A DNA stretch of 64,000 nt from an uncultured Agathobaculum sp. (lineage in GTDB: Bacteria > Bacillota > Clostridia > Oscillospirales > Butyricicoccaceae). The stretch lies in the NCBI RefSeq assembly GCF_944384765.1, contig NZ_CALWUM010000010.1, positions 1 through 64,000 of the forward strand. The letters run 5' to 3'. The notes under the pieces were generated by a model. That model saw only the letters and a list, made by a program, of their open reading frames with translations, searched no databases and was not told where the DNA came from. Below, piece by piece: positions 1-64,000 of the stretch. The position numbers were made by a program, and so were the translations under genes. Within the stretch, counting starts at the first letter, position 1, and every line of letters begins with the position of its first letter.

Positions 1-74
1 CGCCGTGTACCGAACGGTACGCACGGTGGTGTGAGAGGACGGCTACTCAATTAATGGGTGGCCTCCTACTCGAT
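1..74 (+). mobile_element. 3' end of a group II intron (domains V and VI), cut by the window edge
   Basis: Bases 1-28 fold as a group II domain V: CGCCGTG (1-7) pairs with 22-28, TACC (8-11) pairs with GGTA (16-19), the tetraloop is GAAC (12-15), and a two-base bulge CG (20-21) interrupts the stem. A linker GTGTGAGAGGAC follows, then a domain VI hairpin (GGCTACTC, 41-48, with GGGTGGCC, 55-62) carrying a candidate branch-point A in the TCCTACTCGAT tail. The tail is typical of bacterial group II introns. The reverse-transcriptase ORF would lie left of the window. The inferred 3' splice site is near 74, three bases from the stop codon of the deoR-type gene. Confidence 0.85.
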
Positions 75-76
75 TA

Positions 77-832
77 TCATTCGTAGCGCAGCTTGACGCC
101 TTCCTGCAGGCACAGGTCAACGTATTCCTGCGGCGGTTTGCGGTCGGTGATGAACGCGGTCAGGTCCTTGAGGTGGCAGAAGGTCACAATGGCCTCCTTA
201 CCGATCTTGGACGAGTCCGCCATGCAGTAGATGTTGTCCGCGCGCTGCACAACCGCGCGCTTGATCTCGGCTTCGAGGAAGGTGGTGTTGGTCATGCCCG
301 CGGTGAGCGACACGCCGGTCGCGCCCATGAACGCCTTGTTGATGCGCATGGAGGACAGTGCCTCGATCGTGGACAGGCCGACAAAGGAGTCGGTCGTCGG
401 GCTGTAAATGCCGCCGAGCGAGATGATGTTCAGATTATCGTACTTCGCCGCTTCGCTCAGCGCGCCGAGCGAGTGCGTGATGATGGTGATGCGCTTTTTC
501 GCCACAAGAAAGCGCAGCAGGCACAGGGTGGTTGTGCCGGAGTCGATAAAAATGGTGTCCCCGTCCATCACTTCCTCAGCCGCCAGACGGCCGATCAGCG
601 ATTTGTCGATCTGGTTGAGGCCCGAGCGGATGGGCGCCGGCACCGCGCCGGCGGGGACGGTGGCGGTCACGCCGCCATAAACCTTGGTGATGTGGCCGCG
701 CATCTCAAGCTCGTTGAGGTCGCGGCGGATGGTATTCTTGGAAACGCCGAAAACCTCGCACAGTTCGTCAATGCTGACGGTCTCGTGCGAGATGACGTAT
801 TGTTCGATCGAGTTGAGACGGCTGACCTTCAT
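77..832 (-). CDS. DeoR-family transcriptional regulator
   Basis: 251-residue DNA-binding repressor of the DeoR/GlpR type. The N-terminal DeoR helix-turn-helix is at about residues 15-55 (key stretch VSKNTIRRDLNELE). The sugar-phosphate-sensing DeoRC domain follows (GDTIFIDSGTTT, ITHS, NKAFMGATGVS, ADSSKIGKEA). ATG at 832 was chosen because GGAGATAG precedes it and it opens the HTH directly; an upstream ATG at 946 would add 38 residues with no family match. The gene diverges from the transketolase pair 526 bp away, so that pair is the likely target, with a sugar phosphate as likely effector (inference). It could also act on iolE at 7.2 kb, an IolR-like role. A group II intron ends at its 3' edge. 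Confidence 0.92.
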   Translation of the reverse strand: MKVSRLNSIEQYVISHETVSIDELCEVFGVSKNTIRRDLNELEMRGHITKVYGGVTATVPAGAVPAPIRSGLNQIDKSLIGRLAAEEVMDGDTIFIDSGTTTLCLLRFLVAKKRITIITHSLGALSEAAKYDNLNIISLGGIYSPTTDSFVGLSTIEALSSMRINKAFMGATGVSLTAGMTNTTFLEAEIKRAVVQRADNIYCMADSSKIGKEAIVTFCHLKDLTAFITDRKPPQEYVDLCLQEGVKLRYE

Positions 833-1358
833 CTTTCTATCTCCAATCCTGAGCGGAATATAACCTTTATATGTTTGTCTTAAGTTTATCAAATTCCAGA
901 CAGATTGTCCACTGTTTTCCTGCATGGAAAAAACATTGGCTTGCAAAGAAAAGGTTGCGTTTTCCCGGGCGGAATGAGAAAAATCCGTGATAAAAAACCT
1001 GCGTTATACCGGGAATAAATAAAAAAATATTTCCTACCGCGGCGGCATGATTCAGCGGCTGCACGGAGTGCGCCTGAGACTGGCCGCAAACCGGGCGCAT
1101 ACCCATTGTTCAGCAAAAAATCATAAAGATTCCACCAAGACATAACCAACAAATTTCATATAATTCACCGAAAAATTTTATGAAAATTTCCGGTGGCCAC
1201 AAAATGGAAGGTCAAATTTTGTGAGCCAAGTTGTGAAATCCGGTTGAAATCCGGGCGGTATGGTGATACACTTATAACGTATAGCAGCGGTCATGCCGCT
1301 GTGCGTCGGAACCTGTTCCGCGGAGAGAAAATATTTTTGAATTAGGCAGGTGTATGCA
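833..1358. other. Divergent intergenic region between the DeoR gene and transketolase
   Basis: This 526 bp stretch has no convincing gene; short ORFs on the minus strand have no ribosome site or recognisable product. It is AT-richer than its flanks. It holds the transketolase promoter (1244-1272), the inverted repeat CACAAAAT-N10-ATTTTGTG (1198-1205 and 1216-1223), and a looser AT-rich inverted repeat around 1151-1190. These are candidate operators for the DeoR-type repressor. Confidence 0.5.
1244..1272 (+). promoter_or_regulatory. Probable sigma-A promoter of the transketolase genes
   Basis: -35 TTGAAA (1244-1249), 17 bp spacer, -10 TACACT (1267-1272). The start of transcription would be near 1279, leaving about 80 nt of leader. 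The inverted repeat CACAAAAT-N10-ATTTTGTG lies just upstream. Confidence 0.5.
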
Positions 1359-2210
1359 ATGCAGAAAGCAGAAAAGATGCAGGAGCTGCGCGTATTTGCA
1401 CAGGAAATCCGTCTGGAGACCCTGAAGACGATCGGCTCGCTCGGCTTTGGCCATGTCCCCGGTTCGATGTCTATCATTGACGCGCTGGCCGTGCTGTACG
1501 GCGAAGTGATGAAGGTCGATCCGAAGAATCCCCGTTGGGAGGATCGTGACTGGTGCGTACTGTCCAAGGGCCATGCGGGTCCGGCAATGTATGCCACCCT
1601 CGGCCTGAAGGGCTTCTACCCGATCGAGCAGGCTTACACGCTCAACCAGCCGCACACCAATTTCCCGTCCCATACCGACCGCACCAAGACCCCCGGTGTT
1701 GACCTGACGACCGGCTCGCTCGGCCAGGGCATGTCCACCGCGACCGGCGCTGCGCTCGGCAACAAGATCGATGGCCGCGACAACCATGTTTTCGTGTTTG
1801 TCGGCGACGGCGAGGCAGACGAGGGCCAGGTTTGGGAGGCCGCTCAGTTTGCTGTACATTATAAACTGGACCACCTGATTTGCTTTGTGGACGACAACAA
1901 GTACCAGCTCGACGGCGCTTGCGATAAGGTCATGAAGCATGCCAAGGGCATCGGCGCGAAGTTTGACGCGTTTGGCTGGAACGTCATCGAGTGCGAGGAC
2001 GGCAACGACGTAGAGCAGATCTACGACGCGGTCCAGTCCGCTTACGCGACCAAGGACGTACCCACCTGCATTGTGCTCCATACCGTCAAGGGCAAGGGCG
2101 CTACCTTTGCCGAAGGTACGGGCGCGCACTCCTCTCAGCCGACCAAGGAGCAGTGGGATGAAGCCATTGCTTACGCTGAGAGCAAGCTCGCTGAGATCAA
2201 GGCACAGTAA
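1359..2210 (+). CDS. Transketolase, N-terminal (thiamine-PP-binding) subunit
   Basis: 283-residue N-terminal half of a split transketolase; with the next gene it would move two-carbon units between sugar phosphates in the pentose phosphate pathway. Visible motifs are SKGHAGPAMYATL, the PSHTDR and GSLGQGMS region, and the thiamine-PP/metal motif GDGEADEGQ followed by DDNKYQLDG. The length fits family members encoded as two genes. ATG 1359 was chosen because AGGCAGG lies 8 bp before it; a GTG at 1350 is possible but overlaps that site. The C-terminal subunit follows after 14 bp, so the two are co-transcribed and should form an alpha2beta2 enzyme. It lies next to a DeoR-type regulator. Confidence 0.95.
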   Translation: MQKAEKMQELRVFAQEIRLETLKTIGSLGFGHVPGSMSIIDALAVLYGEVMKVDPKNPRWEDRDWCVLSKGHAGPAMYATLGLKGFYPIEQAYTLNQPHTNFPSHTDRTKTPGVDLTTGSLGQGMSTATGAALGNKIDGRDNHVFVFVGDGEADEGQVWEAAQFAVHYKLDHLICFVDDNKYQLDGACDKVMKHAKGIGAKFDAFGWNVIECEDGNDVEQIYDAVQSAYATKDVPTCIVLHTVKGKGATFAEGTGAHSSQPTKEQWDEAIAYAESKLAEIKAQ

Positions 2211-2224
2211 GGGAGGGTATGAAC

Positions 2225-3190
2225 ATGAGCTTTACTTTGATTGGCAAACATGAAAAGGATTCTCGTGCAAACCGCGACGGCTACGTTTCCGCGATGCTCG
2301 AGATGATGGAGAAGGACCCCACGGTCATGCACATTGACTGCGACCTGGAGAACTGCATCAACACCGGCAAGCTGGCAAAGGCTTATCCGGAGCGCACCAT
2401 CAACGCAGGTATTGCGGAAGCAAACGCCATGGGCGTTGCGGCCGGCCTGTGTGCAACCGGCAAGACCGTGTTCATGCACTCTTTCGGCTGCTTTGCTTCC
2501 CGCCGTGCGTTTGACCAGGCGTTCATGTCCGCGGCTTACGCCAAGCTGCCGGTACACGTGATCGGCTCTGACCCCGGCGTATGTGCAGCTTACAACGGCG
2601 GCACCCACATGCCGTTCGAGGACTGCGCGCTGTATCTGTCTGTTCCGGACGCGATCGTAATCGATCCGGTCGACTATGCACAGATCAACTGCCTGACCAA
2701 GAAGCTGGCCGCTTCCGGCAAGTTCTCCTACATGCGCATGATCCGCAAGGCGTTCACCACGGTTTATGCGGACGGCTCTGATTTCGAGATCGGCAAGGGC
2801 GTCACCCTCAAGGAAGGCAAGGACGTTGCGATCATCGCTTCCGGCATCATGGTTGACGAAGCGCTCAAGGCGCAGGAGCAGCTGGCCAGCGAGGGCATTT
2901 CCGCAAAGGTAATCGATATGTTTACCTGGAAGCCGCTCGACGAGCAGCTCATCCTCGACTCCGCCAAGGAGTGCGGCGCGATCGTTACCGCCGAGAACCA
3001 TCAGGTCAAGTGCGGCCTGGGTTCCGCGATTGCGAACGTTGTCATCAAGAACAACCCGGTTCCGATGGAGATGGTCGGCGTAGAGGACCGCTTCGGCCAG
3101 GTTGGCGCGGAGAGCTTCCTGCGCGAGGAGTACGGCCTGACCGCTGCCCACATCGTAGAGGCTGCCAAGAAGGCTATTTCCCGCAAGTAA
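2225..3190 (+). CDS. Transketolase, C-terminal subunit
   Basis: 321-residue partner of the preceding gene, carrying the pyrimidine-binding and C-terminal transketolase domains. The pyrimidine domain covers about residues 15-170, with RTINAGIAEANAMGVAAGL (activating Glu) and the HSFGCFASRRAFDQ stretch. The C-terminal domain includes VIDMFTWKPLDEQ and a terminal EEYGLTAAHIVEAA. ATG 2225 is preferred over 2219 because GGGAGGG (2211-2217) then has 7 bp spacing. A strong terminator follows at 3211, closing this two-gene unit. Confidence 0.95.
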   Translation: MSFTLIGKHEKDSRANRDGYVSAMLEMMEKDPTVMHIDCDLENCINTGKLAKAYPERTINAGIAEANAMGVAAGLCATGKTVFMHSFGCFASRRAFDQAFMSAAYAKLPVHVIGSDPGVCAAYNGGTHMPFEDCALYLSVPDAIVIDPVDYAQINCLTKKLAASGKFSYMRMIRKAFTTVYADGSDFEIGKGVTLKEGKDVAIIASGIMVDEALKAQEQLASEGISAKVIDMFTWKPLDEQLILDSAKECGAIVTAENHQVKCGLGSAIANVVIKNNPVPMEMVGVEDRFGQVGAESFLREEYGLTAAHIVEAAKKAISRK

Positions 3191-3210
3191 GCGTTTTAAC
3201 TGCATCAAAA

Positions 3211-3239
3211 AAGCGACAGCCGAAGCTGTCGCTTTTTTT
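3211..3239 (+). terminator. Rho-independent terminator after transketolase
   Basis: AAGCGACAGC (3211-3220) pairs with GCTGTCGCTT (3225-3234) around a CGAA tetraloop and runs into T7. Confidence 0.92.
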
Positions 3240-3286
3240 CGTCTCGACAGAAAGCTATGCTTTCGTGCTGCCGTGCCCGCCGCCCA

Positions 3287-3502
3287 TTACAAGGCGGGCG
3301 GCGCGGGGTTGTTGGTGCGGCCAAGCAGATAGTCCGTGCTCGTGTGGTAAATGTCGGCCAGTTGTAGCAATACCGCGGTGGGAATATCGTTTTCGCCGGT
3401 TTCATACTTGGAATAGCCAGTCTGCGACATACCGAGCATTTTGGCAACCGCAGCCTGTGTCCATTGCTTGTCATTTCGCAAATCACGCAGTCGGGGGTAC
3501 AT
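3287..3502 (-). CDS. Small Xre-family transcriptional regulator
   Basis: 71-residue protein that is almost only a Cro/CI-type helix-turn-helix: YPRLRDLRNDKQWTQ, then AVAKMLGMSQTGYSKYE (recognition helix) and IPTAVLLQLADIYHTS, ending in the DYLLGRT motif usual for this class. ATG 3502 is preceded by GAGGTG at a 6 bp spacing, better than the in-frame start at 3520. It is divergent from the Cys-rich gene at 3592. Two palindromes between them (3529-3547, 3554-3572) are its likely binding sites, so it probably represses both itself and the neighbour (inference). Confidence 0.88.
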   Translation of the reverse strand: MYPRLRDLRNDKQWTQAAVAKMLGMSQTGYSKYETGENDIPTAVLLQLADIYHTSTDYLLGRTNNPAPPAL

Positions 3503-3528
3503 GGTAATCACCTCAAACAAATTATAGG

Positions 3529-3572
3529 ATAACCTGTTTCAGAGTATTGAATTATAACCTGAAACAGGTTAT
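3529..3572. promoter_or_regulatory. Paired operators inside overlapping divergent promoters
   Basis: A perfect palindrome ATAACCTG-AAA-CAGGTTAT lies at 3554-3572 and a degenerate copy ATAACCTG-TTT-CAGAGTAT at 3529-3547, with centres 25 bp apart. The plus promoter is -35 TTGAAT (3547-3552), 17 bp, -10 TATAAT (3570-3575). The minus promoter has -10 TATAAT (3526-3521) with a weak -35 near 3549-3544. Each operator therefore sits between the -35 and -10 of one promoter. Confidence 0.75.
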
Positions 3573-3591
3573 AATATATGCGGTGATAGAC

Positions 3592-3777
3592 ATGAACAAG
3601 ATGATTTGCCAAAACTGCAAGCATTTCCGCGTGCATTATATCAAAGGCCCTGGGGGCATTTTCCGCCGTACGCGCGGCGGGCACTGCGTCTATCCGCGGC
3701 TCAAGCTGCGCTACGGCGAAACACCCGCGTGCGCACACTTCCGCCCGGCGGAACCGCCGGACGAAAACCTCCACTAA
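3592..3777 (+). CDS. Small Cys-rich (probable zinc-binding) protein
   Basis: 61-residue protein of unknown function. It begins MNKMICQNCKHFRVHYIK and contains four cysteines: CQNC near the start, one in GGHCVYPRLK and one in PACAHF. The spacing suggests a single zinc site. The CxNCKHF...GHCVYPR...PACxHF pattern matches, from memory, small conserved hypothetical proteins of Clostridia. The start follows CGGTGATAG; the promoter overlaps operators of the divergent Xre gene, so the two are probably co-regulated. No function can be assigned. Confidence 0.75.
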   Translation: MNKMICQNCKHFRVHYIKGPGGIFRRTRGGHCVYPRLKLRYGETPACAHFRPAEPPDENLH

Positions 3778-3831
3778 AAGCGCTTTGCGAACCTGCCGCC
3801 GCTTGCCGCAAGCCGCCGCGGGGCAGGCGGG

Positions 3832-4341
3832 TTAGGACTTCTTGCGTGTCAGGAACGCCCCGACGGCGGCGCCGGTAAATAGAAACGGTGCGCAGCGGAT
3901 AAACAGCCATTCAAACGCGTGCAGGATCGTGCCGGCAACTGCGATTTCCGGGTCGTCGAAATCCCAGTTCAAATAGGGGCTGTGCAGCGCAAATAGGACC
4001 GCAGCTATCGCGGCGAGGGACGCGCAGCAGGCGAGCAGAAACAGGTGCAGTGCTTTGCGGCGGGCCGTCTTGGCGCGCGCAAGATGCAAATTGATGGTTT
4101 CGAGCTTTTCCGCAAGGGCATTGACGTCGTCGGCTGCGGGCACATCGGCCGTTTCGCCGAGCAGGGTGCTCACCGGCGTTTCGAGCGCCTGCGACAGGGC
4201 GATCAGCAGGTCAGAATCCGGGACGGATAAACCATTCTCCCATTTCGAGATGGTCTGCCGCACCACATGCAGCCGGACGGCAAGCTCCTCCTGCGACAGC
4301 CCTTTGGCCTGCCGGAACGCTTTGATGTTTTCTTGCAGCAT
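3832..4341 (-). CDS. Xre-family regulator with C-terminal membrane segments
   Basis: 169-residue protein. The N-terminal Cro/CI HTH spans residues 1-62 (IKAFRQAKGLSQEELA, HVVRQTISKWENG, PDSDLLIALSQAL, TLLGE). After a linker come two hydrophobic segments (about residues 100-120 and 140-162) ending in RKKS, so the protein is probably membrane-attached. This architecture is common in Clostridia and its signals are unknown. ATG 4341 follows a strong AAAGGAGG. A likely promoter is TTGCGG (4404-4399), 17 bp, TACACT (4381-4376) on the minus strand. It resembles the protein at 59919-60557 in design but not closely in sequence. Confidence 0.85.
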   Translation of the reverse strand: MLQENIKAFRQAKGLSQEELAVRLHVVRQTISKWENGLSVPDSDLLIALSQALETPVSTLLGETADVPAADDVNALAEKLETINLHLARAKTARRKALHLFLLACCASLAAIAAVLFALHSPYLNWDFDDPEIAVAGTILHAFEWLFIRCAPFLFTGAAVGAFLTRKKS

Positions 4342-4375
4342 CGTGGGTAACCTCCTTTGTGTGGTTGTCAAAATC

Positions 4376-4404
4376 AGTGTAGCGGAAAAGGCCGGTTTCC
4401 GCAA
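4376..4404 (-). promoter_or_regulatory. Probable promoter of the Xre-membrane gene
   Basis: On the minus strand: -35 TTGCGG (4404-4399), 17 bp spacer, -10 TACACT (4381-4376). It lies 35 bp before the start codon. Confidence 0.5.
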
Positions 4405-4436
4405 GCAACGCGCAGTAACAATGCCGTGGCGGCGGC

Positions 4437-4473
4437 GCGGACCGGCGGTTTTGGCCATCCGGTCCGCTTTTTT
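4437..4473 (+). terminator. Orphan terminator between divergent genes
   Basis: GCGGACCGG (4437-4445) pairs with CCGGTCCGC (4459-4467), followed by T6. It reads on the plus strand, but no plus-strand gene lies between it and the divergent Xre gene. A second small hairpin (GCGGAAA/TTTCCGC, about 4382-4401) precedes it. It may end a small untranslated RNA or a short leader. Confidence 0.7.
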
Positions 4474-4506
4474 CGGCTGATTTTGCGCCGGGCGGTCAAA
4501 CGGTAC

Positions 4507-4535
4507 TTTACGAAACGTCCGGCGGCCGGTATAAT
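4507..4535 (+). promoter_or_regulatory. Probable promoter of the malic enzyme gene
   Basis: -35 TTTACG (4507-4512), 17 bp spacer, -10 TATAAT (4530-4535). Transcription would start near 4542. Confidence 0.65.
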
Positions 4536-4606
4536 AGAGAAATGAACAAAATACCGCGCCGCACGCGATCCGGCGGTCGGCGCGCAGATGCAACGGAGGA
4601 AAGCAA

Positions 4607-5779
4607 ATGGATTTGAAGGAACGCGCGCTCAAGGCGCATGAGGCGTGGGGCGGCAAGATCGAGGTCGTCGCGCGGTGCGAGGTAAACAGCAAGGAAGATC
4701 TGTCGATCGCCTATACGCCCGGCGTGGCTGAGCCCTGCCTCAAGATTAAGGACGACCCGTCCCTGAGCTACACCTATACCCGCCGCCACAATCTGGTTGC
4801 GGTCATCACGGACGGCACGGCCGTGCTCGGCCTGGGCGACATCGGCCCGATCGCGGGCATGCCGGTCATGGAGGGCAAGTGCGCGCTGTTCAAGGCGTTC
4901 GCGGATGTGGACGCGTTCCCGCTGTGCGTGGCATCCAAGGATGTGGACGAGATCGTGCGCACGATCCAGCTGATTTCCGGCTCGTTCGGCGGTATCAATC
5001 TGGAGGACATCGCCGCGCCCCGCTGCTTTGAGATCGAGCGCCGCCTCAAGGAAGTCTGCGACATCCCGGTGTTCCACGATGACCAGCACGGCACCGCAGT
5101 GTGCTGCGGCGCGGCGCTGATTAACGCCTGCCGCCTGACCGGCCGCAAGGTGGAGGACATCAAGATGGTGGTCAACGGCTGCGGCGCGGCGGCGATCGCG
5201 GTGACCAAGTTCCTGATGTTCCTGGGAGTGCAGGATATCACGATGGTCGAGCGTTTCGGCATCGTGTGCGAGGGCGACGAGCGCCTCAACCCCGCCCAGG
5301 CGGAGATGGCAAAGGTCACCAACCGCAGCCACATGACCGGCACGCTTGCGGACGCGGTCAAGGGTGCGGACGTGTTCTTCGGCATGTCGGCCCCGCAGGT
5401 GCTGACAAGCGAAATGGTTTCCACCATGGCAAAGGACCCGATGGTGTTCGCCATGGCCAACCCGGTGCCTGAAATCTGGCCGGAGGACGCCAAAAAGGGC
5501 GGCGCAGCCGTGGTCGGCACCGGCCGGTCGGATTATCCCAACCAGATCAACAATGTGCTTGCGTTCCCGGGCATCTTCCGCGGCGCGCTCGATGTGCGCG
5601 CCAGCGACATCAACGAGGAGATGAAGCTCGCCGCGGCCAAGGCAATCGCCTATTGCGTGCCGGACGAGCAGCTTTCGCCGGAATACATCATGCCTATGGC
5701 GTTTGACAAGGCGGTCATCCGCGCGGTGGCGGACGCGGTCGCGCAGGCGGCGCGCGATTCGGGCGTGGCGCGCATCTGA
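4607..5779 (+). CDS. Malic enzyme (malate dehydrogenase, oxaloacetate-decarboxylating)
   Basis: 390-residue NAD(P)-dependent malic enzyme that converts malate to pyruvate and CO2. The N-terminal malic domain has [25 protein letters not shown] and [18 protein letters not shown]; the metal-binding region reads [14 protein letters not shown] and FHDDQHGTA. The NAD-binding domain follows with [10 protein letters not shown], and later FAMANPVPE and [15 protein letters not shown]. The length fits the short bacterial form without the C-terminal phosphotransacetylase domain. The start follows GGAGGAAAG. The EcsC-like gene begins 2 bp after the stop, so the two are an operon. Confidence 0.95.
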
Positions 5780-5781
5780 GC

Positions 5782-6555
5782 ATGGACCGGGTAAGCCGCA
5801 AACGGCTCGCGCGCCTGCAAAAGCAGGAGGCGCGCGTGGCTGCCAAATATGAAAGGGCAAAACCGTCTGTCTTTGCCGCGGTGCAGGACAAGATACCAGA
5901 AGGTTTGCGCGGCAAGCTGGAGGCGGCGTTCGCCAAAGGGTTCCGGTTGGTGCTGGAAAAAGGCAGCAGCCTGATTGGCAAAACCTATGATGCGGATGGC
6001 CTGCGGCAGGAATACGAAGCGCGCGAGCGGGCGCTGTCCGAACGCGTGACCGGCGGACGGCTGCGCCGCCTGCGCGCGCGTTCGCGCGTCGCGGTGCAGG
6101 GCGGCACCGGCATCGCGCTGGCCGAAGGTGCGGCGCTCGGCGTGCTTGGCATCGGCCTGCCGGATATCCCGCTGTTTCTCGCGGGGCTGCTGCGCGGGTT
6201 GTATCGCATTGCGCTGAGCTTTGGCTTCGATCCCGCGCGCGACGGCGAGCGGTGCTATTTGCTGTTGCTCATCGCGGTTTCACTTAGCCGGGGTGAGGCG
6301 CGTGGGCGCTATACCGCGCTGGCCGAACAGACTGCGCAGGCGCTGGACCACGGCGGGGTGCTTCCGGTTACGATGGACGAATGCATCGACGCGGCAGCGG
6401 CGCAGCTGGCGGACAGCATGCTCGCGGCCAAATTCGTGCAGGGTCTGCCGCTCGTAGGCATCGCGGGCGGTTTGCAGAACGTGCCGGTTTACCGGCGTAT
6501 CACCTCCTGCGCGGCGCGGGATTATGAAAAGCGCGCGCTGCTGCGCCGAGGCTGA
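5782..6555 (+). CDS. EcsC-family protein
   Basis: 257-residue member of the EcsC family. In Bacillus, EcsC lies beside the EcsAB ABC transporter but its biochemical role is not established. The N-terminus is rich in Arg/Lys (residues 1-60). A Gly-rich segment with hydrophobic stretches follows (GTGIALAEGAALGVLGIGLPDIPLFLAGLLRGLYRIALSFGF region, about residues 105-150), as is typical of the family, with a second at about 215-230. There is no ABC transporter beside it here; it follows malic enzyme after 2 bp and is probably co-transcribed. The family assignment is fairly secure, the function is not. Confidence 0.8.
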   Translation: MDRVSRKRLARLQKQEARVAAKYERAKPSVFAAVQDKIPEGLRGKLEAAFAKGFRLVLEKGSSLIGKTYDADGLRQEYEARERALSERVTGGRLRRLRARSRVAVQGGTGIALAEGAALGVLGIGLPDIPLFLAGLLRGLYRIALSFGFDPARDGERCYLLLLIAVSLSRGEARGRYTALAEQTAQALDHGGVLPVTMDECIDAAAAQLADSMLAAKFVQGLPLVGIAGGLQNVPVYRRITSCAARDYEKRALLRRG

Positions 6556-6562
6556 AAAGACA

Positions 6563-6589
6563 CAAAACCCGCTCATTGAGCGGGTTTTG
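6563..6589. terminator. Bidirectional terminator between convergent genes
   Basis: CAAAACCCGCTC (6563-6574) pairs perfectly with GAGCGGGTTTTG (6578-6589) around a 3-base loop. It serves the EcsC gene on plus and the gene at 6615-6941 on minus. Confidence 0.8.
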
Positions 6590-6614
6590 CGTCTATATGA
6601 GAGGTTTTATGGTG

Positions 6615-6941
6615 TTATTCATCTTGAAAAGAAAAGGAGACGTCGCGTGGCAGCGCAAGGCTGCTTTCCGCCTCGGCGCATTTGACGATGCCGGCAATCA
6701 CCGGGCAGGCGGCGTGCGGCGGAAAATGCGCGGCGGCAAACTGATAAAGCTCGTTCTGCCCCGGCCGGGAAAGGCACAGGGCGAAGCTGTCAAAGGTGTC
6801 GCCGAGCGTATCCATCATCTCGCGCACATGCTTGCAGCCCGTGTCGACGCGCAGCGTCACCTCGTCGTCGTCCTCGTTGTAGGTCGCGGTCACCAACGTG
6901 CGAAACCCGCACACGCCGGGATCAATCAGCAGCTTTTTCAT
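6615..6941 (-). CDS. Conserved hypothetical protein
   Basis: 108-residue soluble acidic protein beginning MKKLLIDPGVCGFRTLV. It has six Cys (CGF, GCKHV, ALCLS, AACPV, IVKCAE), which might bind a metal or cluster. The opening IDPGVCGF stretch is familiar from small uncharacterised clostridial proteins, but no function is known to me. ATG 6941 follows AGGAGGGG; the ORF extends upstream but without a better start. The promoter is TTGCAC-17-TATACT. It is transcribed alone, facing the EcsC gene across a shared terminator. Confidence 0.75.
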   Translation of the reverse strand: MKKLLIDPGVCGFRTLVTATYNEDDDEVTLRVDTGCKHVREMMDTLGDTFDSFALCLSRPGQNELYQFAAAHFPPHAACPVIAGIVKCAEAESSLALPRDVSFSFQDE

Positions 6942-6983
6942 GACATATCCCCTCCTGAACGATAAGAAATCCCTGTAAATTCC

Positions 6984-7012
6984 AGTATAACAGAACTTTC
7001 GGCAAAGTGCAA
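6984..7012 (-). promoter_or_regulatory. Probable promoter of the 6615-6941 gene
   Basis: Minus strand: -35 TTGCAC (7012-7007), 17 bp, -10 TATACT (6989-6984). Confidence 0.6.
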
Positions 7013-7046
7013 GGACGGCGGCCGCTGCGGTGCCTTTGCGTAAAAT

Positions 7047-7096
7047 TGTGCAAAATCTCCAAAAAAGTTTTTGCACAGCGGGCATTTGTGCAAAAA
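7047..7096. promoter_or_regulatory. Three TGTGCAAAA boxes upstream of iolE
   Basis: TGTGCAAAA occurs at 7047-7055 (plus), 7068-7077 (minus, as TTTTTGCACA) and 7087-7096 (plus), about two helical turns apart. The last ends five bases before the iolE -35. They look like a regulator site, perhaps for the DeoR/IolR-type protein or a catabolite regulator. Confidence 0.5.
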
Positions 7097-7101
7097 TCCG
7101 T

Positions 7102-7130
7102 TTGACTTTTGGGGTGTACTTGAGTACAAT
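7102..7130 (+). promoter_or_regulatory. Promoter of iolE
   Basis: -35 TTGACT (7102-7107), 17 bp spacer, -10 TACAAT (7125-7130). The leader would be about 60 nt. Confidence 0.75.
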
Positions 7131-7195
7131 AAAGGTAGCAGTGATGCATGTGAAAAAATGCGTTTAGCATGAGAGAAAGTAATGGAGGGAATAAC

Positions 7196-8128
7196 ATGTT
7201 AGATCCGAAGAAAGTAAAACTCGGCATCTGCCCGATCGGCTGGTCCAACGACGATATGTGGGACCTCGGCGACGAGAATACGTTCCAGCAGTGCATTTCC
7301 GAGATGAAGCTCGCGGGCTTTGACGGCTGCGAAGTCGGCCACAAGTACCCGGAGGATAAGGAAGTCCTCAAGCACATGCTCGATGTGCGCAACCTGACCA
7401 TCGCGTCCAAGTGGTTCTCCTCTTTCCTGGTTGACAAGCCGTATGAAGAGGTTGAGGCCGAGTTTATCAAGGAACTGGATTACCTGTCCTATGTTGGCGC
7501 GACCGCGATCAACGTTTCCGAGCAGTCCGGCTCGATCCAGGGCAAGCTCGACACCGCGGTTCTCGATATGGAGAACAAGCGCGTGCTGACCGATGAGGAG
7601 TGGGACCGCTTCACCACCGGCCTGAACAAGCTGGGCAAGCTCTCGATGGAGAAGTACGGCATCCGCACCTGCTTCCATCATCACATGGGCACGGTTTGCC
7701 AGACGGTTGAGGAGACCACCCGCCTGATGGAGAACACCGATCCCAAGTACGTATTCCTGTGCTTCGATACCGGCCACTTCACCTTCGCAGGCGAGGACCC
7801 GGTCAAGATGCTCGAGAAGTTCGCTGACCGCGTTGGCCATGTTCATCTGAAGAACATGCGTATGCCGCTGGTTGAGAAGGCTCGCCAGGAGCACTGGTCC
7901 TTCCTGGACGCTGTTCGCGCGGGCGCGTTCACCGTTCCGGGCGATCCGGACGGCTGCGTTGAGTTCGACAAGGTATTCGACCTGCTGGACAAGGCCGGCT
8001 ACACCGGCTGGATCATGGTCGAGGCTGAGCAGGACCCGGCAAAGGCCAATCCGTTCGAGTACGCCAAGATGGGCCGCGAGTACATCACCGCGCACACCGG
8101 TCTGGGCGGCGAGGTCGTTCTCAAGTAA
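7196..8128 (+). CDS. iolE: Myo-inosose-2 dehydratase (sugar phosphate isomerase/epimerase fold)
   Basis: 310-residue TIM-barrel protein of the AP-endonuclease-2 superfamily, best matched to IolE, which dehydrates 2-keto-myo-inositol in inositol catabolism. The opening LGICPIGWSNDDM and ENTFQQCISEMKLAGFDGCE are IolE hallmarks. Likely metal ligands lie in FHHHMGTVC, CFDTGHFTF, VGHVHLKN and the late MVEAEQDP. ATG 7196 follows TGGAGGG. The gene has its own promoter and terminator and no other iol gene is in the window, so it may work with a distant iol operon or act on a related inosose. The DeoR-type regulator 6 kb upstream could be its repressor. Confidence 0.88.
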   Translation: MLDPKKVKLGICPIGWSNDDMWDLGDENTFQQCISEMKLAGFDGCEVGHKYPEDKEVLKHMLDVRNLTIASKWFSSFLVDKPYEEVEAEFIKELDYLSYVGATAINVSEQSGSIQGKLDTAVLDMENKRVLTDEEWDRFTTGLNKLGKLSMEKYGIRTCFHHHMGTVCQTVEETTRLMENTDPKYVFLCFDTGHFTFAGEDPVKMLEKFADRVGHVHLKNMRMPLVEKARQEHWSFLDAVRAGAFTVPGDPDGCVEFDKVFDLLDKAGYTGWIMVEAEQDPAKANPFEYAKMGREYITAHTGLGGEVVLK

Positions 8129-8151
8129 GCGATCGTAAAAACCAAGACGAA

Positions 8152-8187
8152 AAACACCCCGTTTCAATAGAAACGGGGTGTTTTTTT
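8152..8187. terminator. Bidirectional terminator between iolE and the ABC permease
   Basis: AACACCCCGTTTC (8153-8165) pairs with GAAACGGGGTGTT (8170-8182) around AATA, followed by T7. The permease stop codon lies within the T tract. Confidence 0.9.
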
Positions 8188-9604
8188 ACGCCAGCCGCCG
8201 CAGATAGGCGCGCGCGGTGACCTTGTAGCAGAACAGATAGAAGGCGCAGAACACCAGCATGGCCGCCGCCACGCTGCCGAGCAGTACGGCTGGGGTGTCG
8301 ATCGAGATCAGGCCCATGAACGTGGCGAAAAACGGGAAGGCAAAGCCGATGTGCAGCAGCGTGCCCGCGAGCGGCATCAGGAACATCACGCTGAGCTGCC
8401 GCCGCGCGGTGCGCGCGGCGAGCACATCCGACAGGCCGACTGCACGCAGGATGCGGAAGCGCCCGGCATCCTCCGCGCCCTCGGCCAGCTGCTTGTAATA
8501 CAGGATGAGCGCGGTGCAGGCGAGAAACACCAGCACGAAGAACACACCCAGGAAAGCGAGCGTGGTGAACATCATGGTGATGTCCGCAGCCGAGGCACCC
8601 GCGGTGTTCAGCCCGACCTGTCCTTCCGCGAGCGCCTGTCCGACCCGTTCGATCACTGCGCCCTGGCCGAACAGCACACTGAACGAGCAGCACAGCGTGA
8701 ACAGGGCCGCACAGCTGAACAGGCAGATATTGGTCAGGCCGGCAGCGTTTTTGCGCAGGCGGTGCTGCAGGCCGGATACCACAACAAATTCAGAAGGGTC
8801 CGTGTAAAACCGCCGGCCGCGCCGCAGGCGGCGCAGTACCTCGGCGCTCACGCCGGTGAACACCCCGTAAGTGCCGAGGATGACCAGCAGCAGCGCCAGC
8901 ATGAAGCTGCTCAGGGTCGCGCTGGTGCTGCTCATAGCGGAGAGGGTATAGGCTGCGATCAGGCAGCCTGCGCCGAGCACGGCAAGCGGCAGGCGGCCGC
9001 GCATGGGCTTTTCGCCCTGCATCTGTTCGCGCAGCAGGGAGGCGGGCTGGGTGCGTGCGGCGCGCCACACGCCCATGGCGGTCAGCACGGCAAAGCACGC
9101 GGCGAACACCTTGACCACACCGAGCACCGCGCCGGGGGCAAGCATCCAGTGCAGCCCCGCGGGATGGCCGAGCGCCGCGAGCAGCGCATCCATGGCGAAC
9201 GGGCAGACAACCAGCCCCGCGCCGATGCCGAGCAGCAGGCAGACCGCAAAGCAGAGCGCGTTTTCAATCAGCAGGATGAGCGCAATATGCCGCCGTTCGA
9301 GTCCAAGGATGGCATACAGCGCCAGCTCGCGACTGCGGTTTTTGAGCAGATAGCTGTAAATATACACGAGAAGCGGCACGAGCACGACCGGCATCAGATA
9401 ATACCCCACGCTCATCACCAGCTGGATGTTGCCGCCGTTCGGGATGGCCTGCGCAAAGGAATCGTTGTACACAAACGCGGCGATCAGGAAATACACCAGC
9501 ACCAGAAAACCAGATGCGAGCACAAAGGGTAGATACAGCCGCCGGCTGCCGTACAGTCCGCGCAGCGCAAGACGGGGCAGCAGACGGCTACGCAAGGCGG
9601 GCAC
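8186..9604 (-). CDS. ABC transporter permease, FtsX/MacB-like (BceB-type)
   Basis: 472-residue integral membrane protein with about eight hydrophobic segments and two FtsX-like regions (around residues 55-175 and 335-465). The first contains LLKNRSRELALYAILGLERRH, the cytoplasmic motif typical of FtsX-type permeases. It is shorter than BceB proteins, which carry a large extracellular domain of about 200 residues, so it lacks most of that sensor domain. It overlaps the ATPase gene by 17 bp. Such pairs usually export or sense peptides or lipid-active antibiotics; the substrate here is unknown. No two-component system is adjacent. Confidence 0.85.
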   Translation of the reverse strand: MPALRSRLLPRLALRGLYGSRRLYLPFVLASGFLVLVYFLIAAFVYNDSFAQAIPNGGNIQLVMSVGYYLMPVVLVPLLVYIYSYLLKNRSRELALYAILGLERRHIALILLIENALCFAVCLLLGIGAGLVVCPFAMDALLAALGHPAGLHWMLAPGAVLGVVKVFAACFAVLTAMGVWRAARTQPASLLREQMQGEKPMRGRLPLAVLGAGCLIAAYTLSAMSSTSATLSSFMLALLLVILGTYGVFTGVSAEVLRRLRRGRRFYTDPSEFVVVSGLQHRLRKNAAGLTNICLFSCAALFTLCCSFSVLFGQGAVIERVGQALAEGQVGLNTAGASAADITMMFTTLAFLGVFFVLVFLACTALILYYKQLAEGAEDAGRFRILRAVGLSDVLAARTARRQLSVMFLMPLAGTLLHIGFAFPFFATFMGLISIDTPAVLLGSVAAAMLVFCAFYLFCYKVTARAYLRRLA

Positions 9605-10352
9605 CTCCCTGCTGCAAAGCGGTCATGCGGGCGGCAAGACACGGATAAAAGTCCGTGCGGGACTGGCTGCCGCGCACCACCTCGTCCGCGATCAAGCCGT
9701 CGCGTAAAAACAGCACGCGGGCGGCATGGCTGGCCGCGTCCAGGCTGTGCGTGACCATGACGATGGTCTGCCCGTCCGCGTTGCACTCATCCAGCATGCC
9801 GAGCAGCTGCGCGGCCGAGCCCGAATCGAGCGCGCCGGTCGGCTCGTCTGCCAGCAGCAGTGCGGGCACGGTGATCAGCGCGCGGGCGGCAGCGGCCCGC
9901 TGCCGCTCGCCGCCCGATACCTCATAGGGATATTTTTCGAGCAGCGGCGTGATACCCAGCCGGCCGGTCAGCGGCAGCAGGCGGTTTTCCATCTCCTCGC
10001 GCGGCCGTCCGGCCAGCACAAGCGGGAACAGGATGTTCTCACGCAGCGACAGCGTGTCGAGCAGGTTGCAGTCCTGAAAGATAAAACCCAGCCGGTCGCG
10101 GCGGAACGCGGACAGCGCGCGGTTGGGGATTGCGGCGAGATCCTCGCCCTCGAGCAGGATGCGGCCGTCGGTCGGCCGGTCGAGCGCTGCGAGCAGGGTG
10201 AGCAGCGTGGTCTTGCCGCTGCCGCTCTCGCCCATGATCGAAACGAATTCCCCCTTTGCCACCCCAAAACTTACCCCGCGCAGCGCGGGTACGCGGCGCG
10301 CACCGAAGCGGGTGCTGTATTCCTTTGTCAAACCCTCGACGGACAACAGCAT
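9588..10352 (-). CDS. ABC transporter ATP-binding protein (BceA/LolD-like)
   Basis: 254-residue ATPase of the MacB/LolD/BceA class. Walker A GESGSGKT lies at residues 41-48, Q-loop FIFQDCNLL, signature YEVSGGERQR, Walker B LLLADEPTGALD and H-loop VTHS. ATG 10352 follows AAGGAGG. It partners the overlapping permease. A consensus promoter and an inverted-repeat operator lie immediately upstream, so expression is likely held down until an inducer is present. No GntR-type regulator gene is nearby. Confidence 0.93.
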   Translation of the reverse strand: MLLSVEGLTKEYSTRFGARRVPALRGVSFGVAKGEFVSIMGESGSGKTTLLTLLAALDRPTDGRILLEGEDLAAIPNRALSAFRRDRLGFIFQDCNLLDTLSLRENILFPLVLAGRPREEMENRLLPLTGRLGITPLLEKYPYEVSGGERQRAAAARALITVPALLLADEPTGALDSGSAAQLLGMLDECNADGQTIVMVTHSLDAASHAARVLFLRDGLIADEVVRGSQSRTDFYPCLAARMTALQQGGARLA

Positions 10353-10371
10353 AACAATGCCTCCTTGCATT

Positions 10372-10422
10372 AATGTATTAAGTGAACAATACAATAATAC
10401 ATTTGGCGTCTGCGACTGTCAA
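10372..10422 (-). promoter_or_regulatory. ABC transporter promoter with overlapping inverted-repeat operator
   Basis: Minus strand: -35 TTGACA (10422-10417), 17 bp, -10 TATTAT (10399-10394). The inverted repeat AATGTATTA (10372-10380) / TAATACATT (10395-10403) spans the -10 and start site; a nested TGTATT-N8-AATACA lies at 10374-10393. The layout is that of a repressor operator, such as those of YtrA-type GntR regulators. Confidence 0.75.
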
Positions 10423-10495
10423 GCGAAAAATTGTAAACAATGTGTGTACAAATCCAAATTGGGCGCAGTTTCCGCCGAAATATCTTGAAAACCCT

Positions 10496-10524
10496 TTGCA
10501 AAACAGGCGGGGATAGGGTAGAAT
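10496..10524 (+). promoter_or_regulatory. Probable pyrH promoter
   Basis: -35 TTGCAA (10496-10501), 17 bp, -10 TAGAAT (10519-10524). Confidence 0.55.
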
Positions 10525-10558
10525 AGAAGGCGGGAATATGCAGTAAGGAGTGAAGAAC

Positions 10559-11281
10559 ATGGCAACACCGAAATATAAGCGCGTGCTGATCAAAATCAGC
10601 GGCGAGGCGCTTGCGGGGGATAAGCACTTTGGCCTGAATTTCGATGTAATCGGGCCGGTTTGTGATGTGATCAAGAAATGTAATGAAGAGGGCTGTGAGA
10701 TCGGCGTCGTCGTAGGCGGCGGCAACTTCTGGCGCGGCGTCAAGGACGGCGGCGGCAAGATGGAGCGCACCCGCGCGGACCACATGGGCATGCTGGCAAC
10801 CACGATCAACGCGCTGGCGCTGGCGGACGCGCTCGAGCAGCGCGGCGTGCCGGTGCGCGTGCAGACCGCGATCGAAATGAACCGTATCGCCGAGCCGTAC
10901 ATCCGGCAGCGCGCCACGCGCCATCTGGAAAAGGGTCGCGTGGTCATTTTTGGCTGCGGCACGGGCAACCCCTTCTTTTCGACCGATACCGCGGCTGTGC
11001 TGCGCGCGGCCGAGATCGGCGCGGAAGTCATCCTGCTGGCCAAGAATGTGGACGGCGTGTATGACTCCGACCCGGCGAAAAATCCGGATGCCAAAAAATA
11101 CGATCATCTGACGTATATGGATGTGCTCAACCAGGGCCTTGGCGTGATGGACACGACCGCGACCTCGCTGTCGATGGACAACCACATCCCGATCCTGGTA
11201 TTTGCGCTCTCCGATCCGGAGAATATTTATCGTGCGGTCAACGGTGAAAAGATCGGCACGATTGTAGAGGAGGAAAAATAA
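10559..11281 (+). CDS. pyrH: UMP kinase
   Basis: 240-residue hexameric UMP kinase of the amino-acid-kinase fold; it phosphorylates UMP to UDP for nucleotide synthesis. It begins [20 protein letters not shown], then has [10 protein letters not shown], a UMP-binding [15 protein letters not shown], and [17 protein letters not shown] with [14 protein letters not shown] near the nucleotide site. ATG 10559 follows AAGGAG with 8 bp spacing; a GTG at 10550 overlaps that site. frr starts on the base after its stop. This begins the conserved pyrH-frr-uppS-cdsA-dxr-rseP-ispG-polC order of Clostridia. Confidence 0.97.
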
Positions 11282-11836
11282 ATGAAGGCTCAGCTCAACG
11301 CTTATGAGGACAAAATGAAAAAGACGCTCGACGTGCTCGCCAAGGAGCTTGCGGCGGTGCGCGCAGGCCGCGCCAATCCCGCTGTGCTCGATAAGATCAC
11401 GGTCGAGTATTACGGCGCGCCGACCCCGCTCAATCAGGTGGCGGCGATCTCGTCGCCCGATCCGCGCTCGCTGGCCATCCAGCCGTGGGACGCCTCGCTG
11501 CTCAAGGCGATCGAAAAGGCGATCCAGGTGTCCGATCTGGGCATTAACCCGCAGAATGACGGCAAGTTGATCCGTCTGAACTTCCCGCCGCTGACCGAGG
11601 AGCGCCGTAAGGAGCTGATCAAGGGCGTGTCCAAAACCGGCGAGGAATCCAAGGTCGCCATCCGCAACATCCGCCGCGATGCGATCGACAAGTTCAAGGC
11701 CGCGCAGAAAAAGAGCGAGATGACCGAGGACGAGCTGCATGACGGCGAAGAAAAGATGCAGAAGCTGACCGATAAATACGTCAAGGAGATTGACGCGATG
11801 GTTGCCAAGAAGTCCAAGGAGCTGGCGGAAGTCTAA
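11282..11836 (+). CDS. frr: Ribosome recycling factor
   Basis: 184-residue protein that, with EF-G, splits post-termination ribosomes. The family pattern is complete: [15 protein letters not shown] near the start, [33 protein letters not shown]-like [24 protein letters not shown] (split here across residues 80-105), and the C-terminal [11 protein letters not shown] and [10 protein letters not shown]. It directly abuts pyrH (TAA then ATG) with its ribosome site inside the pyrH end. Immediately downstream lies hairpin array A rather than a simple terminator. Confidence 0.97.
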
Positions 11837-11840
11837 AAAA

Positions 11841-11987
11841 ATCCAAGGGGGACACTGTCCCCCTTGGATACGAAAGAAGTTCCGAAGAAACTTTTTTCGA
11901 TAACCCGCTCTCGTCCGCACGGCGGACGAGGCCACGCCGCCGCGGCGTGGGCAGCGGAATAAAAGCCTGGCAGAGCTGGGCTTTTAT
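11841..11987 (+). repeat. Hairpin array, copy A (between frr and uppS)
   Basis: Five tandem hairpins: h1 TCCAAGGGGGAC/GTCCCCCTTGGA (11842-11868); h2 CGAAAGAAGTT/AACTTTTTTCG (11871-11899); h3 CTCGTCCGC/GCGGACGAG (11910-11930); h4 CCACGCCG/CGGCGTGG (11932-11950); h5 ATAAAAGCC/GGGCTTTTAT (11959-11987). Copy B at 13855 has the same order with paired base changes. No T tract follows h1, so it is not a plain terminator. Confidence 0.85.
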
Positions 11988-12230
11988 GGAGATTTTCGGA
12001 CAGGATCATCGCGCTGTGGGCGCGTATGGATGAGCCCAAACCGGGCAGTTGTTCCCGGTTTTGGTGCAGGAGTGGAGCAGGGTTCCGTGCATCGGAATGT
12101 TTGCGCTTTTGGGGACAAGTTTCGGGCTTTGCCCAGCAGATCCCTTTGCCCTGAAAAACATTGGTTTTTCAGCGAAGCATAAGAATTGGGGGGCGGCGGG
12201 ATCGCCGCCTCTTTGCTTGGGGGAAAGATT
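11988..12230 (+). other. Hairpin-rich leader between array A and uppS
   Basis: No gene is supported here. Further inverted repeats occur: AAACCGGG/CCCGGTTT (about 12039-12062), CTGAAAAAC/GTTTTTCAG (about 12150-12171) and GGCGGC/GCCGCC (about 12192-12209). Together with array A the untranslated gap is almost 400 bp, very long for this normally compact cluster. Confidence 0.5.
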
Positions 12231-12983
12231 TTGGGTTTATTCACAAGAAAGAAGAAAACTGCTCTGCCGGCGGCGGACCGCCCGGTGCCGCGGCATATCG
12301 CGGTCATTATGGACGGCAACGGCCGTTGGGCGAAAAAGCGCGGCCTGCCGCGTCAGGCGGGGCACAAGGTCGGCGCGGAAACCTTCCGCACGATCGCGAC
12401 CTACTGCAAGGACATTGGCGTGCAGTATTTCACGGTCTATGCGTTTTCCACGGAAAACTGGAAGCGTCCACAGGAAGAAGTGGACGCGCTGATGAACCTG
12501 TTCCGCAGCTACCTTAAGGAGGCGGCGGAGACCATGTTCCAACGCGGGGTGGCCGTGCGTGTACTGGGCGATTTGTCGCCCCTGCCTGCGGATATCCGCG
12601 CGCAGATCCGCGAGGTGGATGAGATCGCCGACCGACTCGGGCCGGAGGCTGCGACCGCTTCGCTGTGTATCAACTACGGCGGACGGGATGAGATCAAAAA
12701 CGCGGTTCGTGCGATTGCGCGCGAGGTGCAGCGCGGGGAGCTGGCGCCCGAGGACATCACCGAGGACACGGTTGCATCGCACCTGTACACCGCGCACATG
12801 CCCGACCCGGATCTGATCATCCGGCCTTCGGGCGAGATCCGCACGTCCAATTTCCTGCTGTGGCAGTCCGCCTATGCGGAGTATTATTTTACAGATGTTT
12901 TGTGGCCGGATTTCAAAACCGCTGACATGGATGCGGCGATCGACGCATACAACAAGAGGAATCGCCGCTTCGGCGGGGTGTGA
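12231..12983 (+). CDS. uppS: Isoprenyl (undecaprenyl) diphosphate synthase
   Basis: 250-residue cis-prenyltransferase that builds undecaprenyl diphosphate, the lipid carrier for cell-wall synthesis. Motifs: VIMDGNGRWAKKRGLPRQAGH (catalytic Asp), YAFSTENWKRP, LCINYGGRDEI, and RPSGEIRTSNFLLWQSAYAE. TTG at 12231 gives the typical short N-terminus (M)GLFTRKKK and follows GGGGGAAAG. A longer start at 12186 would translate the hairpin-rich leader and is less likely. cdsA follows after 24 bp. Confidence 0.93.
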   Translation: MGLFTRKKKTALPAADRPVPRHIAVIMDGNGRWAKKRGLPRQAGHKVGAETFRTIATYCKDIGVQYFTVYAFSTENWKRPQEEVDALMNLFRSYLKEAAETMFQRGVAVRVLGDLSPLPADIRAQIREVDEIADRLGPEAATASLCINYGGRDEIKNAVRAIAREVQRGELAPEDITEDTVASHLYTAHMPDPDLIIRPSGEIRTSNFLLWQSAYAEYYFTDVLWPDFKTADMDAAIDAYNKRNRRFGGV

Positions 12984-13007
12984 TCCGGCAAATCGGGGTG
13001 TAAAGCT

Positions 13008-13850
13008 ATGAAAACAAGAGTTTTGTTCGGTGTGGTCGGTTTTGCATTTGTGCTGCTGGCGCTGTATGTGTTCCCGGCCATTGTGCTTGAACTGGCCGTG
13101 GCGGCGCTGTGCGTGCTGGCGACCTATGAGGTGCTGGGCGCAACCCGGCTGGTGACCAACCGGCTGGAGCTGCTGCTGTGTATGCTCGTGTCGCTCGGGC
13201 TTGCCATCGGGCATTTCACCGTGCTGCCCGTCAGCCTGTCGGCTGTGGTGCAGGGACTGATCTTTGTGCTGCTGGTGGGCTCGTTTGCGATCGAGCTAAA
13301 ATTTCACGACAGCATGCGTGTGGCGCAGGTGTCGTGGGGCTTTTTCGGCGCGCTGATCGTGCCGTATCTCATGCTCAGCCTGGTGCGCATCTTCCAGATG
13401 GATTTCCAGCCGGTCGGTGAGACAAACTTCCATGTGGGGCAGTTCATCGTGCTGCTGCCGCTGCTCGCGGCCTGGGGCGCGGACACCTGCGCGCTGTTTG
13501 CGGGCATGCTGTTCGGCAAGCACAAGCTGGCGCCGGTCGTCAGCCCGAAAAAGACAATCGAGGGCGCGGTCGGCGGTGTAGTCGGCGGCGCAGTGCTCGT
13601 GCTGATTGCAGCGCTGATTATGAACGCACTGATGGGACTCGAGATGCCGGTATGGGCGGCGCTGGTGCTCGGCGCTGCGGGCGCGGTGCTGGGCGAGGTC
13701 GGTGACCTGTCGTTTTCGATCATCAAGCGTCAGACCAGCATCAAGGACTACGGCCATATCTTCCCCGGCCACGGCGGCGTGCTCGACCGGTTTGACAGTG
13801 TGCTGTTCGTCGCGCCGTTTGCCGAGATTTTGTTTCGGATCATTTGGTAA
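13008..13850 (+). CDS. cdsA: Phosphatidate cytidylyltransferase (CDP-diacylglycerol synthase)
   Basis: 280-residue membrane enzyme making CDP-diacylglycerol from phosphatidic acid and CTP, the branch point of phospholipid synthesis. It has about seven hydrophobic segments. The family signature is complete near the C-terminus: SIIKRQTSIKDYG followed by PGHGGVLDRFDS. An earlier conserved stretch is WGADTCALFAGMLFGKHKL with SPKKTIEG. The stop is followed within a few bases by hairpin array B. Confidence 0.96.
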   Translation: MKTRVLFGVVGFAFVLLALYVFPAIVLELAVAALCVLATYEVLGATRLVTNRLELLLCMLVSLGLAIGHFTVLPVSLSAVVQGLIFVLLVGSFAIELKFHDSMRVAQVSWGFFGALIVPYLMLSLVRIFQMDFQPVGETNFHVGQFIVLLPLLAAWGADTCALFAGMLFGKHKLAPVVSPKKTIEGAVGGVVGGAVLVLIAALIMNALMGLEMPVWAALVLGAAGAVLGEVGDLSFSIIKRQTSIKDYGHIFPGHGGVLDRFDSVLFVAPFAEILFRIIW

Positions 13851-13854
13851 AAAC

Positions 13855-14000
13855 GCCAAGGGGGACACGTCCCCCTTAGATACGCAAAAAGTTCCGGAAA
13901 AAACTTTTTGCGATAATCCCCGCTCATCCGCACCGCGGATGAGACCGCGCCGCAGCGGCGCGGGAAGCGGAATCGAAGTCCGGCAAAGCTGGACTTCGAT
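13855..14000 (+). repeat. Hairpin array, copy B (between cdsA and dxr)
   Basis: The same five-hairpin order as copy A: h1 AAGGGGGAC/GTCCCCCTT (13858-13877); h2 CGCAAAAAGTT/AACTTTTTGCG (13883-13912); h3 CTCATCCGC/GCGGATGAG (13923-13943); h4 CCGCGCCG/CGGCGCGG (13945-13963); h5 ATCGAAGTCC/GGACTTCGAT (13972-14000). Stem bases that differ from A change on both sides (G-C to A-T in h3, A-T to G-C in h4, three pairs in h5). Confidence 0.88.
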
Positions 14001-14111
14001 AGAAATATACGAGGCAGTCGTCGTGTGAAAGACGCAGCCGGGTGTTTGGGTGAAAACGGCGCGGCCGTTTCCGGTCAGAAAGGCCCGCGCTGCGACATAG
14101 GGAGATTTGTT

Positions 14112-15245
14112 ATGAAGAAAATTGCGATTTTAGGCTCAACCGGGTCGATCGGCACGCAGACCGTCGATATTTTGCCCGCAGTTGATGCCGAAGTCGTTGC
14201 ATTGACGACGAATAAACGCATAAACTTACTCGAAGAGCAGGCGCGGCGGCTGCACCCGAAGATGGTGTGCGCGTTCGACGCGGACGCGGCGCGCGACCTG
14301 AAAGTGAAGCTGGCGGACACGGATATCCGCGTGCTCACGGGCATGGACGGTTTGACCGCCTGCGCCGCGGAGAGCGGCGCGGATATCGTCGTGACCGCGG
14401 TGGTCGGCATGGTTGGCCTGCTGCCCACGCTCGCGGCGATCGACGCGGGCAAGGATATCGCGCTGGCGAACAAGGAAACGCTCGTGTGTGCGGGCGAGCT
14501 GGTCATGCGCGCGGCGCGTGAGAAGGGCGTCAAAATTCTGCCGGTGGACTCCGAGCACTCGGCGATCTTCCAGTGTGCGCAGGCCGCGCAGGGCAACCGG
14601 CTGGCAAAGATCATTCTGACCGCCTCGGGCGGCCCGTTTTTTGGCTGGACGGCCGAGGAGATGCGCGGCGTGACGCGCGAGCAGGCGCTGGCGCACCCCA
14701 ACTGGACCATGGGCGCCAAGATCACAATCGACTCCGCGACCATGATGAACAAGGGGCTCGAGCTGATCGAGGCCATGTGGCTGTACGACATAGACCCCGC
14801 GGATATTGAAATTGTCATTCACCGCGAGAGCATTGTGCATTCCGCGGTTGAGTTTGACGACGGCGCGGTGATCGCGCAGCTCGGCCTGCCGGATATGCGC
14901 CTGCCTATTCAGTATGCGCTGACTTGGCCGGCGCGCGTCCCCTGTAAGGTGCCGCGGCTCAGTCTTACAGAGGCGGCAAAGCTGACCTTCTATGCGCCGG
15001 ATGAAGCGGCCTTCCCGGCGCTCGGGCTGGCGCGGCGCGCGGCGGCGCAAAAGGGCGACCGCGGCGCGGTGCTCAACGGCGCGAACGAGGCGGCGGTCGG
15101 CCTGTTCCTTGCGGGTCAGATCGGCTTTACCGACATCGCCGCGCGCGTGGCGCAGGCGATGGATGCCATCCCGTATCAGCCGGCGGTCACGCTGGAGGAC
15201 GTCCTTGCGGCGGATGCCGAAGCGCGCAGGCTGGTGCTGGCGTAA
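14112..15245 (+). CDS. dxr: 1-deoxy-D-xylulose-5-phosphate reductoisomerase
   Basis: 377-residue NADPH-dependent enzyme that makes MEP, the committed step of the non-mevalonate isoprenoid pathway. The N-terminal Rossmann motif is KKIAILGSTGSIGTQT; NKETLVCAGELV and PVDSEHSAIFQ follow, with the metal and substrate region ILTASGGPFFG, HPNWTMGAKITIDSATMMNKG and ALTWPAR. ATG 14112 follows GGGAG and starts the Rossmann strand; an in-frame start at 14025 would add 29 unrelated residues. rseP follows after 24 bp. Confidence 0.97.
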   Translation: MKKIAILGSTGSIGTQTVDILPAVDAEVVALTTNKRINLLEEQARRLHPKMVCAFDADAARDLKVKLADTDIRVLTGMDGLTACAAESGADIVVTAVVGMVGLLPTLAAIDAGKDIALANKETLVCAGELVMRAAREKGVKILPVDSEHSAIFQCAQAAQGNRLAKIILTASGGPFFGWTAEEMRGVTREQALAHPNWTMGAKITIDSATMMNKGLELIEAMWLYDIDPADIEIVIHRESIVHSAVEFDDGAVIAQLGLPDMRLPIQYALTWPARVPCKVPRLSLTEAAKLTFYAPDEAAFPALGLARRAAAQKGDRGAVLNGANEAAVGLFLAGQIGFTDIAARVAQAMDAIPYQPAVTLEDVLAADAEARRLVLA

Positions 15246-15269
15246 TCCCCTTTTGAAAGGAGAACTGCA

Positions 15270-16307
15270 TTGCTGCAAATCATTCTGGCGATCTTTGCGT
15301 TTGGCGTGCTGGTCATCGTGCACGAGTTCGGACATTTTATCACAGCCAAGCGCGGCGGGGTACAGGTCAACGAATTCTGGATCGGTATGGGGCCCACGCT
15401 GCTCAAAAAACAGCATAACGGCACGCTTTATTGCCTGAAATTGCTGCCTTTTGGCGGCGCGTGCGTGATGGAGGGCGAGGACAGCGAGAGCGACAACGCC
15501 CATGCCTTCGGCAAGGCCAGCCTGCCGCGGCGCATGCTGATTGTGGCGGCGGGTGCGCTGATGAATTTTCTCATCGGTTTCCTGATCGTGCTTGCGGTCA
15601 CCCAGCCCAACGGGCCGAACGGCGGCTATATCATTTCGACGGTCGACAGTGTCGACCCGGCGAGCACGGCGGCCGCGCCGGGCGGCATCCAGGCCGGGGA
15701 CGAGATCCTCGAGGTGGACGGCTACAACATCCTGGTGCGCAGCGATTTTGAGACCGCGCTCGCCCGCGGGGCGGACACGACCTATGAGGTCGTTGTGCGC
15801 CGGGACGGGGAGAAGATCACCCTGCCCGCGGTCGTGCTGGAAGCCTCAATCGAGGGCGAGGACGGCCGTAAGCTGATCGGCCTGACCTTTGCCGAGCAGC
15901 CGGACAGCATCGGCATGCATCTCAACATGGCCGCGCGCACTTCGCTCAATTATGCGCGGCTCGTGTGGGTCAGCCTTGGCATGCTCGTGAGCGGCCAGGT
16001 CGGCGTGGATCAGCTTTCTGGCCCGGTCGGCGTGGCAAGCGTGATGGCGACCACGGCGAGTTATTCCATCCTCGCATTTTTGCAGCTGGTCGCGTTTATT
16101 TCGATCAACCTCGGCGTGATGAACCTGCTGCCGCTGCCCGCGCTGGACGGCGGACGGCTGGTGTTCCTCATTCTGGAGGGCATCCGCCGCAAGCCTGTGC
16201 CCGCAAAGTATGAGGGTTATATCCATGCCGCCGGGCTGATGCTGCTGCTCGCGCTGATGGTATATGTCACCGGGCAGGACATTGTGCGCATCATCGCAGG
16301 CGTGTAA
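15270..16307 (+). CDS. rseP: Site-2 intramembrane metalloprotease, RseP family
   Basis: 345-residue membrane zinc protease of regulated intramembrane proteolysis. The zinc motif HEFGH lies at residues 18-22 in the first membrane helix. A PDZ domain covers about residues 110-190 (GIQAGDEILEVDGYNI). The third zinc ligand is in NLLPLPALDGG near the C-terminus. Start TTG 15270 follows AAAGGAG; the hydrophobic helix begins right after it. In Bacillus the homologue (RasP/YluC) cuts anti-sigma factors and signal peptides. It lies between two MEP-pathway genes as usual in Clostridia. Confidence 0.94.
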   Translation: MLQIILAIFAFGVLVIVHEFGHFITAKRGGVQVNEFWIGMGPTLLKKQHNGTLYCLKLLPFGGACVMEGEDSESDNAHAFGKASLPRRMLIVAAGALMNFLIGFLIVLAVTQPNGPNGGYIISTVDSVDPASTAAAPGGIQAGDEILEVDGYNILVRSDFETALARGADTTYEVVVRRDGEKITLPAVVLEASIEGEDGRKLIGLTFAEQPDSIGMHLNMAARTSLNYARLVWVSLGMLVSGQVGVDQLSGPVGVASVMATTASYSILAFLQLVAFISINLGVMNLLPLPALDGGRLVFLILEGIRRKPVPAKYEGYIHAAGLMLLLALMVYVTGQDIVRIIAGV

Positions 16308-16343
16308 GCCGGGCAGCAGATGGACAAAGGAAGGGACAGGAAT

Positions 16344-17399
16344 ATGAAACAGACCAAACAGATCCTGGTGCGTGATGTGCCGGTCGGCGGCGGCGCGCCC
16401 ATTGCGATACAGTCCATGACCAACACGGATACGCGGGACGCGCAGGCGACGCTCGCGCAGATTCGCGCGCTGGCAGACGCGGGGTGTGATATTGTGCGCT
16501 GCGCCGTGCCGGATGCGCAGGCGGCTGAGGCGCTGCGCGAAATCTGCGCCGGATCGCCCATCCCGGTTGTGGCGGACATCCATTTTGACTACCGGCTCGC
16601 GCTTGCCTCCATCGAGGCGGGCGTGGACAAAATCCGCCTCAACCCGGGCAACATCGGCGGGGCGGATCGCGTGCAGGCGGTCGTGCAGGCGGCTAGCGCG
16701 CGGCACATTCCGATCCGCATCGGCGTCAACTCGGGATCGGTGGAAAAACACATTCTGGAGAAATTCGGCGGTCCGACGCCCGAAGCAATGGTGGAATCCG
16801 CGCTCTATCACGTCGGCCTGCTGAATGACTGCGGGTTTGATGACATCTGCATCTCGATCAAGTCCTCCTCCGTGCCGGACACCATGCGGGCTTACCTGCT
16901 GGCGAGCGAAAAGACCGACTATCCGCTCCATCTCGGCGTGACCGAGGCGGGCACCGAATATATGGGCACGATCAAATCCGCTGCCGGCATCGGCGGCCTG
17001 CTCGCACTCGGCGTGGGCGATACCATCCGCGTTTCGCTGACCGACGACCCGGTCAAAGAGGTTTACGCCGCCAAGGCGATCCTTAAGGCGGTCGGCCGCG
17101 CGGAGGACGGCATCAACGTCGTCTCCTGCCCGACCTGCGGGCGCACACGCATCGACCTGATCGGCATTGCCAAAGAGGTCGAGCAGCGCTGCATGGCCAT
17201 CCGCGGCAAAAAACTCAAGGTAGCGGTCATGGGCTGTGCGGTAAACGGGCCGGGCGAGGCGCGTGAGGCCGACCTCGGCATCGCGGGCGGCGACGGCGTC
17301 GGCCTGATCTTCCGCAAGGGGGAGATCATCAGGAAGGTGCCGCAGGAGCAGCTGGTGGACGCGCTGATGGATGAAATCGAGCATTTTGAAGGAGAGTAA
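16344..17399 (+). CDS. ispG: 4-hydroxy-3-methylbut-2-enyl-diphosphate synthase (flavodoxin/ferredoxin)
   Basis: 351-residue 4Fe-4S enzyme of the MEP isoprenoid pathway, turning MEcPP into HMBPP. The TIM-barrel part starts IAIQSMTNTDTRDA and includes DIVRCAVPD, DIHFDYRLAL and RLNPGNIG. The cluster-binding part has SCPTCGRTRIDL and MGCAVNGPGEA: three Cys plus the Glu that complete the cluster site. ATG 16344 has AAGGAAGGG at 8 bp spacing; the upstream ATG at 16320 lacks a site. polC starts 2 bp after its stop. Confidence 0.96.
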   Translation: MKQTKQILVRDVPVGGGAPIAIQSMTNTDTRDAQATLAQIRALADAGCDIVRCAVPDAQAAEALREICAGSPIPVVADIHFDYRLALASIEAGVDKIRLNPGNIGGADRVQAVVQAASARHIPIRIGVNSGSVEKHILEKFGGPTPEAMVESALYHVGLLNDCGFDDICISIKSSSVPDTMRAYLLASEKTDYPLHLGVTEAGTEYMGTIKSAAGIGGLLALGVGDTIRVSLTDDPVKEVYAAKAILKAVGRAEDGINVVSCPTCGRTRIDLIGIAKEVEQRCMAIRGKKLKVAVMGCAVNGPGEAREADLGIAGGDGVGLIFRKGEIIRKVPQEQLVDALMDEIEHFEGE

Positions 17400-17401
17400 C
17401 A

Positions 17402-20400
17402 ATGGCTGGCAAGCTCATTGATATTTTCGGAAACTGTAAATATGTTGCGGAGGAACCGCACCTCGCCGGGGGCGAGGTGCGTTCTCTCGCTTTTGGGGAT
17501 AACAATACCGTGATGGTGATTGAACTGGGGCTGCATCAAGTGGTGCGCCGCAAAGTGATCGCTAAGGCGGAAAAGCAGATCGCAAAGCAGTACGGCCTGG
17601 ACCGTGTGTGCATCGAGCCGCGCTATGATATGCCGGACGGCCTGCCGGAGGCGTACATCCGCTCGCTGTATGATGACATGGCCTACCGCATGCCGTCCGC
17701 CCGTGGCCTGCTCGACTGTGCCAAATGGTGGTATGAGGCGGGTGCGCTGTACATCCCGATGGACGAGGTGAGCGAAAAGCATTTCGCCCACGCGCTGCGC
17801 CATCTGGAAGCGCGTATCCTGCGCGAGACCGGGCGTCCCTGCCCGGTGCACGCGGTGCGCGCGGCGGTGGACGACTATGCGCCGCCCGCTGACCTGCCCG
17901 GCCGAGAGGAGATTTTGCAGCAGGCGGTCGCGGAGGCTGCGGCCGCCGCGCCGGCAGAGCCCAAGCCAAAAAAGCCGCGTCCCGCGCCCAAGCCCGAGCA
18001 CAGCGGCTATCAGCGCCCGCGCGCGGAAAAGGTGCGCGAGGACGACCTGATTTTCGGCAAGCTGATGCAGGATCCGATCATATCGGTCAACGAGGCGATC
18101 GCGGCCTATGATATGATTACCATTCAGGGCGAGGTGTTTTTCACCGACAACAAGGAGATACACAGCAAAAAGACCGGCAAGGACTATGTCAAAATTGCGT
18201 TCGATATGACCGACCGCACGAATTCCGTGCGTGTATCCAAGTTCCTCGCTGCGGACAAGGCGGGCGACACGGCTTCCAAGATCAAAAACGGCCTGTACTG
18301 CACGGTGCAGGGCAAGATGGTGTATGATTCCTACGCCAAGGAGATGGTTCTGGAGCCGACCGGCATTGTCAAGGCGAAAAAGCCCGTGCGGCAGGACAAG
18401 GCCGAGGGAATGAAGCGTGTCGAGCTGCACCTGCACACCAATATGAGCGCGATGGACGGTATGTCCTCGACCGCATCACTGCTGTGCCGCGCGGCTCAGT
18501 GGGGCCACCGCGCCATGGCGATCACCGACCACGGCGTCGCGCAGGCCTTCCCCGAGGCGCTGCACGCGCAGGAGGGCAAGCAAAAGGATATCATCGGGGA
18601 TATGAAGATCATTTACGGCATCGAAGCGTATTACGTCAACGATGCGGACAGCCTGTCGGTCGTGCGCGGCAAGTCCGCCGAGCCGCTCGATGGCACGTTC
18701 ATCGTGTTCGACCTGGAGACCACCGGCCTCAACCCCGCGAGCGAGGAGATCACCGAGATCGCGGCCTGCCGCGTGGTGGACGGCGCGATTCAGGACAGCT
18801 TCCAGACCTATGTCAACCCGCACAAGCCCATCCCGGAGGAGATCACCAAGCTGACCGGCATCTCGAACGAAACAGTTGCGGACGCGCCCGATCTCGACGA
18901 GGCGGTGCCCAAATTCCTCGCGTGGGCGGGGGAGGGTCAGTATCCGCTCGTTGCGCACAATGCGGGCTTTGATATGGGCTTTTTGCGCACGGCGTGCAAA
19001 CGCCTTGCCATCGAGCGGGAATTTACCGCGATTGACACGCTGGAAATGTCCCGCCTGATGCTGCCGCACCTGCACAAGTTCAAGCTGAACATCTTGGCCA
19101 AGGAGCTCGCGGTCGGCCCGTTTGAGCATCACCGCGCCAGCGAGGATGCAGCCGTGCTCGCGCGCATTTTTGTAAAGCTGCTTGCGCGGCTCAAAGACGA
19201 GATGCACGCGGTCACCACGGCGGACATCAATCCCGTGCTCGCCGCGACCACCGACCGCAAGAATAAGCTGAAAAACCTGCCGCGCTACCACTTCATCATT
19301 CTGGTGAAAAATCAGGCGGGGCTGCGCAACCTGTATCAGCTGATCTCCAAGAGCTTTCTGGAATACTACAACAAGCGGCCGATCATGCCACGCAGCGAAC
19401 TGATCCGCCACCGCGAAGGGCTGATTTTCGGCTCAGCCTGCGAGGCGGGCGAGGTGTTCCGCGCGCTGACCAGCGGCGCGGAGTGGGACGAGCTCAAGCG
19501 GCTGGCTTCGTTCTATGACTATCTGGAGATCCAGCCCATCGGCAACAACCGGTTCATGATTGACAAGGGGATGGCAAAGGATGAAGAACAGCTGCGCGAC
19601 TGGAACCGTGATATCCTGCGCCTGGCGGATGAACTCGGCAAGCCCTGCTGTGCGACCGGCGACGTGCACTTCCTCGAGCCCGAGGACGAGGCGTTCCGCC
19701 GCATTCTGATGGCGGGCCAGGGCTTTGGCGACGCGGATAACCAGGCGCCGCTGTACTTCAAGTCCACGGACGAGATGCTCCGCGAATTTTCTTACCTCGG
19801 CGAGGACCGCGCATATGAGGTGGTTGTCAAGAATACCAACATGATCGCGGATCTGTGCGATGTGATCCGCCCGGTGCCGCGTGAAAACTATCCGCCGCAT
19901 ATCGACGGCTGCGAGGACGACCTGCGCAATATGTGTTATGAAAAGGCGAAGCGCATCTACGGCGATCCGCTGCCCGAGATCGTGCAGGCACGGCTCGAGC
20001 GCGAGCTGAATTCGATCATCGGCAACGGCTATGCGGTTATGTACATCATCGCGCAGAAGCTCGTGACCAAGAGCCTGCAGGACGGATATCTGGTCGGCTC
20101 GCGTGGGTCGGTAGGCTCGTCGCTCGCGGCATTTATGTCGGATATCACCGAGGTAAATTCGCTCGCGCCGCACTATCTGTGCCCGGATGACAAATACATC
20201 GAGTGGCACGAGGAATACTCCTGCGGCGTCGACCTGCCGGACAAGATCTGTCCCCGGTGCGGCAAACCGCTGACCAAGCAGGGCTTCAACATCCCGTTCG
20301 AGACCTTCCTCGGTTTTGAGGGCGACAAGGTGCCGGATATCGACCTGAACTTTGCGGGCGAATATCAGTCGCGCATCCACTGGTATACGGGCGAGATCTT

Positions 20401-21778
20401 CGGCCACGACCATGTGTTCCGCGCGGGCACGATCGGCACGGTGGCGGAAAAGACCGCCTACGGCTATGTGAAAAAATACATGGATGAGCGCGGCATCGAG
20501 TGCTCGCGCGCGGAGGAAAACCGCCTCGCCGCGGGCTGCACGGGCGTGCGCCGCACGTCCGGCCAGCACCCGGGCGGCGTGGTCGTCGTGCCAAAAGAAA
20601 TCGAGATTTACGACGTCTGCCCGGTGCAGCACCCGGCGGATGACCCGGATTCGGACATCATCACCACCCATTTTGAGTATCACTCGATCGACGCGAACCT
20701 GTTAAAGCTCGACGAGCTCGGACACGATGACCCGACCATGATCAAGCACCTGGAAAACCTGACCGGCGTCAACGCGCAGGAGATCCCGCTCGACGATCCG
20801 GACACCATGAGCCTGTTTCACTCGTGCAAGGCGCTGCACTACACGGGCGAAAACCCGGATACCGACCCCATTCTGGGCGACCTCGGCTGCCTTGCGGTGC
20901 CCGAGTTCGGCACCAAGTTTGTGCGCGGCATGGTCAAGGAGACCAAGCCCTCGACCTTTGCCGAGCTGGTTTCGATTTCCGGCCTGTCGCACGGCACGGA
21001 CGTGTGGCTGGGCAACGCGCAGGAGCTGGTGCGAAAAGGCATCCCGCTGTCCGGCTGCATCTGCTGCCGCGATGATATCATGAACTATCTGATTTTGCAG
21101 GGCGTGCAGCCCAAACTGTCGTTCAAGACCATGGAGAGCGTGCGTAAGGGCAAGGGCCTGACCGAGGAGATGGAGGCGGCGATGCGCGAGCAGAACGTGC
21201 CGGATTGGTACATCGACTCGTGCAAAAAGATCAAATATATGTTCCCCAAGGCGCACGCGGTGGCCTACGTCATGATGGCGTTCCGCATTGCGTGGTTTAA
21301 GGTACACCGGCCGCTCGCATTCTACTCTGCCTACTTCTCGGTGCGCGCCAAGGGCTTTGACGCATCCTGCATGATCAAAGGCGACAAGGTCTGCATTGAC
21401 AAGATCAAAGAGCTCCAGATGAAAGACCGCGAAAAGACCATCACCGCGGCGGAAAAGGAAATGATGACCACGCTCGAGGTGTGCCACGAGTTTTACCGCC
21501 GCGGCTTCACCTTCGAGCCGATGGATATTTACACCTCGGATGCGGTCAATTTCATCGTGACCGAGAACGGGCTGATCCCGCCGTTCACCTCGATGCCCGG
21601 CATCGGCGAGCAGGCGGCGCAGAACATCGTCGAGGAGCGCAAAAACGGCAAGTTCCTCTCAGCGGAGGAGCTGGCGGTGCGCTGCCCCAAGGCGTCCAAG
21701 GCGGTCGTCGAGCTGCTCGACCAGATCGGCGCGCTCGGCTCGATGCCCAAAACCACACAGATCAGCCTGTTTGCGTAA
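17402..21778 (+). CDS. polC: DNA polymerase III alpha subunit, PolC type
   Basis: 1458-residue replicative polymerase of low-GC Gram-positive type. Order of parts: N-terminal domains (1-205), OB fold (about 225-330), PHP domain (VELHLHTNMSAMDG, ITDHGVAQ) split by a proofreading exonuclease (FIVFDLETTGLNP, LVAHNAGFDMGFL, HRASEDAAVLARIF), then the polymerase with GSRGSVGSSLAAFMSDITEV and the catalytic PDIDLNFAGEYQSRIH region (split here: PDIDLNF). A zinc-like cluster CGVDLPDKICPRCGKP lies between these. The C-terminal DNA-binding helices end with ISLFA. The length matches the family. It ends the pyrH-polC cluster. Confidence 0.97.
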   Translation: MAGKLIDIFGNCKYVAEEPHLAGGEVRSLAFGDNNTVMVIELGLHQVVRRKVIAKAEKQIAKQYGLDRVCIEPRYDMPDGLPEAYIRSLYDDMAYRMPSARGLLDCAKWWYEAGALYIPMDEVSEKHFAHALRHLEARILRETGRPCPVHAVRAAVDDYAPPADLPGREEILQQAVAEAAAAAPAEPKPKKPRPAPKPEHSGYQRPRAEKVREDDLIFGKLMQDPIISVNEAIAAYDMITIQGEVFFTDNKEIHSKKTGKDYVKIAFDMTDRTNSVRVSKFLAADKAGDTASKIKNGLYCTVQGKMVYDSYAKEMVLEPTGIVKAKKPVRQDKAEGMKRVELHLHTNMSAMDGMSSTASLLCRAAQWGHRAMAITDHGVAQAFPEALHAQEGKQKDIIGDMKIIYGIEAYYVNDADSLSVVRGKSAEPLDGTFIVFDLETTGLNPASEEITEIAACRVVDGAIQDSFQTYVNPHKPIPEEITKLTGISNETVADAPDLDEAVPKFLAWAGEGQYPLVAHNAGFDMGFLRTACKRLAIEREFTAIDTLEMSRLMLPHLHKFKLNILAKELAVGPFEHHRASEDAAVLARIFVKLLARLKDEMHAVTTADINPVLAATTDRKNKLKNLPRYHFIILVKNQAGLRNLYQLISKSFLEYYNKRPIMPRSELIRHREGLIFGSACEAGEVFRALTSGAEWDELKRLASFYDYLEIQPIGNNRFMIDKGMAKDEEQLRDWNRDILRLADELGKPCCATGDVHFLEPEDEAFRRILMAGQGFGDADNQAPLYFKSTDEMLREFSYLGEDRAYEVVVKNTNMIADLCDVIRPVPRENYPPHIDGCEDDLRNMCYEKAKRIYGDPLPEIVQARLERELNSIIGNGYAVMYIIAQKLVTKSLQDGYLVGSRGSVGSSLAAFMSDITEVNSLAPHYLCPDDKYIEWHEEYSCGVDLPDKICPRCGKPLTKQGFNIPFETFLGFEGDKVPDIDLNFAGEYQSRIHWYTGEIFGHDHVFRAGTIGTVAEKTAYGYVKKYMDERGIECSRAEENRLAAGCTGVRRTSGQHPGGVVVVPKEIEIYDVCPVQHPADDPDSDIITTHFEYHSIDANLLKLDELGHDDPTMIKHLENLTGVNAQEIPLDDPDTMSLFHSCKALHYTGENPDTDPILGDLGCLAVPEFGTKFVRGMVKETKPSTFAELVSISGLSHGTDVWLGNAQELVRKGIPLSGCICCRDDIMNYLILQGVQPKLSFKTMESVRKGKGLTEEMEAAMREQNVPDWYIDSCKKIKYMFPKAHAVAYVMMAFRIAWFKVHRPLAFYSAYFSVRAKGFDASCMIKGDKVCIDKIKELQMKDREKTITAAEKEMMTTLEVCHEFYRRGFTFEPMDIYTSDAVNFIVTENGLIPPFTSMPGIGEQAAQNIVEERKNGKFLSAEELAVRCPKASKAVVELLDQIGALGSMPKTTQISLFA

Positions 21779-21805
21779 CCGGCTGGTGGAAAGGACAGGA
21801 TAGAC

Positions 21806-22147
21806 ATGGCAAAATACGAAAAGCGTCTGAGAGGGGATTTTCAGGCGTTCCTCGATTACCTGGTTGACGGTGTGCTGAACGGCAGCGCGTCCGCGAGCTT
21901 CGAGGATGGCAGCGACTGGGAGGCGAGTGGTGTGCGCTGCGCGGTGCGCGTGTTCGAGCGGTACAGCTGGACGGGCGGCAACCGCGTGAGCATGAACCTG
22001 ACGCTGGTCGGCAGCGGGGACGAGCTGTTTTTGTCCGCCATTACATCGGGCGGCAGCCAGGCGATGTTCTGGAAGATGAACACAATCGGGGAGGAGAGCT
22101 TTCTCGACTGCGTGGCCGAGCTGGCGGAGCATTACGCGGGGAGGTAG
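21806..22147 (+). CDS. Conserved hypothetical protein (DUF6054-like)
   Basis: 113-residue soluble protein of unknown function. Notable stretches are GVLNGSASASFEDGSDWE, CAVRVFERYSWTGGNRVSMN, LTLVGSGDELFLSAITSGGS and QAMFWKMNTIGEESFL. I recall this pattern from clostridial proteins grouped as DUF6054, but this needs a profile search. It lies 28 bp after polC and 5 bp before the DUF1835-like gene, so it is probably in one unit with them. Confidence 0.8.
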   Translation: MAKYEKRLRGDFQAFLDYLVDGVLNGSASASFEDGSDWEASGVRCAVRVFERYSWTGGNRVSMNLTLVGSGDELFLSAITSGGSQAMFWKMNTIGEESFLDCVAELAEHYAGR

Positions 22148-22151
22148 CGCT

Positions 22152-23117
22152 ATGTACTGGATCTGCTTTGGCGACAGCGCAAAGGGGACGCTCCGACAGG
22201 CGCGGCATGATTTCGCGCCCGAGGTGGCGTATGACCATATCCTTGCGCTGCTGGACAATTATTCTGAGGGCGATATCCGCGACGTGACCGATCGCGTCGC
22301 GCGCGCGGATATCTTGATGCCGTGGCGCGGTGATCCCGAACTGGATGGCGCGTGGCAGGCGGAATACCAGGCGCAGCACTGGCGCACGCTTGACCGGCTG
22401 GACGAGATCGACGAGGCGCTCATCTGGTATGCGGGCGGCAATGCCTTGGAGCAGTGCGGCCTGCGGTATGTGGTCAGCTGCCTGCAGCAGCGGCATATTC
22501 CAGTGTGGGTCTGCGAAATCAGCTGGATTCCTGTGTCGGAGATCGTACAGGCAAACGATCAGGTGCGCGGCGCATGTGCGGTCGGCGTCATTACGGGCAG
22601 CCGTGTGATGAATACCTTACTGCGTCTTATGCCACAGTTTGCGCTACGCCGCTATGCGGCGCGAATCGAGCGGCGCAGCCTGCAAAGCCGGGTCGAACAG
22701 TCGCCGCGCACGGGCATGGCGTATTTCTCGACGGTGGGCGAAGCGGCGCCCAATCTCATGCCGTATTTTTATCAGCACCGCCGCCAGCTGACCGAAACCG
22801 AGCAGGCGCAGCTGCTGTCCGACTGGAGGCGCCTGCAGGAGGAGAACACCCCGCTGCGGGCGATGGTGGACGGCAAGCTGCAGTCGGTTCCGGCGGATTT
22901 TTATGATGCAGCCATCCTGTCCTGTGTGCCTGCGGAGGAGAGCAGTGCCGCTTTGACAGTAGGTCGTGCGATTGCCAAACTGGACGAGACAGGCAACCGC
23001 GTGGGCGATATGCTGATTTTCTCCCGCATCCGCGCGCTGGCACAGGCGGGCCAAATCGTGATTGTGCACGATGCGACGAACTACCGCGACCTGACAATTT
23101 ACAAATGCAGTACTTGA
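22152..23117 (+). CDS. DUF1835/DUF3658-like protein
   Basis: 321-residue protein. Residues 1-125 fit the DUF1835 pattern: YWICFGDSAKGTLRQA, later ADILMPWRGDPELDGAW and ALIWYAGGNALEQ. The C-terminus (about 260-320: TVGRAIAKLDETGNRVGDML, FSRIRALAQAGQIVIV) fits DUF3658. The middle contains RMPQF-like basic sequence with no known domain. Members of this pair of domains are common in Firmicutes and uncharacterised. Its stop is followed directly by the his operon promoter. Confidence 0.8.
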   Translation: MYWICFGDSAKGTLRQARHDFAPEVAYDHILALLDNYSEGDIRDVTDRVARADILMPWRGDPELDGAWQAEYQAQHWRTLDRLDEIDEALIWYAGGNALEQCGLRYVVSCLQQRHIPVWVCEISWIPVSEIVQANDQVRGACAVGVITGSRVMNTLLRLMPQFALRRYAARIERRSLQSRVEQSPRTGMAYFSTVGEAAPNLMPYFYQHRRQLTETEQAQLLSDWRRLQEENTPLRAMVDGKLQSVPADFYDAAILSCVPAEESSAALTVGRAIAKLDETGNRVGDMLIFSRIRALAQAGQIVIVHDATNYRDLTIYKCST

Positions 23118-23143
23118 CAGCAGCAGCGGGGCTATGGTATTAT
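23114..23143 (+). promoter_or_regulatory. Promoter of the histidine operon
   Basis: -35 TTGACA (23114-23119), 18 bp spacer, -10 TATTAT (23138-23143). The -35 overlaps the stop codon of the upstream gene. The leader to the start codon is about 30 nt, so there is no room for a his T-box or attenuator. Confidence 0.8.
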
Positions 23144-23179
23144 TTTAACGCGATAAAGTAATAAAGGAGCATACCGGCC

Positions 23180-24814
23180 ATGAACCGTTTTCGTATTTCC
23201 ACCCCCGAGGGCACGCGCGATCTGCTGTTCGCCTCCTGCCGCGCCCTGCGGCAGACCGAACGCGCGGTGCGCGGCGCACTCGAAGACTGCGGATACAGCG
23301 AGGTTATCACGCCCGCGGTCGAATATTATGATGTATTCGCGCAGGCCAACCCCGAGCTTGACCAGCAGAATATGCTCAAGATCATCGACCGGTCGGGCCG
23401 CATCTGCGTTGCCCGTCCGGATAATACCACCCCGATCGCGCGCATCGCGGCGACCCGGCTGGACGATGCGGCGCTGCCCGTGCGGCTGTATTACAGCCAG
23501 AAGGTGTTCCGCTCGGTCGCGGGCGGCCACGGGCACAAGGGCGAGTTTTTGCAGGTCGGCGCGGAGCTGATCGGCGCAGACGGGCTGGAAGCGGATAAGG
23601 ACATCCTGTCCGCAGCGTTCGGCGCGCTCAGCGCGACCGGCGCGGACAATTTCCGCATTGAGCTGGGCCACGCGGAGATTTACAAGGCGCTTATGGAGGA
23701 ACTGGGCGCGGACGAGGCCGCGGCCGAGGGCATCCGCCGTCTGATCGAAAACAAGTCGTTTGCTGCGCTGGGCGATGCGCTTGCACCTTACGGCGTGCGG
23801 CCGGCAGCCAAGGCGCTCGGCGCCATGCCGCAGCTGTTCGGCGGCGTCGAAGTGCTCGACCAGGTCGAGGCGCTGACCGGCAACGTGCGCGTGCTCGGCG
23901 CGGTGGCCTATCTACGCCGGCTGTATCAGGCGCTGGACAGCGCGGGGTATGGCAGCCGCATCATGATCGACCTCGGTCTGGTGCACGAGATGGACTATTA
24001 CACAGGCGTTATGTTCCGCGGCTATATCGGCGGCGCGGGCGCGGCGATTTTGTCCGGCGGGCGGTATAATTCGCTGTGCGCCAAGTTTGGCCGCGACCTG
24101 CCCGCAGGCGGTTTCGGCATTGATGTGGAGAGCATTGCGGACAGCCTGCAGGGCGCGGGACGGCCGGAGGCCGCCACCCGCCGCGATACCGTGCGCATTG
24201 CGCTGACCAAGGGCCGCCTGGAAAAGAAAACGCTCGCGCTGCTCAAAACAGCGGGATACGATATTTCCGAGCTGGAAGCCGGCTCGCGCAAGCTGATTTT
24301 CTCGCTGCCGGACTCCGGCGTCGAGATCGTGCTCGCCAAGGCGGCGGACGTGATCACCTATGTCGAGCATGGCGTGTGCGACATGGGCGTGGTCGGCAAG
24401 GATACGATCATGGAAAAGGGCGGCAGCTTTTATGAGATGGTCGACCTGGGCTTTGGCAAGTGCCGCTTTGCGCTGGCGACCAAAAAGGGCAAGGATTTTT
24501 ACGGCGGCTACAAGACGCCGGTCATTGCAACCAAGTACCCAGCGGTCACCAAGGCATTTTTCAACCGCAAGAATATGGATGTCGAGACCATCAAGATCGA
24601 AGGCTCGGTCGAGCTCGCGCCGCTGCTCGAGCTGGCGGACGCGATTGTCGATATCGTCGAGACCGGCACGACGCTCAAGGAGAACGGCCTCGAGGTGATC
24701 GAGGACGTCGCGCCGATCTCCGCGCGCGTGATCGTCAACCTCGCGAGCGCCAAGCTCAAAAAAGCTGCGATTCAGCAGGTAATTGCCGAGCTGGAAAGCG
24801 GACTCAAAGCATGA
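23180..24814 (+). CDS. hisZG: HisZ-HisG fusion: ATP phosphoribosyltransferase, regulatory plus catalytic domains
   Basis: 544-residue protein joining two enzyme parts usually made separately. Residues 1-330 are HisZ, a histidyl-tRNA-synthetase-like regulatory subunit (STPEGTRDLLFASC, QQNMLKIIDRSGRI, DNTTPIARIAATRL, YYTGVMFRGYIGG, LSGGRYNSLCAKFGRDLPAG). Residues 336-544 are a short-form HisG (RIALTKGRLEKKTL, ELEAGSRKLIFSL, VCDMGVVGKDTIMEKG, ADAIVDIVETGTTLKENGL). HisG catalyses the first step of histidine synthesis and is feedback-inhibited through HisZ. There is no stop or frameshift between the parts. It leads the operon, with hisD 90 bp downstream. Confidence 0.94.
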   Translation: MNRFRISTPEGTRDLLFASCRALRQTERAVRGALEDCGYSEVITPAVEYYDVFAQANPELDQQNMLKIIDRSGRICVARPDNTTPIARIAATRLDDAALPVRLYYSQKVFRSVAGGHGHKGEFLQVGAELIGADGLEADKDILSAAFGALSATGADNFRIELGHAEIYKALMEELGADEAAAEGIRRLIENKSFAALGDALAPYGVRPAAKALGAMPQLFGGVEVLDQVEALTGNVRVLGAVAYLRRLYQALDSAGYGSRIMIDLGLVHEMDYYTGVMFRGYIGGAGAAILSGGRYNSLCAKFGRDLPAGGFGIDVESIADSLQGAGRPEAATRRDTVRIALTKGRLEKKTLALLKTAGYDISELEAGSRKLIFSLPDSGVEIVLAKAADVITYVEHGVCDMGVVGKDTIMEKGGSFYEMVDLGFGKCRFALATKKGKDFYGGYKTPVIATKYPAVTKAFFNRKNMDVETIKIEGSVELAPLLELADAIVDIVETGTTLKENGLEVIEDVAPISARVIVNLASAKLKKAAIQQVIAELESGLKA

Positions 24815-24904
24815 TATAATAGATTCTGGACCATGGGGAAGGGCAACCGGCACTGTGCGGCTGCCCGTTCCTGATTCTCCAAGAAATAAGTGAGGAGTTA
24901 AGCC
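24815..24904 (+). promoter_or_regulatory. hisZG-hisD gap with extended -10 and hairpin
   Basis: An extended -10 (TGATATAAT, TATAAT at 24815-24820) overlaps the hisZG stop. A hairpin GGAAGGGCA...TGCCCGTTCC (24837-24871) follows. An internal promoter for hisD onward is possible; the hairpin lacks a T tract. Confidence 0.4.
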
Positions 24905-26191
24905 ATGTTTCTGAAGACCGTCCTCGCGGACGGACAGGCCGAACAGGCGGTCATCCGCGAGATGAAGGCCCGCGCCGAGGGCGCGCGCGGGGATATTGAG
25001 AAAACCGTCCGCGCGATCATGGATGACGTCAAGGCCCGCGGCTGGGACGCGGTCTGCGCCTACGCGGAGCAGTTTGACAAGAAGGCGCCCTATGTGGTGC
25101 AGCCGTCCGTGCTGGACGAGGCCTGCGCCGCGTGTGACCCGAAGCTGATCGCGGCGCTGGAAAAAGCTGCGGCCAATATCCGCGACTACCACGAGCAGAT
25201 GCTTGCCAAGACTTGGGAGTGGAAACGCTCAGCGGGTGAAACGCTGGGACAGACCGTGCGCGGTCTGGCGCGCGTGGGCATTTATGTGCCGGGCGGCACG
25301 GCAGCCTATCCGTCGAGCGTGTTGATGAACGCCATCCCCGCCAAGGTAGCGGGTGTGGGCGAGATCATCATGGTCACCCCGCCGACCGAGAATATGTCGC
25401 GTGAGGTGCTCGCGGCGGCCAGGATCGCGGGCGTGGACAAGGTGATCGCGGTTGGCGGCGTGCAGGCCATTGCTGCGCTGACCTACGGTGCAGGGATCAT
25501 TCCGCAGGTTGACAAGATCGTCGGCCCGGGCAACGCGTTTGTCGCCGCGGCGAAAAAGCTCGCGTTCGGCACGGTGGACATTGACATGATCGCCGGTCCG
25601 TCCGAGGTGCTGGTCATCGCCGACCACACGGCAAACCCGGTTTGGGTCGCGGCCGACCTGCTCAGCCAGGCGGAGCACGACAAGCTCGCCTCAGCCGTCC
25701 TGCTGACCGACTCGATGGCGCAGGCGCAGGCGATCAGCGCGGAGATGGAGCGCCAGGCCAAGGCGCTGCCGCGCTGGGAGATCATCCGCGAGAGCGTTGC
25801 AAACTACGGCTGCGCGATCGTATTTGAGGATTTGAAAGACGCTTGCGGCATGGCGGACGTGGTTGCGCCCGAGCATCTCGAGGTCGTGACCGAGAACCCG
25901 CGCGCGCTGTTGCCCTATCTGCACAATGCGGGCGCGATCTTCCTCGGACAGTATGCGCCCGAACCGCTGGGCGACTATATGGCAGGCCCCTGCCATGTTC
26001 TGCCGACCTCGGGCACAGCGCGGTTTTTCTCACCGCTGTCCACGGACACCTTCCTGAAAAAGACCAGCGTGATCGAATACACGCGCGACGCCCTGGAAGG
26101 CTATGCGCAGGACATCATCGCGCTCGCGGAATGCGAGCATCTGAACGCGCACGCGAACTCGATTGCGGTGCGCTTTGCGGAGGGCAAGTGA
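24905..26191 (+). CDS. hisD: Histidinol dehydrogenase
   Basis: 428-residue zinc enzyme for the last two oxidations, histidinol to histidine. Typical stretches: ARVGIYVPGGTAAYPSSVLMN, PAKVAGVGEIIMVTPP, YGAGIIPQVDKIVGPGN, DMIAGPSEVLVIADHTANP, LLSQAEHDKLASA (zinc-ligand region) and VVAPEHLEVVTENP. Length is normal. It is the second gene of the operon; hisB begins one base after its stop. Confidence 0.97.
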   Translation: MFLKTVLADGQAEQAVIREMKARAEGARGDIEKTVRAIMDDVKARGWDAVCAYAEQFDKKAPYVVQPSVLDEACAACDPKLIAALEKAAANIRDYHEQMLAKTWEWKRSAGETLGQTVRGLARVGIYVPGGTAAYPSSVLMNAIPAKVAGVGEIIMVTPPTENMSREVLAAARIAGVDKVIAVGGVQAIAALTYGAGIIPQVDKIVGPGNAFVAAAKKLAFGTVDIDMIAGPSEVLVIADHTANPVWVAADLLSQAEHDKLASAVLLTDSMAQAQAISAEMERQAKALPRWEIIRESVANYGCAIVFEDLKDACGMADVVAPEHLEVVTENPRALLPYLHNAGAIFLGQYAPEPLGDYMAGPCHVLPTSGTARFFSPLSTDTFLKKTSVIEYTRDALEGYAQDIIALAECEHLNAHANSIAVRFAEGK

Positions 26192-26192
26192 T

Positions 26193-26768
26193 ATGCGGAA
26201 AGCGGAAATCAAACGCACAACTAAAGAGACCGATATCGCGCTTACGCTCGATCTTGCGGGCGGAGAACGCAGCATTGACACGGGTATCGGCTTTTTTGAC
26301 CATATGCTGGGCAGCTTTGCCGTGCACAGCGGATTTGGCCTGACGCTCACCTGTAAGGGCGACCTGGAGGTGGACGGCCATCACACGGTCGAGGACTGCG
26401 GCATCGCGCTCGGGCAGGCGCTCAGCCAGTGTTTGGGCGATAAGGCGGGCATTGCGCGGTTCGGACAAGCCTTTGTACCTATGGATGAGGCGCTCGGCTT
26501 TTGCGCGCTCGATATTTCTGGCCGGCCCTACCTGGTGTTCGACGCACCCATGCCCCAGCCCATGTGCGGAGGCTACGATACTTGCCTGACCGTCGAGTTC
26601 ATGCGCGCGCTGGCGGTAAACGCCGGGCTGACCCTGCACCTCAAGTGCGAATACGGCGACAACGCCCACCACATCACCGAGGCGCTGTTCAAGGCGCTCG
26701 CACGGGCACTGAAACAGGCGGTCGCGCAGACGGGCGGCGGCGTGCTGAGCGCGAAGGGAGTGCTGTAA
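26193..26768 (+). CDS. hisB: Imidazoleglycerol-phosphate dehydratase
   Basis: 191-residue monofunctional dehydratase with two pseudo-repeats of metal-binding His clusters: FFDHMLGSFAVHSG and DGHHTVEDCGIALGQAL in the first half, and the NAHHITEALFKALARAL motif in the second. It makes imidazole acetol phosphate in histidine synthesis. ATG 26193 lies one base after the hisD stop, preceded by GGAGGGCAAG inside hisD; an earlier in-frame start would overlap hisD by 29 bp without a site. Confidence 0.97.
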   Translation: MRKAEIKRTTKETDIALTLDLAGGERSIDTGIGFFDHMLGSFAVHSGFGLTLTCKGDLEVDGHHTVEDCGIALGQALSQCLGDKAGIARFGQAFVPMDEALGFCALDISGRPYLVFDAPMPQPMCGGYDTCLTVEFMRALAVNAGLTLHLKCEYGDNAHHITEALFKALARALKQAVAQTGGGVLSAKGVL

Positions 26769-27083
26769 ATGGGAGATATGGAGCTGCTGACCTGGATCTG
26801 CATTGTCGCAATCGTGATTGCGGGTGTGATGAACCTGCGCCATACCGAGAGCACATTGGTCATCCGGCAGGACTTCCGCCAGACGCTGGAGAAGGAGCAG
26901 GCGGACCGGTACCAGACCCTGATCGGCGTGGTATATATTGCGGCGGGCGTGCTTGCCTGCGCGGTAAACCTGTTTGCGGACGGCAAAGTATACCTGTTCG
27001 GCATGCTGGGCGCGGTGGCCGTGCTGGTGCTCGGTTCCGTGATCTGCAACCGGAAATACCTGCCGAAGAAAAACAGCCGGTAA
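26769..27083 (+). CDS. Small membrane protein inside the his operon
   Basis: 104-residue protein of unknown function with three hydrophobic segments (about residues 5-20, 49-67 and 73-93), a polar first loop (RHTESTLVIRQDFRQTLEKEQ) and a basic end NRKYLPKKNSR. Its ATG directly follows the hisB stop, and its ribosome site (AAGGGAG) lies within hisB, so it is co-translated with the operon. I do not recognise a family. Confidence 0.7.
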   Translation: MGDMELLTWICIVAIVIAGVMNLRHTESTLVIRQDFRQTLEKEQADRYQTLIGVVYIAAGVLACAVNLFADGKVYLFGMLGAVAVLVLGSVICNRKYLPKKNSR

Positions 27084-27110
27084 CCCCAGGCACGATGAAG
27101 GAGGAACCAC

Positions 27111-27488
27111 ATGAGCGGTGTGCTTGCCGTCGGCCTGGGCGGTGCGCTGGGCGCGGTCGGGCGTTACGGTATCAGCCTGCTTCCGCTGAAAAGCGCGTTT
27201 CCCTGGCTGACGCTGCTGACCAACGTGTTGGGCGCACTGGTAATCGGGTTTGTCGTAGGTGTCACAGCGGAGGGCACAGATTCGCCCAACACCGTGCTGT
27301 TCTGGAAAACTGGCGTGTGCGGTGGCTTTACCACGTTTTCGACCTTTTCGCTCGAGACCCTGCGCCTTTTCGAGGGTGGACAGACGACGTCCGGCCTGCT
27401 GTATGCGGGCGCAAGCGTTGTGCTGTGTGTCGCGGGCGTGTATGCGGGCGAGCTGCTCGGCCGTGCACTGCTGCGGCGCGGCGGCTGA
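27111..27488 (+). CDS. crcB: Fluoride ion channel, CrcB/Fluc family
   Basis: 125-residue four-helix membrane protein that exports fluoride as a dual-topology dimer. It has GLGGALGAVGRYG at the start, TLLTNVLGALVIGF (pore Asn region) and the family signature GGFTTFSTFSLE. Length is normal. It sits between hisB and hisH in the same direction, with its own GGAGG-type site (AAGGAGG before ATG 27111). No fluoride riboswitch precedes it. It is an unexpected member of a histidine operon. Confidence 0.93.
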   Translation: MSGVLAVGLGGALGAVGRYGISLLPLKSAFPWLTLLTNVLGALVIGFVVGVTAEGTDSPNTVLFWKTGVCGGFTTFSTFSLETLRLFEGGQTTSGLLYAGASVVLCVAGVYAGELLGRALLRRGG

Positions 27489-27516
27489 CCCAACGGATAG
27501 ACAAAAGGATGTTTTC

Positions 27517-28134
27517 ATGAGTTATATCGCAATCGTAGACTACGGCGCGGGCAATCTGATGAGCGTGCACAACTCGCTCGATTTCCTGGGCTATGAGAAC
27601 AAAATCGCGGACACCCCCGCGGTGATCGAGGGGGCGGCAGGCGTGATCCTGCCCGGCGTGGGCGCGTTTCCGGACGCGATGGACGCGTTGCACGCCTCCG
27701 GCCTGACCGACGCGGTGCTGGCCGCGGCAAAAAAACGGCCGTTCCTCGGCATTTGCCTGGGGATGCAGATGCTGTTTGAGGCGTCGGACGAGGTGCGCCC
27801 CTGCGCGGGGCTGGGCCTGCTGCCCGGCCGCATCGAGCGCATCCGGACCGGGCTGAAGCTGCCGCAGATCGGCTGGAACGCGCTTCAAATCCTGCGCCCG
27901 AACGCCATGACGGCGGGCGTGCAGCAGGGCGATTATGTGTACTTCGTGCACAGCTTTATGGCAGTGCCCGCGGCGGAGGACGACCTCGCCGCGGTGACCG
28001 ATTACGGCGCGCGCGTGCCCGCGATGGTGGCGCGCGGAAACCTGTTTGGATGCCAGTTCCACCCGGAAAAAAGCGGAGAAGTGGGGCTGACAATGCTGAA
28101 AAACTTTGCAAAATTAACGGAGGTGGAGATGTGA
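27517..28134 (+). CDS. hisH: Imidazole glycerol phosphate synthase, glutamine amidotransferase subunit
   Basis: 205-residue class I glutaminase that supplies ammonia to HisF. It starts MSYIAIVDYGAGNLMSV; the nucleophile is Cys80 in FLGICLGMQ; the catalytic His182 and Glu184 lie in CQFHPEKSGE. ATG 27517 follows AAAAGGATG; a longer frame reaching back into crcB is spurious. hisA begins inside its last codons (4 bp overlap). Confidence 0.97.
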   Translation: MSYIAIVDYGAGNLMSVHNSLDFLGYENKIADTPAVIEGAAGVILPGVGAFPDAMDALHASGLTDAVLAAAKKRPFLGICLGMQMLFEASDEVRPCAGLGLLPGRIERIRTGLKLPQIGWNALQILRPNAMTAGVQQGDYVYFVHSFMAVPAAEDDLAAVTDYGARVPAMVARGNLFGCQFHPEKSGEVGLTMLKNFAKLTEVEM

Positions 28135-28847
28135 GGGTTATCCCGGCAATTGATCTCAAAGGCGGACAGTGCGTGCGCCTGCAAAAGGGCGACTACAACA
28201 CCGTGCACAAGGTGGCGGAGGACGCGGTCGAGACCGCACGCCGCTTTATCGACGCGGGCGCAACGCTCATTCATATGGTAGACCTGGATGCGGCCAAGGA
28301 CGGCACGCATGCCAATTACGATGTGGTCGCGCGCGTCATCCGCGAGACCGGCGCAACCGTCGAACTCGGCGGCGGCATCCGCTCGATGGAGGACATCAAA
28401 AACGTGCTCGATCTGGGCGTGTGGCGTGTGATCATCGGTTCGGCGGCGGTGCGCAATCCCAAGTTTGTGGTGGAGGCCGTCAAGCAGTATGGCGACAAGA
28501 TCGTCATCGGCGTGGACGCCAAGTCCAAGACCGTGCGCACGGACGGCTGGCTGGGCGACAGCGGCGAGAACTACATCTCGTTCGCCGAGAGCATGGAGTC
28601 CTACGGGGTGAAAAACATCATTTTCACCGATATTGACAAGGACGGCATGCTCGCCGGCCCGAACTTTGACCAGCTGGCGGCGCTGCGCGCGTCGGTTGCA
28701 TGCAGCCTGATCGCGTCGGGCGGCGTATCCACGCTGGACGATATCCGCCGGCTGAAAAAGCTCGGCATCGAGGGCGCGATCGCGGGCCGTGCGGTGTATA
28801 CCGGCACGCTCGATCTCGCCGCAGCGATCCGAGAAGCGGCGCTGTAA
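28131..28847 (+). CDS. hisA: ProFAR isomerase (HisA)
   Basis: 238-residue TIM-barrel isomerase acting on ProFAR to give PRFAR. The catalytic Asp is in [16 protein letters not shown] and the second Asp in [12 protein letters not shown]; phosphate loops are [12 protein letters not shown] and [12 protein letters not shown]. Start is GTG 28131 in the overlapping GTGA with the hisH stop, preceded by GGAGGTGGAG. The frame upstream of 28131 is inside hisH and not used. Confidence 0.95.
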
Positions 28848-28881
28848 CAAGCAATCTGTAAAGAAAGGGGTGCGTTTTTCC

Positions 28882-29646
28882 ATGTTAGCCAAACGCATCA
28901 TCCCCTGTTTGGATGTAAAGGACGGCCGCGTGGTCAAGGGCGTCAACTTCGTTGGCCTGCGCGACGCAGGCGACCCGGTGGAGCTGGCCAAGTTCTACTC
29001 GCAGGCGGGCGCGGATGAGATCGTGTTCCTCGATATCACCGCGACGAGCGATAACCGGGATACCATAGCGGACGTGGTGCGCCGCACCTGCCGCGCGGTG
29101 TTCGTGCCGGTCACGGTGGGCGGCGGCATCCGCACGGTGGACGACTTTCGGGACATCCTGCGCGCGGGCGCGGATAAGATCTCGGTCAACTCCGCGGCGG
29201 TTAAAAATCCCGGCCTGGTGGACGCGGCAGCCGAAAAATACGGCAGCCAGTGCGTGGTCGTCGCGATTGACGGCCGCCGCACCGGCAAAACGCCCTCGGG
29301 GTTCGAGGTCTATGTGGCAGGCGGCCGCACGCCGACCGGCGTGGACGCAGTCGCCTGGGCAAAAGAGGTTTACGAGCGCGGGGCGGGCGAAATCCTGCTC
29401 ACCTCGATGGACAAGGACGGCACCAAGTCCGGCTTTGACCTTGAGCTGACGCGCGCGGTCGTGGACGCGGTCGGCATCCCGGTGATCGCATCGGGCGGCT
29501 GCGGCTCACTCGAGCACTTTTCCGAGGTGTTCGAACAGACCGGGTGCGATGCGGCGCTCGCTGCGAGCCTGTTCCACTACGGCGAGCTGACCGTGGGACA
29601 GGTCAAGGCGCATCTGCGCGAAAAAGGCATCCCGGTGCGGCTGTAA
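28882..29646 (+). CDS. hisF: Imidazole glycerol phosphate synthase, cyclase subunit
   Basis: 254-residue TIM barrel that, with HisH, forms imidazole glycerol phosphate and AICAR. It starts [20 protein letters not shown] (catalytic Asp11), with [15 protein letters not shown], the second acidic residue in [11 protein letters not shown], and [16 protein letters not shown] 28882 follows AAAGGGG. Length is typical. hisI follows after 61 bp. Confidence 0.97.
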
Positions 29647-29707
29647 CAGCCGGGGAGAACGGCCATTTACAAGGGGCGCGGCCCGGCCGCGCGGAGGGGG
29701 AAGCACA

Positions 29708-30034
29708 ATGGAATTATCAAAGTTTTTTGTCAAGGCCCCGCTCATTCCGGTCATCTGCCAGGATGAGCGCAATGGCGAGGTGCTCATGCTGGGCTATGCC
29801 AATGAGGAGGCGCTGCGCCTGACCATGGAGACCGGAACCGCATGGTTTTTCTCGCGTTCGCGCGGGAAGCTGTGGAATAAGGGCGAAACCTCGGGCAATT
29901 TCATCTATGTCAGCAAGATCCTGTCCGACTGCGACGATGATACGCTGATCTATTCCGGCATCCCCAGAGGACCGGTCTGCCATACGGGCAACCGCACCTG
30001 CTTTTACACCACGCTGTGGGAGCGGGGGGACTGA
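29708..30034 (+). CDS. hisI: Phosphoribosyl-AMP cyclohydrolase
   Basis: 108-residue zinc enzyme opening the adenine ring in histidine synthesis. The conserved metal-binding stretch [19 protein letters not shown] and [10 protein letters not shown] is clear, as are [12 protein letters not shown] and [18 protein letters not shown]. The pyrophosphohydrolase part is a separate gene (hisE) further on, unlike fused HisIE. ATG 29708 follows GGAGGGGGAAG. Confidence 0.96.
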
Positions 30035-30037
30035 CCC

Positions 30038-30235
30038 GTGGAAAAAGCCGGTATGCAAAGTGTGATCGAGGGCGTGTGCGCAGGGCTGACCGCGCTGGGC
30101 GCGGGACTGTTTGCCAAAGCGCGCGGCTGGGGCCCGCTGCGGGCGGCCGCGGCCGCCGGGACAACGGCCTTTGCCGTGGCCTGGGCGCTCAAACAATTGG
30201 GAAAAAACAAAAACTGGGAGGGGACCAACCAATGA
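30038..30235 (+). CDS. Small hydrophobic protein between hisI and hisE
   Basis: 65-residue ORF from GTG 30038, 3 bp after hisI. It holds one long Ala/Gly-rich hydrophobic segment (residues 9-55) and a polar end GKNKNWEGTNQ. Its stop overlaps the hisE start (ATGA), so it is placed as a translated operon member. No family is recognised; it could be a small membrane protein. Confidence 0.55.
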   Translation: MEKAGMQSVIEGVCAGLTALGAGLFAKARGWGPLRAAAAAGTTAFAVAWALKQLGKNKNWEGTNQ

Positions 30236-30555
30236 ATTCCTTTGAACAGATGGAGGCGGTCATCGCGCAGCGGCGCGCGGAGCCGCAGGAAAATTCCTAT
30301 ACCTGCTACCTGTTTGACAAGGGGCTGGACAAAATTCTGAAAAAGGTGGGCGAGGAGTGCGCGGAGACCATCATCGCGGCGAAAAACGGCGATAAGGCCG
30401 AGCTGGTCGGCGAGATCAACGACGTGTTCTATCACATCATGGTGATGATGAACGAGTGCGGCGTGACGCTCGAAGATGTGTGCGCGGAGATGGATGTGCG
30501 CGCACAGAAGATCGGCAACCTGAAAAAGTTCCACGTTTCCGACCATAACACCTGA
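30232..30555 (+). CDS. hisE: Phosphoribosyl-ATP diphosphatase
   Basis: 107-residue MazG-like pyrophosphohydrolase, second step of histidine synthesis. The motif is KKVGEECAETIIAAKNGDK and a later EINDVFYHIMVMMNE. It overlaps the preceding small ORF by 4 bp and has GGGAGGGG upstream. It is the last his gene; a terminator follows at 30665. hisC and a histidinol phosphatase gene are absent from the operon and must lie elsewhere. Confidence 0.95.
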   Translation: MNSFEQMEAVIAQRRAEPQENSYTCYLFDKGLDKILKKVGEECAETIIAAKNGDKAELVGEINDVFYHIMVMMNECGVTLEDVCAEMDVRAQKIGNLKKFHVSDHNT

Positions 30556-30664
30556 AAAACACAGAACAATATTCTTCCCTGCACCGTGTGATTTCCAAAA
30601 GGGAAACGCGCGCTGCCTGTCAGAAAACCGGGCGGCCAGACGTATGGTTTGCAGGAGGAAAAAG

Positions 30665-30711
30665 ATCCCTCGAAAAATTGCAGCGCAGCTGCAACTTTTC
30701 GGGGGATTTTT
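30665..30711 (+). terminator. Terminator of the his operon
   Basis: ATCCCTCGAAAAATTGCAGC (30665-30684) pairs with 30688-30707 (one mismatch, one wobble) around GCA, then T4-5. Confidence 0.8.
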
Positions 30712-30736
30712 ACCTCTTACAGACAGAGGGCTTCAT

Positions 30737-30786
30737 GCTTTCTTAAGAATTCTCTGGCGAAAGTCTTAAGAAAGCCCTGCTATACT
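30737..30786 (+). promoter_or_regulatory. Activator-type promoter of the C39-like peptidase gene
   Basis: A perfect 12-bp inverted repeat GCTTTCTTAAGA (30737-30748) / TCTTAAGAAAGC (30764-30775) also forms a direct repeat TCTTAAGAA spaced 23 bp (30741 and 30764). The -10 TATACT lies at 30781-30786 with no good -35. This is the layout of a response-regulator-activated promoter. Confidence 0.6.
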
Positions 30787-30836
30787 GCAATAAAGAGCGA
30801 GGCAGGCGCCTGCCGCCTGCCGGGGAGGGAACGGAT

Positions 30837-31745
30837 ATGAAAACACAAAACAGCAGCTCTGTCCGCGCGGTCACTGCCGCGCCGCCGAAAACCGCGCCCA
30901 GGCCTGCTGCCGCGCGCCGCCGCAGGCGGGTGAAAAAGCGCCGCCATCCCATGCGCACCCTGTTCCTGCTGGCACTGCTCGCCGCGGCCGTGTGGGGCGG
31001 CCTGCGGCTGCTGGACGGCGTGCGCGCGGAGGCCGACTGGGCCGCGCGCGGCATCGACGTTGCAGACGGGACGGCATCCGCTATCGCCAGACTGGCCCAT
31101 GAGGACAGCCGCGCACAGGCCATTCTGGACGACCCGGAAGCCTATCCGGAGGATTATCTGGAGATGCTCGCCCGCAACAGCGAAACGCTGGATTTCGTGC
31201 TGGGCTATCCCGCGCACCACGACGATGCGCCGGTGCAGAGCCTGACCGAATCGCTCAACACCGTACCGCTGCTGCTGCAATGGGATATGCGCTGGGGCTA
31301 TCAGCCCTATGGCAGCAGCACGATCGCGGTCAGCGGCTGCGCGCCGGCCTGCCTGGCGATGGCGGCAAGTTATCTGACCGGGGACGCGACCATCACTCCG
31401 TATCGCGTGGCGCAATACGCGGCGAACGCGGGCTGTTATGTGCCCGGACAGGGGACGAGCTGGTCGATTTTCTCCGATGCCGCGCCTGCGTTTGGCATCA
31501 CCTGCCGTCAGCTTTCGCTGGACAAGGCACAGATCGACGCCGCGCTCGACGCGGGACAGCCGGTGATCTGCTCGATGCTGCCGGGCGATTTCACGACCGA
31601 AGGGCATTTTATCGTGCTGTATGGCCGCACGGCGGACGGCTACCTTGTGCGCGACCCGAACAGCATCGCGCGCAGCGAAAAGACGTGGACGTATGACCGG
31701 CTGTCCGGCCAGATTGCAGCGTTATGGGCGTGCGCGGCGACGTGA
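30837..31745 (+). CDS. Membrane-anchored C39-like cysteine peptidase
   Basis: 302-residue protein with a very basic N-terminus (residues 24-40), one membrane anchor (about 41-57) and an outside C39-like (papain-fold) domain from about residue 140. Likely active residues: Gln148 (LLLQWDMRWG), Cys168 in SGCAPACLAM, His257 in EGHFIVLYG and Asp273 in VRDPNS. Family members cleave peptides or bind cell-wall material; no transporter domain or bacteriocin gene is nearby, so this is not a bacteriocin exporter. The promoter has striking operator repeats, suggesting stress control. Confidence 0.85.
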   Translation: MKTQNSSSVRAVTAAPPKTAPRPAAARRRRRVKKRRHPMRTLFLLALLAAAVWGGLRLLDGVRAEADWAARGIDVADGTASAIARLAHEDSRAQAILDDPEAYPEDYLEMLARNSETLDFVLGYPAHHDDAPVQSLTESLNTVPLLLQWDMRWGYQPYGSSTIAVSGCAPACLAMAASYLTGDATITPYRVAQYAANAGCYVPGQGTSWSIFSDAAPAFGITCRQLSLDKAQIDAALDAGQPVICSMLPGDFTTEGHFIVLYGRTADGYLVRDPNSIARSEKTWTYDRLSGQIAALWACAAT

Positions 31746-31770
31746 CCGGCATTATGGGGGAAGGAGCCAC

Positions 31771-31799
31771 TTGCAGCAGACGGAAAAATATGCTATGCT
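31771..31799 (+). promoter_or_regulatory. Probable promoter of the PNPOx-like gene
   Basis: -35 TTGCAG (31771-31776), 17 bp, -10 TATGCT (31794-31799); a leaderless-short 5' end of about 16 nt would result. Confidence 0.45.
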
Positions 31800-31821
31800 G
31801 TCCCCGAGAGGAGACAAGATT

Positions 31822-32301
31822 ATGCGCAGAAAAGACAGGGAGATCTCCGGACGGGAGAATATCGAGCCGATTTTGCAGGCGTGCAAAACCTGCCGCCTGG
31901 CGATGATTGCGGACGGCATGCCCTATGTCATTCCGCTCAACTTCGGCTATATCTGGGATGAAAGCGGGCTGACGCTGTATTTCCACAGCGGGCTCAAGGG
32001 CAAAAAGATCGCCGCGCTGCGCGCGGACCCGCGCGTGTGCTTTGAGATGGACACCGAGCAGGGACTGACCGGCGAGGGCGATCTCGCCTGCCGGTACAGC
32101 TTTGCGTTTTCCTCCATCGTGGGCTATGGCAGCGTGGCATTCGCGCAGAACAACGAGGAAAAGCGCCGCGGGTTTGACGTGATCATGCAGCACCAGACCG
32201 GACGCGGCGGCTGGTCGTATACGGATGCGGCGCTGTCGGTCGCCGAGGTGTTCTGGGTGCACGCGGACTCGTTCGAGGCCTCGCGCAAGCTGCCGAAGTA
32301 A
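31822..32301 (+). CDS. Pyridoxamine 5'-phosphate oxidase-like flavoprotein
   Basis: 160-residue split-barrel protein of the PNPOx-like superfamily (5-nitroimidazole resistance/NimA-like group). Typical stretches: CRLAMIADGMPYVIPLNFGY, LYFHSGLKGKKIAALRADP and VCFEMDTE; WSYTDAALSVAEVFWVH ends it. It probably binds FMN or heme-like cofactors; the substrate is unknown. ATG 31822 follows GAGAGGAG. The next gene is 20 bp away. Confidence 0.85.
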   Translation: MRRKDREISGRENIEPILQACKTCRLAMIADGMPYVIPLNFGYIWDESGLTLYFHSGLKGKKIAALRADPRVCFEMDTEQGLTGEGDLACRYSFAFSSIVGYGSVAFAQNNEEKRRGFDVIMQHQTGRGGWSYTDAALSVAEVFWVHADSFEASRKLPK

Positions 32302-32321
32302 AGAGAGATGGGGGATGACCG

Positions 32322-33548
32322 GTGAAGCAGGTAAGCCGGGTGATCAGCTGGCTGGCGCTATTGGTGTTTCTGGGCGCGGCGGGCGCGCTGTTCTATGGCG
32401 GATGGCAGCAGGGGCGCGCGACGGCCGGCGCGCCGCCGGTGGAATATGATACAGCCATGCCTGCAGAGAAGGTACCCGAGCCGGATACGGTCGCAACGCT
32501 GTGCGTTGCAGGCGATCTGGTGATGCATATGCCGATCATCAACGAGGCATACGACAGTGCAGCAGATACGCACGATTTTACCTATCTGTTTGAACAGGTG
32601 CAGCCGTATTTCGAGCAGGCGGACTATGCGGTCGCCTGCCTGGAGACAACTTTTAACGGCCCGCCCTATTCGGGGTTCCCGATGTTCTGTGCGCCGGACA
32701 AGCTGGCAGCCGATTTGAAAACGGTCGGCTTGGATCTGCTCAGCACATCGGGCAACCACAGCCTGGACAAGTGGCACAGCGGGCTGGTGCGCACGCTTGA
32801 CGTGCTTGACGCCGCGGGGATGGACCATGTGGGCACCTACCGCACACAGGCCGAGCGGGACACGGTCAAGGTGATCGATGTGGGCGGTATCCGGCTGGCG
32901 CTGCTTGCCTATACCTATGGCACCAACGGTATGCCGCTGGGGGACTATCCGTACAGTGTGAACGTCTACACGACCGATTACCTGACCGATTGCAGCCAGG
33001 TCGATTATGACAGGATCGCGGCTGATCTGGCGCAGGCCAGGCAAGCGGATGCGGACGCGATTGCGGTCTATATGCACTGGGGGCAGGAATACAGCCGCAC
33101 GCCGAGCGAGCAGCAAAAGCTGCTGGCCGACTTCCTGTTTGAAAACGGTGCGACGATTGTGCTGGGCGGCCACGTCCATGTGCCGCAGCCGATGGAGCTG
33201 CGCGCGCTGCCCGACGGGCGCACAGGCTTTCTGTGCTACTGCCTTGGCAATTTCATTTCCAACCAGCATGACCCCTATACCAATCTGACCGCAGCAGTCA
33301 ATCTCGAGCTGACCCGGGATGCGGAAACCGGCGCGGTGACCGTTTCGGGCTGCGAATACATCCCGCTGTATATGCTGCACCCGGATGCGTCGAATGAGGG
33401 CTGCTACCGCCTGCTGGACATCAAAAAGACCATGCGGGACTATGAAAACGGCGACCGGTCGGTCATTGGCGAGACGGGTTACCAGAACCTCAAACAGGGG
33501 CTGGACGCGCTGCGCGAGACCTTTGGCACGGACGAAGTGCTGTTATAA
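32322..33548 (+). CDS. CapA-family (poly-gamma-glutamate synthesis type) metallophosphatase-like protein
   Basis: 408-residue protein with an N-terminal membrane anchor (about 7-26) and an extracellular CapA domain. The metal-binding family motifs are visible: LCVAGDLVMHMP, CLETTF, STSGNHSLDKW, YMHWGQEY and VLGGHVHVPQPME, then CLGNFISNQ. CapA takes part in poly-gamma-glutamate capsule formation, but many clostridial CapA-like proteins stand alone, as here with no capBC. GTG 32322 follows GGGGGATGACC. The stop is followed by a strong terminator. Confidence 0.9.
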   Translation: MKQVSRVISWLALLVFLGAAGALFYGGWQQGRATAGAPPVEYDTAMPAEKVPEPDTVATLCVAGDLVMHMPIINEAYDSAADTHDFTYLFEQVQPYFEQADYAVACLETTFNGPPYSGFPMFCAPDKLAADLKTVGLDLLSTSGNHSLDKWHSGLVRTLDVLDAAGMDHVGTYRTQAERDTVKVIDVGGIRLALLAYTYGTNGMPLGDYPYSVNVYTTDYLTDCSQVDYDRIAADLAQARQADADAIAVYMHWGQEYSRTPSEQQKLLADFLFENGATIVLGGHVHVPQPMELRALPDGRTGFLCYCLGNFISNQHDPYTNLTAAVNLELTRDAETGAVTVSGCEYIPLYMLHPDASNEGCYRLLDIKKTMRDYENGDRSVIGETGYQNLKQGLDALRETFGTDEVLL

Positions 33549-33552
33549 CGAA

Positions 33553-33587
33553 AAAACCGCTGTCGCCCATTGGGCGACGGCGGTTTT
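33553..33587. terminator. Bidirectional terminator between capA-like and azoreductase-like genes
   Basis: A 16-bp stem (33553-33568 with 33572-33587, one wobble) with flanking A and T runs. Confidence 0.88.
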
Positions 33588-33605
33588 GTCATGCGGCGGG
33601 AAAGT

Positions 33606-34205
33606 TCAGTTCCAGAATGCAGCGGCCATCTCGTCGGCTTTGGCCTCGGCCTGCTGGAGCAGCGCCTCGGCGTCGTTCCCCTGGATGTCCAGCCCTTCTG
33701 CCGCGAGCACATCGAACTGCGCAGGCGTGAGCAGCTTGCAGATGGAATGCAGATAAGCCGAGCCGTGGTCGGCGAGCACGGGGTCGTCGTTGTTGACCAG
33801 ACCGCCGCGCGTGGTGACATAGACAAAGCGGGTCGCGCGGCAGTCGCCCACCGGGTAGCCCTGGTTGTTGTAGTGGAAGGTCAGGCCGGTGACGCATATG
33901 CGCTCGAGGTAGTTGCGCACCATGGAAGGCACGCTCAGATCCCAGTACGGGCAGGCGAGCACGATCGCATCCGCGCTTTTGAACTGGTTCGCCAGCGCGA
34001 AAAAGGGCAGGCTGAACGCGCCTGTGGCCGAGAGCGCGTCGCGCTCGGCGATGTCCTTGGCTTCGTAGGGCCGCAGGTGCAGGGCGGGTAGCGCGAGCAC
34101 TTCGATCTCCGCGTCCGGGATCTGGCGGATCAGACGCTGTGCAAGCCGCAGTGTGCGCGACTGTGCGCCGCGGATGCAGCCGTTGACAAACAGAACTTTT
34201 TTCAT
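33606..34205 (-). CDS. NAD(P)H-dependent FMN oxidoreductase (azoreductase/quinone-reductase type)
   Basis: 199-residue flavodoxin-fold protein. It starts MKKVLFVNGCIRGAQSRTL (phosphate-binding loop for FMN), with VLACPYWDLSVPSMVRNYLE and FVYVTTRGGLV, typical of FMN-dependent NADH-azoreductases and related quinone reductases. Physiological substrate is unknown. ATG 34205 has GAGTAAACGAG before it. The zinc-ribbon gene lies 7 bp upstream in the same direction. Confidence 0.88.
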   Translation of the reverse strand: MKKVLFVNGCIRGAQSRTLRLAQRLIRQIPDAEIEVLALPALHLRPYEAKDIAERDALSATGAFSLPFFALANQFKSADAIVLACPYWDLSVPSMVRNYLERICVTGLTFHYNNQGYPVGDCRATRFVYVTTRGGLVNNDDPVLADHGSAYLHSICKLLTPAQFDVLAAEGLDIQGNDAEALLQQAEAKADEMAAAFWN

Positions 34206-34212
34206 ATCTCGT

Positions 34213-34617
34213 TTACTCCTTTGGCAGCTCCCTGCCGCACTTGCGGCAGAAGGCATAATCAGATCGCACCGGCGCGCCGCAGTAGGGGCAGAACTGTGTG
34301 TCCGCGGCGGGGGTGTCTGCACGGGTGGAAGCGTCGCCGAACCGCTCGTTCAGCGGGTCGGGTTCCTCGGTCTCATCCGTGATATCAAAGGCGGAATAGC
34401 GGTTTTTGCCGGCGGCGTTTTTGAAGTGGTAAACCGCGTTGCAAATGCCGATGATGATAAACAGCACGCCGAACAGCGGGAAGATCACGCCGATCATTCC
34501 GGCGCCCCGGGTCATGGAGGCGGCAAGAACCGTCCAGAAGATGCCGAAAACCACGCTGAATACGGCGCCGAAGCCGCCCATCATGGAGGGGCCGCGGCCG
34601 GGCTTGATGCTTCTCAT
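34213..34617 (-). CDS. Membrane protein with C-terminal zinc ribbon
   Basis: 134-residue protein with two hydrophobic segments (about residues 16-34 and 38-58) and a C-terminal zinc ribbon CPYCGAPVRSDYAFCRKCG. Proteins of this design are common and uncharacterised in Clostridia. ATG 34617 follows GGTGGAG; an earlier in-frame start would add 19 unlikely residues. It precedes the oxidoreductase by 7 bp. Confidence 0.8.
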   Translation of the reverse strand: MRSIKPGRGPSMMGGFGAVFSVVFGIFWTVLAASMTRGAGMIGVIFPLFGVLFIIIGICNAVYHFKNAAGKNRYSAFDITDETEEPDPLNERFGDASTRADTPAADTQFCPYCGAPVRSDYAFCRKCGRELPKE

Positions 34618-34673
34618 AATCTCCACCTGCCTTTTTTCACATGATAGCACAGCATCCCGCGAAAGGCAAGACA

Positions 34674-34699
34674 AAGCGCGCCCGTGAACGGGCGCGCTT
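34674..34699 (-). terminator. Terminator after the flavin reductase-rubredoxin gene
   Basis: AAGCGCGCCCG (34674-34684) pairs with CGGGCGCGCTT (34689-34699) around TGAA. The T run on the minus side is short. Confidence 0.65.
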
Positions 34700-34731
34700 G
34701 TGCGTCTGGATTGCGGAATATATGGAATATA

Positions 34732-35364
34732 TTATGCCTCGCTGCGCTTAACAAATTTGCTGCGCGGGGCGCGGCAGATCGGGCAGATGAAGTCGTCCGG
34801 AATGTCCTCGGCCAGGCGGACATAGCCGCACACCGTGCACTTCCAGCCCGCGTCCGCGGACAGCTCGTGGTAGACCGGTGCGACCGGCGGCACGTCCTCG
34901 CCGCGTTTTTCAAATTCCTTGACCGTCAGGCAGTCGCCGCTGCCGAGCACCTCGGCGTCGAGCAGCTCACAGATAAACAGGGTATAGGAGCCAATGGCGA
35001 CCGTTTCGGTCACCTTGAGGCTCAAGCGCGAAACCATGCCCTCCTTGAGATAGGGGCAGCCCTGGCTGTCGGTCTCGAACGGGAAAGCGGCGAATTTATC
35101 CACCGCGCGGCAGGATTTATAGCCGAACTCGTTGACGATTTTGTCCTCAGCTTCCTTGGCCAGCAGCGTGACCGCGGCGATGCCGCTCTGCTTGAGCGCG
35201 CCGCAGGTCGCGGAATCGTTATTCAGCGACAGGGTGAACTTCGGCGGGCGCGAAGACGTGACCTGATGCAGGGAATTGATGATGCAGCCGTAGTTTTTGC
35301 CGCCCTGCGCGGTGGAGATCAGCGACAGGCTGTAATCCAGTTTTTTGTATGCAGCGTTATTCAT
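34732..35364 (-). CDS. Flavin reductase domain fused to rubredoxin
   Basis: 210-residue protein. Residues 1-155 form an FMN-binding split barrel of the flavin-reductase type (CIINSLHQVTSSRPPKF, SGIAAVTLLAKEAEDK). Residues 172-207 are a rubredoxin with CTVCGY and CPICRAP, the four iron ligands. Such high-molecular-weight rubredoxins pass electrons to oxygen-scavenging flavodiiron proteins in anaerobes. It has its own palindromic site upstream (35409-35424) and probably answers to redox or oxygen stress (inference). Confidence 0.92.
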   Translation of the reverse strand: MNNAAYKKLDYSLSLISTAQGGKNYGCIINSLHQVTSSRPPKFTLSLNNDSATCGALKQSGIAAVTLLAKEAEDKIVNEFGYKSCRAVDKFAAFPFETDSQGCPYLKEGMVSRLSLKVTETVAIGSYTLFICELLDAEVLGSGDCLTVKEFEKRGEDVPPVAPVYHELSADAGWKCTVCGYVRLAEDIPDDFICPICRAPRSKFVKRSEA

Positions 35365-35408
35365 GAATACCCGACCTTTCTTGTCAAAAACTTAATAGAA
35401 TTTATTAC

Positions 35409-35424
35409 TATTAACAAGTTAATA
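35409..35424. promoter_or_regulatory. Palindrome TATTAAC-AA-GTTAATA upstream of the rubredoxin gene
   Basis: A perfect 16-bp palindrome in an AT-rich stretch 45 bp before the start codon. It resembles, loosely, Rex-type or PerR-type sites, but the regulator is not identified. Confidence 0.5.
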
Positions 35425-35488
35425 CTAACATATTTCCGGCCGGAAAGCTACATGAAAATCACCAAAATTTGCATTGATTTTTTGTGCT

Positions 35489-35827
35489 TCACAACAGGTT
35501 TTTGAGGGTTGGGCGCTGCAATTCGGGCAGATGGCGCAGCTGGGCGAGCAGCTCGGCGCAGTCGGCGGCGAGCGCGTCAGTCTGTCCGGCAGCGGCTTCG
35601 GCGAGCACGCGGTCAAACAGGCGGTCGGCCTGGTCGATCTCCTCATGCAGCAGCAGCGAACCGAGCAGGGTCTGGCAGTCCTCCCAGATTTGGTGCGCCT
35701 GGGTCAGCCGGCCGGCTTCGATCTCGTCCGCCACCGCGCCGGCCGCGCGCTCGACCGTGTGCAGGCTCCACACGCTGCCCCAGACGAGCAGCACACACAG
35801 CACGAGCGAAACCACAACACGCCGCAT
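35489..35827 (-). CDS. DUF4363-like protein
   Basis: 112-residue protein with an N-terminal signal/anchor (MRRVVVSLVLCVLLVWGSVW) and a helical outside part rich in Glu, Ala and Leu. DUF4363 genes regularly follow DUF421 genes in Clostridia. The start overlaps the DUF421 stop (TAATG), giving translational coupling. The long ORF in this frame extending far upstream is spurious. Function unknown, perhaps a spore or envelope role. Confidence 0.85.
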   Translation of the reverse strand: MRRVVVSLVLCVLLVWGSVWSLHTVERAAGAVADEIEAGRLTQAHQIWEDCQTLLGSLLLHEEIDQADRLFDRVLAEAAAGQTDALAADCAELLAQLRHLPELQRPTLKNLL

Positions 35828-36501
35828 TATCTGCCCTCCTTCCGCTGCAAAAAGGTGTTGCCGCAGTCGTCCAGGGTCATCAAAAATACGTCGGACAGGG
35901 CGATGCTCTGGTTGTCCAGGCGGTTGAGAATATCCCGCGGGTCGAGGTGCAGCAGCCGCAGAGAGCGCTCGACCAGTTTGCCGTCCGAAATCACAACGAG
36001 CGGCAGGCCAGCGTCGTTCGGCGTCAGACCGAGCATATCTGCGGTGACCGGCTGTTTGGCCTGACGGGGGATGACGGTCAGCGTACCGTCCGGCTCGATC
36101 ACCCCATACTTGACATCCGCGACCGAGGCGACATTCTGTTTGCGCAGGGTTTCGACCACCTCGTCGGTTGTCAGGCGCATCTGGCGCAGTTTCTGGATGT
36201 CCAGCTGCCCGCTGCGTATGATGATGGCGGGCTGGCCGTTGAGCAGCCGCCGGAACGGGCGGCTTTTGAGCGCCAGAAAGCTCAAAAGGATCTCGAGTAC
36301 AATCAGCGTGGCGATCGGCACCAGACCGGATACCATCGGGATGCCGAGGTCCTGCATGGGGACCGCAGCCAGATCGGAGACCAGAATGGTCACGACCAGC
36401 TCGGAGGGATCGAGCTCGCCGATTTGCCGTTTGCCCATCAGCCGGACGGCGGCAATCACAGCGCAATACAGCAGCAGCGTGCGCAGCAGGGGAACTGCCA
36501 T
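35827..36501 (-). CDS. DUF421-family membrane protein (YetF-like)
   Basis: 224-residue protein. Three membrane helices lie in about residues 1-75 (RLMGKRQIGELDPSELVVTI is the family hallmark), followed by the cytoplasmic YetF domain with GQPAIIIRSGQLDIQKL and GLPLVVISDGKLVERSL. In spore formers such proteins relate to germination or envelope properties, but the activity is not known. ATG 36501 is used, with GAGG upstream; GTG 36513 is part of that site. It is the first gene of the pair with DUF4363. Confidence 0.9.
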   Translation of the reverse strand: MAVPLLRTLLLYCAVIAAVRLMGKRQIGELDPSELVVTILVSDLAAVPMQDLGIPMVSGLVPIATLIVLEILLSFLALKSRPFRRLLNGQPAIIIRSGQLDIQKLRQMRLTTDEVVETLRKQNVASVADVKYGVIEPDGTLTVIPRQAKQPVTADMLGLTPNDAGLPLVVISDGKLVERSLRLLHLDPRDILNRLDNQSIALSDVFLMTLDDCGNTFLQRKEGR

Positions 36502-36617
36502 AGCCGCTAACACCTCGTTTCAGTGATAGAATAGTGGTGGAATGCAGTCTAGTATGCACCAAATAAGGCGAATTATTCCCAATACAGGAATTTAACAAAG
36601 TAAAATGCGAAAAGCTG

Positions 36618-36646
36618 TTGACAATCGCCGCGCGCAGTTTTATAAT
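36618..36646 (+). promoter_or_regulatory. Consensus promoter of the ilv operon
   Basis: -35 TTGACA (36618-36623), 17 bp, -10 TATAAT (36641-36646): both boxes are perfect. Control is then left to the T-box downstream. Confidence 0.93.
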
Positions 36647-36652
36647 ATGAAT

Positions 36653-36940
36653 TACATTTTGAATATGGCAATAAAGCGATGACCGGAAAAGTAGCGTCTG
36701 GAATCCAGTGAGAGAGCCGTCGGTTGGTGAGAGACGGCGGAGGAAGGAAAGAGCGAAAGTCCTCCGTGAGCCGAACATCTGAAATAGGATGAAACAGGGC
36801 CTTGTGTAAGGTGTTCCGCATGATCTGCGTTAAAGGATCGGGTGAGTGGTCGCGCCGCAGGTTTGCTGTGCGCGGCAAAAAGAGTGGTACCGCAGAGTTT
36901 TGATCGTCTTTGTCTCTTTGTGAGGCAAGGACTTTTTTTA
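36653..36940 (+). promoter_or_regulatory. T-box leader of ilvB, probable Val (GTC) specifier
   Basis: A tRNA-sensing riboswitch. The specifier-loop strands are AAAAGTAGCG (5') and GCGAAAGTC (3'); AGAGAGCC and GGTTGGTGAGAG mark the upper stem I. The T-box sequence AGAGTGGTACCGCAGA lies at 36881-36896. A terminator stem (36906-36932) with T7 follows. Aligning GAA-N-codon-N6-GAGC with the valS and pheS leaders puts the specifier at GTC (36759-36761), Val. Uncharged tRNA-Val would thus allow read-through into ilvB. Confidence 0.9.
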
Positions 36941-36974
36941 TTTTTGTTTTGTGAGAGAAAGGAGGCGGATCCGC

Positions 36975-38642
36975 ATGGTAAAGAACGGTTCAGAGATTTT
37001 GGTGGAAGTACTGGTCGAACAGGGCGTGGATACAATTTTCGGTTACCCGGGCGGCGCAGTGCTCAATATCTATGACGCACTTTACAAGAACAGCGACCGC
37101 ATTCGACATATATTGACAGCCCACGAGCAGGGCGCAGCCCACGCGGCGGACGGTTACGCCCGTGCGACCGGCCGGGTCGGCGTATGCCTGGCCACTTCGG
37201 GCCCGGGCGCGACCAACCTGGTCACGGGCATTGCTACCGCTTATATGGATTCCATCCCGATGGTCGCCATCACCGGCAACGTCGGCACCAGCCTGATCGG
37301 GCGTGACTCGTTTCAGGAGGTATACATCGCCGGTATCACCATGCCGATCACCAAGCACAATTTCGTCGTGCGCCATGTGGAGGAGCTGGCGGACACCATC
37401 CGCAGCGCGTTCCGCATTGCCTCGTCCGGCCGCCCCGGCCCGGTGCTGGTCGATATCCCGAAGGATGTCACCGCAGCGGTGTGTGAGTATATCCCGGGCG
37501 AAAAGGTCGAGGTGCACGAGACCTATGATGTGACCGAGGAACAGCTTAAGACAGTCGCCGGCATGATCGCGCAGGCTGAGCGCCCGATGATCTACTACGG
37601 CGGCGGCATCGAGACCGCAAACGCGGGCGCTGCGCTGCTCGAGCTGATGCGCAAGGCGGATATCCCGTCCGCGCACACCATGATGGCAATCGGCTGTATC
37701 CCGGATGCCGAGCCGCTCAGCCTGGGGCTGGTCGGCATGCACGGCACGGTTTCGGCCGACTGGGCGGTAGAGCGCAGCGACCTGCTGCTGTGCATCGGCG
37801 CGCGCTTCTCCGACCGCGTGGCGACCAATACCTCGCGCTTTGCGCCGCGGGCCAAGCTCGTCCACATCGACATTGACGCGGCTGAGATCAACAAAAACAT
37901 CGGCGTGGATTACGCCGTGGTCAGCGACGCGGAAAACTTCCTCGAAAAGCTGCTGCCCTATGTGCATCCGGCCAAGCACACCGAATGGCGCGCACAGATC
38001 GCCGAGTGGCAGAGAACGCTCGACTATGTGCCCAAGGATGACGAGAGCGTCATCCATCCGCACCAGCTGCTGCGCACGCTTTACGATATGATCGGGGACG
38101 ACGCGATCGTCGCGACCGATGTCGGCCAGCACCAGCTGTGGTCGGCGCAGTACAACCGCTGCACCAAGGTGCGCCACTTCCTGACCTCGGGCGGCTTGGG
38201 CACCATGGGCTTTGGCTACGGCGCAGCCATGGGCGCGCAGTTTGCGTTCCCGGATAAGACGGTTGTCCACATCACGGGCGACGGCTCGTTCCATATGAAC
38301 CTCAACGAGCTGTGCACTTCGGTGACCTACGGCCTGCCGATCATCACGATTATCATGAACAACAACGTGCTGGGCAATGTGCGCCAGTGGCAGACCATGT
38401 TCTATGAGAAACGCTATTCCCAGACCGACCTGTACCGCAAGACCGATTACGTCAAGCTCGCCGAGGCCTTTGGCGGCCGCGGCTACCGCGCGACCAACAT
38501 CGCCGAGCTGCGCGCGGCGCTCAAAGAAGCGCTGGCGCACCGCAGCGGCCCTGTGCTGATCGAATGCAAGATCGACAAGGACGAGCGCGTGCTGCCGATG
38601 ATCCCGGCAGGCGGTACGATCGACGACCTCGTGGCGGACTGA
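36975..38642 (+). CDS. ilvB: Acetolactate synthase, large (catalytic) subunit
   Basis: 555-residue thiamine-PP enzyme, first common step of branched-chain amino-acid synthesis. Catalytic Glu51 lies in TAHEQGAAHAADGYAR; FGYPGGAVLNIYDALY starts the protein. The thiamine-PP/Mg motif is GDGSFHMNLNELCTSV with IIMNNNVLGNVRQWQ. ATG 36975 follows AAAGGAGGCGG. It is the first gene after the T-box; ilvN is 15 bp downstream. Confidence 0.97.
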   Translation: MVKNGSEILVEVLVEQGVDTIFGYPGGAVLNIYDALYKNSDRIRHILTAHEQGAAHAADGYARATGRVGVCLATSGPGATNLVTGIATAYMDSIPMVAITGNVGTSLIGRDSFQEVYIAGITMPITKHNFVVRHVEELADTIRSAFRIASSGRPGPVLVDIPKDVTAAVCEYIPGEKVEVHETYDVTEEQLKTVAGMIAQAERPMIYYGGGIETANAGAALLELMRKADIPSAHTMMAIGCIPDAEPLSLGLVGMHGTVSADWAVERSDLLLCIGARFSDRVATNTSRFAPRAKLVHIDIDAAEINKNIGVDYAVVSDAENFLEKLLPYVHPAKHTEWRAQIAEWQRTLDYVPKDDESVIHPHQLLRTLYDMIGDDAIVATDVGQHQLWSAQYNRCTKVRHFLTSGGLGTMGFGYGAAMGAQFAFPDKTVVHITGDGSFHMNLNELCTSVTYGLPIITIIMNNNVLGNVRQWQTMFYEKRYSQTDLYRKTDYVKLAEAFGGRGYRATNIAELRAALKEALAHRSGPVLIECKIDKDERVLPMIPAGGTIDDLVAD

Positions 38643-38657
38643 GAAAGGAGAGAGAGT

Positions 38658-39134
38658 ATGCAGAAATATATCCTTTCCGTGACCGTGCAGAACAACGCAG
38701 GCGTTTTGGCGCGTGTGTCCAGCCTGTTCGGCCGCCGCGGCTATAACATCGATTCGCTGACCGTTTCAGCGACCACTGACCCCAAAGTCTCGCGTATGTC
38801 GATCATCGTGCAGGGCGACGAGCCCATCCTTGAGCAGATCATCAAGCAGCTGCTCAAGCTCGAAGAGGTCATGCGTGTGGACCACCTGCAGGAGGAGGAC
38901 TCCTGCTGCAGCGAGCTCGTGTTCGTCAAGCTGCACGCCGATTCCGGCAGCACGCGCGACGACATTCGCCAGCTGTGCAGCCTGTACGACGCGCATATCG
39001 TCGAAACGCTGGAAGACGCGATGATCGTCGAGCTGAGCGACGTGCCCAGCCGCATCGACGCGTTTTTGGACGTGATCTCCAATTTCCAGATCGTCGAGAT
39101 GAGCCGTTCGGGCGTCACCGCGATCCGCAAGTGA
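38658..39134 (+). CDS. ilvN: Acetolactate synthase, small (regulatory) subunit
   Basis: 158-residue subunit with an N-terminal ACT domain (residues 2-75: YILSVTVQNNAGVLARVSSL, FGRRGYNIDSLTVS) that binds valine for feedback inhibition, and a C-terminal half with CCSELVFVKLHAD. It activates IlvB and makes it valine-sensitive. Start follows GAAAGGAGAGAG. Confidence 0.96.
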   Translation: MQKYILSVTVQNNAGVLARVSSLFGRRGYNIDSLTVSATTDPKVSRMSIIVQGDEPILEQIIKQLLKLEEVMRVDHLQEEDSCCSELVFVKLHADSGSTRDDIRQLCSLYDAHIVETLEDAMIVELSDVPSRIDAFLDVISNFQIVEMSRSGVTAIRK

Positions 39135-39183
39135 GCGCGGCGCCACTAAACCTGTTTTCCTAATTCACTTTATATACACTTAG

Positions 39184-40191
<1,008 letters not shown>

Positions 40192-40197
40192 GTAATT

Positions 40198-40383
40198 CGT
40201 TTGAAACGTACCGTTTCAAACGAGAGGACGTGCCGCGCGGTGCGCGGACACGTCCGGGGCTGCGAAAAGTTCCGACAAGCGAAACTTTTCTCCGCTCTTT
40301 GTGTAAAAAGTCAGGCGCATGTCCTGACTTTTTACGAAAAATCCGGTGTACCGGATTTTCGATTGCATAGCGCCTTTGGGCGC
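40198..40383 (+). repeat. Hairpin array, copy C (between ilvC and ilvD)
   Basis: Tandem hairpins: CGTTTGAAACG/CGTTTCAAACG (40198-40222); GGACGTG...CACGTCC enclosing CCGCGC/GCGCGG (40226-40255); GAAAAGTT/AACTTTTC (40264-40290); GTAAAAAGTCAGG/CCTGACTTTTTAC (40303-40335); GAAAAATCCGG/CCGGATTTTC (40336-40360); GCGCC/GGGCGC (40370-40383). Order and core (GCGAAAAGTTCC...AACTTTTCTCCGC) match copy D between pheS and pheT. Confidence 0.87.
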
Positions 40384-40448
40384 AAAGAGAAGATGCGCAC
40401 AGGCGGGCGGTTTTCCGCCCGCCTGTTTTGCAAAAGGAGGAAAACCCC

Positions 40449-42113
40449 GTGTCCAAGAGAAGCGACAACATCACCGCGGGCGCCGAGCGCATGCCAAACC
40501 GCTCGCTGCTGCGTGCCTGCGGCCTGACCGAAGAGGAGATGAAAAAGCCGATCATCGGCGTCGTCTCCGCATACAGTGAGATCATCCCGGGCCACATCAA
40601 TCTGGACAAGATTGCGGACGCCGCCAAGGCAGGCGTGCGCATCGCCGGTGGCACGCCGGTCATGGTGCCCGCCATCGGCGTGTGCGACGGCATCGCCATG
40701 GGCCACATCGGCATGAAGTATTCGCTGCCCAGCCGCGAGCTGATCGCGGACAGCGTCGAAACGCTCGCACAGGCGCACCAGTTCGACGGCCTGGTGCTCA
40801 TTCCGAACTGCGATAAGATCGTGCCCGGCATGCTGATGGCTGCGGCGCGCCTCAATATCCCGTCCATCATCATCTCGGGCGGCCCGATGCTCGCCGGCCA
40901 CTATGACGGGCAGGAGATCTCGCTCTCCAAGACCTTTGAGACGGTCGGCGCCTATAAGGCCGGCCTGATTGACGACGAAAAGCTCATGGAGTGCGAGTGC
41001 GGCTCGTGCCCGGGCTGCGGCTCGTGCTCGGGTATGTACACGGCCAACTCGATGAACTGCCTGTCCGAGGCAATCGGCATGGCGCTGCCCGGCAACGGCA
41101 CGATTCCGGCCGTGCATGCGGCGCGCATCCACCTGGCCAAGCACGCAGGCATGCAGATCATGCAGCTGATTGAGCGCGACATCAAGCCGCGCGACATCCT
41201 GACCCCGGCGGCCTTCCGCAACGCGCTGACCTGCGAGATGGCGATCGGCTGCTCGACCAATTCGGTGCTGCATCTGCTGGCGCTGGCCAACGAGGCGGGC
41301 GTGCCGCTCGACCTCAAGATGCTCAACGAGCTGTCCGCCAAGGTGCCGAACATCTGTCACCTGGCACCGGCAGGCCCGCATCACATCGAGGAACTGTACA
41401 TGGCAGGCGGCGTGCCGGCCATCATGAAGGAACTGACCAAACGCGACCTGCTTGATCTGTCGCTGCTCACGGTCACGGGCAAGACGGTTGGCGAGAACCT
41501 CGAGGGTGTCGTCAACAAGAACCCCGAGGTCGTCCGTCCGCTCGAGCATCCGTATTCCGAGACCGGCGGCATCGCGGTGCTGTGGGGCAATATTGCAAAA
41601 AACGGCTGCGTGGTCAAGCGCTCGGCGGTTGCGCCGGAGATGATGGTGCACGAGGGCCCGGCGCGCGTGTTTGATTCTGAGGATGACGCGATTCAGGCCA
41701 TCTACGCGGGCGAGATCCACAAAGGCGACGTGGTTGTCATCCGCTACGAGGGCCCGAAGGGCGGCCCCGGCATGCGGGAAATGCTTAATCCGACCTCCGC
41801 ACTGGCCGGCATGCAGCTCGACAAGGACTGCGCGCTGATCACGGACGGCCGCTTCTCCGGCGCGTCCCGCGGCGCATCCATCGGCCATGTATCGCCGGAA
41901 GCGGCGGCGGGCGGCGAGATCGCGCTGATTCAGGAAGGCGACCGCATCGCGATCGACATCCCGAACAGCAAGGTCAACGTGCTGATCTCGGACGAGGAGA
42001 TGGAAGCACGCCGTGCGAAGTTTGTACCGCGCGAGCCCAACATCAAGTCGGGCTGGCTGTACCGCTATTCGCGCATGGTCACCTCGGCTGACCAGGGCGC
42101 AGTGCTTCGATAA
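40449..42113 (+). CDS. ilvD: Dihydroxy-acid dehydratase
   Basis: 554-residue iron-sulfur dehydratase, third common step to Val, Leu and Ile. Cluster cysteines are in [12 protein letters not shown] and [38 protein letters not shown] lies near the C-terminus. GTG 40449 follows AAGGAGG at 8 bp; a start at 40428 would include that site. It is separated from ilvC by array C, so its own ribosome site is needed. A strong terminator follows. Confidence 0.96.
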
Positions 42114-42147
42114 AAAAAAAGACCCGGAGGCTTCCGGGTCTTTTTTT
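42114..42147 (+). terminator. Terminator of the ilv operon
   Basis: GACCCGGA (42121-42128) pairs with TCCGGGTC (42133-42140), extended by A7/T7. Confidence 0.95.
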
Positions 42148-42186
42148 GCTGCGTGGTGCGTGCGGGTGCGAAAACGATCAAACCGC

Positions 42187-42215
42187 TTGTTCTGCCACAG
42201 ATAATCTGGTATACT
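42187..42215 (+). promoter_or_regulatory. Promoter of pyrE
   Basis: -35 TTGTTC (42187-42192), 17 bp, -10 TATACT (42210-42215). Confidence 0.65.
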
Positions 42216-42247
42216 GGTAACAAATGAGTGAAAAAGGTGGAACAGAT

Positions 42248-42910
42248 ATGCTGACAGCATCCAAAAAGGAATTTATCGAATTCATGATGAGCGCGGATGT
42301 GCTCCGCTTCGGCGATTTCACGACTAAATCCGGCCGCAAGACCCCGTATTTCGTCAACACCGGCAACTACAAGACCGGCCTGCAGAATTCCCGCCTGGGC
42401 GAGTTCTATGCCTCGATGATAGAGGAGACCATTGGCGACGATTTTGACGCGATGTTCGGCCCGGCCTATAAGGGCATCCCGCTGGCGACCTCGGTTTCGG
42501 GTGCGCTGGCGCGCAACTACGGCATCGACAAGCCGTTTTTCTTCAACCGCAAGGAAGCCAAGGACCACGGCGAAGGCGGCAGCATCGTGGGCTATAAGCC
42601 GGTGGACGGCGACCGCATCATCATCATTGAGGACGTCATCACCGCAGGCACTGCGATTCGCGAAACCATGCCCGTGCTGCTCGGCTGCGCGGACGTCAAG
42701 GTAACCGATATGTTCATCTCGGTCAACCGCTGCGAGGTCGGCACCACACCGGGCAAGACCGCAGTTATGGAGGTCGGCGAGGAGTTCGGCATCCGGGTGC
42801 ACGCGCTGGTCACTGTGCAGGACATCCGCGAATATCTGGCGGACAAGGCGGAGTATGCGAACCTGCTGCCGCTGATGGATGCTTATATGGAGCAATACTG
42901 CGTGTTCTGA
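42248..42910 (+). CDS. pyrE: Orotate phosphoribosyltransferase
   Basis: 220-residue enzyme making OMP from orotate and PRPP in pyrimidine synthesis. The PRPP loop IIIIEDVITAGTAIRE is clear, with FGPAYKGIPLAT and FFFNRKEAKDHGEGG (catalytic Lys loop). ATG 42248 follows AAAGGTGG at 8 bp; the ATG at 42224 lacks a site. It is a single-gene unit, apart from pyrH, with a terminator shared with the convergent aminotransferase. Confidence 0.95.
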   Translation: MLTASKKEFIEFMMSADVLRFGDFTTKSGRKTPYFVNTGNYKTGLQNSRLGEFYASMIEETIGDDFDAMFGPAYKGIPLATSVSGALARNYGIDKPFFFNRKEAKDHGEGGSIVGYKPVDGDRIIIIEDVITAGTAIRETMPVLLGCADVKVTDMFISVNRCEVGTTPGKTAVMEVGEEFGIRVHALVTVQDIREYLADKAEYANLLPLMDAYMEQYCVF

Positions 42911-42937
42911 TGCACATATCTGCGGAAAACAGCATAA

Positions 42938-42969
42938 AAAAGGCCCTGTCCAACCGGACAGGGCCTTTT
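42938..42969. terminator. Bidirectional terminator between pyrE and the aminotransferase
   Basis: AAAAGGCCCTGTCC (42938-42951) pairs perfectly with GGACAGGGCCTTTT (42956-42969) around AACC. Confidence 0.95.
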
Positions 42970-42973
42970 GGTT

Positions 42974-44143
42974 TTACAGGGTTTGCAAAAACTTGCGCAT
43001 ACGGAAGCACGCCTCGCGCAAATGATTCATCGAATAGGAATACGAAATGCGCACATGCCCCTCGCCGCTCTGGCCGAAGGCGTTGCCCGGCACGACGGCA
43101 ACCTGCTCGTCGCGCAGCAGGCGCTCGCAGAATTCCTCGGACGACAGGCCGGTCGATTCGATGGATGGGAACATATAGAACGCGCCCTGCGGCTCGAAGC
43201 ACTGAAGGCCCATCGAGCGCAGCTCGCCCAGCAAAAAGCGGCGGCGGATGTCGTACTGCGAGCGCATGCGCTCGATGTCATCCTCGCCGGTGCGGATGGC
43301 CTCGATGCCCGCAAACTGCGCCGTGGTCGGCGCGGACATGATGCCGAACTGATGCACCTTGCAGATGTGCTTCATAAGCTCCTTGGGCCCCATTGCCCAG
43401 CCGAGGCGCCAGCCGGTCATGGCGTAGGACTTGGAGAAGCCGTCCACCACGATCGTGCGCTCCTGCATGCCGGGCAGCTCGGCAAAGCAGGTGTGGCGCT
43501 CCTTGCCGTAGGTCAGGCTGCAATAGATCTCGTCCGACAGGACAAGGACATTGGTGTCGCGCAACACGGCGGCAATGGCCTCCAGATCCGCACGCGACAT
43601 CACCGCGCCCGTGGGATTGTTCGGATAGGGCAGGATGAGCAGCTTGGTGCGCGGCGTGATGGCGGCGCGCAGCGCGTCCGCGGTGAGTTTGAACTCGTCC
43701 TCCACCCGGGTGGGCAGGGGGACCGGGACGCCGCCCGCCATCTGGGTCAGCGGGGTGTAGCACACAAAGCTGGGCTCGGGGATGAGCACTTCCTCGCCTG
43801 GATTGACCAGCGCGCGGATAGCGTTGTCGATTGCCTCCGAACCGCCGACCGTGACCAGGATCTCTTTATCCGCATCGTAGCACAGCTGATACTTGCGGCG
43901 GGTCAGTCCGGCGATCTGGCGGCGCAGCTCAGCCAGGCCCCAGTTGGAGGTATAGAAGGTCTGGCCTTTCTCCAGCGACTGGATGCCTGCGCGGCGGATC
44001 TGCCAGGGGGTTTCAAAGTCGGGCTCACCGACACCGAGCGAGATCGCCTCGGGCATGGTGGCAACCACATCAAAGAATTTGCGGATGCCCGAGGGTTTGA
44101 CCTGCTTGACGCGGTCGGAGAGCAGCTGTTCATAATCTACCAT
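42974..44143 (-). CDS. Class I/II pyridoxal-phosphate aminotransferase
   Basis: 389-residue fold-type I aminotransferase, related to aspartate/aromatic aminotransferases. The PLP-Lys is in DGFSKSYAMTGWRLGW; other landmarks are LGVGEPDFETP, TVGGSEAIDNAIRAL, LPYPNNPTGAV and LSDEIYCSLTYG, with VRISYSYS near the C-terminus. The exact amino acid cannot be told from sequence. It overlaps the Lrp-type regulator by 7 bp, which suggests an amino-acid-responsive pair. Confidence 0.92.
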   Translation of the reverse strand: MVDYEQLLSDRVKQVKPSGIRKFFDVVATMPEAISLGVGEPDFETPWQIRRAGIQSLEKGQTFYTSNWGLAELRRQIAGLTRRKYQLCYDADKEILVTVGGSEAIDNAIRALVNPGEEVLIPEPSFVCYTPLTQMAGGVPVPLPTRVEDEFKLTADALRAAITPRTKLLILPYPNNPTGAVMSRADLEAIAAVLRDTNVLVLSDEIYCSLTYGKERHTCFAELPGMQERTIVVDGFSKSYAMTGWRLGWAMGPKELMKHICKVHQFGIMSAPTTAQFAGIEAIRTGEDDIERMRSQYDIRRRFLLGELRSMGLQCFEPQGAFYMFPSIESTGLSSEEFCERLLRDEQVAVVPGNAFGQSGEGHVRISYSYSMNHLREACFRMRKFLQTL

Positions 44144-44628
44144 GCCATTGTAACCTCTCTTTTATCGTGTTCAGAGGGGTCGAACTCCACGCCATAGTCC
44201 TTGTACTTTTTGAGGATGAAATGCGTGCCGGTCGAAAGCACGTTTTCCATCGGCGCGAGCTGTTCAGCGACAAAGCGCGCGACCTCGCGCATCGTGCGGT
44301 CCTTGATGATTACGGTCAGGTCAAAACCGCCCGACATCAGGTAAACGCTCTCCACCTGATGGTGCGAATAGATCTGGCGGGCGATCTCATCAAACCCCAT
44401 GCCCTTCTGCGGGGTGATTTTGACCTCGATCAGCGCAGTGACGCTTTCGCGTGCGGTTTTATCCCAGTCGATCACGGTTTTATAGCCGAGGATCGTGCCG
44501 TTTTTTTCAAAAATGCGGAGTGCCTGGCAGACCTCTTCCTCGCTGGCGCCGGTCATGGCGGCGAGCTGGGCAGGGGTCAGGCGTGCATCCTGGCTGAGCA
44601 GGTCGAGCAGCTTTTCCGGATTTTCCAT
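44137..44628 (-). CDS. Lrp/AsnC-family transcriptional regulator
   Basis: 163-residue regulator with an N-terminal winged HTH (about 1-55: LLDLLSQDARLTPAQLAAMT, VCQALRIFEKNGTILGY) and a C-terminal RAM ligand-binding domain (about 65-145: VTALIEVKITPQKGMGF, ESVYLMSGGFDLTVIIKD). It probably senses an amino acid and controls itself and the overlapping aminotransferase. A 29-bp palindrome at 44766-44794 overlaps its promoter. Confidence 0.93.
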   Translation of the reverse strand: MENPEKLLDLLSQDARLTPAQLAAMTGASEEEVCQALRIFEKNGTILGYKTVIDWDKTARESVTALIEVKITPQKGMGFDEIARQIYSHHQVESVYLMSGGFDLTVIIKDRTMREVARFVAEQLAPMENVLSTGTHFILKKYKDYGVEFDPSEHDKREVTMAW

Positions 44629-44765
44629 GGTAACGACCTCCTTGTCGAATTGATGTCCATACTGCGCCGGGGGAGGCGCATATACAGGTATGATATCACA
44701 GCGGCCTGGCTTTGTTCAGCTGCAGCAGCGGGCAGGCGCCGCTGGGATAGCATGATGAAAAGAAT

Positions 44766-44816
44766 GTATAATAGCTGCATTGCAGCTATTATACCACAGA
44801 GAACGCCATAACACAA
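44766..44816 (-). promoter_or_regulatory. Promoter and palindromic operator of the Lrp-type gene
   Basis: A perfect palindrome, GTATAATAGCTGCA (44766-44779), T, then its complement (44781-44794). Minus-strand promoter: -35 TTGTGT (44816-44811), 17 bp, -10 TATAAT (44793-44788), so the -10 is one arm of the palindrome. A mirror TATAAT lies on the plus strand at 44767-44772. Confidence 0.65.
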
Positions 44817-44854
44817 TATTTTGCGCTTTCATCGCGGGAAACAGCAAAATCCTG

Positions 44855-44883
44855 TTGCGGAAACCGGGAAAACGCGGTACAAT
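44855..44883 (+). promoter_or_regulatory. Promoter of the DUF2461 gene
   Basis: -35 TTGCGG (44855-44860), 17 bp, -10 TACAAT (44878-44883). Confidence 0.6.
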
Positions 44884-44911
44884 GTTAAGAAGAAAGGTGG
44901 TGCCCCATCCC

Positions 44912-45613
44912 ATGGCATTCACAGGCTTCAACGCCGCGGGCATCGACCTGCTGCAGCTCAATCGCCTGCAAAACAGTAAAGAATTCTACGAGGCCCATAA
45001 AGAAGAAATCAAGCGGCTGGCAATCCAGCCTTTTTATGATCTGATCGCTGAGATGACCCCCGCGATGCTCGAGATCGACGCGCAGTTCGTGACCGTGCCC
45101 TCGCGCATGGTGTCGCGCGTGCGCCGCGATACACGCTATACCAAGGACAAAACCCTGTACCGCGCCAATCTGTGGATGTTTTTCCGCAGGCCGCGGCGCG
45201 AGCGGGAGTCCGTTCCGTGTTATTATTTTGAGGTGCACCCGGAATACTGGGCCTACGGCTGCTGGGGCGCGTGGGGCCGGGGCGAGATGGAAGCTCTGCG
45301 GGAGATGATCCTACACGAAGACAAGCTGTTTCTTGACGCATACCGCGCGGTGAACGACTGTCCACAGATGTGGCTTGCGGGCGAGATGTATAAGCGTCCC
45401 AAATTTCCGGACGCAAATCCCGCCTACCGCAGCTGGCTCGACCGCAAGGAGATCGGCATGGATTTCCGCGCGTATGACGATTTTACGCCAATTCTGGACG
45501 GCTCGTTCGTCCAGCCCATGCTGGAAAATATGCAGCGCCTAGCGCCGTTTTACCGGTTCCTGCTCGCCGCTAAGGAGCGCGCGGACGCCGGCCGGAGGGA
45601 GGCGCTGCAGTGA
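44912..45613 (+). CDS. DUF2461-family protein
   Basis: 233-residue protein of the DUF2461/TIGR02453 type, function unknown. Typical stretches: FYEAHKEEIKRLAIQPFYDL, VSRVRRDTRYTKDKTLYRAN, LWMFFRRPRRERESVPCYYF and GCWGAWGRGEMEALRE. ATG 44912 is used although its ribosome site (AAAGGTGG) is about 12 bp away; an ATG at 44882 lies in the promoter. The exonuclease gene overlaps its stop. Confidence 0.85.
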   Translation: MAFTGFNAAGIDLLQLNRLQNSKEFYEAHKEEIKRLAIQPFYDLIAEMTPAMLEIDAQFVTVPSRMVSRVRRDTRYTKDKTLYRANLWMFFRRPRRERESVPCYYFEVHPEYWAYGCWGAWGRGEMEALREMILHEDKLFLDAYRAVNDCPQMWLAGEMYKRPKFPDANPAYRSWLDRKEIGMDFRAYDDFTPILDGSFVQPMLENMQRLAPFYRFLLAAKERADAGRREALQ

Positions 45614-46242
45614 GATATCTTGCACTGGACTTCGAAACCGGCAACGCGTCGCCGCTCAGCGCGTGCGCGCTTGGCGCGAGTATCTTTGAGGACAGCACGC
45701 TGATCCGCGAACAGGTTTCGCTTATCCTGCCGCCGGCAGGCGCGCGCAAATTCCACTGGGGCAACGTGCGCGTCAACCATATCACCGAGAAGATGGTCGC
45801 GGATGCGCCGCCGTTCGACGCGGTCTGGCGCACACTGGCGGACGAGGCTGAGGGCAGCGTGATCGTGTGCCACAACGCGATGTTTGACGTAGGGGTGCTG
45901 AGCGCCTGTCTGGCGCATTATCACCTGCCAGTACCCGCTTGCCGGTATGTGTGCACGGTTAAGGTGTCGCGCCGCGTGTGGCCGGATCTGCAAAACCACA
46001 AGCTGGACACGGTTTCCGAGGCGCTCGGCATTGCGCTTGATCACCACGAGGCAGGCTCGGATGCACGCGCTGCGGGACTCATCTTGCAGGCCGCCCTGCG
46101 CGAGACCGGCAGCGCGGATGTGGACGAGCTGGCGGATAAGATCGGTATGCGGCTGGGCCGTATTTCGCCCATGGGCACCGTGCCGTGCAGCATCGCAAAG
46201 GAAGCAAGGGGCGCAAAAGCGTCCGTTCATCCCTCTAAATGA
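45610..46242 (+). CDS. DnaQ-like 3'-5' exonuclease
   Basis: 210-residue DEDDh exonuclease. Acidic motif I is ALDFETGNASP, motif II CHNAMFDVGVLSACLA, motif III HHEAGSDARAAG (His and Asp). It resembles the DnaQ/epsilon proofreading family but stands alone, so a repair or RNA-processing role is equally possible. GTG 45610 overlaps the stop of DUF2461 (GTGA), so it is translationally coupled. The C-terminal 40 residues are basic and non-conserved. Confidence 0.88.
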   Translation: MRYLALDFETGNASPLSACALGASIFEDSTLIREQVSLILPPAGARKFHWGNVRVNHITEKMVADAPPFDAVWRTLADEAEGSVIVCHNAMFDVGVLSACLAHYHLPVPACRYVCTVKVSRRVWPDLQNHKLDTVSEALGIALDHHEAGSDARAAGLILQAALRETGSADVDELADKIGMRLGRISPMGTVPCSIAKEARGAKASVHPSK

Positions 46243-46268
46243 ATGAAAACAAAAGGAGAGAGCAAGCT

Positions 46269-46574
46269 ATGAAAAACTATCTGGAAAACATTGATCGTGA
46301 CGCCCTGCGCGCCCGCGCAGAGCAGATGCTGGGTTATGCAAACGACGCCCGCACCCAGGCGAGCCGCTGGACGGACTATGCGGTTTCTAAGGCGCGCGGT
46401 TTTTCGCTGTTCGACTTTGCCATTTTCGAGGCATGCCTGCTCTCGCTCGGCCTGTGGCTGGGGACCTGCTTCTCCAAGCTGTTCAAAAAGTTCCGCGGCG
46501 TGCTGTTCATGCTGTTTGCGGCAAGCTGGCTCTATCTGCTGTGGCGCATCGTGTTCGACGAGGACGAGGACTGA
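46269..46574 (+). CDS. Small membrane protein
   Basis: 101-residue protein of unknown function. An N-terminal amphipathic part (NYLENIDRDALRARAEQMLG) is followed by two hydrophobic segments (about 48-68 and 73-92) and an acidic end FDEDED. ATG 46269 follows AAAGGAGAGAG. It follows the exonuclease gene after 26 bp. No family is recognised. Confidence 0.75.
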   Translation: MKNYLENIDRDALRARAEQMLGYANDARTQASRWTDYAVSKARGFSLFDFAIFEACLLSLGLWLGTCFSKLFKKFRGVLFMLFAASWLYLLWRIVFDEDED

Positions 46575-46618
46575 TTCGAGCCCGCCTATTCCGGCGTGAA
46601 ATATGCAATGATGCAATA

Positions 46619-46654
46619 AAAACGGGGAGAAACCGATCGGTTTCTCCCCGTTTT
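46619..46654. terminator. Bidirectional terminator between the small membrane gene and pheT
   Basis: AAAACGGGGAGAAACC (46619-46634) pairs perfectly with GGTTTCTCCCCGTTTT (46639-46654) around GATC. Confidence 0.95.
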
Positions 46655-46671
46655 CGTGTTTATCAGTAAAA

Positions 46672-49374
46672 TCAGCTGCGCAGCGCAGCGTCGAAATCCT
46701 TTTCGAGCGCGGCAAGCGCGTTTTTCATCGCCTTGTCGCACTCCTCATCGGTCAGCGTGCGGTCGGGTGCGCGCAGGGACAGCGAGTAGGCAACCGACTT
46801 TTTGCCTTCCGGGATGCCCTTGCCCTTGTAGACGTCAAACAGGCGGACCGACTCAAGAATCGCGCCTGCAGCCTGCTCGATGGCAGCCTGCATGGACGCT
46901 GCCGGCACGGCGTCATCCACCAGCACCGCAATGTCGCGGGTGGAAGCCGGGAACTTGGGCAGCGGGTGGTACAGCTTCTCGGGCTCGATCGCATCAAACA
47001 GCGCATCCATGCGGAGCTCGGCCGCGAGCACCTCGCCGGACAGGCCGTAGCGGTCGGCCACCGTCGGGTGGATGGTGCCGAGCACGCCGATCTGCTTGCC
47101 GTCGATCAGCACGTTCGCGCAGCGGCCCGGGTGATAGGACGGGTTGTTCTTCTCGGTCACGAACTGCGCGCCCTTGATGTTGAGCTCGCGCAGCAGCGCC
47201 TCAATCACGCCCTTGAACTGGAAGAAGGTCAGGCGGCCATAGCTGCCGAGTGTGAGCACCTTTTCCTCGTGCGGCAGCACATCCGCATCCGCCTTGCCAT
47301 CCTTGACCACCGGCAGATAGACCGTGCCCATCTCATAAAGCGACGCGGTCGCGTTGCGGTGCGCATGGTTGTGCGCGAGCGATTGCAGCATGGAGGGCAG
47401 CACGGTCGTGCGCATGATGCTGAAGTCCTCGCCGAGCGGGTTGAGGATGGTGGTCGAGATGCGGCGCGGATCGTCCGCAGCCCAGCCGATCATATCGTAG
47501 AATTTCGGGGAGATGAACGAGTGGCTCATGGCCTCGTCAAAGCCCGCCTCGCGGCAGACGAGCGAAGCGGCGCGTTCAGCCTGCTGGCGCGGGGTGTATT
47601 CGCCCTGCACCATCTCGCCCGCATACAGCGTGGTCGGGATTTTGTCATAGCCGTACATGCGCGCAACTTCCTCAGCCAGGTCGCACATGCGCGCAATGTC
47701 CGTGCGGAAGCTCGGCACGATGACCTCGCCGTTCTCCACTTTAAAGCCCAGCTTTTCCAGATAAGCCTGCTGCTCGTCTGCCGAAAGGGCCAGGCCGAGC
47801 AGGCCGTTCATCTTGTCCGGCTCGAACGGCAGGCGCTTGGGATTGGGGTCGGAGTTGTCCACGTCGATGATGCCGTCGATCACCTCGCCCGCGTCGAGCA
47901 GTTCAACCAGCTCGCAGGCGCGGTCGACCGCCTCGAGCGTCATGCGGGGATCAAGGCCCTTTTCAAAGCGGCCGGATGCCTCGGTGCGCATGCCGAGCGC
48001 CTTGGCGGTCACGCGGACGGTTGCGCCGTGGAAGCAGGCGGACTCAAAGACCACGGTTGTGGTGTCATCCTCGATCTCGGAGTTGGCGCCGCCCATGACG
48101 CCCGCAACAGCAACCGGCTTATCGTTGTCGCAGATGGCGAGCATCTTGTCGGTCAGATCGTGGTCCTGGCCGTCGAGCGTCTGGATGGACTCGCCGTCCC
48201 GCGCGCGGCGCACGACGATTTTGCCGTCCGACAGGCAGGCATAGTCAAACGCGTGCATGGGCTGGCCGTACTCGAGCATAACGTAGTTGGTGATGTCGAC
48301 GATGTTGTTGATCGGACGCACGCCGCAGGCGTGCAGGCGCGCGCGCATCCACGCGGGCGAGGGCTCGATCTTGATATTGCGCACCAGGCGCGCGGTGTAG
48401 CGCGGGCACAGGTCGGGGTCGCGCACCTCGACCGACATATACTTGTTGATATCGTCGCCCACGCCCTTGACCGACGGGGTATTGACGTGGAACGGGCGGT
48501 CAAAGGTGGCGGCGGTCTCGCGCGCCAGGCCGATGACGCTCAGGCAGTCCGGCCGGTTGGAGGTAATTTCAAAATCCGCGACCCATTCGTCCAGGCCGAG
48601 CACCTTTTTGATGTCGTCGCCCGGCTTGCAGTCCTCGTTCAGGATTAGGATGCCGTCCGTGATGCAGTGCGGGAACTCAGCCGGCTGGGCATGCAGATCG
48701 TCGGGCGTGCACACGGTCATGGCGGCGGTGTCGACCGCGATAAAGTCGTCCGCGTGGATGTTTGCGCAGTCGGTGGACAGCCGGGTTTCGCCCGCGCCGC
48801 AGTCCACGGTCAGGTCATACTGCGAATAGCCGGCGGGCTGGACGGACAGCACCTTGGCGGCGACCGTCTTGCCGAAGATTTTGTATCCCGCGGTCAGCTC
48901 TTCGGGCAGGGAGGGCTTTTCGCCCTTCAGGCAGTGGTAGTCGTTCAGGATCGCCGCGGGCTTGATGACCGCGTAGGGCACGTTGTGCGTGTCGAGCTGC
49001 AATTCTTTCAGCGAGCACAGCATGCCGTTGGACACCTCGCCGCGCAGCTTGCCCTTGGTGATTTTGACCCCGCCGGGCAGGGAGGACTTGTGCTTTGCAA
49101 CCGGGATCAGGTCGCCCTCGTGGATGTTCCACGCGCCGGTGCAGATCTGGGTGACTTCGTCCCCCACGTCGATCTGACAGATCCACATGTGGTCGGAGTT
49201 CGGGTGGCGGACCATCTCGTTGATGCGGCCGACCACGACGTTGTCGATCTCCGCGCCCAGATTGTAAACCTCTTCAACCTTGGAGCCGGACATCGTGAGC
49301 TTCGCGTCATATTCCTTGGGGGTGACGCCGGAAATATCGGTGTAATCCGAAAGCCAGGAAAGCGGCAGTTTCAT
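46672..49374 (-). CDS. pheT: Phenylalanine--tRNA ligase beta subunit, with an extra OB-like segment
   Basis: 900-residue subunit, about 100 longer than usual. Order: N-terminal part (MKLPLSWLSDY), EMAPII-type tRNA-binding OB fold (about 41-125), an extra segment (about 135-237), B3/B4 editing domain (ITSNRPDCLSVIGLARE onward, MHAFDYACL, VAGVMGGANSEI), B5 (about 515-590), catalytic-like core and the C-terminal anticodon-binding ferredoxin fold (FPASTRDIAVLVDD). The extra segment repeats features of the OB fold (ICTGAWNIHEGDLIPV versus LSTDCANIHADDFIAV), suggesting internal duplication. It follows pheS across hairpin array D. Confidence 0.95.
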   Translation of the reverse strand: MKLPLSWLSDYTDISGVTPKEYDAKLTMSGSKVEEVYNLGAEIDNVVVGRINEMVRHPNSDHMWICQIDVGDEVTQICTGAWNIHEGDLIPVAKHKSSLPGGVKITKGKLRGEVSNGMLCSLKELQLDTHNVPYAVIKPAAILNDYHCLKGEKPSLPEELTAGYKIFGKTVAAKVLSVQPAGYSQYDLTVDCGAGETRLSTDCANIHADDFIAVDTAAMTVCTPDDLHAQPAEFPHCITDGILILNEDCKPGDDIKKVLGLDEWVADFEITSNRPDCLSVIGLARETAATFDRPFHVNTPSVKGVGDDINKYMSVEVRDPDLCPRYTARLVRNIKIEPSPAWMRARLHACGVRPINNIVDITNYVMLEYGQPMHAFDYACLSDGKIVVRRARDGESIQTLDGQDHDLTDKMLAICDNDKPVAVAGVMGGANSEIEDDTTTVVFESACFHGATVRVTAKALGMRTEASGRFEKGLDPRMTLEAVDRACELVELLDAGEVIDGIIDVDNSDPNPKRLPFEPDKMNGLLGLALSADEQQAYLEKLGFKVENGEVIVPSFRTDIARMCDLAEEVARMYGYDKIPTTLYAGEMVQGEYTPRQQAERAASLVCREAGFDEAMSHSFISPKFYDMIGWAADDPRRISTTILNPLGEDFSIMRTTVLPSMLQSLAHNHAHRNATASLYEMGTVYLPVVKDGKADADVLPHEEKVLTLGSYGRLTFFQFKGVIEALLRELNIKGAQFVTEKNNPSYHPGRCANVLIDGKQIGVLGTIHPTVADRYGLSGEVLAAELRMDALFDAIEPEKLYHPLPKFPASTRDIAVLVDDAVPAASMQAAIEQAAGAILESVRLFDVYKGKGIPEGKKSVAYSLSLRAPDRTLTDEECDKAMKNALAALEKDFDAALRS

Positions 49375-49440
49375 AAGGGATTCGCGCTCCTTTATTTCAA
49401 AAATCAGGATACCGCGCCATACAGCGCGTCCGCGCCGTCA

Positions 49441-49616
49441 GGCGCGCATTTTCATGGAGACCGCTGTGCGGTCGACAAAAAACCGGGAGCATGTATCACG
49501 GTTTTTTAACAGCAGCGGAGAAAAGTTTCGGCAAAGCCGGAACTTTTCGCAGCGCCTGGACGCATCCGCGCGATGCGCGGTGCGGCCGCTTCGATCGAAA
49601 CGGCAGTTTCGATCGA
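49441..49616 (-). repeat. Hairpin array, copy D (between pheS and pheT)
   Basis: Read on the minus (transcribed) strand, the order is the same as copy C: TCGATCGAAAC/GTTTCGATCGA (49616-49591); CCGCGC/GCGCGG inside a longer stem (about 49584-49558); GAAAAGTTCCGGC/GCCGAAACTTTTC (about 49548-49520); AAAAAACCG/CGGTTTTTT (about 49507-49487); GACCGC/GCGGTC (49473-49459). Stem bases differ from copy C but pairing is kept. Confidence 0.85.
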
Positions 49617-49622
49617 GCCTGT

Positions 49623-50642
49623 TTAAAACTGGTGCAGGAATCTTACGTCGTTCTCGTAGAACAGACGGATGTCGTCGATCTTGAAGCGGCCCATGACCGT
49701 GCGCTCCAGGCCGATGCCGAACGCATAGCCGGAATACTCCTCCGGGTCGATGCCGCTGGTTTCGAGCACCTTGGGGTGCACCATGCCGCAGCCGAGGATC
49801 TCGATCCAGCCCTCTCCCTTGCAGAGCGGGCAGCCCGCGCCGTGGCAGCGGTAGCACTGGATATCCATTTCCGCGGAAGGCTCGGTGAACGGGAAGTGGT
49901 GCGGGCGGAAGCGGACGACCGTGTCCTCGCCGTACAGCTTTTTGGCGAACAGCTCGAGGATGCCCTTGAGGTCGGACATGCGGATGCCCTTATCGACAAC
50001 CAGGCCCTCGATCTGGTGGAACAGCGGCGAATGGGTCGCGTCGACCGCGTCTGAGCGGTACACACGGCCGGGCGCAATGATGCGGATCGGCGGCTTTTTC
50101 TTCTCCATCACGCGCACCTGCATGCCCGAGGTCTGGGTGCGCAGCACGACGTTGTCCGAGATGTAGAAGGTGTCCTGCGTATCGCGCGCGGGGTGGTCCT
50201 TGGGGATGTTGAGCGCTTCAAAGTTGTAGTGGTCGAGCTCGACTTCCGGGCCTTCAGCGATCGAGAAGCCCAGGCCGACAAAGATCTCCTTGAGCTCGTC
50301 GAGCACGATATTGAGCGGGTGTTCCTTGCCGATGACGACTTCCTCGCCCGGCAGGGTGACGTCGATGGACTCGGCCTCGAGCTTGTGCGCGAGCGCGGCC
50401 TGCTCGATCTCAGCGCGGCGCGTTTCGATGATGGACTCGATTTCGGCGCGCACATCGTTGACCATCTGGCCGACCACCGGACGGTCCTCGGGCGCAACGT
50501 CCTTCATGCCCTTGAGCAACGCGGTCAACTCGCCCTTTTTGCCGAGGAACTTGACGCGCGCCTCATCCAGTGCGCGCGCATCCGCAGCGGCGGCCAGCTG
50601 CTCTTTTGCGGCCTGCAGAATGCCTTGCAGTTTTTCTTTCAT
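49623..50642 (-). CDS. pheS: Phenylalanine--tRNA ligase alpha subunit
   Basis: 339-residue catalytic subunit of the class II synthetase. The N-terminal coiled coil covers about 1-85; motif 2 region includes [19 protein letters not shown] and [16 protein letters not shown]; motif 3 is [32 protein letters not shown] zinc-ribbon-like insert stands before motif 3. The start follows GGAGAG. A T-box leader lies upstream; pheT follows after a 248-bp gap filled by array D. Confidence 0.97.
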
Positions 50643-50681
50643 GGTGACTCTCCTTTATGAAAAATCGTTCAGGGACGCAAT

Positions 50682-50960
50682 AAAAAAGCCTTTCGTCCCA
50701 CAAAATAGGGACGAAAGGCGTCATATACATCTTCCGTGGTACCACCCTGATTCCCGGACAAGGCCGGGCACTCATTGAACGCCGGTAACGGGGCGTCACC
50801 CCGCCCGCGCCTACTGGAAAAAGCCGTTCAGCGCCGGTGCTCGCAGGGGAACTTCGCGTCATGCCTCTTTGGGCGGCTCGCAGCCAGAAGGCCGCCTTCT
50901 CTGAAAAGAGGGGGATGGCGTTACTTTCCCTGTTCATCGCAGGTGTCGTTATTCCATAAC
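50682..50960 (-). promoter_or_regulatory. T-box leader of pheST, Phe (TTC) specifier
   Basis: Minus-strand riboswitch. Specifier strands are AAAGTAACGCC (5') and GCGAAGTTCC (3'), with TTC at 50851-50849. The T-box sequence CAGGGTGGTACCACGGAAG lies at 50749-50731. The terminator GCCTTTCGTCCC/GGGACGAAAGGC (50719-50688) ends in T6. Uncharged tRNA-Phe should promote read-through. Confidence 0.93.
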
Positions 50961-50966
50961 AGGATT

Positions 50967-50995
50967 ATTAAAACACATTCCGGCCGGAAATGCAA
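50967..50995 (-). promoter_or_regulatory. Promoter of the pheST leader
   Basis: Minus strand: -35 TTGCAT (50995-50990), 17 bp, -10 TTTAAT (50972-50967). Confidence 0.55.
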
Positions 50996-51022
50996 GGGGG
51001 ATTTGTGTATTTTGCGTAAAAA

Positions 51023-51487
51023 TCAGCCGTCAAACGCGAAAAGAACCGGATGGCTGGATTCAAATTGCCAGTCGGTCATGTCAACGACAATGCCGCCGGC
51101 GAGCGCCTCGGGCGGCACGTCCTCGAAAATTTCGGCCGTGATGCCGTATTCCTCCGGCAGGGCGGTGGAGGCGGCTTCCGGCAGAGCTGCCAGATAAATA
51201 TCCCGATGGGGGTCCCCCTGCTCAAAAAAGCACACGAGCGCCTGGGCCTGCGGATAGTAGACCGCGCGGTGCAGGGTCACGCCGTCCTGTTCCGCGGGCT
51301 GTGCAAGCAGCTCCTGCGCGGACAGGATGCCGTCCGGCGCGGTGTTTTCCATCTGTGACATATGTGCGGTGCGTACTTCGGCGTGCACAGCCTGATATTG
51401 CCCGACGGTCTGCCACGCAAGCCCCGAGCCGAAAACCAGAAGCGCCATGGCGCCGACGGCCAGCACGATTTTACCGGTTTGTTTCAT
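51023..51487 (-). CDS. Membrane-anchored small protein, function unknown
   Basis: 154-residue protein with an N-terminal anchor (residues 7-25, IVLAVGAMALLVFGSGLAW) and an acidic outside part with no recognised domain (LHRAVYYPQAQALVCFFEQ is the most structured stretch). ATG 51487 follows GGGAGGGG. Its upstream block (promoter and ribosome site) is nearly identical to that of the next gene upstream at 52429. Confidence 0.7.
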   Translation of the reverse strand: MKQTGKIVLAVGAMALLVFGSGLAWQTVGQYQAVHAEVRTAHMSQMENTAPDGILSAQELLAQPAEQDGVTLHRAVYYPQAQALVCFFEQGDPHRDIYLAALPEAASTALPEEYGITAEIFEDVPPEALAGGIVVDMTDWQFESSHPVLFAFDG

Positions 51488-51490
51488 GCA

Positions 51491-51526
51491 GATCCCCTCC
51501 CTGATAAGCCCAGTATTGCACGAAAA
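51491..51526 (-). repeat. Promoter/RBS block, copy 1
   Basis: Bases 51491-51526 match 52430-52466 almost exactly (the -10 region AATACT here versus TATACT there, and one base less in the G run). It includes the ribosome site. Confidence 0.75.
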
Positions 51527-51553
51527 GCGAAATGGCCGGATGAAAGCCGCTGC

Positions 51554-52429
51554 TCAGAACATCACCCAGTCGAACAGCAGGTACAGGCTGAACACGCTGC
51601 ACGCGCCGCTGGCGATATTGGCGACCAGCGCATAAAGGACAGGGTGCGGCTGCGACCGGTCGGTTTGCAGCCAGCGGCGGTAGACCAGCGATTCGATCAC
51701 GAAGATCACCAGCTCGACCGGCACAAAAAGCAAATTTACTGACCAAAGCTGTCCCTGCATAGCCGCGACGCCCAGCACAGCGGTCATCAGCACCTGGGTG
51801 CAGAGGTTGGCCAGCAGGAATACCTTCCAGTTGCGCCGGAGCGAAAACCCGAACGGAATCAGCAGCAGTCCCTCGATCACAAGCGTTGGAAGCAGGGTGG
51901 ACAAAATCTGCTTGGCGTATGAGCGCACAATCCAGCCGGTGGGCGTCAGGGTATTGGTGGCACAGTCGTAATAGAAAAACTGGTGAAACATGGTGCGTTC
52001 GACCAGCTCGCTGACCTGCACGCCGTTTTCATCCGCGTATATCACGCGGAACGCATCCGGCAGGCCGAAATACCCGTATTCAATGGTGTGGGCGCTGTTG
52101 TCAATATTCGCCCAGGTTGGTGCGGGCGTGCCGTCCAGCATGACGAACGTCCAGCCTGCGGGCGCAGCGGCGCGGAGCGCGGTTTCGTCGGCCGGACGGA
52201 GCAGCGCCCCCTCTGTCCCTGCGGTATATTGGTATGTATTGTCGCTGTACAGGCTGCTTTGATAGTCGTTGATGTAGAGCAGGTCGATATAATAATCTCC
52301 TGCGGGCGGATTGACCAGACAGATGGTCGCCTGATCCTTGGGGCCGACATCCGCCCCGGCCGGCACCGGCAGGACACATAACAGCACGGCAATCAGGCAA
52401 AACAGCCGAAACTTCTTTTTCTGCATCAT
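51554..52429 (-). CDS. Secreted/membrane protein, function unknown
   Basis: 291-residue protein with a signal peptide (RLFCLIAVLLCVLPVPAGA, cleavage after about 26), an extracellular part (DVGPKDQATICLVNPPAGDY, with a short fold of about 140 residues) and at least four C-terminal membrane helices (about 180-285). The opening resembles uncharacterised clostridial proteins with a DxGPK...NPPxGxYY stretch. ATG 52429 or the next codon starts it, after GGGAGGGGG. It shares promoter sequence with the gene at 51023-51487, so the two are likely co-expressed. Confidence 0.78.
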   Translation of the reverse strand: MMQKKKFRLFCLIAVLLCVLPVPAGADVGPKDQATICLVNPPAGDYYIDLLYINDYQSSLYSDNTYQYTAGTEGALLRPADETALRAAAPAGWTFVMLDGTPAPTWANIDNSAHTIEYGYFGLPDAFRVIYADENGVQVSELVERTMFHQFFYYDCATNTLTPTGWIVRSYAKQILSTLLPTLVIEGLLLIPFGFSLRRNWKVFLLANLCTQVLMTAVLGVAAMQGQLWSVNLLFVPVELVIFVIESLVYRRWLQTDRSQPHPVLYALVANIASGACSVFSLYLLFDWVMF

Positions 52430-52466
52430 GATCCCCCTCCCTGATAAGCCCAGTATAGCACGAAAA
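52430..52466 (-). repeat. Promoter/RBS block, copy 2
   Basis: A near-identical copy of 51491-51526 with -10 TATACT (52457-52452). The sequence runs from the -10 through to the ribosome site. Confidence 0.75.
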
Positions 52467-52497
52467 TAGCAGGGGAGAAGTTACAATCCCGTGTGAT

Positions 52498-52659
52498 TTA
52501 CCCGATCGCGCGGTCCTCCGCGTCCGCGAGCGCCTGCCGCAGCGCGGCGAGCACGGCGCGGCGGTCGGCGGCGTCGCCGGAAAGCTCCAGATAGCGGATC
52601 ACGTCGTCCACCGCACCGACCAGATAGAGATAGGCGGGCCTGTAGTTGAGTTCGTCCAT
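52498..52659 (-). CDS. Small acidic helical protein
   Basis: 53-residue ORF starting MDELNYRPAYLYLVGAVDDV and ending in RQALADAEDRAIG. It is predicted helical, with no known family. Support comes from a consensus ribosome site (GGAGGTG, 6 bp before ATG), a good codon pattern and the operator-like repeats directly upstream. It is divergent from the ribbon-helix-helix gene, like many small regulated genes. Confidence 0.65.
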   Translation of the reverse strand: MDELNYRPAYLYLVGAVDDVIRYLELSGDAADRRAVLAALRQALADAEDRAIG

Positions 52660-52678
52660 GTGATACACCTCCAAATTC

Positions 52679-52706
52679 TTAGTATATTGTTAGTACATTT
52701 TTAGTA
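52679..52706. promoter_or_regulatory. Three TTAGTA direct repeats at 11-bp steps
   Basis: TTAGTA occurs at 52679, 52690 and 52701. Equal phasing on one face of the helix is typical of cooperative ribbon-helix-helix repressors. It lies between the two divergent small genes. Confidence 0.65.
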
Positions 52707-52741
52707 GACTACCAACATCATACCACATAAAAGTCTTAAAG

Positions 52742-52760
52742 TGAACTTATAATAAGTTCA
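52742..52760. promoter_or_regulatory. 19-bp palindrome over the RHH gene -10
   Basis: TGAACTTAT-A-ATAAGTTCA is a perfect palindrome that contains TATAAT (52748-52753), the -10 of the ribbon-helix-helix gene. It suggests autoregulation. Confidence 0.65.
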
Positions 52761-52778
52761 AATATTTTGAGGTGTATT

Positions 52779-52970
52779 ATGGACAAGCCCAAACACATCG
52801 GTTTTCGTGTGGATGAGGAAACATTGGAAAAGCTCCGCTATGTTGCGTCGTATGAGGGGCGTTCTATCAACGGCCACCTGATGTACCTTGCGCGCGAGGA
52901 CATCCGCCGTTTTGAGAAAGAGCATGGAAAAATTGATCTGAGCGAGCAAAACAACGGCGGAACACCTTGA
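52779..52970 (+). CDS. Ribbon-helix-helix (CopG/Arc-type) DNA-binding protein
   Basis: 63-residue protein. The first half fits the ribbon-helix-helix fold: beta strand PKHIGFRVDEETLEKLRYVA, then YEGRSINGHLMYLAREDIR. The second half (RFEKEHGKIDLSEQNN) is polar. Relatives are repressors of plasmid copy number, toxin-antitoxin or small operons. ATG 52779 follows GAGGTG. Its stop codon overlaps the -35 of the valS promoter. Confidence 0.82.
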   Translation: MDKPKHIGFRVDEETLEKLRYVASYEGRSINGHLMYLAREDIRRFEKEHGKIDLSEQNNGGTP

Positions 52971-52995
52971 CAAACCCCGGTTTTGTGGATATACT
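52967..52995 (+). promoter_or_regulatory. Promoter of valS
   Basis: -35 TTGACA (52967-52972), 17 bp, -10 TATACT (52990-52995). The -35 includes the stop codon of the RHH gene. Confidence 0.9.
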
Positions 52996-53001
52996 GATAA
53001 A

Positions 53002-53248
53002 GTTAATATGCAAAATGCGATGAAAAAGAGGAGTATCCCTGCTTTGCGCGCTTCAGAGAACGGGCGGTTCGGTGCAAGCCCTGCGGCGGAGGGGGAGAAG
53101 GTCGCTTTGGAGCAGGAGGGCTGAATGCAGTAGGCCGTCCCGCCACCCTGCGTTACGGGCAAATGAGTGCGCGGCTGTCTGGCCGCGAAATTAGGTGGTA
53201 CCACGGAGCACGCTTCGTCCTATGCGGACGGCGTGCTCTTATTTTTTG
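53002..53248 (+). promoter_or_regulatory. T-box leader of valS, Val (GTC) specifier
   Basis: Specifier strands are GAGGAGTATCCC (5') and GAGAAGGTCGC (3'), with GTC at 53101-53103. AGAGAACGGGCGG and GGTTCGGTGCAAGCC mark stem I. The T-box sequence TTAGGTGGTACCACGG is at 53191-53206. The terminator GAGCACGC...GCGTGCTC (53206-53238) runs into a T-rich tract. Confidence 0.94.
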
Positions 53249-53275
53249 TCATTCAAATCAAAAGGAGATAGACCA

Positions 53276-55897
53276 ATGAGCGAACTGCCAAAGACCTACG
53301 ACCCCAAAGCGGTCGAGGACAAGCTGTACAGCTTCTGGAATGACTCCGGCTTTTTCCATGCCGAGGTCAATCCGGATAAAAAGCCTTATACGATCGTCAT
53401 TCCGCCCCCGAACGTGACCGGCCAGCTGCACATGGGCCATGCGTTCGACGAGACCCTGCAGGATATCCTGATCCGCACCAAGCGCATGCAGGGCTATGAG
53501 GCGCTGTGGATGCCGGGCACCGACCACGCGGGCATCGCAACCCAGATCAAGGTAGAGGAAAACCTGCGCAAGGAGGAGGGCCTGACCCGCTACGACCTCG
53601 GCCGCGAGAAGTTCCTCGAGCGCGTGTGGGACTGGAAGAACAAGTACGGCAACCGCATCATCAGCCAGCTGAAAAAGCTCGGCTCGTCCTGCGACTGGGA
53701 GCGCGAGCGCTTCACGATGGACGAGGGCTGCTCCAAGGCGGTCCGCGAGGTGTTCGTCAACCTGTATAACAAGGGCCTGATCTACAAGGGCCACCGCATC
53801 ATCAACTGGTGCCCGCACTGCGCGACCGCGCTGTCGGACGCCGAGGTCGAATACGAGACCCAGCCGGGCAAGCTGTGGCACATCCGTTACCCGCTCGCGG
53901 ACGGCTCGGGCGATCTGGTCGTCGCGACCACCCGCCCGGAGACCTTTATGGGCGATACGGGCGTTGCCGTCAACCCGAACGACGAGCGCTACAAGCACCT
54001 GATCGGCAAGACCTGCATCCTGCCGATTATGAACCGCGAAATCCCGATCTTCGGCGACGATTACGTCGATATGGAGTTCGGCACGGGCTGCGTCAAGGTT
54101 ACGCCCTGCCACGACCCGAACGATTTCGAAATGGGCCAGCGCCACAACCTCGAGCAGATCCTTGTGTTCAACGAGGACGCGACCGTCAACGAAAACGGCG
54201 GCAAGTATCAGGGCATGGACCGCTACGAGTGCCGCAAGGCGGTCATCAAGGACCTGGAAGAGGGCGGCTATCTGGTTAAGATTGAGGATCACGAGCACAA
54301 CGTCGGCACCTGCTACCGCTGCGGCACGACGGTCGAGCCGATGACCTCGGCGCAGTGGTTCGTCAAGATGGCGCCGCTGGCAGGACCCGCCATGGACGTG
54401 GTCAAGGAGGGCAAGACCAAGTTCGTGCCCGACCGCTTCGCCAAGACCTATCTGCGCTGGATGGAAAACGTGCACGACTGGTGCATTTCGCGCCAGCTGT
54501 GGTGGGGCCACCGCATCCCGGCGTTCTACTGCGACGACTGCGGCGAGATGACCGTTTCCAAGACCGACGTGCACGTCTGCCCGAAGTGCGGCTCGCACAA
54601 TGTCCGCCAGGAAGAGGACGTGCTGGATACCTGGTTCTCCTCCGCGCTGTGGCCGTTCTCCACGCTCGGCTGGCCGGATAAGACCCCGGAGCTCGATTAT
54701 TTCTACCCGACCTCCACGCTGGTCACGGGCTATGATATCATCTTCTTCTGGGTGGCGCGCATGATCTTCTCGGGCGTGGAGCACATGGGCGAAACCCCGT
54801 TCAAGACCGTATATATCCACGGCCTGGTGCGCGACGCGCAGGGCCGCAAGATGTCCAAGTCGCTCGGCAACGGCATTGACCCGCTCGAGATCATCGACCA
54901 GTACGGCGCGGACGCGTTGCGCTTCACGCTTGCGACCGGCAACAGCCCCGGCAACGATATGCGCTTCTCGACCGAGCGCGTCGAGGCAAGCCGCAACTTC
55001 TGCAACAAGATCTGGAATGCCTCCCGCTTTATCCAGATGAACCTGACGATCGACAAGAGCCGCCCGGCCGCGCTGCCGGCCGACCTCGCGCTCGAGGACA
55101 AGTGGATCGTCTCCAAATACAACACGCTGGTCGCGGAGGTCACCCGCAACATCGACCAGTACGAGCTCGGCCTTGCTGCCGCCAAGCTCAACGACTTTAT
55201 CTGGGATAACTTCTGCGACTGGTATATCGAGATCGCCAAGACCCGCCTGCAGGCAGGCGACGAGAACGTGCAGAAGGTGCTGTGCTATGTGCTCTCGGGC
55301 GCGATGCAGCTGCTGCACCCGTTCATGCCGTTCATCACCGAGACCATCTGGCAGGCGCTGCCGCACGAGGGGCCGTCGGTCATGGTGTCCAAGTGGCCGG
55401 AATACGACGAAAACCTGCACTTTGCCGCTGAGGAAGCGCAGATGGAGACGCTGATGGACGCGGTTCGCGCGATTCGAAACCGCCGCAGTGAGATGAACGT
55501 GCCACCCTCCAAGAAGGCCAAGGTGCTTATCCTCTCCGAGAAGAAGGACACCTTCGCCGCGGGCGCGGGCTTTTTCCCCAAGCTGGCGTATGCCTCCGGC
55601 ATTGAGCTGATCGACGCGGTGCCCGCGGATGCGGCCAAGATGGCGAGCGTTGTCACGGGCGACGCGCAGATCTATATGCCGATGGGCGACCTGATCGACT
55701 TTGCCGCCGAGCGCGCGCGCCTCGAAAAGGAAAAGGCCAAGGTCGAGGACGACATCGCTTTTGTCATGAAAAAGCTGGACAACCCGAATTTCGTCAGCAA
55801 GGCCCCGGAAAAGGTGGTCGCTGTCGAGCGCGAAAAGGCGGATAAGCTGCGCGAGCACCTCGCAAAGCTGGAGGAATCCATCGCCGCGCTGGGCTGA
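53276..55897 (+). CDS. valS: Valine--tRNA ligase
   Basis: 873-residue class I synthetase. The HIGH-type motif is HMGH (residues 52-55, in [16 protein letters not shown]); the KMSKS motif is at 525-529 ([11 protein letters not shown]). The CP1 editing domain lies between ([30 protein letters not shown]), followed by the anticodon-binding helices and a C-terminal coiled coil ([20 protein letters not shown]). ATG 53276 follows AAAGGAGAT; an in-frame ATG within the leader terminator is not used. Confidence 0.97.
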
Positions 55898-55911
55898 GCA
55901 GACCGGTAAAC

Positions 55912-55954
55912 ACAAAACAAAACGGTATGGGTAAACCATATCGTTTTTGTTTTG
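55912..55954 (+). terminator. Terminator of valS
   Basis: ACGGTATGG pairs with CCATATCGT around GTAAA, extended by long A/T-rich arms (ACAAAA with TTTTGT). Confidence 0.85.
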
Positions 55955-55967
55955 TCGGAAGATATGG

Positions 55968-55973
55968 TATAAT
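55968..55973 (+). promoter_or_regulatory. Extended -10 promoter of the membrane-protein gene
   Basis: TGGTATAAT is an extended -10 (TATAAT 55968-55973); the -35 is weak. Confidence 0.5.
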
Positions 55974-56063
55974 GTCGATGCTTGAAACAATATGGAACAA
56001 CGGTGCGCGAAAAAAAGGTTCTCTTAGCGGAAAACGCAAAAAACACAGACGGGAGAGATGCAA

Positions 56064-56933
56064 ATGAAAACCATGGACCCGAGAGTCAGGAAAGGGATTG
56101 CGGTGGCAGCGCTGGTTGTGATCGCGCTGCTGTCCGCGTTTGTGCTGGCGGGGCGGCTGTCCGACCCGGCGTTCCACGCGGGTTCGATCGCAGCGCTGGA
56201 CGAGAAAAAGGTGACCGTGACCGAGCTGACCGCGGCGGCCGCCGCAGGGTCGGTCGCGGTTTCGGCCATCCCGGGCGACGCAACCACGCCGATTGCCAAC
56301 CAGATTGCGGAAATGGCGACTTATCTGCTGATCGTGGTCGGCGCAATCCTGCTGGAAAAGTTCCTGCTCACCATGACATGCCTGGTGACGTTCCAGTATC
56401 TTATCCCGGCAGCGTGCGTGCTGACGATCATCTGGATGTTCACAAATCGGGCAGTGCTGCTGCGCCTGGCGGTGCGGCTCGCGGCATTTGGCCTGGTGAT
56501 CTGCCTGGTCGTGCCGGCAAGTTTGCAGGTAAGCGCGCTGATGGAGGACACGTTCGACACCCAGCAGACGGTGGAACAAGTGCAGCAGGCAGCAAATGAA
56601 CTCGAACAGGAGGAGGCAGCGGAGCAAACGCAGGACGGCGGGATCGGTGACTGGCTCAGCGGCATTGGTGAGACCATCACCGCAGGCGTCTCCGGGGCGC
56701 TCGAGCGGGCCGAGCAGATGCTCAGCCGGTTTATCGATGCGATTGCGGTGCTGATCATCACCAACTGTGTGCTGCCGATTGCGGTGCTGCTGTTCTTTAT
56801 CTGGGTGACCAAAATCATTTTCGGCATTCAGATGCCGGCAACCGCGCGCGGCGCGGTGGGCGCAATCCACGGCCGCTTCCGTCGCAAGCGGGCCGCACTG
56901 CGGGAGGCATCCGCACGCAGCCAGGATCCCTGA
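56064..56933 (+). CDS. Multi-pass membrane protein, function unknown
   Basis: 289-residue protein with hydrophobic segments at about residues 11-32, 85-110, 112-130, 138-156 and 230-260. Between them is a polar, Gln/Glu-rich coiled stretch (VEQVQQAANELEQEEAAEQ, about 170-190) and a second polar part. The C-terminus is basic (GRFRRKRAALREASARS). ATG 56064 fits GGGAGAG at 7 bp better than 56058. It is a single gene between valS and folC. I do not recognise a family. Confidence 0.72.
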   Translation: MKTMDPRVRKGIAVAALVVIALLSAFVLAGRLSDPAFHAGSIAALDEKKVTVTELTAAAAAGSVAVSAIPGDATTPIANQIAEMATYLLIVVGAILLEKFLLTMTCLVTFQYLIPAACVLTIIWMFTNRAVLLRLAVRLAAFGLVICLVVPASLQVSALMEDTFDTQQTVEQVQQAANELEQEEAAEQTQDGGIGDWLSGIGETITAGVSGALERAEQMLSRFIDAIAVLIITNCVLPIAVLLFFIWVTKIIFGIQMPATARGAVGAIHGRFRRKRAALREASARSQDP

Positions 56934-56950
56934 CAGACCAGATACGGGAA

Positions 56951-56985
56951 AGGGAGAAAAACGCGGTTTCTCCTTTTTCTTTTTG
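56951..56985 (+). terminator. Terminator between the membrane-protein gene and folC
   Basis: GGAGAAA (56953-56959) pairs with TTTCTCC (56967-56973), then a T-rich tract. Confidence 0.75.
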
Positions 56986-56996
56986 CCAAAGCATGC

Positions 56997-57002
56997 TATA
57001 AT
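56997..57002 (+). promoter_or_regulatory. -10 box of folC
   Basis: TGCTATAAT, an extended -10 (TATAAT 56997-57002), 31 bp before the start codon. No clear -35. Confidence 0.5.
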
Positions 57003-57033
57003 GTTGCTATCTCATGACAGGAAAGGGTTTATT

Positions 57034-58338
57034 ATGGACACCGAACTTCCCAAAACCGCAATCGACTATATCCACTCCCTCGGCCGCTTTTCGGGTAAGC
57101 CCGGGCTGCACCGCATCCGCGCACTGTGTGCAGCGCTGGGCGATCCACAGGACCGGCTGCAGTTTGTCCACCTAGCGGGCACGAACGGCAAGGGCTCGAC
57201 CGCGTGCATGATTGCGTCCGCGCTGCGCGCGGCGGGGTTGCGCGTGGGGCTGTACACCTCGCCCTATCTCGTGCAGTTTTACGAGCGTATCCGGGTGGAC
57301 GGCGTGATGATCTCGGACGCCGCCCTGACCCGCCTTGCCGAGCGGGTGGCGGTTGCGTGTGAAAGCATACAGCTGCCTGCGGGTGAGTCGATCGGTGCGT
57401 TTGAGTTCACGACCGCGCTTGCTTTTCTGTATTTCGTCGAACAGCAGTGCGATATTGTCGTGCTCGAAACCGGGCTTGGCGGCCGGTGCGACGCGACCAA
57501 TGTGATCCGGACCACCGAGGTCAGCGTGATCACCCCGGTTTCGCTCGACCACATGGAGGTGCTGGGCGATACCATCGCGGAGATCGCAGGCGAAAAAGCT
57601 GCGATCATCAAGCCTGGTTCGGCGGCCGTGTGCGCAGCGGGGCAGGCGCCTGAGGCTATGGTGGTCATCCGCCATGCGTGCGAGGCAAGCGGCGCGGTGT
57701 GGTACACCGGTACGCAGGACTGCCGTGTGCTGCGGTGCGACATCGAGGGTTCGGCGTTCGTATACGACGGACAGGGCTATACGATCGCCATGCCCGGCCG
57801 GCACCAGATCGACAATGCGGTGACCGCACTGCGTGCGCTGTCCGCACTGCGCGAGCGCGGATGGAATGTCCCGGTTGAAGCCGTGGTGCGGGGGCTGGCG
57901 CGGGCGCGCATGCCCGGCCGGCTCGAACGGCTGGTCGATCAGCCGCTCGTATTGCTCGACGGGGCGCACAACGCCGCGGGTGTGGATGCGCTCTGCCGCG
58001 CGGTGGACGACTTGCTCAAGATGCGCCGCCTGCACGTGGTCATGGGCATGGTGCGCGACAAAGAATACGAGACCTGTGTGCGCGAAATTGCGCGCCGGGC
58101 GGATGTGTTTTATGCCTGTGCGCCGGACGCGGCCGGCCGCGAGGTTGACCCGCATATCATCTCCGCGATTGCTGCACGCGCGTGCGCGGAGGTGCACACC
58201 TGCCGCACGGCAGAGGATGCGCTTGGCCAAGCGCTTACCGCCGCGGGGCTCAAGGACTGCATCCTGATCTGCGGCTCGCTCTATCTGATCGGCGAAACCG
58301 AAAAAATCCTGCACGCGCGACAGAAAACGTCAGAATAA
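57034..58338 (+). CDS. folC: Folylpolyglutamate/dihydrofolate synthase
   Basis: 434-residue Mur-ligase-fold enzyme adding glutamate to folates (and perhaps dihydropteroate). The ATP loop is HLAGTNGKGSTACMIASAL; also visible are TSPYLVQFYERIRVDG, ETGLGGRCDATNVI, ITPVSLDHMEVLGDT and LLDGAHNAAGVDAL near the C-terminus. ATG 57034 follows GGAAAGGG. A terminator follows before the sigma-F operon. Confidence 0.95.
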   Translation: MDTELPKTAIDYIHSLGRFSGKPGLHRIRALCAALGDPQDRLQFVHLAGTNGKGSTACMIASALRAAGLRVGLYTSPYLVQFYERIRVDGVMISDAALTRLAERVAVACESIQLPAGESIGAFEFTTALAFLYFVEQQCDIVVLETGLGGRCDATNVIRTTEVSVITPVSLDHMEVLGDTIAEIAGEKAAIIKPGSAAVCAAGQAPEAMVVIRHACEASGAVWYTGTQDCRVLRCDIEGSAFVYDGQGYTIAMPGRHQIDNAVTALRALSALRERGWNVPVEAVVRGLARARMPGRLERLVDQPLVLLDGAHNAAGVDALCRAVDDLLKMRRLHVVMGMVRDKEYETCVREIARRADVFYACAPDAAGREVDPHIISAIAARACAEVHTCRTAEDALGQALTAAGLKDCILICGSLYLIGETEKILHARQKTSE

Positions 58339-58361
58339 ATAGGAAAATACTGGTAAACTGA

Positions 58362-58389
58362 GGCTTGTACAAGTGTACAAGCCTTTTTT
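58362..58389 (+). terminator. Terminator of folC
   Basis: GGCTTGTAC (58362-58370) pairs with GTACAAGCC (58375-58383) around AAGT, then T6. Confidence 0.92.
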
Positions 58390-58410
58390 GTTTGCATGAG
58401 GTGAAGATAT

Positions 58411-58728
58411 ATGCTGCAAATCACACAGGCTGAGCGCGATGGAACGCTGGTGGTGTCGCTTGCGGGCGAACTCGACCACCACGCCGCGCGTATGGCCATC
58501 GAGCAGGCGGAGGATCTGCTCGTGCTCTATCCCTGCGAAAAGCTGGTGCTCAACCTCGCCGGGCTGACATTCATGGACAGCTCAGGGCTTGCAGTCGTGT
58601 TGCACCTGCACCGCACCTGCGCGCGCAGCGGACGCGAATTTGTTGTGCGCGGCGCGCCGCCGCAGCCTATGCGGGTGTTTGAGGCGTCCGGCCTGCCGCA
58701 GGTCATGATATTTGAAAGGGGGGAGTAA
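58411..58728 (+). CDS. spoIIAA: Anti-sigma F factor antagonist
   Basis: 105-residue STAS-domain protein that frees sigma-F from SpoIIAB when unphosphorylated. The phosphorylated Ser lies in FMDSSGLAVVLHLHR (Ser57 or Ser58; Ser58 in Bacillus). It is followed by spoIIAB and sigF with tiny gaps, the classic spoIIA order. Start follows GAGGTGAAG. The sporulation-specific promoter was not recognised. Confidence 0.95.
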   Translation: MLQITQAERDGTLVVSLAGELDHHAARMAIEQAEDLLVLYPCEKLVLNLAGLTFMDSSGLAVVLHLHRTCARSGREFVVRGAPPQPMRVFEASGLPQVMIFERGE

Positions 58729-58729
58729 G

Positions 58730-59167
58730 GTGCGCGCTGTCATCAACAAAATGAGCCTGAAATTCGAGAGCCGTTCGGTCAACGAGGCGTTTGCGCGTCA
58801 GTCGGTGGGCGCGTTTGTCGCCCAGCTTGACCCGACTATGGAGGAACTGGGTGACATCAAGACCGTGGTCAGCGAGGCGGTCACCAACGCGATCGTGCAC
58901 GGTTATGCAGACCGCAGCGGGTTTATCACGGTTACCGTGCGCCTGTTTGAGGGGCGCATCCTGGAACTCAAGGTCAAGGACGCGGGCCGCGGCATTGAGA
59001 ACGTCGAGCAGGCGCGGCAGCCCATGTTCACCACCGGGGACGACACCCGCAGCGGCATGGGCTTTACCATCATGGAGACGTTCACCGACCGCATGCGCGT
59101 GCGCTCGACGCCGGGCAAGGGGACGATCGTGACTATGGTCAAGGTACTTAAGGAGAGAGACGTGTGA
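58730..59167 (+). CDS. spoIIAB: Anti-sigma F factor (serine kinase)
   Basis: 145-residue GHKL-type kinase that binds sigma-F and phosphorylates SpoIIAA. Motifs: FVAQLDPTMEELGDIKTVVS, EAVTNAIVHGYAD (N box), VKDAGRGIENVEQARQPMF (G1) and RSGMGFTIMETF (G2). GTG 58730 follows AAAGGGGGGAG; an ATG at 58751 (MSLKFESR) is the alternative. It overlaps the sigF start by 4 bp. Confidence 0.95.
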   Translation: MRAVINKMSLKFESRSVNEAFARQSVGAFVAQLDPTMEELGDIKTVVSEAVTNAIVHGYADRSGFITVTVRLFEGRILELKVKDAGRGIENVEQARQPMFTTGDDTRSGMGFTIMETFTDRMRVRSTPGKGTIVTMVKVLKERDV

Positions 59168-59877
59168 CAGCGGAAATGCGCACCCTGCTCGAGCGCGCGT
59201 CCGCGGGCGACCGCAGCGCGGAGGCGCAGCTGATCGAGGAAAACAGCGGCCTGATCTGGTCGATTGCACGGCGGTACTATGGCCGCGGCGCCGAGCCGGA
59301 TGACCTGTACCAGCTCGCGTGCGTGGGTTTTATCAAGGCGGTGCGCGGGTTTGAGCCCGCGCGCGGCAACGAGTTTTCCACCTATGCGGTGCCCAAAATC
59401 GCGGGCGAGATCCGCCGTTTTCTGCGCGACGATGGGGCGGTCAAGGTCAGCCGGGCGCTCAAGGAGCGGTCGGCGCGCGTGCGCCGGGTGCAGAGCGAGC
59501 TGGAAAGCAAAACCGGACGCTCGCCCACGGTTGCGGAGCTGGCCGCAGCCGCCGGCCTGACGCCCGAAGAGGTCGCGGCCTGCGAGCAGGCGGACGTGGC
59601 CGTGGACTCGTTTGAGCGCGAGCTGTCCGGCGGCGGCCGGCTGGGTGATTTGGTGGGCGACGATGGCATGGAGGAGCGCACCTGCCTGTATCTGTCGCTG
59701 GGCGACGCGGTGCGCAGCCTGCCGGCGCGCGAGCAGCAGGTGCTGGCACTGCGCTTTTCGCGCGACCTGACCCAGCAGCAGGTGTCCAGGATCATCGGCG
59801 TGTCGCAGGTGCAGGTGTCGCGCATTGAAAAGCGCGCGATCCAGGCGCTACGGGAAAAGCTGACCGAAACCGAATAA
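59164..59877 (+). CDS. sigF: RNA polymerase sigma-F factor
   Basis: 237-residue forespore-specific sigma factor. Region 2: EDDLYQLACVGFIKAV-like EPDDLYQLACVGFIKAVRGF and FSTYAVPKIAGEIRRFLRDD; region 3: RSPTVAELAAAAGLTPEEV; region 4: LPAREQQVLALRFSRDLTQQ and VSQVQVSRIEKRAI. GTG 59164 overlaps the spoIIAB stop (GTGA). It shows the organism belongs to a sporulating lineage. Confidence 0.95.
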   Translation: MTAEMRTLLERASAGDRSAEAQLIEENSGLIWSIARRYYGRGAEPDDLYQLACVGFIKAVRGFEPARGNEFSTYAVPKIAGEIRRFLRDDGAVKVSRALKERSARVRRVQSELESKTGRSPTVAELAAAAGLTPEEVAACEQADVAVDSFERELSGGGRLGDLVGDDGMEERTCLYLSLGDAVRSLPAREQQVLALRFSRDLTQQQVSRIIGVSQVQVSRIEKRAIQALREKLTETE

Positions 59878-59910
59878 GCGGGCTGTCCGTCTGGGGGACA
59901 GCCCGCTTTT
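59876..59910 (+). terminator. Terminator of the spoIIA operon
   Basis: GCGGGCTGTCC (59878-59888) pairs with GGACAGCCCGC (59896-59906), then T4. Confidence 0.9.
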
Positions 59911-59918
59911 CGGTTTTG

Positions 59919-60557
59919 CTATGTCCGTCCGGCGCGGCGCGAAAAAACGTGTCCGACAGCCAGGCCGAGCAGGGAAATGATTGTGCCCGTCACAAACATG
60001 GAGCACGACGGCAGGTAAAACCGGCCGAATGCTGCCATATTGGCGGCGCTGAATGTGGCATAGTGCGCCAGTGCATACAGAACGCCGCAGGCCGGGCAGG
60101 TCAGCCACTTTCGGCGTCCTCCGTAGCCGTTCCTGCCGATCAGCAGGGAGATGACCAGGGTTGTCACCGGAAGCAGGATCCAAAGGAACATGATCCAGTA
60201 GCCCATGGCATCCGACCCGCCGGCAAAAATCCAGAACACGATCAGAGAAAACGCCCAGATGCCGAGATAGACCAGCACAAGCGCGATAAACGACTGCCGC
60301 CGCCGGCTTGCGACTTCATCCGTGCTTGCGGCCAGATGGTGCACATAGGGCGACAGGGCGGCATCCCCCTTGAGCAGATGGTCCAGGCTGACCGCATACA
60401 GATCGCTCATGTGTACAACGCTGACAATATCGGGGTAGGTTTTTGCATTCTCCCAGTTGGAAATCGTCTGGCGGCTGACGCCGAGCGCTGCCGCGGCCTG
60501 TTCCTGCGTCAGCCCGGCCGCGGTGCGTGCGGCCTTGAGCTTTGCACCAATGTCCAT
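59919..60557 (-). CDS. Xre-family regulator with membrane domain
   Basis: 212-residue protein. The N-terminal Cro/CI HTH (residues 1-65: KLKAARTAAGLTQEQAAAAL, VSRQTISNWENAKTYPDIV, DHLLKGD) is followed by three to four membrane helices (about 88-112, 118-138, 155-170, 185-205). Such HTH-membrane proteins are frequent in Clostridia and often sit beside ABC transporters; none is here. ATG 60557 follows a purine-rich AAAGGAGGC. It converges on sigF. Confidence 0.85.
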   Translation of the reverse strand: MDIGAKLKAARTAAGLTQEQAAAALGVSRQTISNWENAKTYPDIVSVVHMSDLYAVSLDHLLKGDAALSPYVHHLAASTDEVASRRRQSFIALVLVYLGIWAFSLIVFWIFAGGSDAMGYWIMFLWILLPVTTLVISLLIGRNGYGGRRKWLTCPACGVLYALAHYATFSAANMAAFGRFYLPSCSMFVTGTIISLLGLAVGHVFSRRAGRT

Positions 60558-60606
60558 GCGGTCCGCCTCCTTTTTCTGTCCATATTATGATGATACAGCA
60601 AAAATA

Positions 60607-60646
60607 GAAACCCCGTCCATCAAATATATTTGACGGACGGGGTTTC
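60607..60646 (-). terminator. Terminator of pcrA
   Basis: A 19-bp stem (60607-60625 with 60628-60646, one mismatch) with a GAAACCCCGTCC arm; the minus strand continues TATTTTT. It lies 78 bp after the pcrA stop. Confidence 0.8.
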
Positions 60647-60723
60647 CCTGTCAAAATGCTTTGACAGGCCCAAGGCAACACCGCACCATTCTGCCTGCGG
60701 CGCTTTCATGATACGGGATTGCC

Positions 60724-63135
60724 TTAAATTTTCTGCATAAACTGCGCTGCGGACTTGGCCATCAGCCGTTTGGTGCCCTTCTGGTCAAAGGCGATCTCGA
60801 GCAGCGCGTCGCCGCCCATGGGCTTGACCGATACCACCATGCCGTCGCCGAACGCCTTGTGGCGCACGCGGCAGCCCGCAGTAAAGTTGGGCAGGGGGAC
60901 GCTCTGCGCCCGCGCGGGGGTGACTGACGGCGTGCTGGCCGCAGCGGAGACATAGCGTGCCCGCGCGACCTGCGCGCGCGGCAGCGTGGGGTCGGGCTGG
61001 GTCGCGGCCTGGAAAGAGCGGCTCTCGCTGATGTTGCTGTCCAGCAGCTCGCGCGGCATCTCGTCGATGAAGCGCGAGGGGTGCGCATACTGCGTGCGGC
61101 CGTACAGCATGCGGCGCTCGGCGCAGGTCAGATACAGCTGCTCCTTTGCGCGCGTGACCGCCACATAGCATAGCCGGCGCTCCTCCTCCATATCCTCCTC
61201 GCGCTCCATCGCGCGGAAGCCGGGGAACAGCCCATCCTCCATGCCTGCGAGGAACACGACCGGGAATTCCAGACCCTTGGCCGAGTGCATGGTCATCATG
61301 AGCACAGCGTCCTCGTCCTCGCCGGTCTGGTCGGCATCCGTGTAGAGCGCCATCTCCTCGAGAAAGCCGGCGAGCGACGCCTCGTCGTGGTCGTTTTCGT
61401 AATTGACAATATAGCTCTTGAGCTCCTCGATGTGCTCAAGGCGGCCCTGCTCCTCGACACCGCCCTTTTCCTCGAGCGCCGCGCGGTAGCCGGATTTGTC
61501 GAGCAGCTCGTCATACAGCTCGGAGAGCGAGAGGAACTGGCGCTGCTGGCGCAGGTTTTCCATCATAGCACCGAATTTCTCCATCGCCGTCGCGCCGCGC
61601 GAGAGCGCGGGAAAGTGCGAGGCCTGCCGCACCACGTCGTACAGAAGCATACCGTTTTCCAGCGCGACCTGCGCCGCGGTCTCGACCGACTTGTCGCCGA
61701 TTTTACGTGTGGGCACGTTGATGATGCGCCGCAGGCGCAGCTCATCCGCCGGGTTCTCGAGCACCCACAGATAGGCGAACATATCGCGGATCTCGGCGCG
61801 GGAGAAGAAGTCTCGTCCCTTGTAGACGCGGTAGGGGATATTTGCGCGGATAAACGCGGCGGCGATATTGTCGCTGAGCACGTTGTTGCGGTAGAGCACC
61901 GCGAAGTCGCTCCACCGGCGGCCCTGCTGCACACCTTCGCGGATGGTGTCCGCGATGTAAGCGGCTTCGCCCTCCTGGCTGTCCGAACGGTGCAGGCGGA
62001 TCTTGGCGCCGTCGCCGTGGTCGGTCCACAGCTCCTTGCCCTTGCGGCCGACGTTGTTGCGGATGACCTCGTTGGCGGCGTTTAAGATGTTGCCGGTCGA
62101 GCGGTAGTTCTGCTCCAGACGGATGGTTTTGGCGTCCTTAAACTGCTTTTCAAATTCCAGAATGTTGGTGATGGTCGCGCCGCGGAACTTGTAGATGGAC
62201 TGGTCGTCATCGCCGACCACGCAGATGTTTTCATAATACCCGGCCAGCAGGCTGGTGAGCACATACTGCGCATAGTTAGTGTCCTGATACTCGTCGACCA
62301 GCACATAGCGGAACTGATGCTGGTAGTATTCGAGCACCTCGGGATTGCTTTGCAGCAGCAGGACGGTTTTCATGATGATGTCGTCAAAATCCAGCGCGCA
62401 GGCCTTTTTCATCTCTTTTTCGTACAGTTTGTATACTTCCGAGACCTTTTCGCGGAAGTAATCACCCGCAGCATCTGCGGCGAATTGCTTGGGCGTCATC
62501 AGCTTGTCCTTGGCGCGGGAGATCATGTTCATGACCGTGCGCGGGTCAAAGGTCTTGGTATCCAGGTTCAGGCGTTTGAGCACACCCGTGATCACGCGCT
62601 TTTTATCGTCCTCGTCGTAGATCGTGAACGCGGTCTCGAAGCCCAGCAGGTCGCCGTGCCGCCGCAGGATGCGCAGGCAGGCGGTATGGAAGGTGTAGGC
62701 CCAGACTGCGGAAGCGGCCTTTTCGTCGTCCAGCGCGGCAGTCAGGCGCTCGCGCAGCTCGCGCGCGGCCTTGTTGGTGAAGGTGATCGCAATGACCTCC
62801 CACGGACGGGCCGGGTGTATGGCGCACAGCTGCTCGGCGCGCGCCCGGTTTTCCGGCTGGGGATCGGTCAGGTATTCGGTCAGGAAGAGCAGGTCGTCCT
62901 CGGTTGCGCCCGCGGGGGCAAACTCGCTCGTCAGGCCCTGGCCGAAGCGCAGAATATTGATGATCCGGTTGATCAGCACGGTGGTTTTGCCGCTGCCCGC
63001 GCCCGCTAGGATGAGCAGGGGGCCTTCGGTGGCGAACACGGCTTCGCGCTGCTTGTCGTTTAGATTCGAGAAGCGCTGCTCGATGACCGCGCGCCGCACA
63101 GCGGCATATTTCAGATCGAATTTGGTCGGTTCCAT
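60724..63135 (-). CDS. pcrA: ATP-dependent DNA helicase, PcrA/UvrD family
   Basis: 803-residue superfamily 1 3'-5' helicase for repair and plasmid replication. Walker A LILAGAGSGKTT (residues 44-51 core), DEYQDTNYAQ (motif II), VVGDDDQSIYKFRGA (III), LEQNYRST (IV), MMTMHSAKGLEFPVVF (V) and YVAVTRAKEQLYL (VI). There is an about 45-residue insert between motifs I and Ia (GLTSEFAPAGATEDD onward). The C-terminal Tudor-like end CRVRHKAFGDGMVVSV binds RNA polymerase in relatives. ATG 63135 follows GAGGAAA. Confidence 0.95.
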   Translation of the reverse strand: MEPTKFDLKYAAVRRAVIEQRFSNLNDKQREAVFATEGPLLILAGAGSGKTTVLINRIINILRFGQGLTSEFAPAGATEDDLLFLTEYLTDPQPENRARAEQLCAIHPARPWEVIAITFTNKAARELRERLTAALDDEKAASAVWAYTFHTACLRILRRHGDLLGFETAFTIYDEDDKKRVITGVLKRLNLDTKTFDPRTVMNMISRAKDKLMTPKQFAADAAGDYFREKVSEVYKLYEKEMKKACALDFDDIIMKTVLLLQSNPEVLEYYQHQFRYVLVDEYQDTNYAQYVLTSLLAGYYENICVVGDDDQSIYKFRGATITNILEFEKQFKDAKTIRLEQNYRSTGNILNAANEVIRNNVGRKGKELWTDHGDGAKIRLHRSDSQEGEAAYIADTIREGVQQGRRWSDFAVLYRNNVLSDNIAAAFIRANIPYRVYKGRDFFSRAEIRDMFAYLWVLENPADELRLRRIINVPTRKIGDKSVETAAQVALENGMLLYDVVRQASHFPALSRGATAMEKFGAMMENLRQQRQFLSLSELYDELLDKSGYRAALEEKGGVEEQGRLEHIEELKSYIVNYENDHDEASLAGFLEEMALYTDADQTGEDEDAVLMMTMHSAKGLEFPVVFLAGMEDGLFPGFRAMEREEDMEEERRLCYVAVTRAKEQLYLTCAERRMLYGRTQYAHPSRFIDEMPRELLDSNISESRSFQAATQPDPTLPRAQVARARYVSAAASTPSVTPARAQSVPLPNFTAGCRVRHKAFGDGMVVSVKPMGGDALLEIAFDQKGTKRLMAKSAAQFMQKI

Positions 63136-63169
63136 GGGTTTCCTCGTTTCATTTTGGAGATACGAAACC

Positions 63170-63198
63170 AGTATAGCACAAACCGGAAAAGAAAACAA
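63170..63198 (-). promoter_or_regulatory. Promoter of pcrA
   Basis: Minus strand: -35 TTGTTT (63198-63193), 17 bp, -10 TATACT (63175-63170). Confidence 0.6.
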
Positions 63199-63220
63199 AT
63201 GTTCTATTCGCGTGCGCACG

Positions 63221-63246
63221 AAAAAAAGCCGCCCAGTGGGCGGCTT
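63221..63246 (-). terminator. Terminator of feoB
   Basis: AAGCCGCCC (63227-63235) pairs with GGGCGGCTT (63238-63246); the minus strand continues into T7-8. Confidence 0.9.
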
Positions 63247-63249
63247 GGA

Positions 63250-64000
63250 CTAGGCGAGTCCAGCGGCTATGCACAGGCCGTGCACGATCAGGCAGAGTGT
63301 AAAGCCGATGAACGTTGGCAGAAGGGCAGAAACAAGCGTCCATTTGACGCTACGCGTCTCCTTCCAGATGGTCAGGCAGGTGGTTGAGCACGGCCAGTGC
63401 GCTACCGTGAACACAAGCGTGCACAGCGCGGTGCATAAGGTCCAGCCGTTTGCGATCAGCAGCGCGCGGAAGGCGGCAAGGTCGCTCACGCCGGCAAGCG
63501 TTCCGGTGCTCAGATAGCCCATGACGATCAGCGGCATAACCAGCTCGTTTGCCGGGAAGCCGAGCAGAAAGGCGAGCAGAATGACGCCGTCTAGGCCGAA
63601 CACGCGCGCGATCGGCTCGAGCGCTGCGGTCAGGTGGGCGAAAAGCGAGGCGTCCCCGACGGTGATGTGCGCGAGTAGCCAGATCACGACGCCCGCCGGG
63701 GCTGCAACCGCGGCCGCCCGGCCGAGCACGAACAGCGTTCGGTCGCGCACGCTGCGCACGATCACCCGCCCGACCTGCGGGACGCGGTAGGGCGGCAGCT
63801 CAAGTGTGAAGGAGGAGGGCATGCCGCGCAGCACGGTGGCCGAGAGCAGCCGCGAGACCGCGAGTGTGAGCAGCACGCTGCCCGCAATCACCGCGGTCAG
63901 CAGCAGCGCGCCGCCCGCGGCGCTGCCCGCGAAAAATGCCGTGCACAAAAAGATCAGCAGCGGGAAGCGTCCGTTGCACGGCGCAAACGTGTTGGTCAGA
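63250..64000 (-). CDS. feoB: Ferrous iron transporter FeoB, C-terminal part (cut by the window edge)
   Basis: About 250 residues of the membrane domain of FeoB, which imports Fe2+. Reading in from the window edge gives LTNTFAPCNGRFPLLIF, then SSFTLELPPYRVPQVGRVIV, GFPANELVMPLIVMGY and HWPCSTTCLTIWKET, all FeoB hallmarks, followed by KWTLVSALLPTFIGF and a final helix. The Nucleoside-recognition (Gate) segments and Cys residues in APCNGR and HWPCS are intact. The GTPase domain and FeoA would lie beyond base 64000. Confidence 0.93.
   Translation of the reverse strand, partial: LTNTFAPCNGRFPLLIFLCTAFFAGSAAGGALLLTAVIAGSVLLTLAVSRLLSATVLRGMPSSFTLELPPYRVPQVGRVIVRSVRDRTLFVLGRAAAVAAPAGVVIWLLAHITVGDASLFAHLTAALEPIARVFGLDGVILLAFLLGFPANELVMPLIVMGYLSTGTLAGVSDLAAFRALLIANGWTLCTALCTLVFTVAHWPCSTTCLTIWKETRSVKWTLVSALLPTFIGFTLCLIVHGLCIAAGLA

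Follow-up and report, generated by a model that had tools for sequence, protein, structure and literature searches.

Enterobacterial REP/BIME elements are dispersed extragenic palindromes, present in tens of copies or more and often arrayed, which lie close behind stop codons and within operons and whose hairpins carry conserved imperfections. The arrays described here share all of these features. REPs are reported to stall ribosomes when they lie within about 15 nt of a stop codon, and REP palindromes at up to 15 nt to affect ribosomes and mRNA (as cited in PMC12306157). In the cip-cel operon of Clostridium, selective RNA processing (SRPS) takes place at 3' stem-loops (PMC4423207). Perfect stems can arise and persist through replication template switching (PMC8794818).

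The array studied here separates pheS and pheT in a window of 64,000 nt from an uncultured Agathobaculum sp. (contig NZ_CALWUM010000010.1, positions 1 to 64,000). It belongs to a family of its own that is so far undescribed and is found throughout the genus Agathobaculum; a literature search on Agathobaculum repeats found no paper on it. We consider it somewhat probable that the arrays are REP/BIME-like, that is, a dispersed, modular multi-palindrome repeat of mobile origin that forms its own family and docks at gene ends.

Results

The array between pheS and pheT

Both genes are on the minus strand, pheS (49623..50642) upstream and pheT (46672..49374) downstream of the array, here called copy D, and the gap between them (49375-49622) is 248 bp. 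Copy D consists of six hairpins in a row, H1 to H6, and spans 49616-49431 on the minus strand. Its folding was far stronger than that of dinucleotide shuffles (z = -5.7), and none of 200 shuffles folded equally well. The first-pass annotation had claimed that a hairpin array separates the two genes by 248 bp, and coordinates and folding bear this out. It had placed copy D at 49441-49616 (176 bp); the array is indeed there, but its true end lies slightly further, at 49431.

All six hairpins are on the minus strand. H1 (49591..49616; TCGATCGAAAC-TGCC-GTTTCGATCGA) starts 6 nt past the pheS stop codon and has the family consensus TCGATnGAAAC/GTTTCnATCGA. H2 (49558..49587; GGCCGCACCGCGC..GCGCGGATGCGTCC) has the family form of a GC-rich stem with a bulged A, which follows GG and is kept in 97 of 104 copies. 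H3 (49515..49553; GCTGCGAAAAGTTCC..GAAACTTTTCTCCGC), with the family consensus GAAAAGTTCCG/CGAAACTTTTC, contains a C.A mismatch kept in 92 of the 104 copies. The most widely shared module is H4 (49477..49507; AAAAAACCGTGATACATGCTCCCGGTTTTTT), whose arms are an A-tract and a T-tract and whose loop is RCATGY. The sequence of H5 (49459..49473; GACCGCACAGCGGTC) varies freely among copies, with a stem length of mostly 11-12 bp, and H6 (49431..49447; GCGCGCCTGACGGCGCG; consensus GCGCGC/GCGCGC) ends the array. The window also holds three T-box leaders, at 50704-50946 on the minus strand, directly upstream of pheS, and at 53011-53225 and 36670-36914 on the plus strand.

Other copies in the window and array types

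Copy C (40197..40383, plus strand, H6 end approximate) has the same six hairpins, an organization that we call type I, with H1-H4 at 40197-40337. It starts 5 nt past the ilvC stop codon (40191) and is followed by a GC-rich hairpin with a T run, resembling an intrinsic terminator, and then by ilvD. Copies A (about 11838..11992) and B (about 13852..13998), both on the plus strand, are type II arrays located immediately past stop codons at 11836 and 13850, respectively. The order in copy A is CCAAGGGGGACA..TGTCCCCCTTGG, an H3-like hairpin, paired hairpins and an H4-like hairpin. Type II has in common with copy D the H3 signature GTTCCG..GAAAC and the H4-like hairpin, and matches to it were present in 24 of 25 genomes of the genus. 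Type III consists of TATAGGGGGCTTC..GAAGCCCCCTATA, an H3-like stem and CCCGAACGACGCCGCC..GGCGGC..GGGG, with H4-H6 laid out as in type I. The arrays of L207 and L011, in two genomes, contain a similar additional segment (GCCCGTAGGCC.CTATCCTTATTCTG..), which suggests nested modules.

Size and distribution of the family

A DNA search of the genome found more copies and fragments at other sites, and seven full-length copies gave a clean alignment. With a covariance model (R1) built on H1-H4 and a threshold of E<1e-6 for strong copies, 33 strong sense copies were identified in the own genome, together with weaker echoes on the other strand. R1 was then applied to 60 genomes, comprising the own genome and its relatives. 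It matched all 24 other Agathobaculum genomes, with 7-54 matches each; the genus, as defined by PheS relatives, takes in records labelled Butyricicoccus faecihominis and Intestinibacillus massiliensis. Of 12 other genera in the family, one gave a weak match, and further out there was almost none. One genome had four near-identical copies at separate sites.

A few further families of the order also had H4-like hairpins, partly in comparable arrays. Two genomes of such families (L307, L309 and L310 in G176 and G138) contain three tandem units of 183 bp, each carrying an array that includes an H4-like hairpin. The units are identical in these genomes, which belong to different families, and they are either a shared mobile element or assembly contamination.

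The array had no match among the Rfam 15 covariance models at gathering scores, and at E<=1 the single hit was a chance-level GcvB match outside the array; a known RNA family was thus rejected. Plasmid and phage records also had no match to the array, and carriage by either was rejected on that ground.

Placement relative to genes

Placement was tallied for 111 copies, 30 from the own genome and 81 from other genomes of the genus, with flanking genes called by a simple codon-usage caller and with orthologues included, so that the copies are not phylogenetically independent. Relative to the upstream gene, 82 copies were sense, 26 antisense and 3 not called; in the own genome the numbers were 25, 4 and 1 undetermined. 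H1 started 1-11 nt past the stop codon in 73 of the 82 sense copies, with a mode of 5-6 nt, and the usual distance from stop codon to array start was 1-8 nt. Only 14 of the 111 copies lay between convergent genes and 2 between divergent genes, so that neither the two orientations nor the convergent sites were equally common. In antisense copies, H1 was often near the Shine-Dalgarno sequence (CTCC) of the gene on the opposite strand. L046 and L226 contain a stretch of about 520 bp between two oppositely oriented arrays, both with their H1 ends facing inward.

The shared orientation that the first-pass annotation had reported for copies A-D was recovered, all four being sense and a few nt past a stop codon. 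As a rule for the whole family it survives as a strong bias (82:26:3) but not in absolute form, with about a quarter of the copies antisense. The placement is better described as docking of the H1 end at gene boundaries, most of them stop codons.

Copies were found at the gene pairs pheS|pheT, ilvC|ilvD, purE|purC, rplI|dnaB, pgk|tpi, grpE|dnaK, argS|prc, dapL|comF and polA|phosphatase-like. At pheS|pheT, grpE|dnaK, purE|purC, pgk|tpi and rplI|dnaB, the array puts a stable stem-loop 3' of the first gene within an operon, and these five pairs agree with the earlier claim that copies lie at essential gene pairs. A small stem that encloses the stop codon with 3 bp or more (AGCC-TGAC-GGCT) was seen at 29 of 74 array-bearing stops, compared to 18 of 149 control stops, as in the sense copies L238, L059 and L250. 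Because many of these cases are orthologous, we keep the excess as a mere observation.

Site histories across species

As had been claimed, pheS and pheT are normally adjacent; the gap is 14-125 bp in about four fifths of the relatives outside the genus, and in Butyricicoccus it is 18-45 bp and free of arrays. Every Agathobaculum examined had a type I, type III or related array at this position, except for one lineage, and the presence of the family at this site is old. In this exception, B. faecihominis DFI.6.109 (L077), the gap holds an AT-rich palindromic repeat unrelated to the arrays. Two loci (L075 and L079) have a second copy, in antisense, adjoining the pheT ribosome-binding site.

Other sites were more variable. 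At ilvC, three genomes were empty (43-44 bp), and the other readable genomes either had an array, which was type I, type III or degenerate, or had none. Among 24 genomes, the rplI-dnaB site had type I in 11, type III in 6, no array in 5 and the AT-rich repeat in 2. Since the ilvC and rplI positions are empty or carry type I or type III depending on the species, the arrays turn over. In-place exchange of types was also visible: L072 has type III and L073 type I, with the pre-element AGCGCTnAnGCGCT and the H6 flank in common, and in L196 a type I H1 arm precedes a type III array. The empty ilvC and rplI sites showed no clear target-site duplication. Two near-identical, recent copies (L034 and L035) each have a duplicated terminator-like hairpin at their flanks, a different one at either site, which gives the impression that insertion duplicated the flanking hairpin.

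The AT-rich repeat of the B. faecihominis lineage resembles the arrays in being dispersed and in lying a few nt past the rplI stop codon (L336 and L337) and in the pheS-pheT gap, but its sequence (GTAATTAGTAATGAGTAATTAG..) is unrelated. It had about 90 matches in each of two genomes and no match at E<=0.001 in the own genome (G000).

Covariation and the strand test

In an alignment of 50 copies, 48 of 50 pairs had changed on both sides. The covariation score was 0.525, compared to 0.149 in shuffles, and 95% of the paired cells were complementary, compared to 33-48% when the alignment was slid. Selection on RNA pairing is expected to tolerate G.U wobbles far better than A.C mismatches. Over 48 pairs in 104 aligned copies, the stems contained 74 G.U and 67 A.C (p 0.61; bootstrap ratio 0.74-1.63), counts that pool non-independent copies, orthologues included, from an alignment fitted to a model that would likewise favour G.U. 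The own genome alone gave 28 and 24. RNase P RNA from the same genomes, used as a control, gave 230 G.U and 8 A.C (Fisher p 1e-25 against the arrays); the control structures came from RNAalifold, which favours G.U, and the difference is nonetheless very large. The pheS T-box leader, a weaker control with a weak consensus, gave 49 and 6. Because G.U and A.C are about equally frequent in the arrays, the palindromy is kept in a strand-symmetric manner, and the stems look to be maintained at the DNA level and not via RNA pairing. The common loops, in comparison, were never inverted in the 104 copies. The loops, the C.A mismatch and the bulged A are thus kept strand-specifically, and therefore something reads one strand.

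Discussion

The arrays are most economically explained as a REP/BIME-like DNA repeat of mobile origin, with transcription of the hairpins a by-product of where it lies. The copies would have come as DNA, probably via a single-stranded hairpin intermediate, and an enzyme acting on this intermediate may recognise the loops, the bulge of H2 and the mismatch of H3. A process at the level of DNA, for instance template switching during replication, would keep the arms of the palindromes complementary, with no part played by selection on RNA pairing. The copies lie in 3'UTRs or between cistrons, where the DNA is transcribed, and the RNA is accordingly expected to fold into hairpins as well. By analogy with REPs, these RNA hairpins probably hinder exonucleases or terminating ribosomes in a passive way. 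The REP-type transposase Y1_Tnp (PF01797) was present in only 4 of 25 array-bearing genomes and no mobilising enzyme was identified; REP/RAYT mobilisation was rejected because most array-bearing genomes are without Y1_Tnp. We hold only tentatively that the arrays are a mobile or formerly mobile single-stranded-hairpin element, which docks at stop codons without RAYT and whose covariation derives from DNA template switching rather than from RNA selection. The conserved C.A mismatch counts against our explanation, because template switching should correct C.A unless it is selected. So do the failure to identify a mobilising enzyme and the lack of a clear target-site duplication at the empty ilvC site.

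It is also conceivable, though in our judgment rather unlikely, that the arrays serve a transcript-level function. The sense bias of 82:26 at 1-8 nt from the stop codon, the copies within conserved operons and the very stable hairpins all fit such a function, and there is a Clostridium precedent in which transcript ratios are set by 3' stem-loops (PMC4423207). Another lineage has unrelated palindromes at the same position, and together with the genus-wide occupancy of pheS-pheT this could mean that a hairpin is useful there. However, G.U is not in excess over A.C, a quarter of the copies are antisense, and at ilvC a strong terminator-like hairpin lies past the array regardless. Relatives have empty sites at ilvC and rplI, in several species, and the presence of an array is unnecessary at these gene pairs. 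The first-pass annotation had taken orientation alone as a strong hint of a transcript-level function; insertion targeting yields the identical pattern, and so orientation on its own is no evidence for it. Judged from sequence, effects of the arrays on mRNA or on the PheS:PheT ratio are plausible, and a useful effect at the transcript level is possible.

The conserved loops, bulge and mismatch, which are never inverted, and the extreme covariation could also be read as a conserved structured regulatory RNA, riboswitch-like or trans-acting, that binds a protein or ligand through its loops. We regard this as very improbable, as the stem mismatches are strand-symmetric, Rfam had no match, dozens of copies lie past unrelated genes, and modules at a single site are exchanged, lost or replaced between species. 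Slightly more improbable still is a role of the arrays in transcription termination or attenuation, in which H4 would be the terminator hairpin. H4 does have an A tract and a U tract, and some copies are between convergent genes, but its U tract is within the stem and is followed by ATG, and arrays occur in operons with an essential downstream gene (pheT, dnaK, dnaB). Moreover, the terminator-like hairpin past the array at ilvC is separate from it and is retained at empty sites, on which ground the terminator reading was rejected.

The arrays are an undescribed repeat family found in essential operons throughout a gut genus, and their placement follows a rule exact to a few bases. Its occupied, empty and swapped sites form a natural series in which the effect of a hairpin behind a stop codon could be tested. 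The strand symmetry of its stems is a warning that perfect covariation is no proof of RNA function, for which the comparison of G.U with A.C is a simple control. If template switching is the true cause, covariation alone would wrongly call a structured RNA, and this count discriminates between the two.

Among the known systems, hairpins maintained by template switching (PMC8794818) are similar in their perfect stems and in arms that change jointly without relying on G.U intermediates. Here the process is proposed for a dispersed bacterial repeat, which retains a mismatch and a bulge and never has its loops inverted. Integron attC sites, as folded single strands with extrahelical bases, may serve as an analogy only. 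The SRPS stem-loops of Clostridium likewise form strong hairpins at gene 3' ends within operons of heteromeric complexes, whereas the array family repeats a single sequence at many unrelated operons and is known here from DNA alone. From REP/BIME the arrays differ in taxon and sequence, and 21 of the 25 array-bearing genomes are without the Y1 transposase. In the 12 nt before H1, inspected by eye for the GTAG/CGTC tag of the REP superfamilies, there was no conserved tetranucleotide. While REP/BIME is one palindrome repeated, the Agathobaculum array is composed of six different hairpins in a fixed order.
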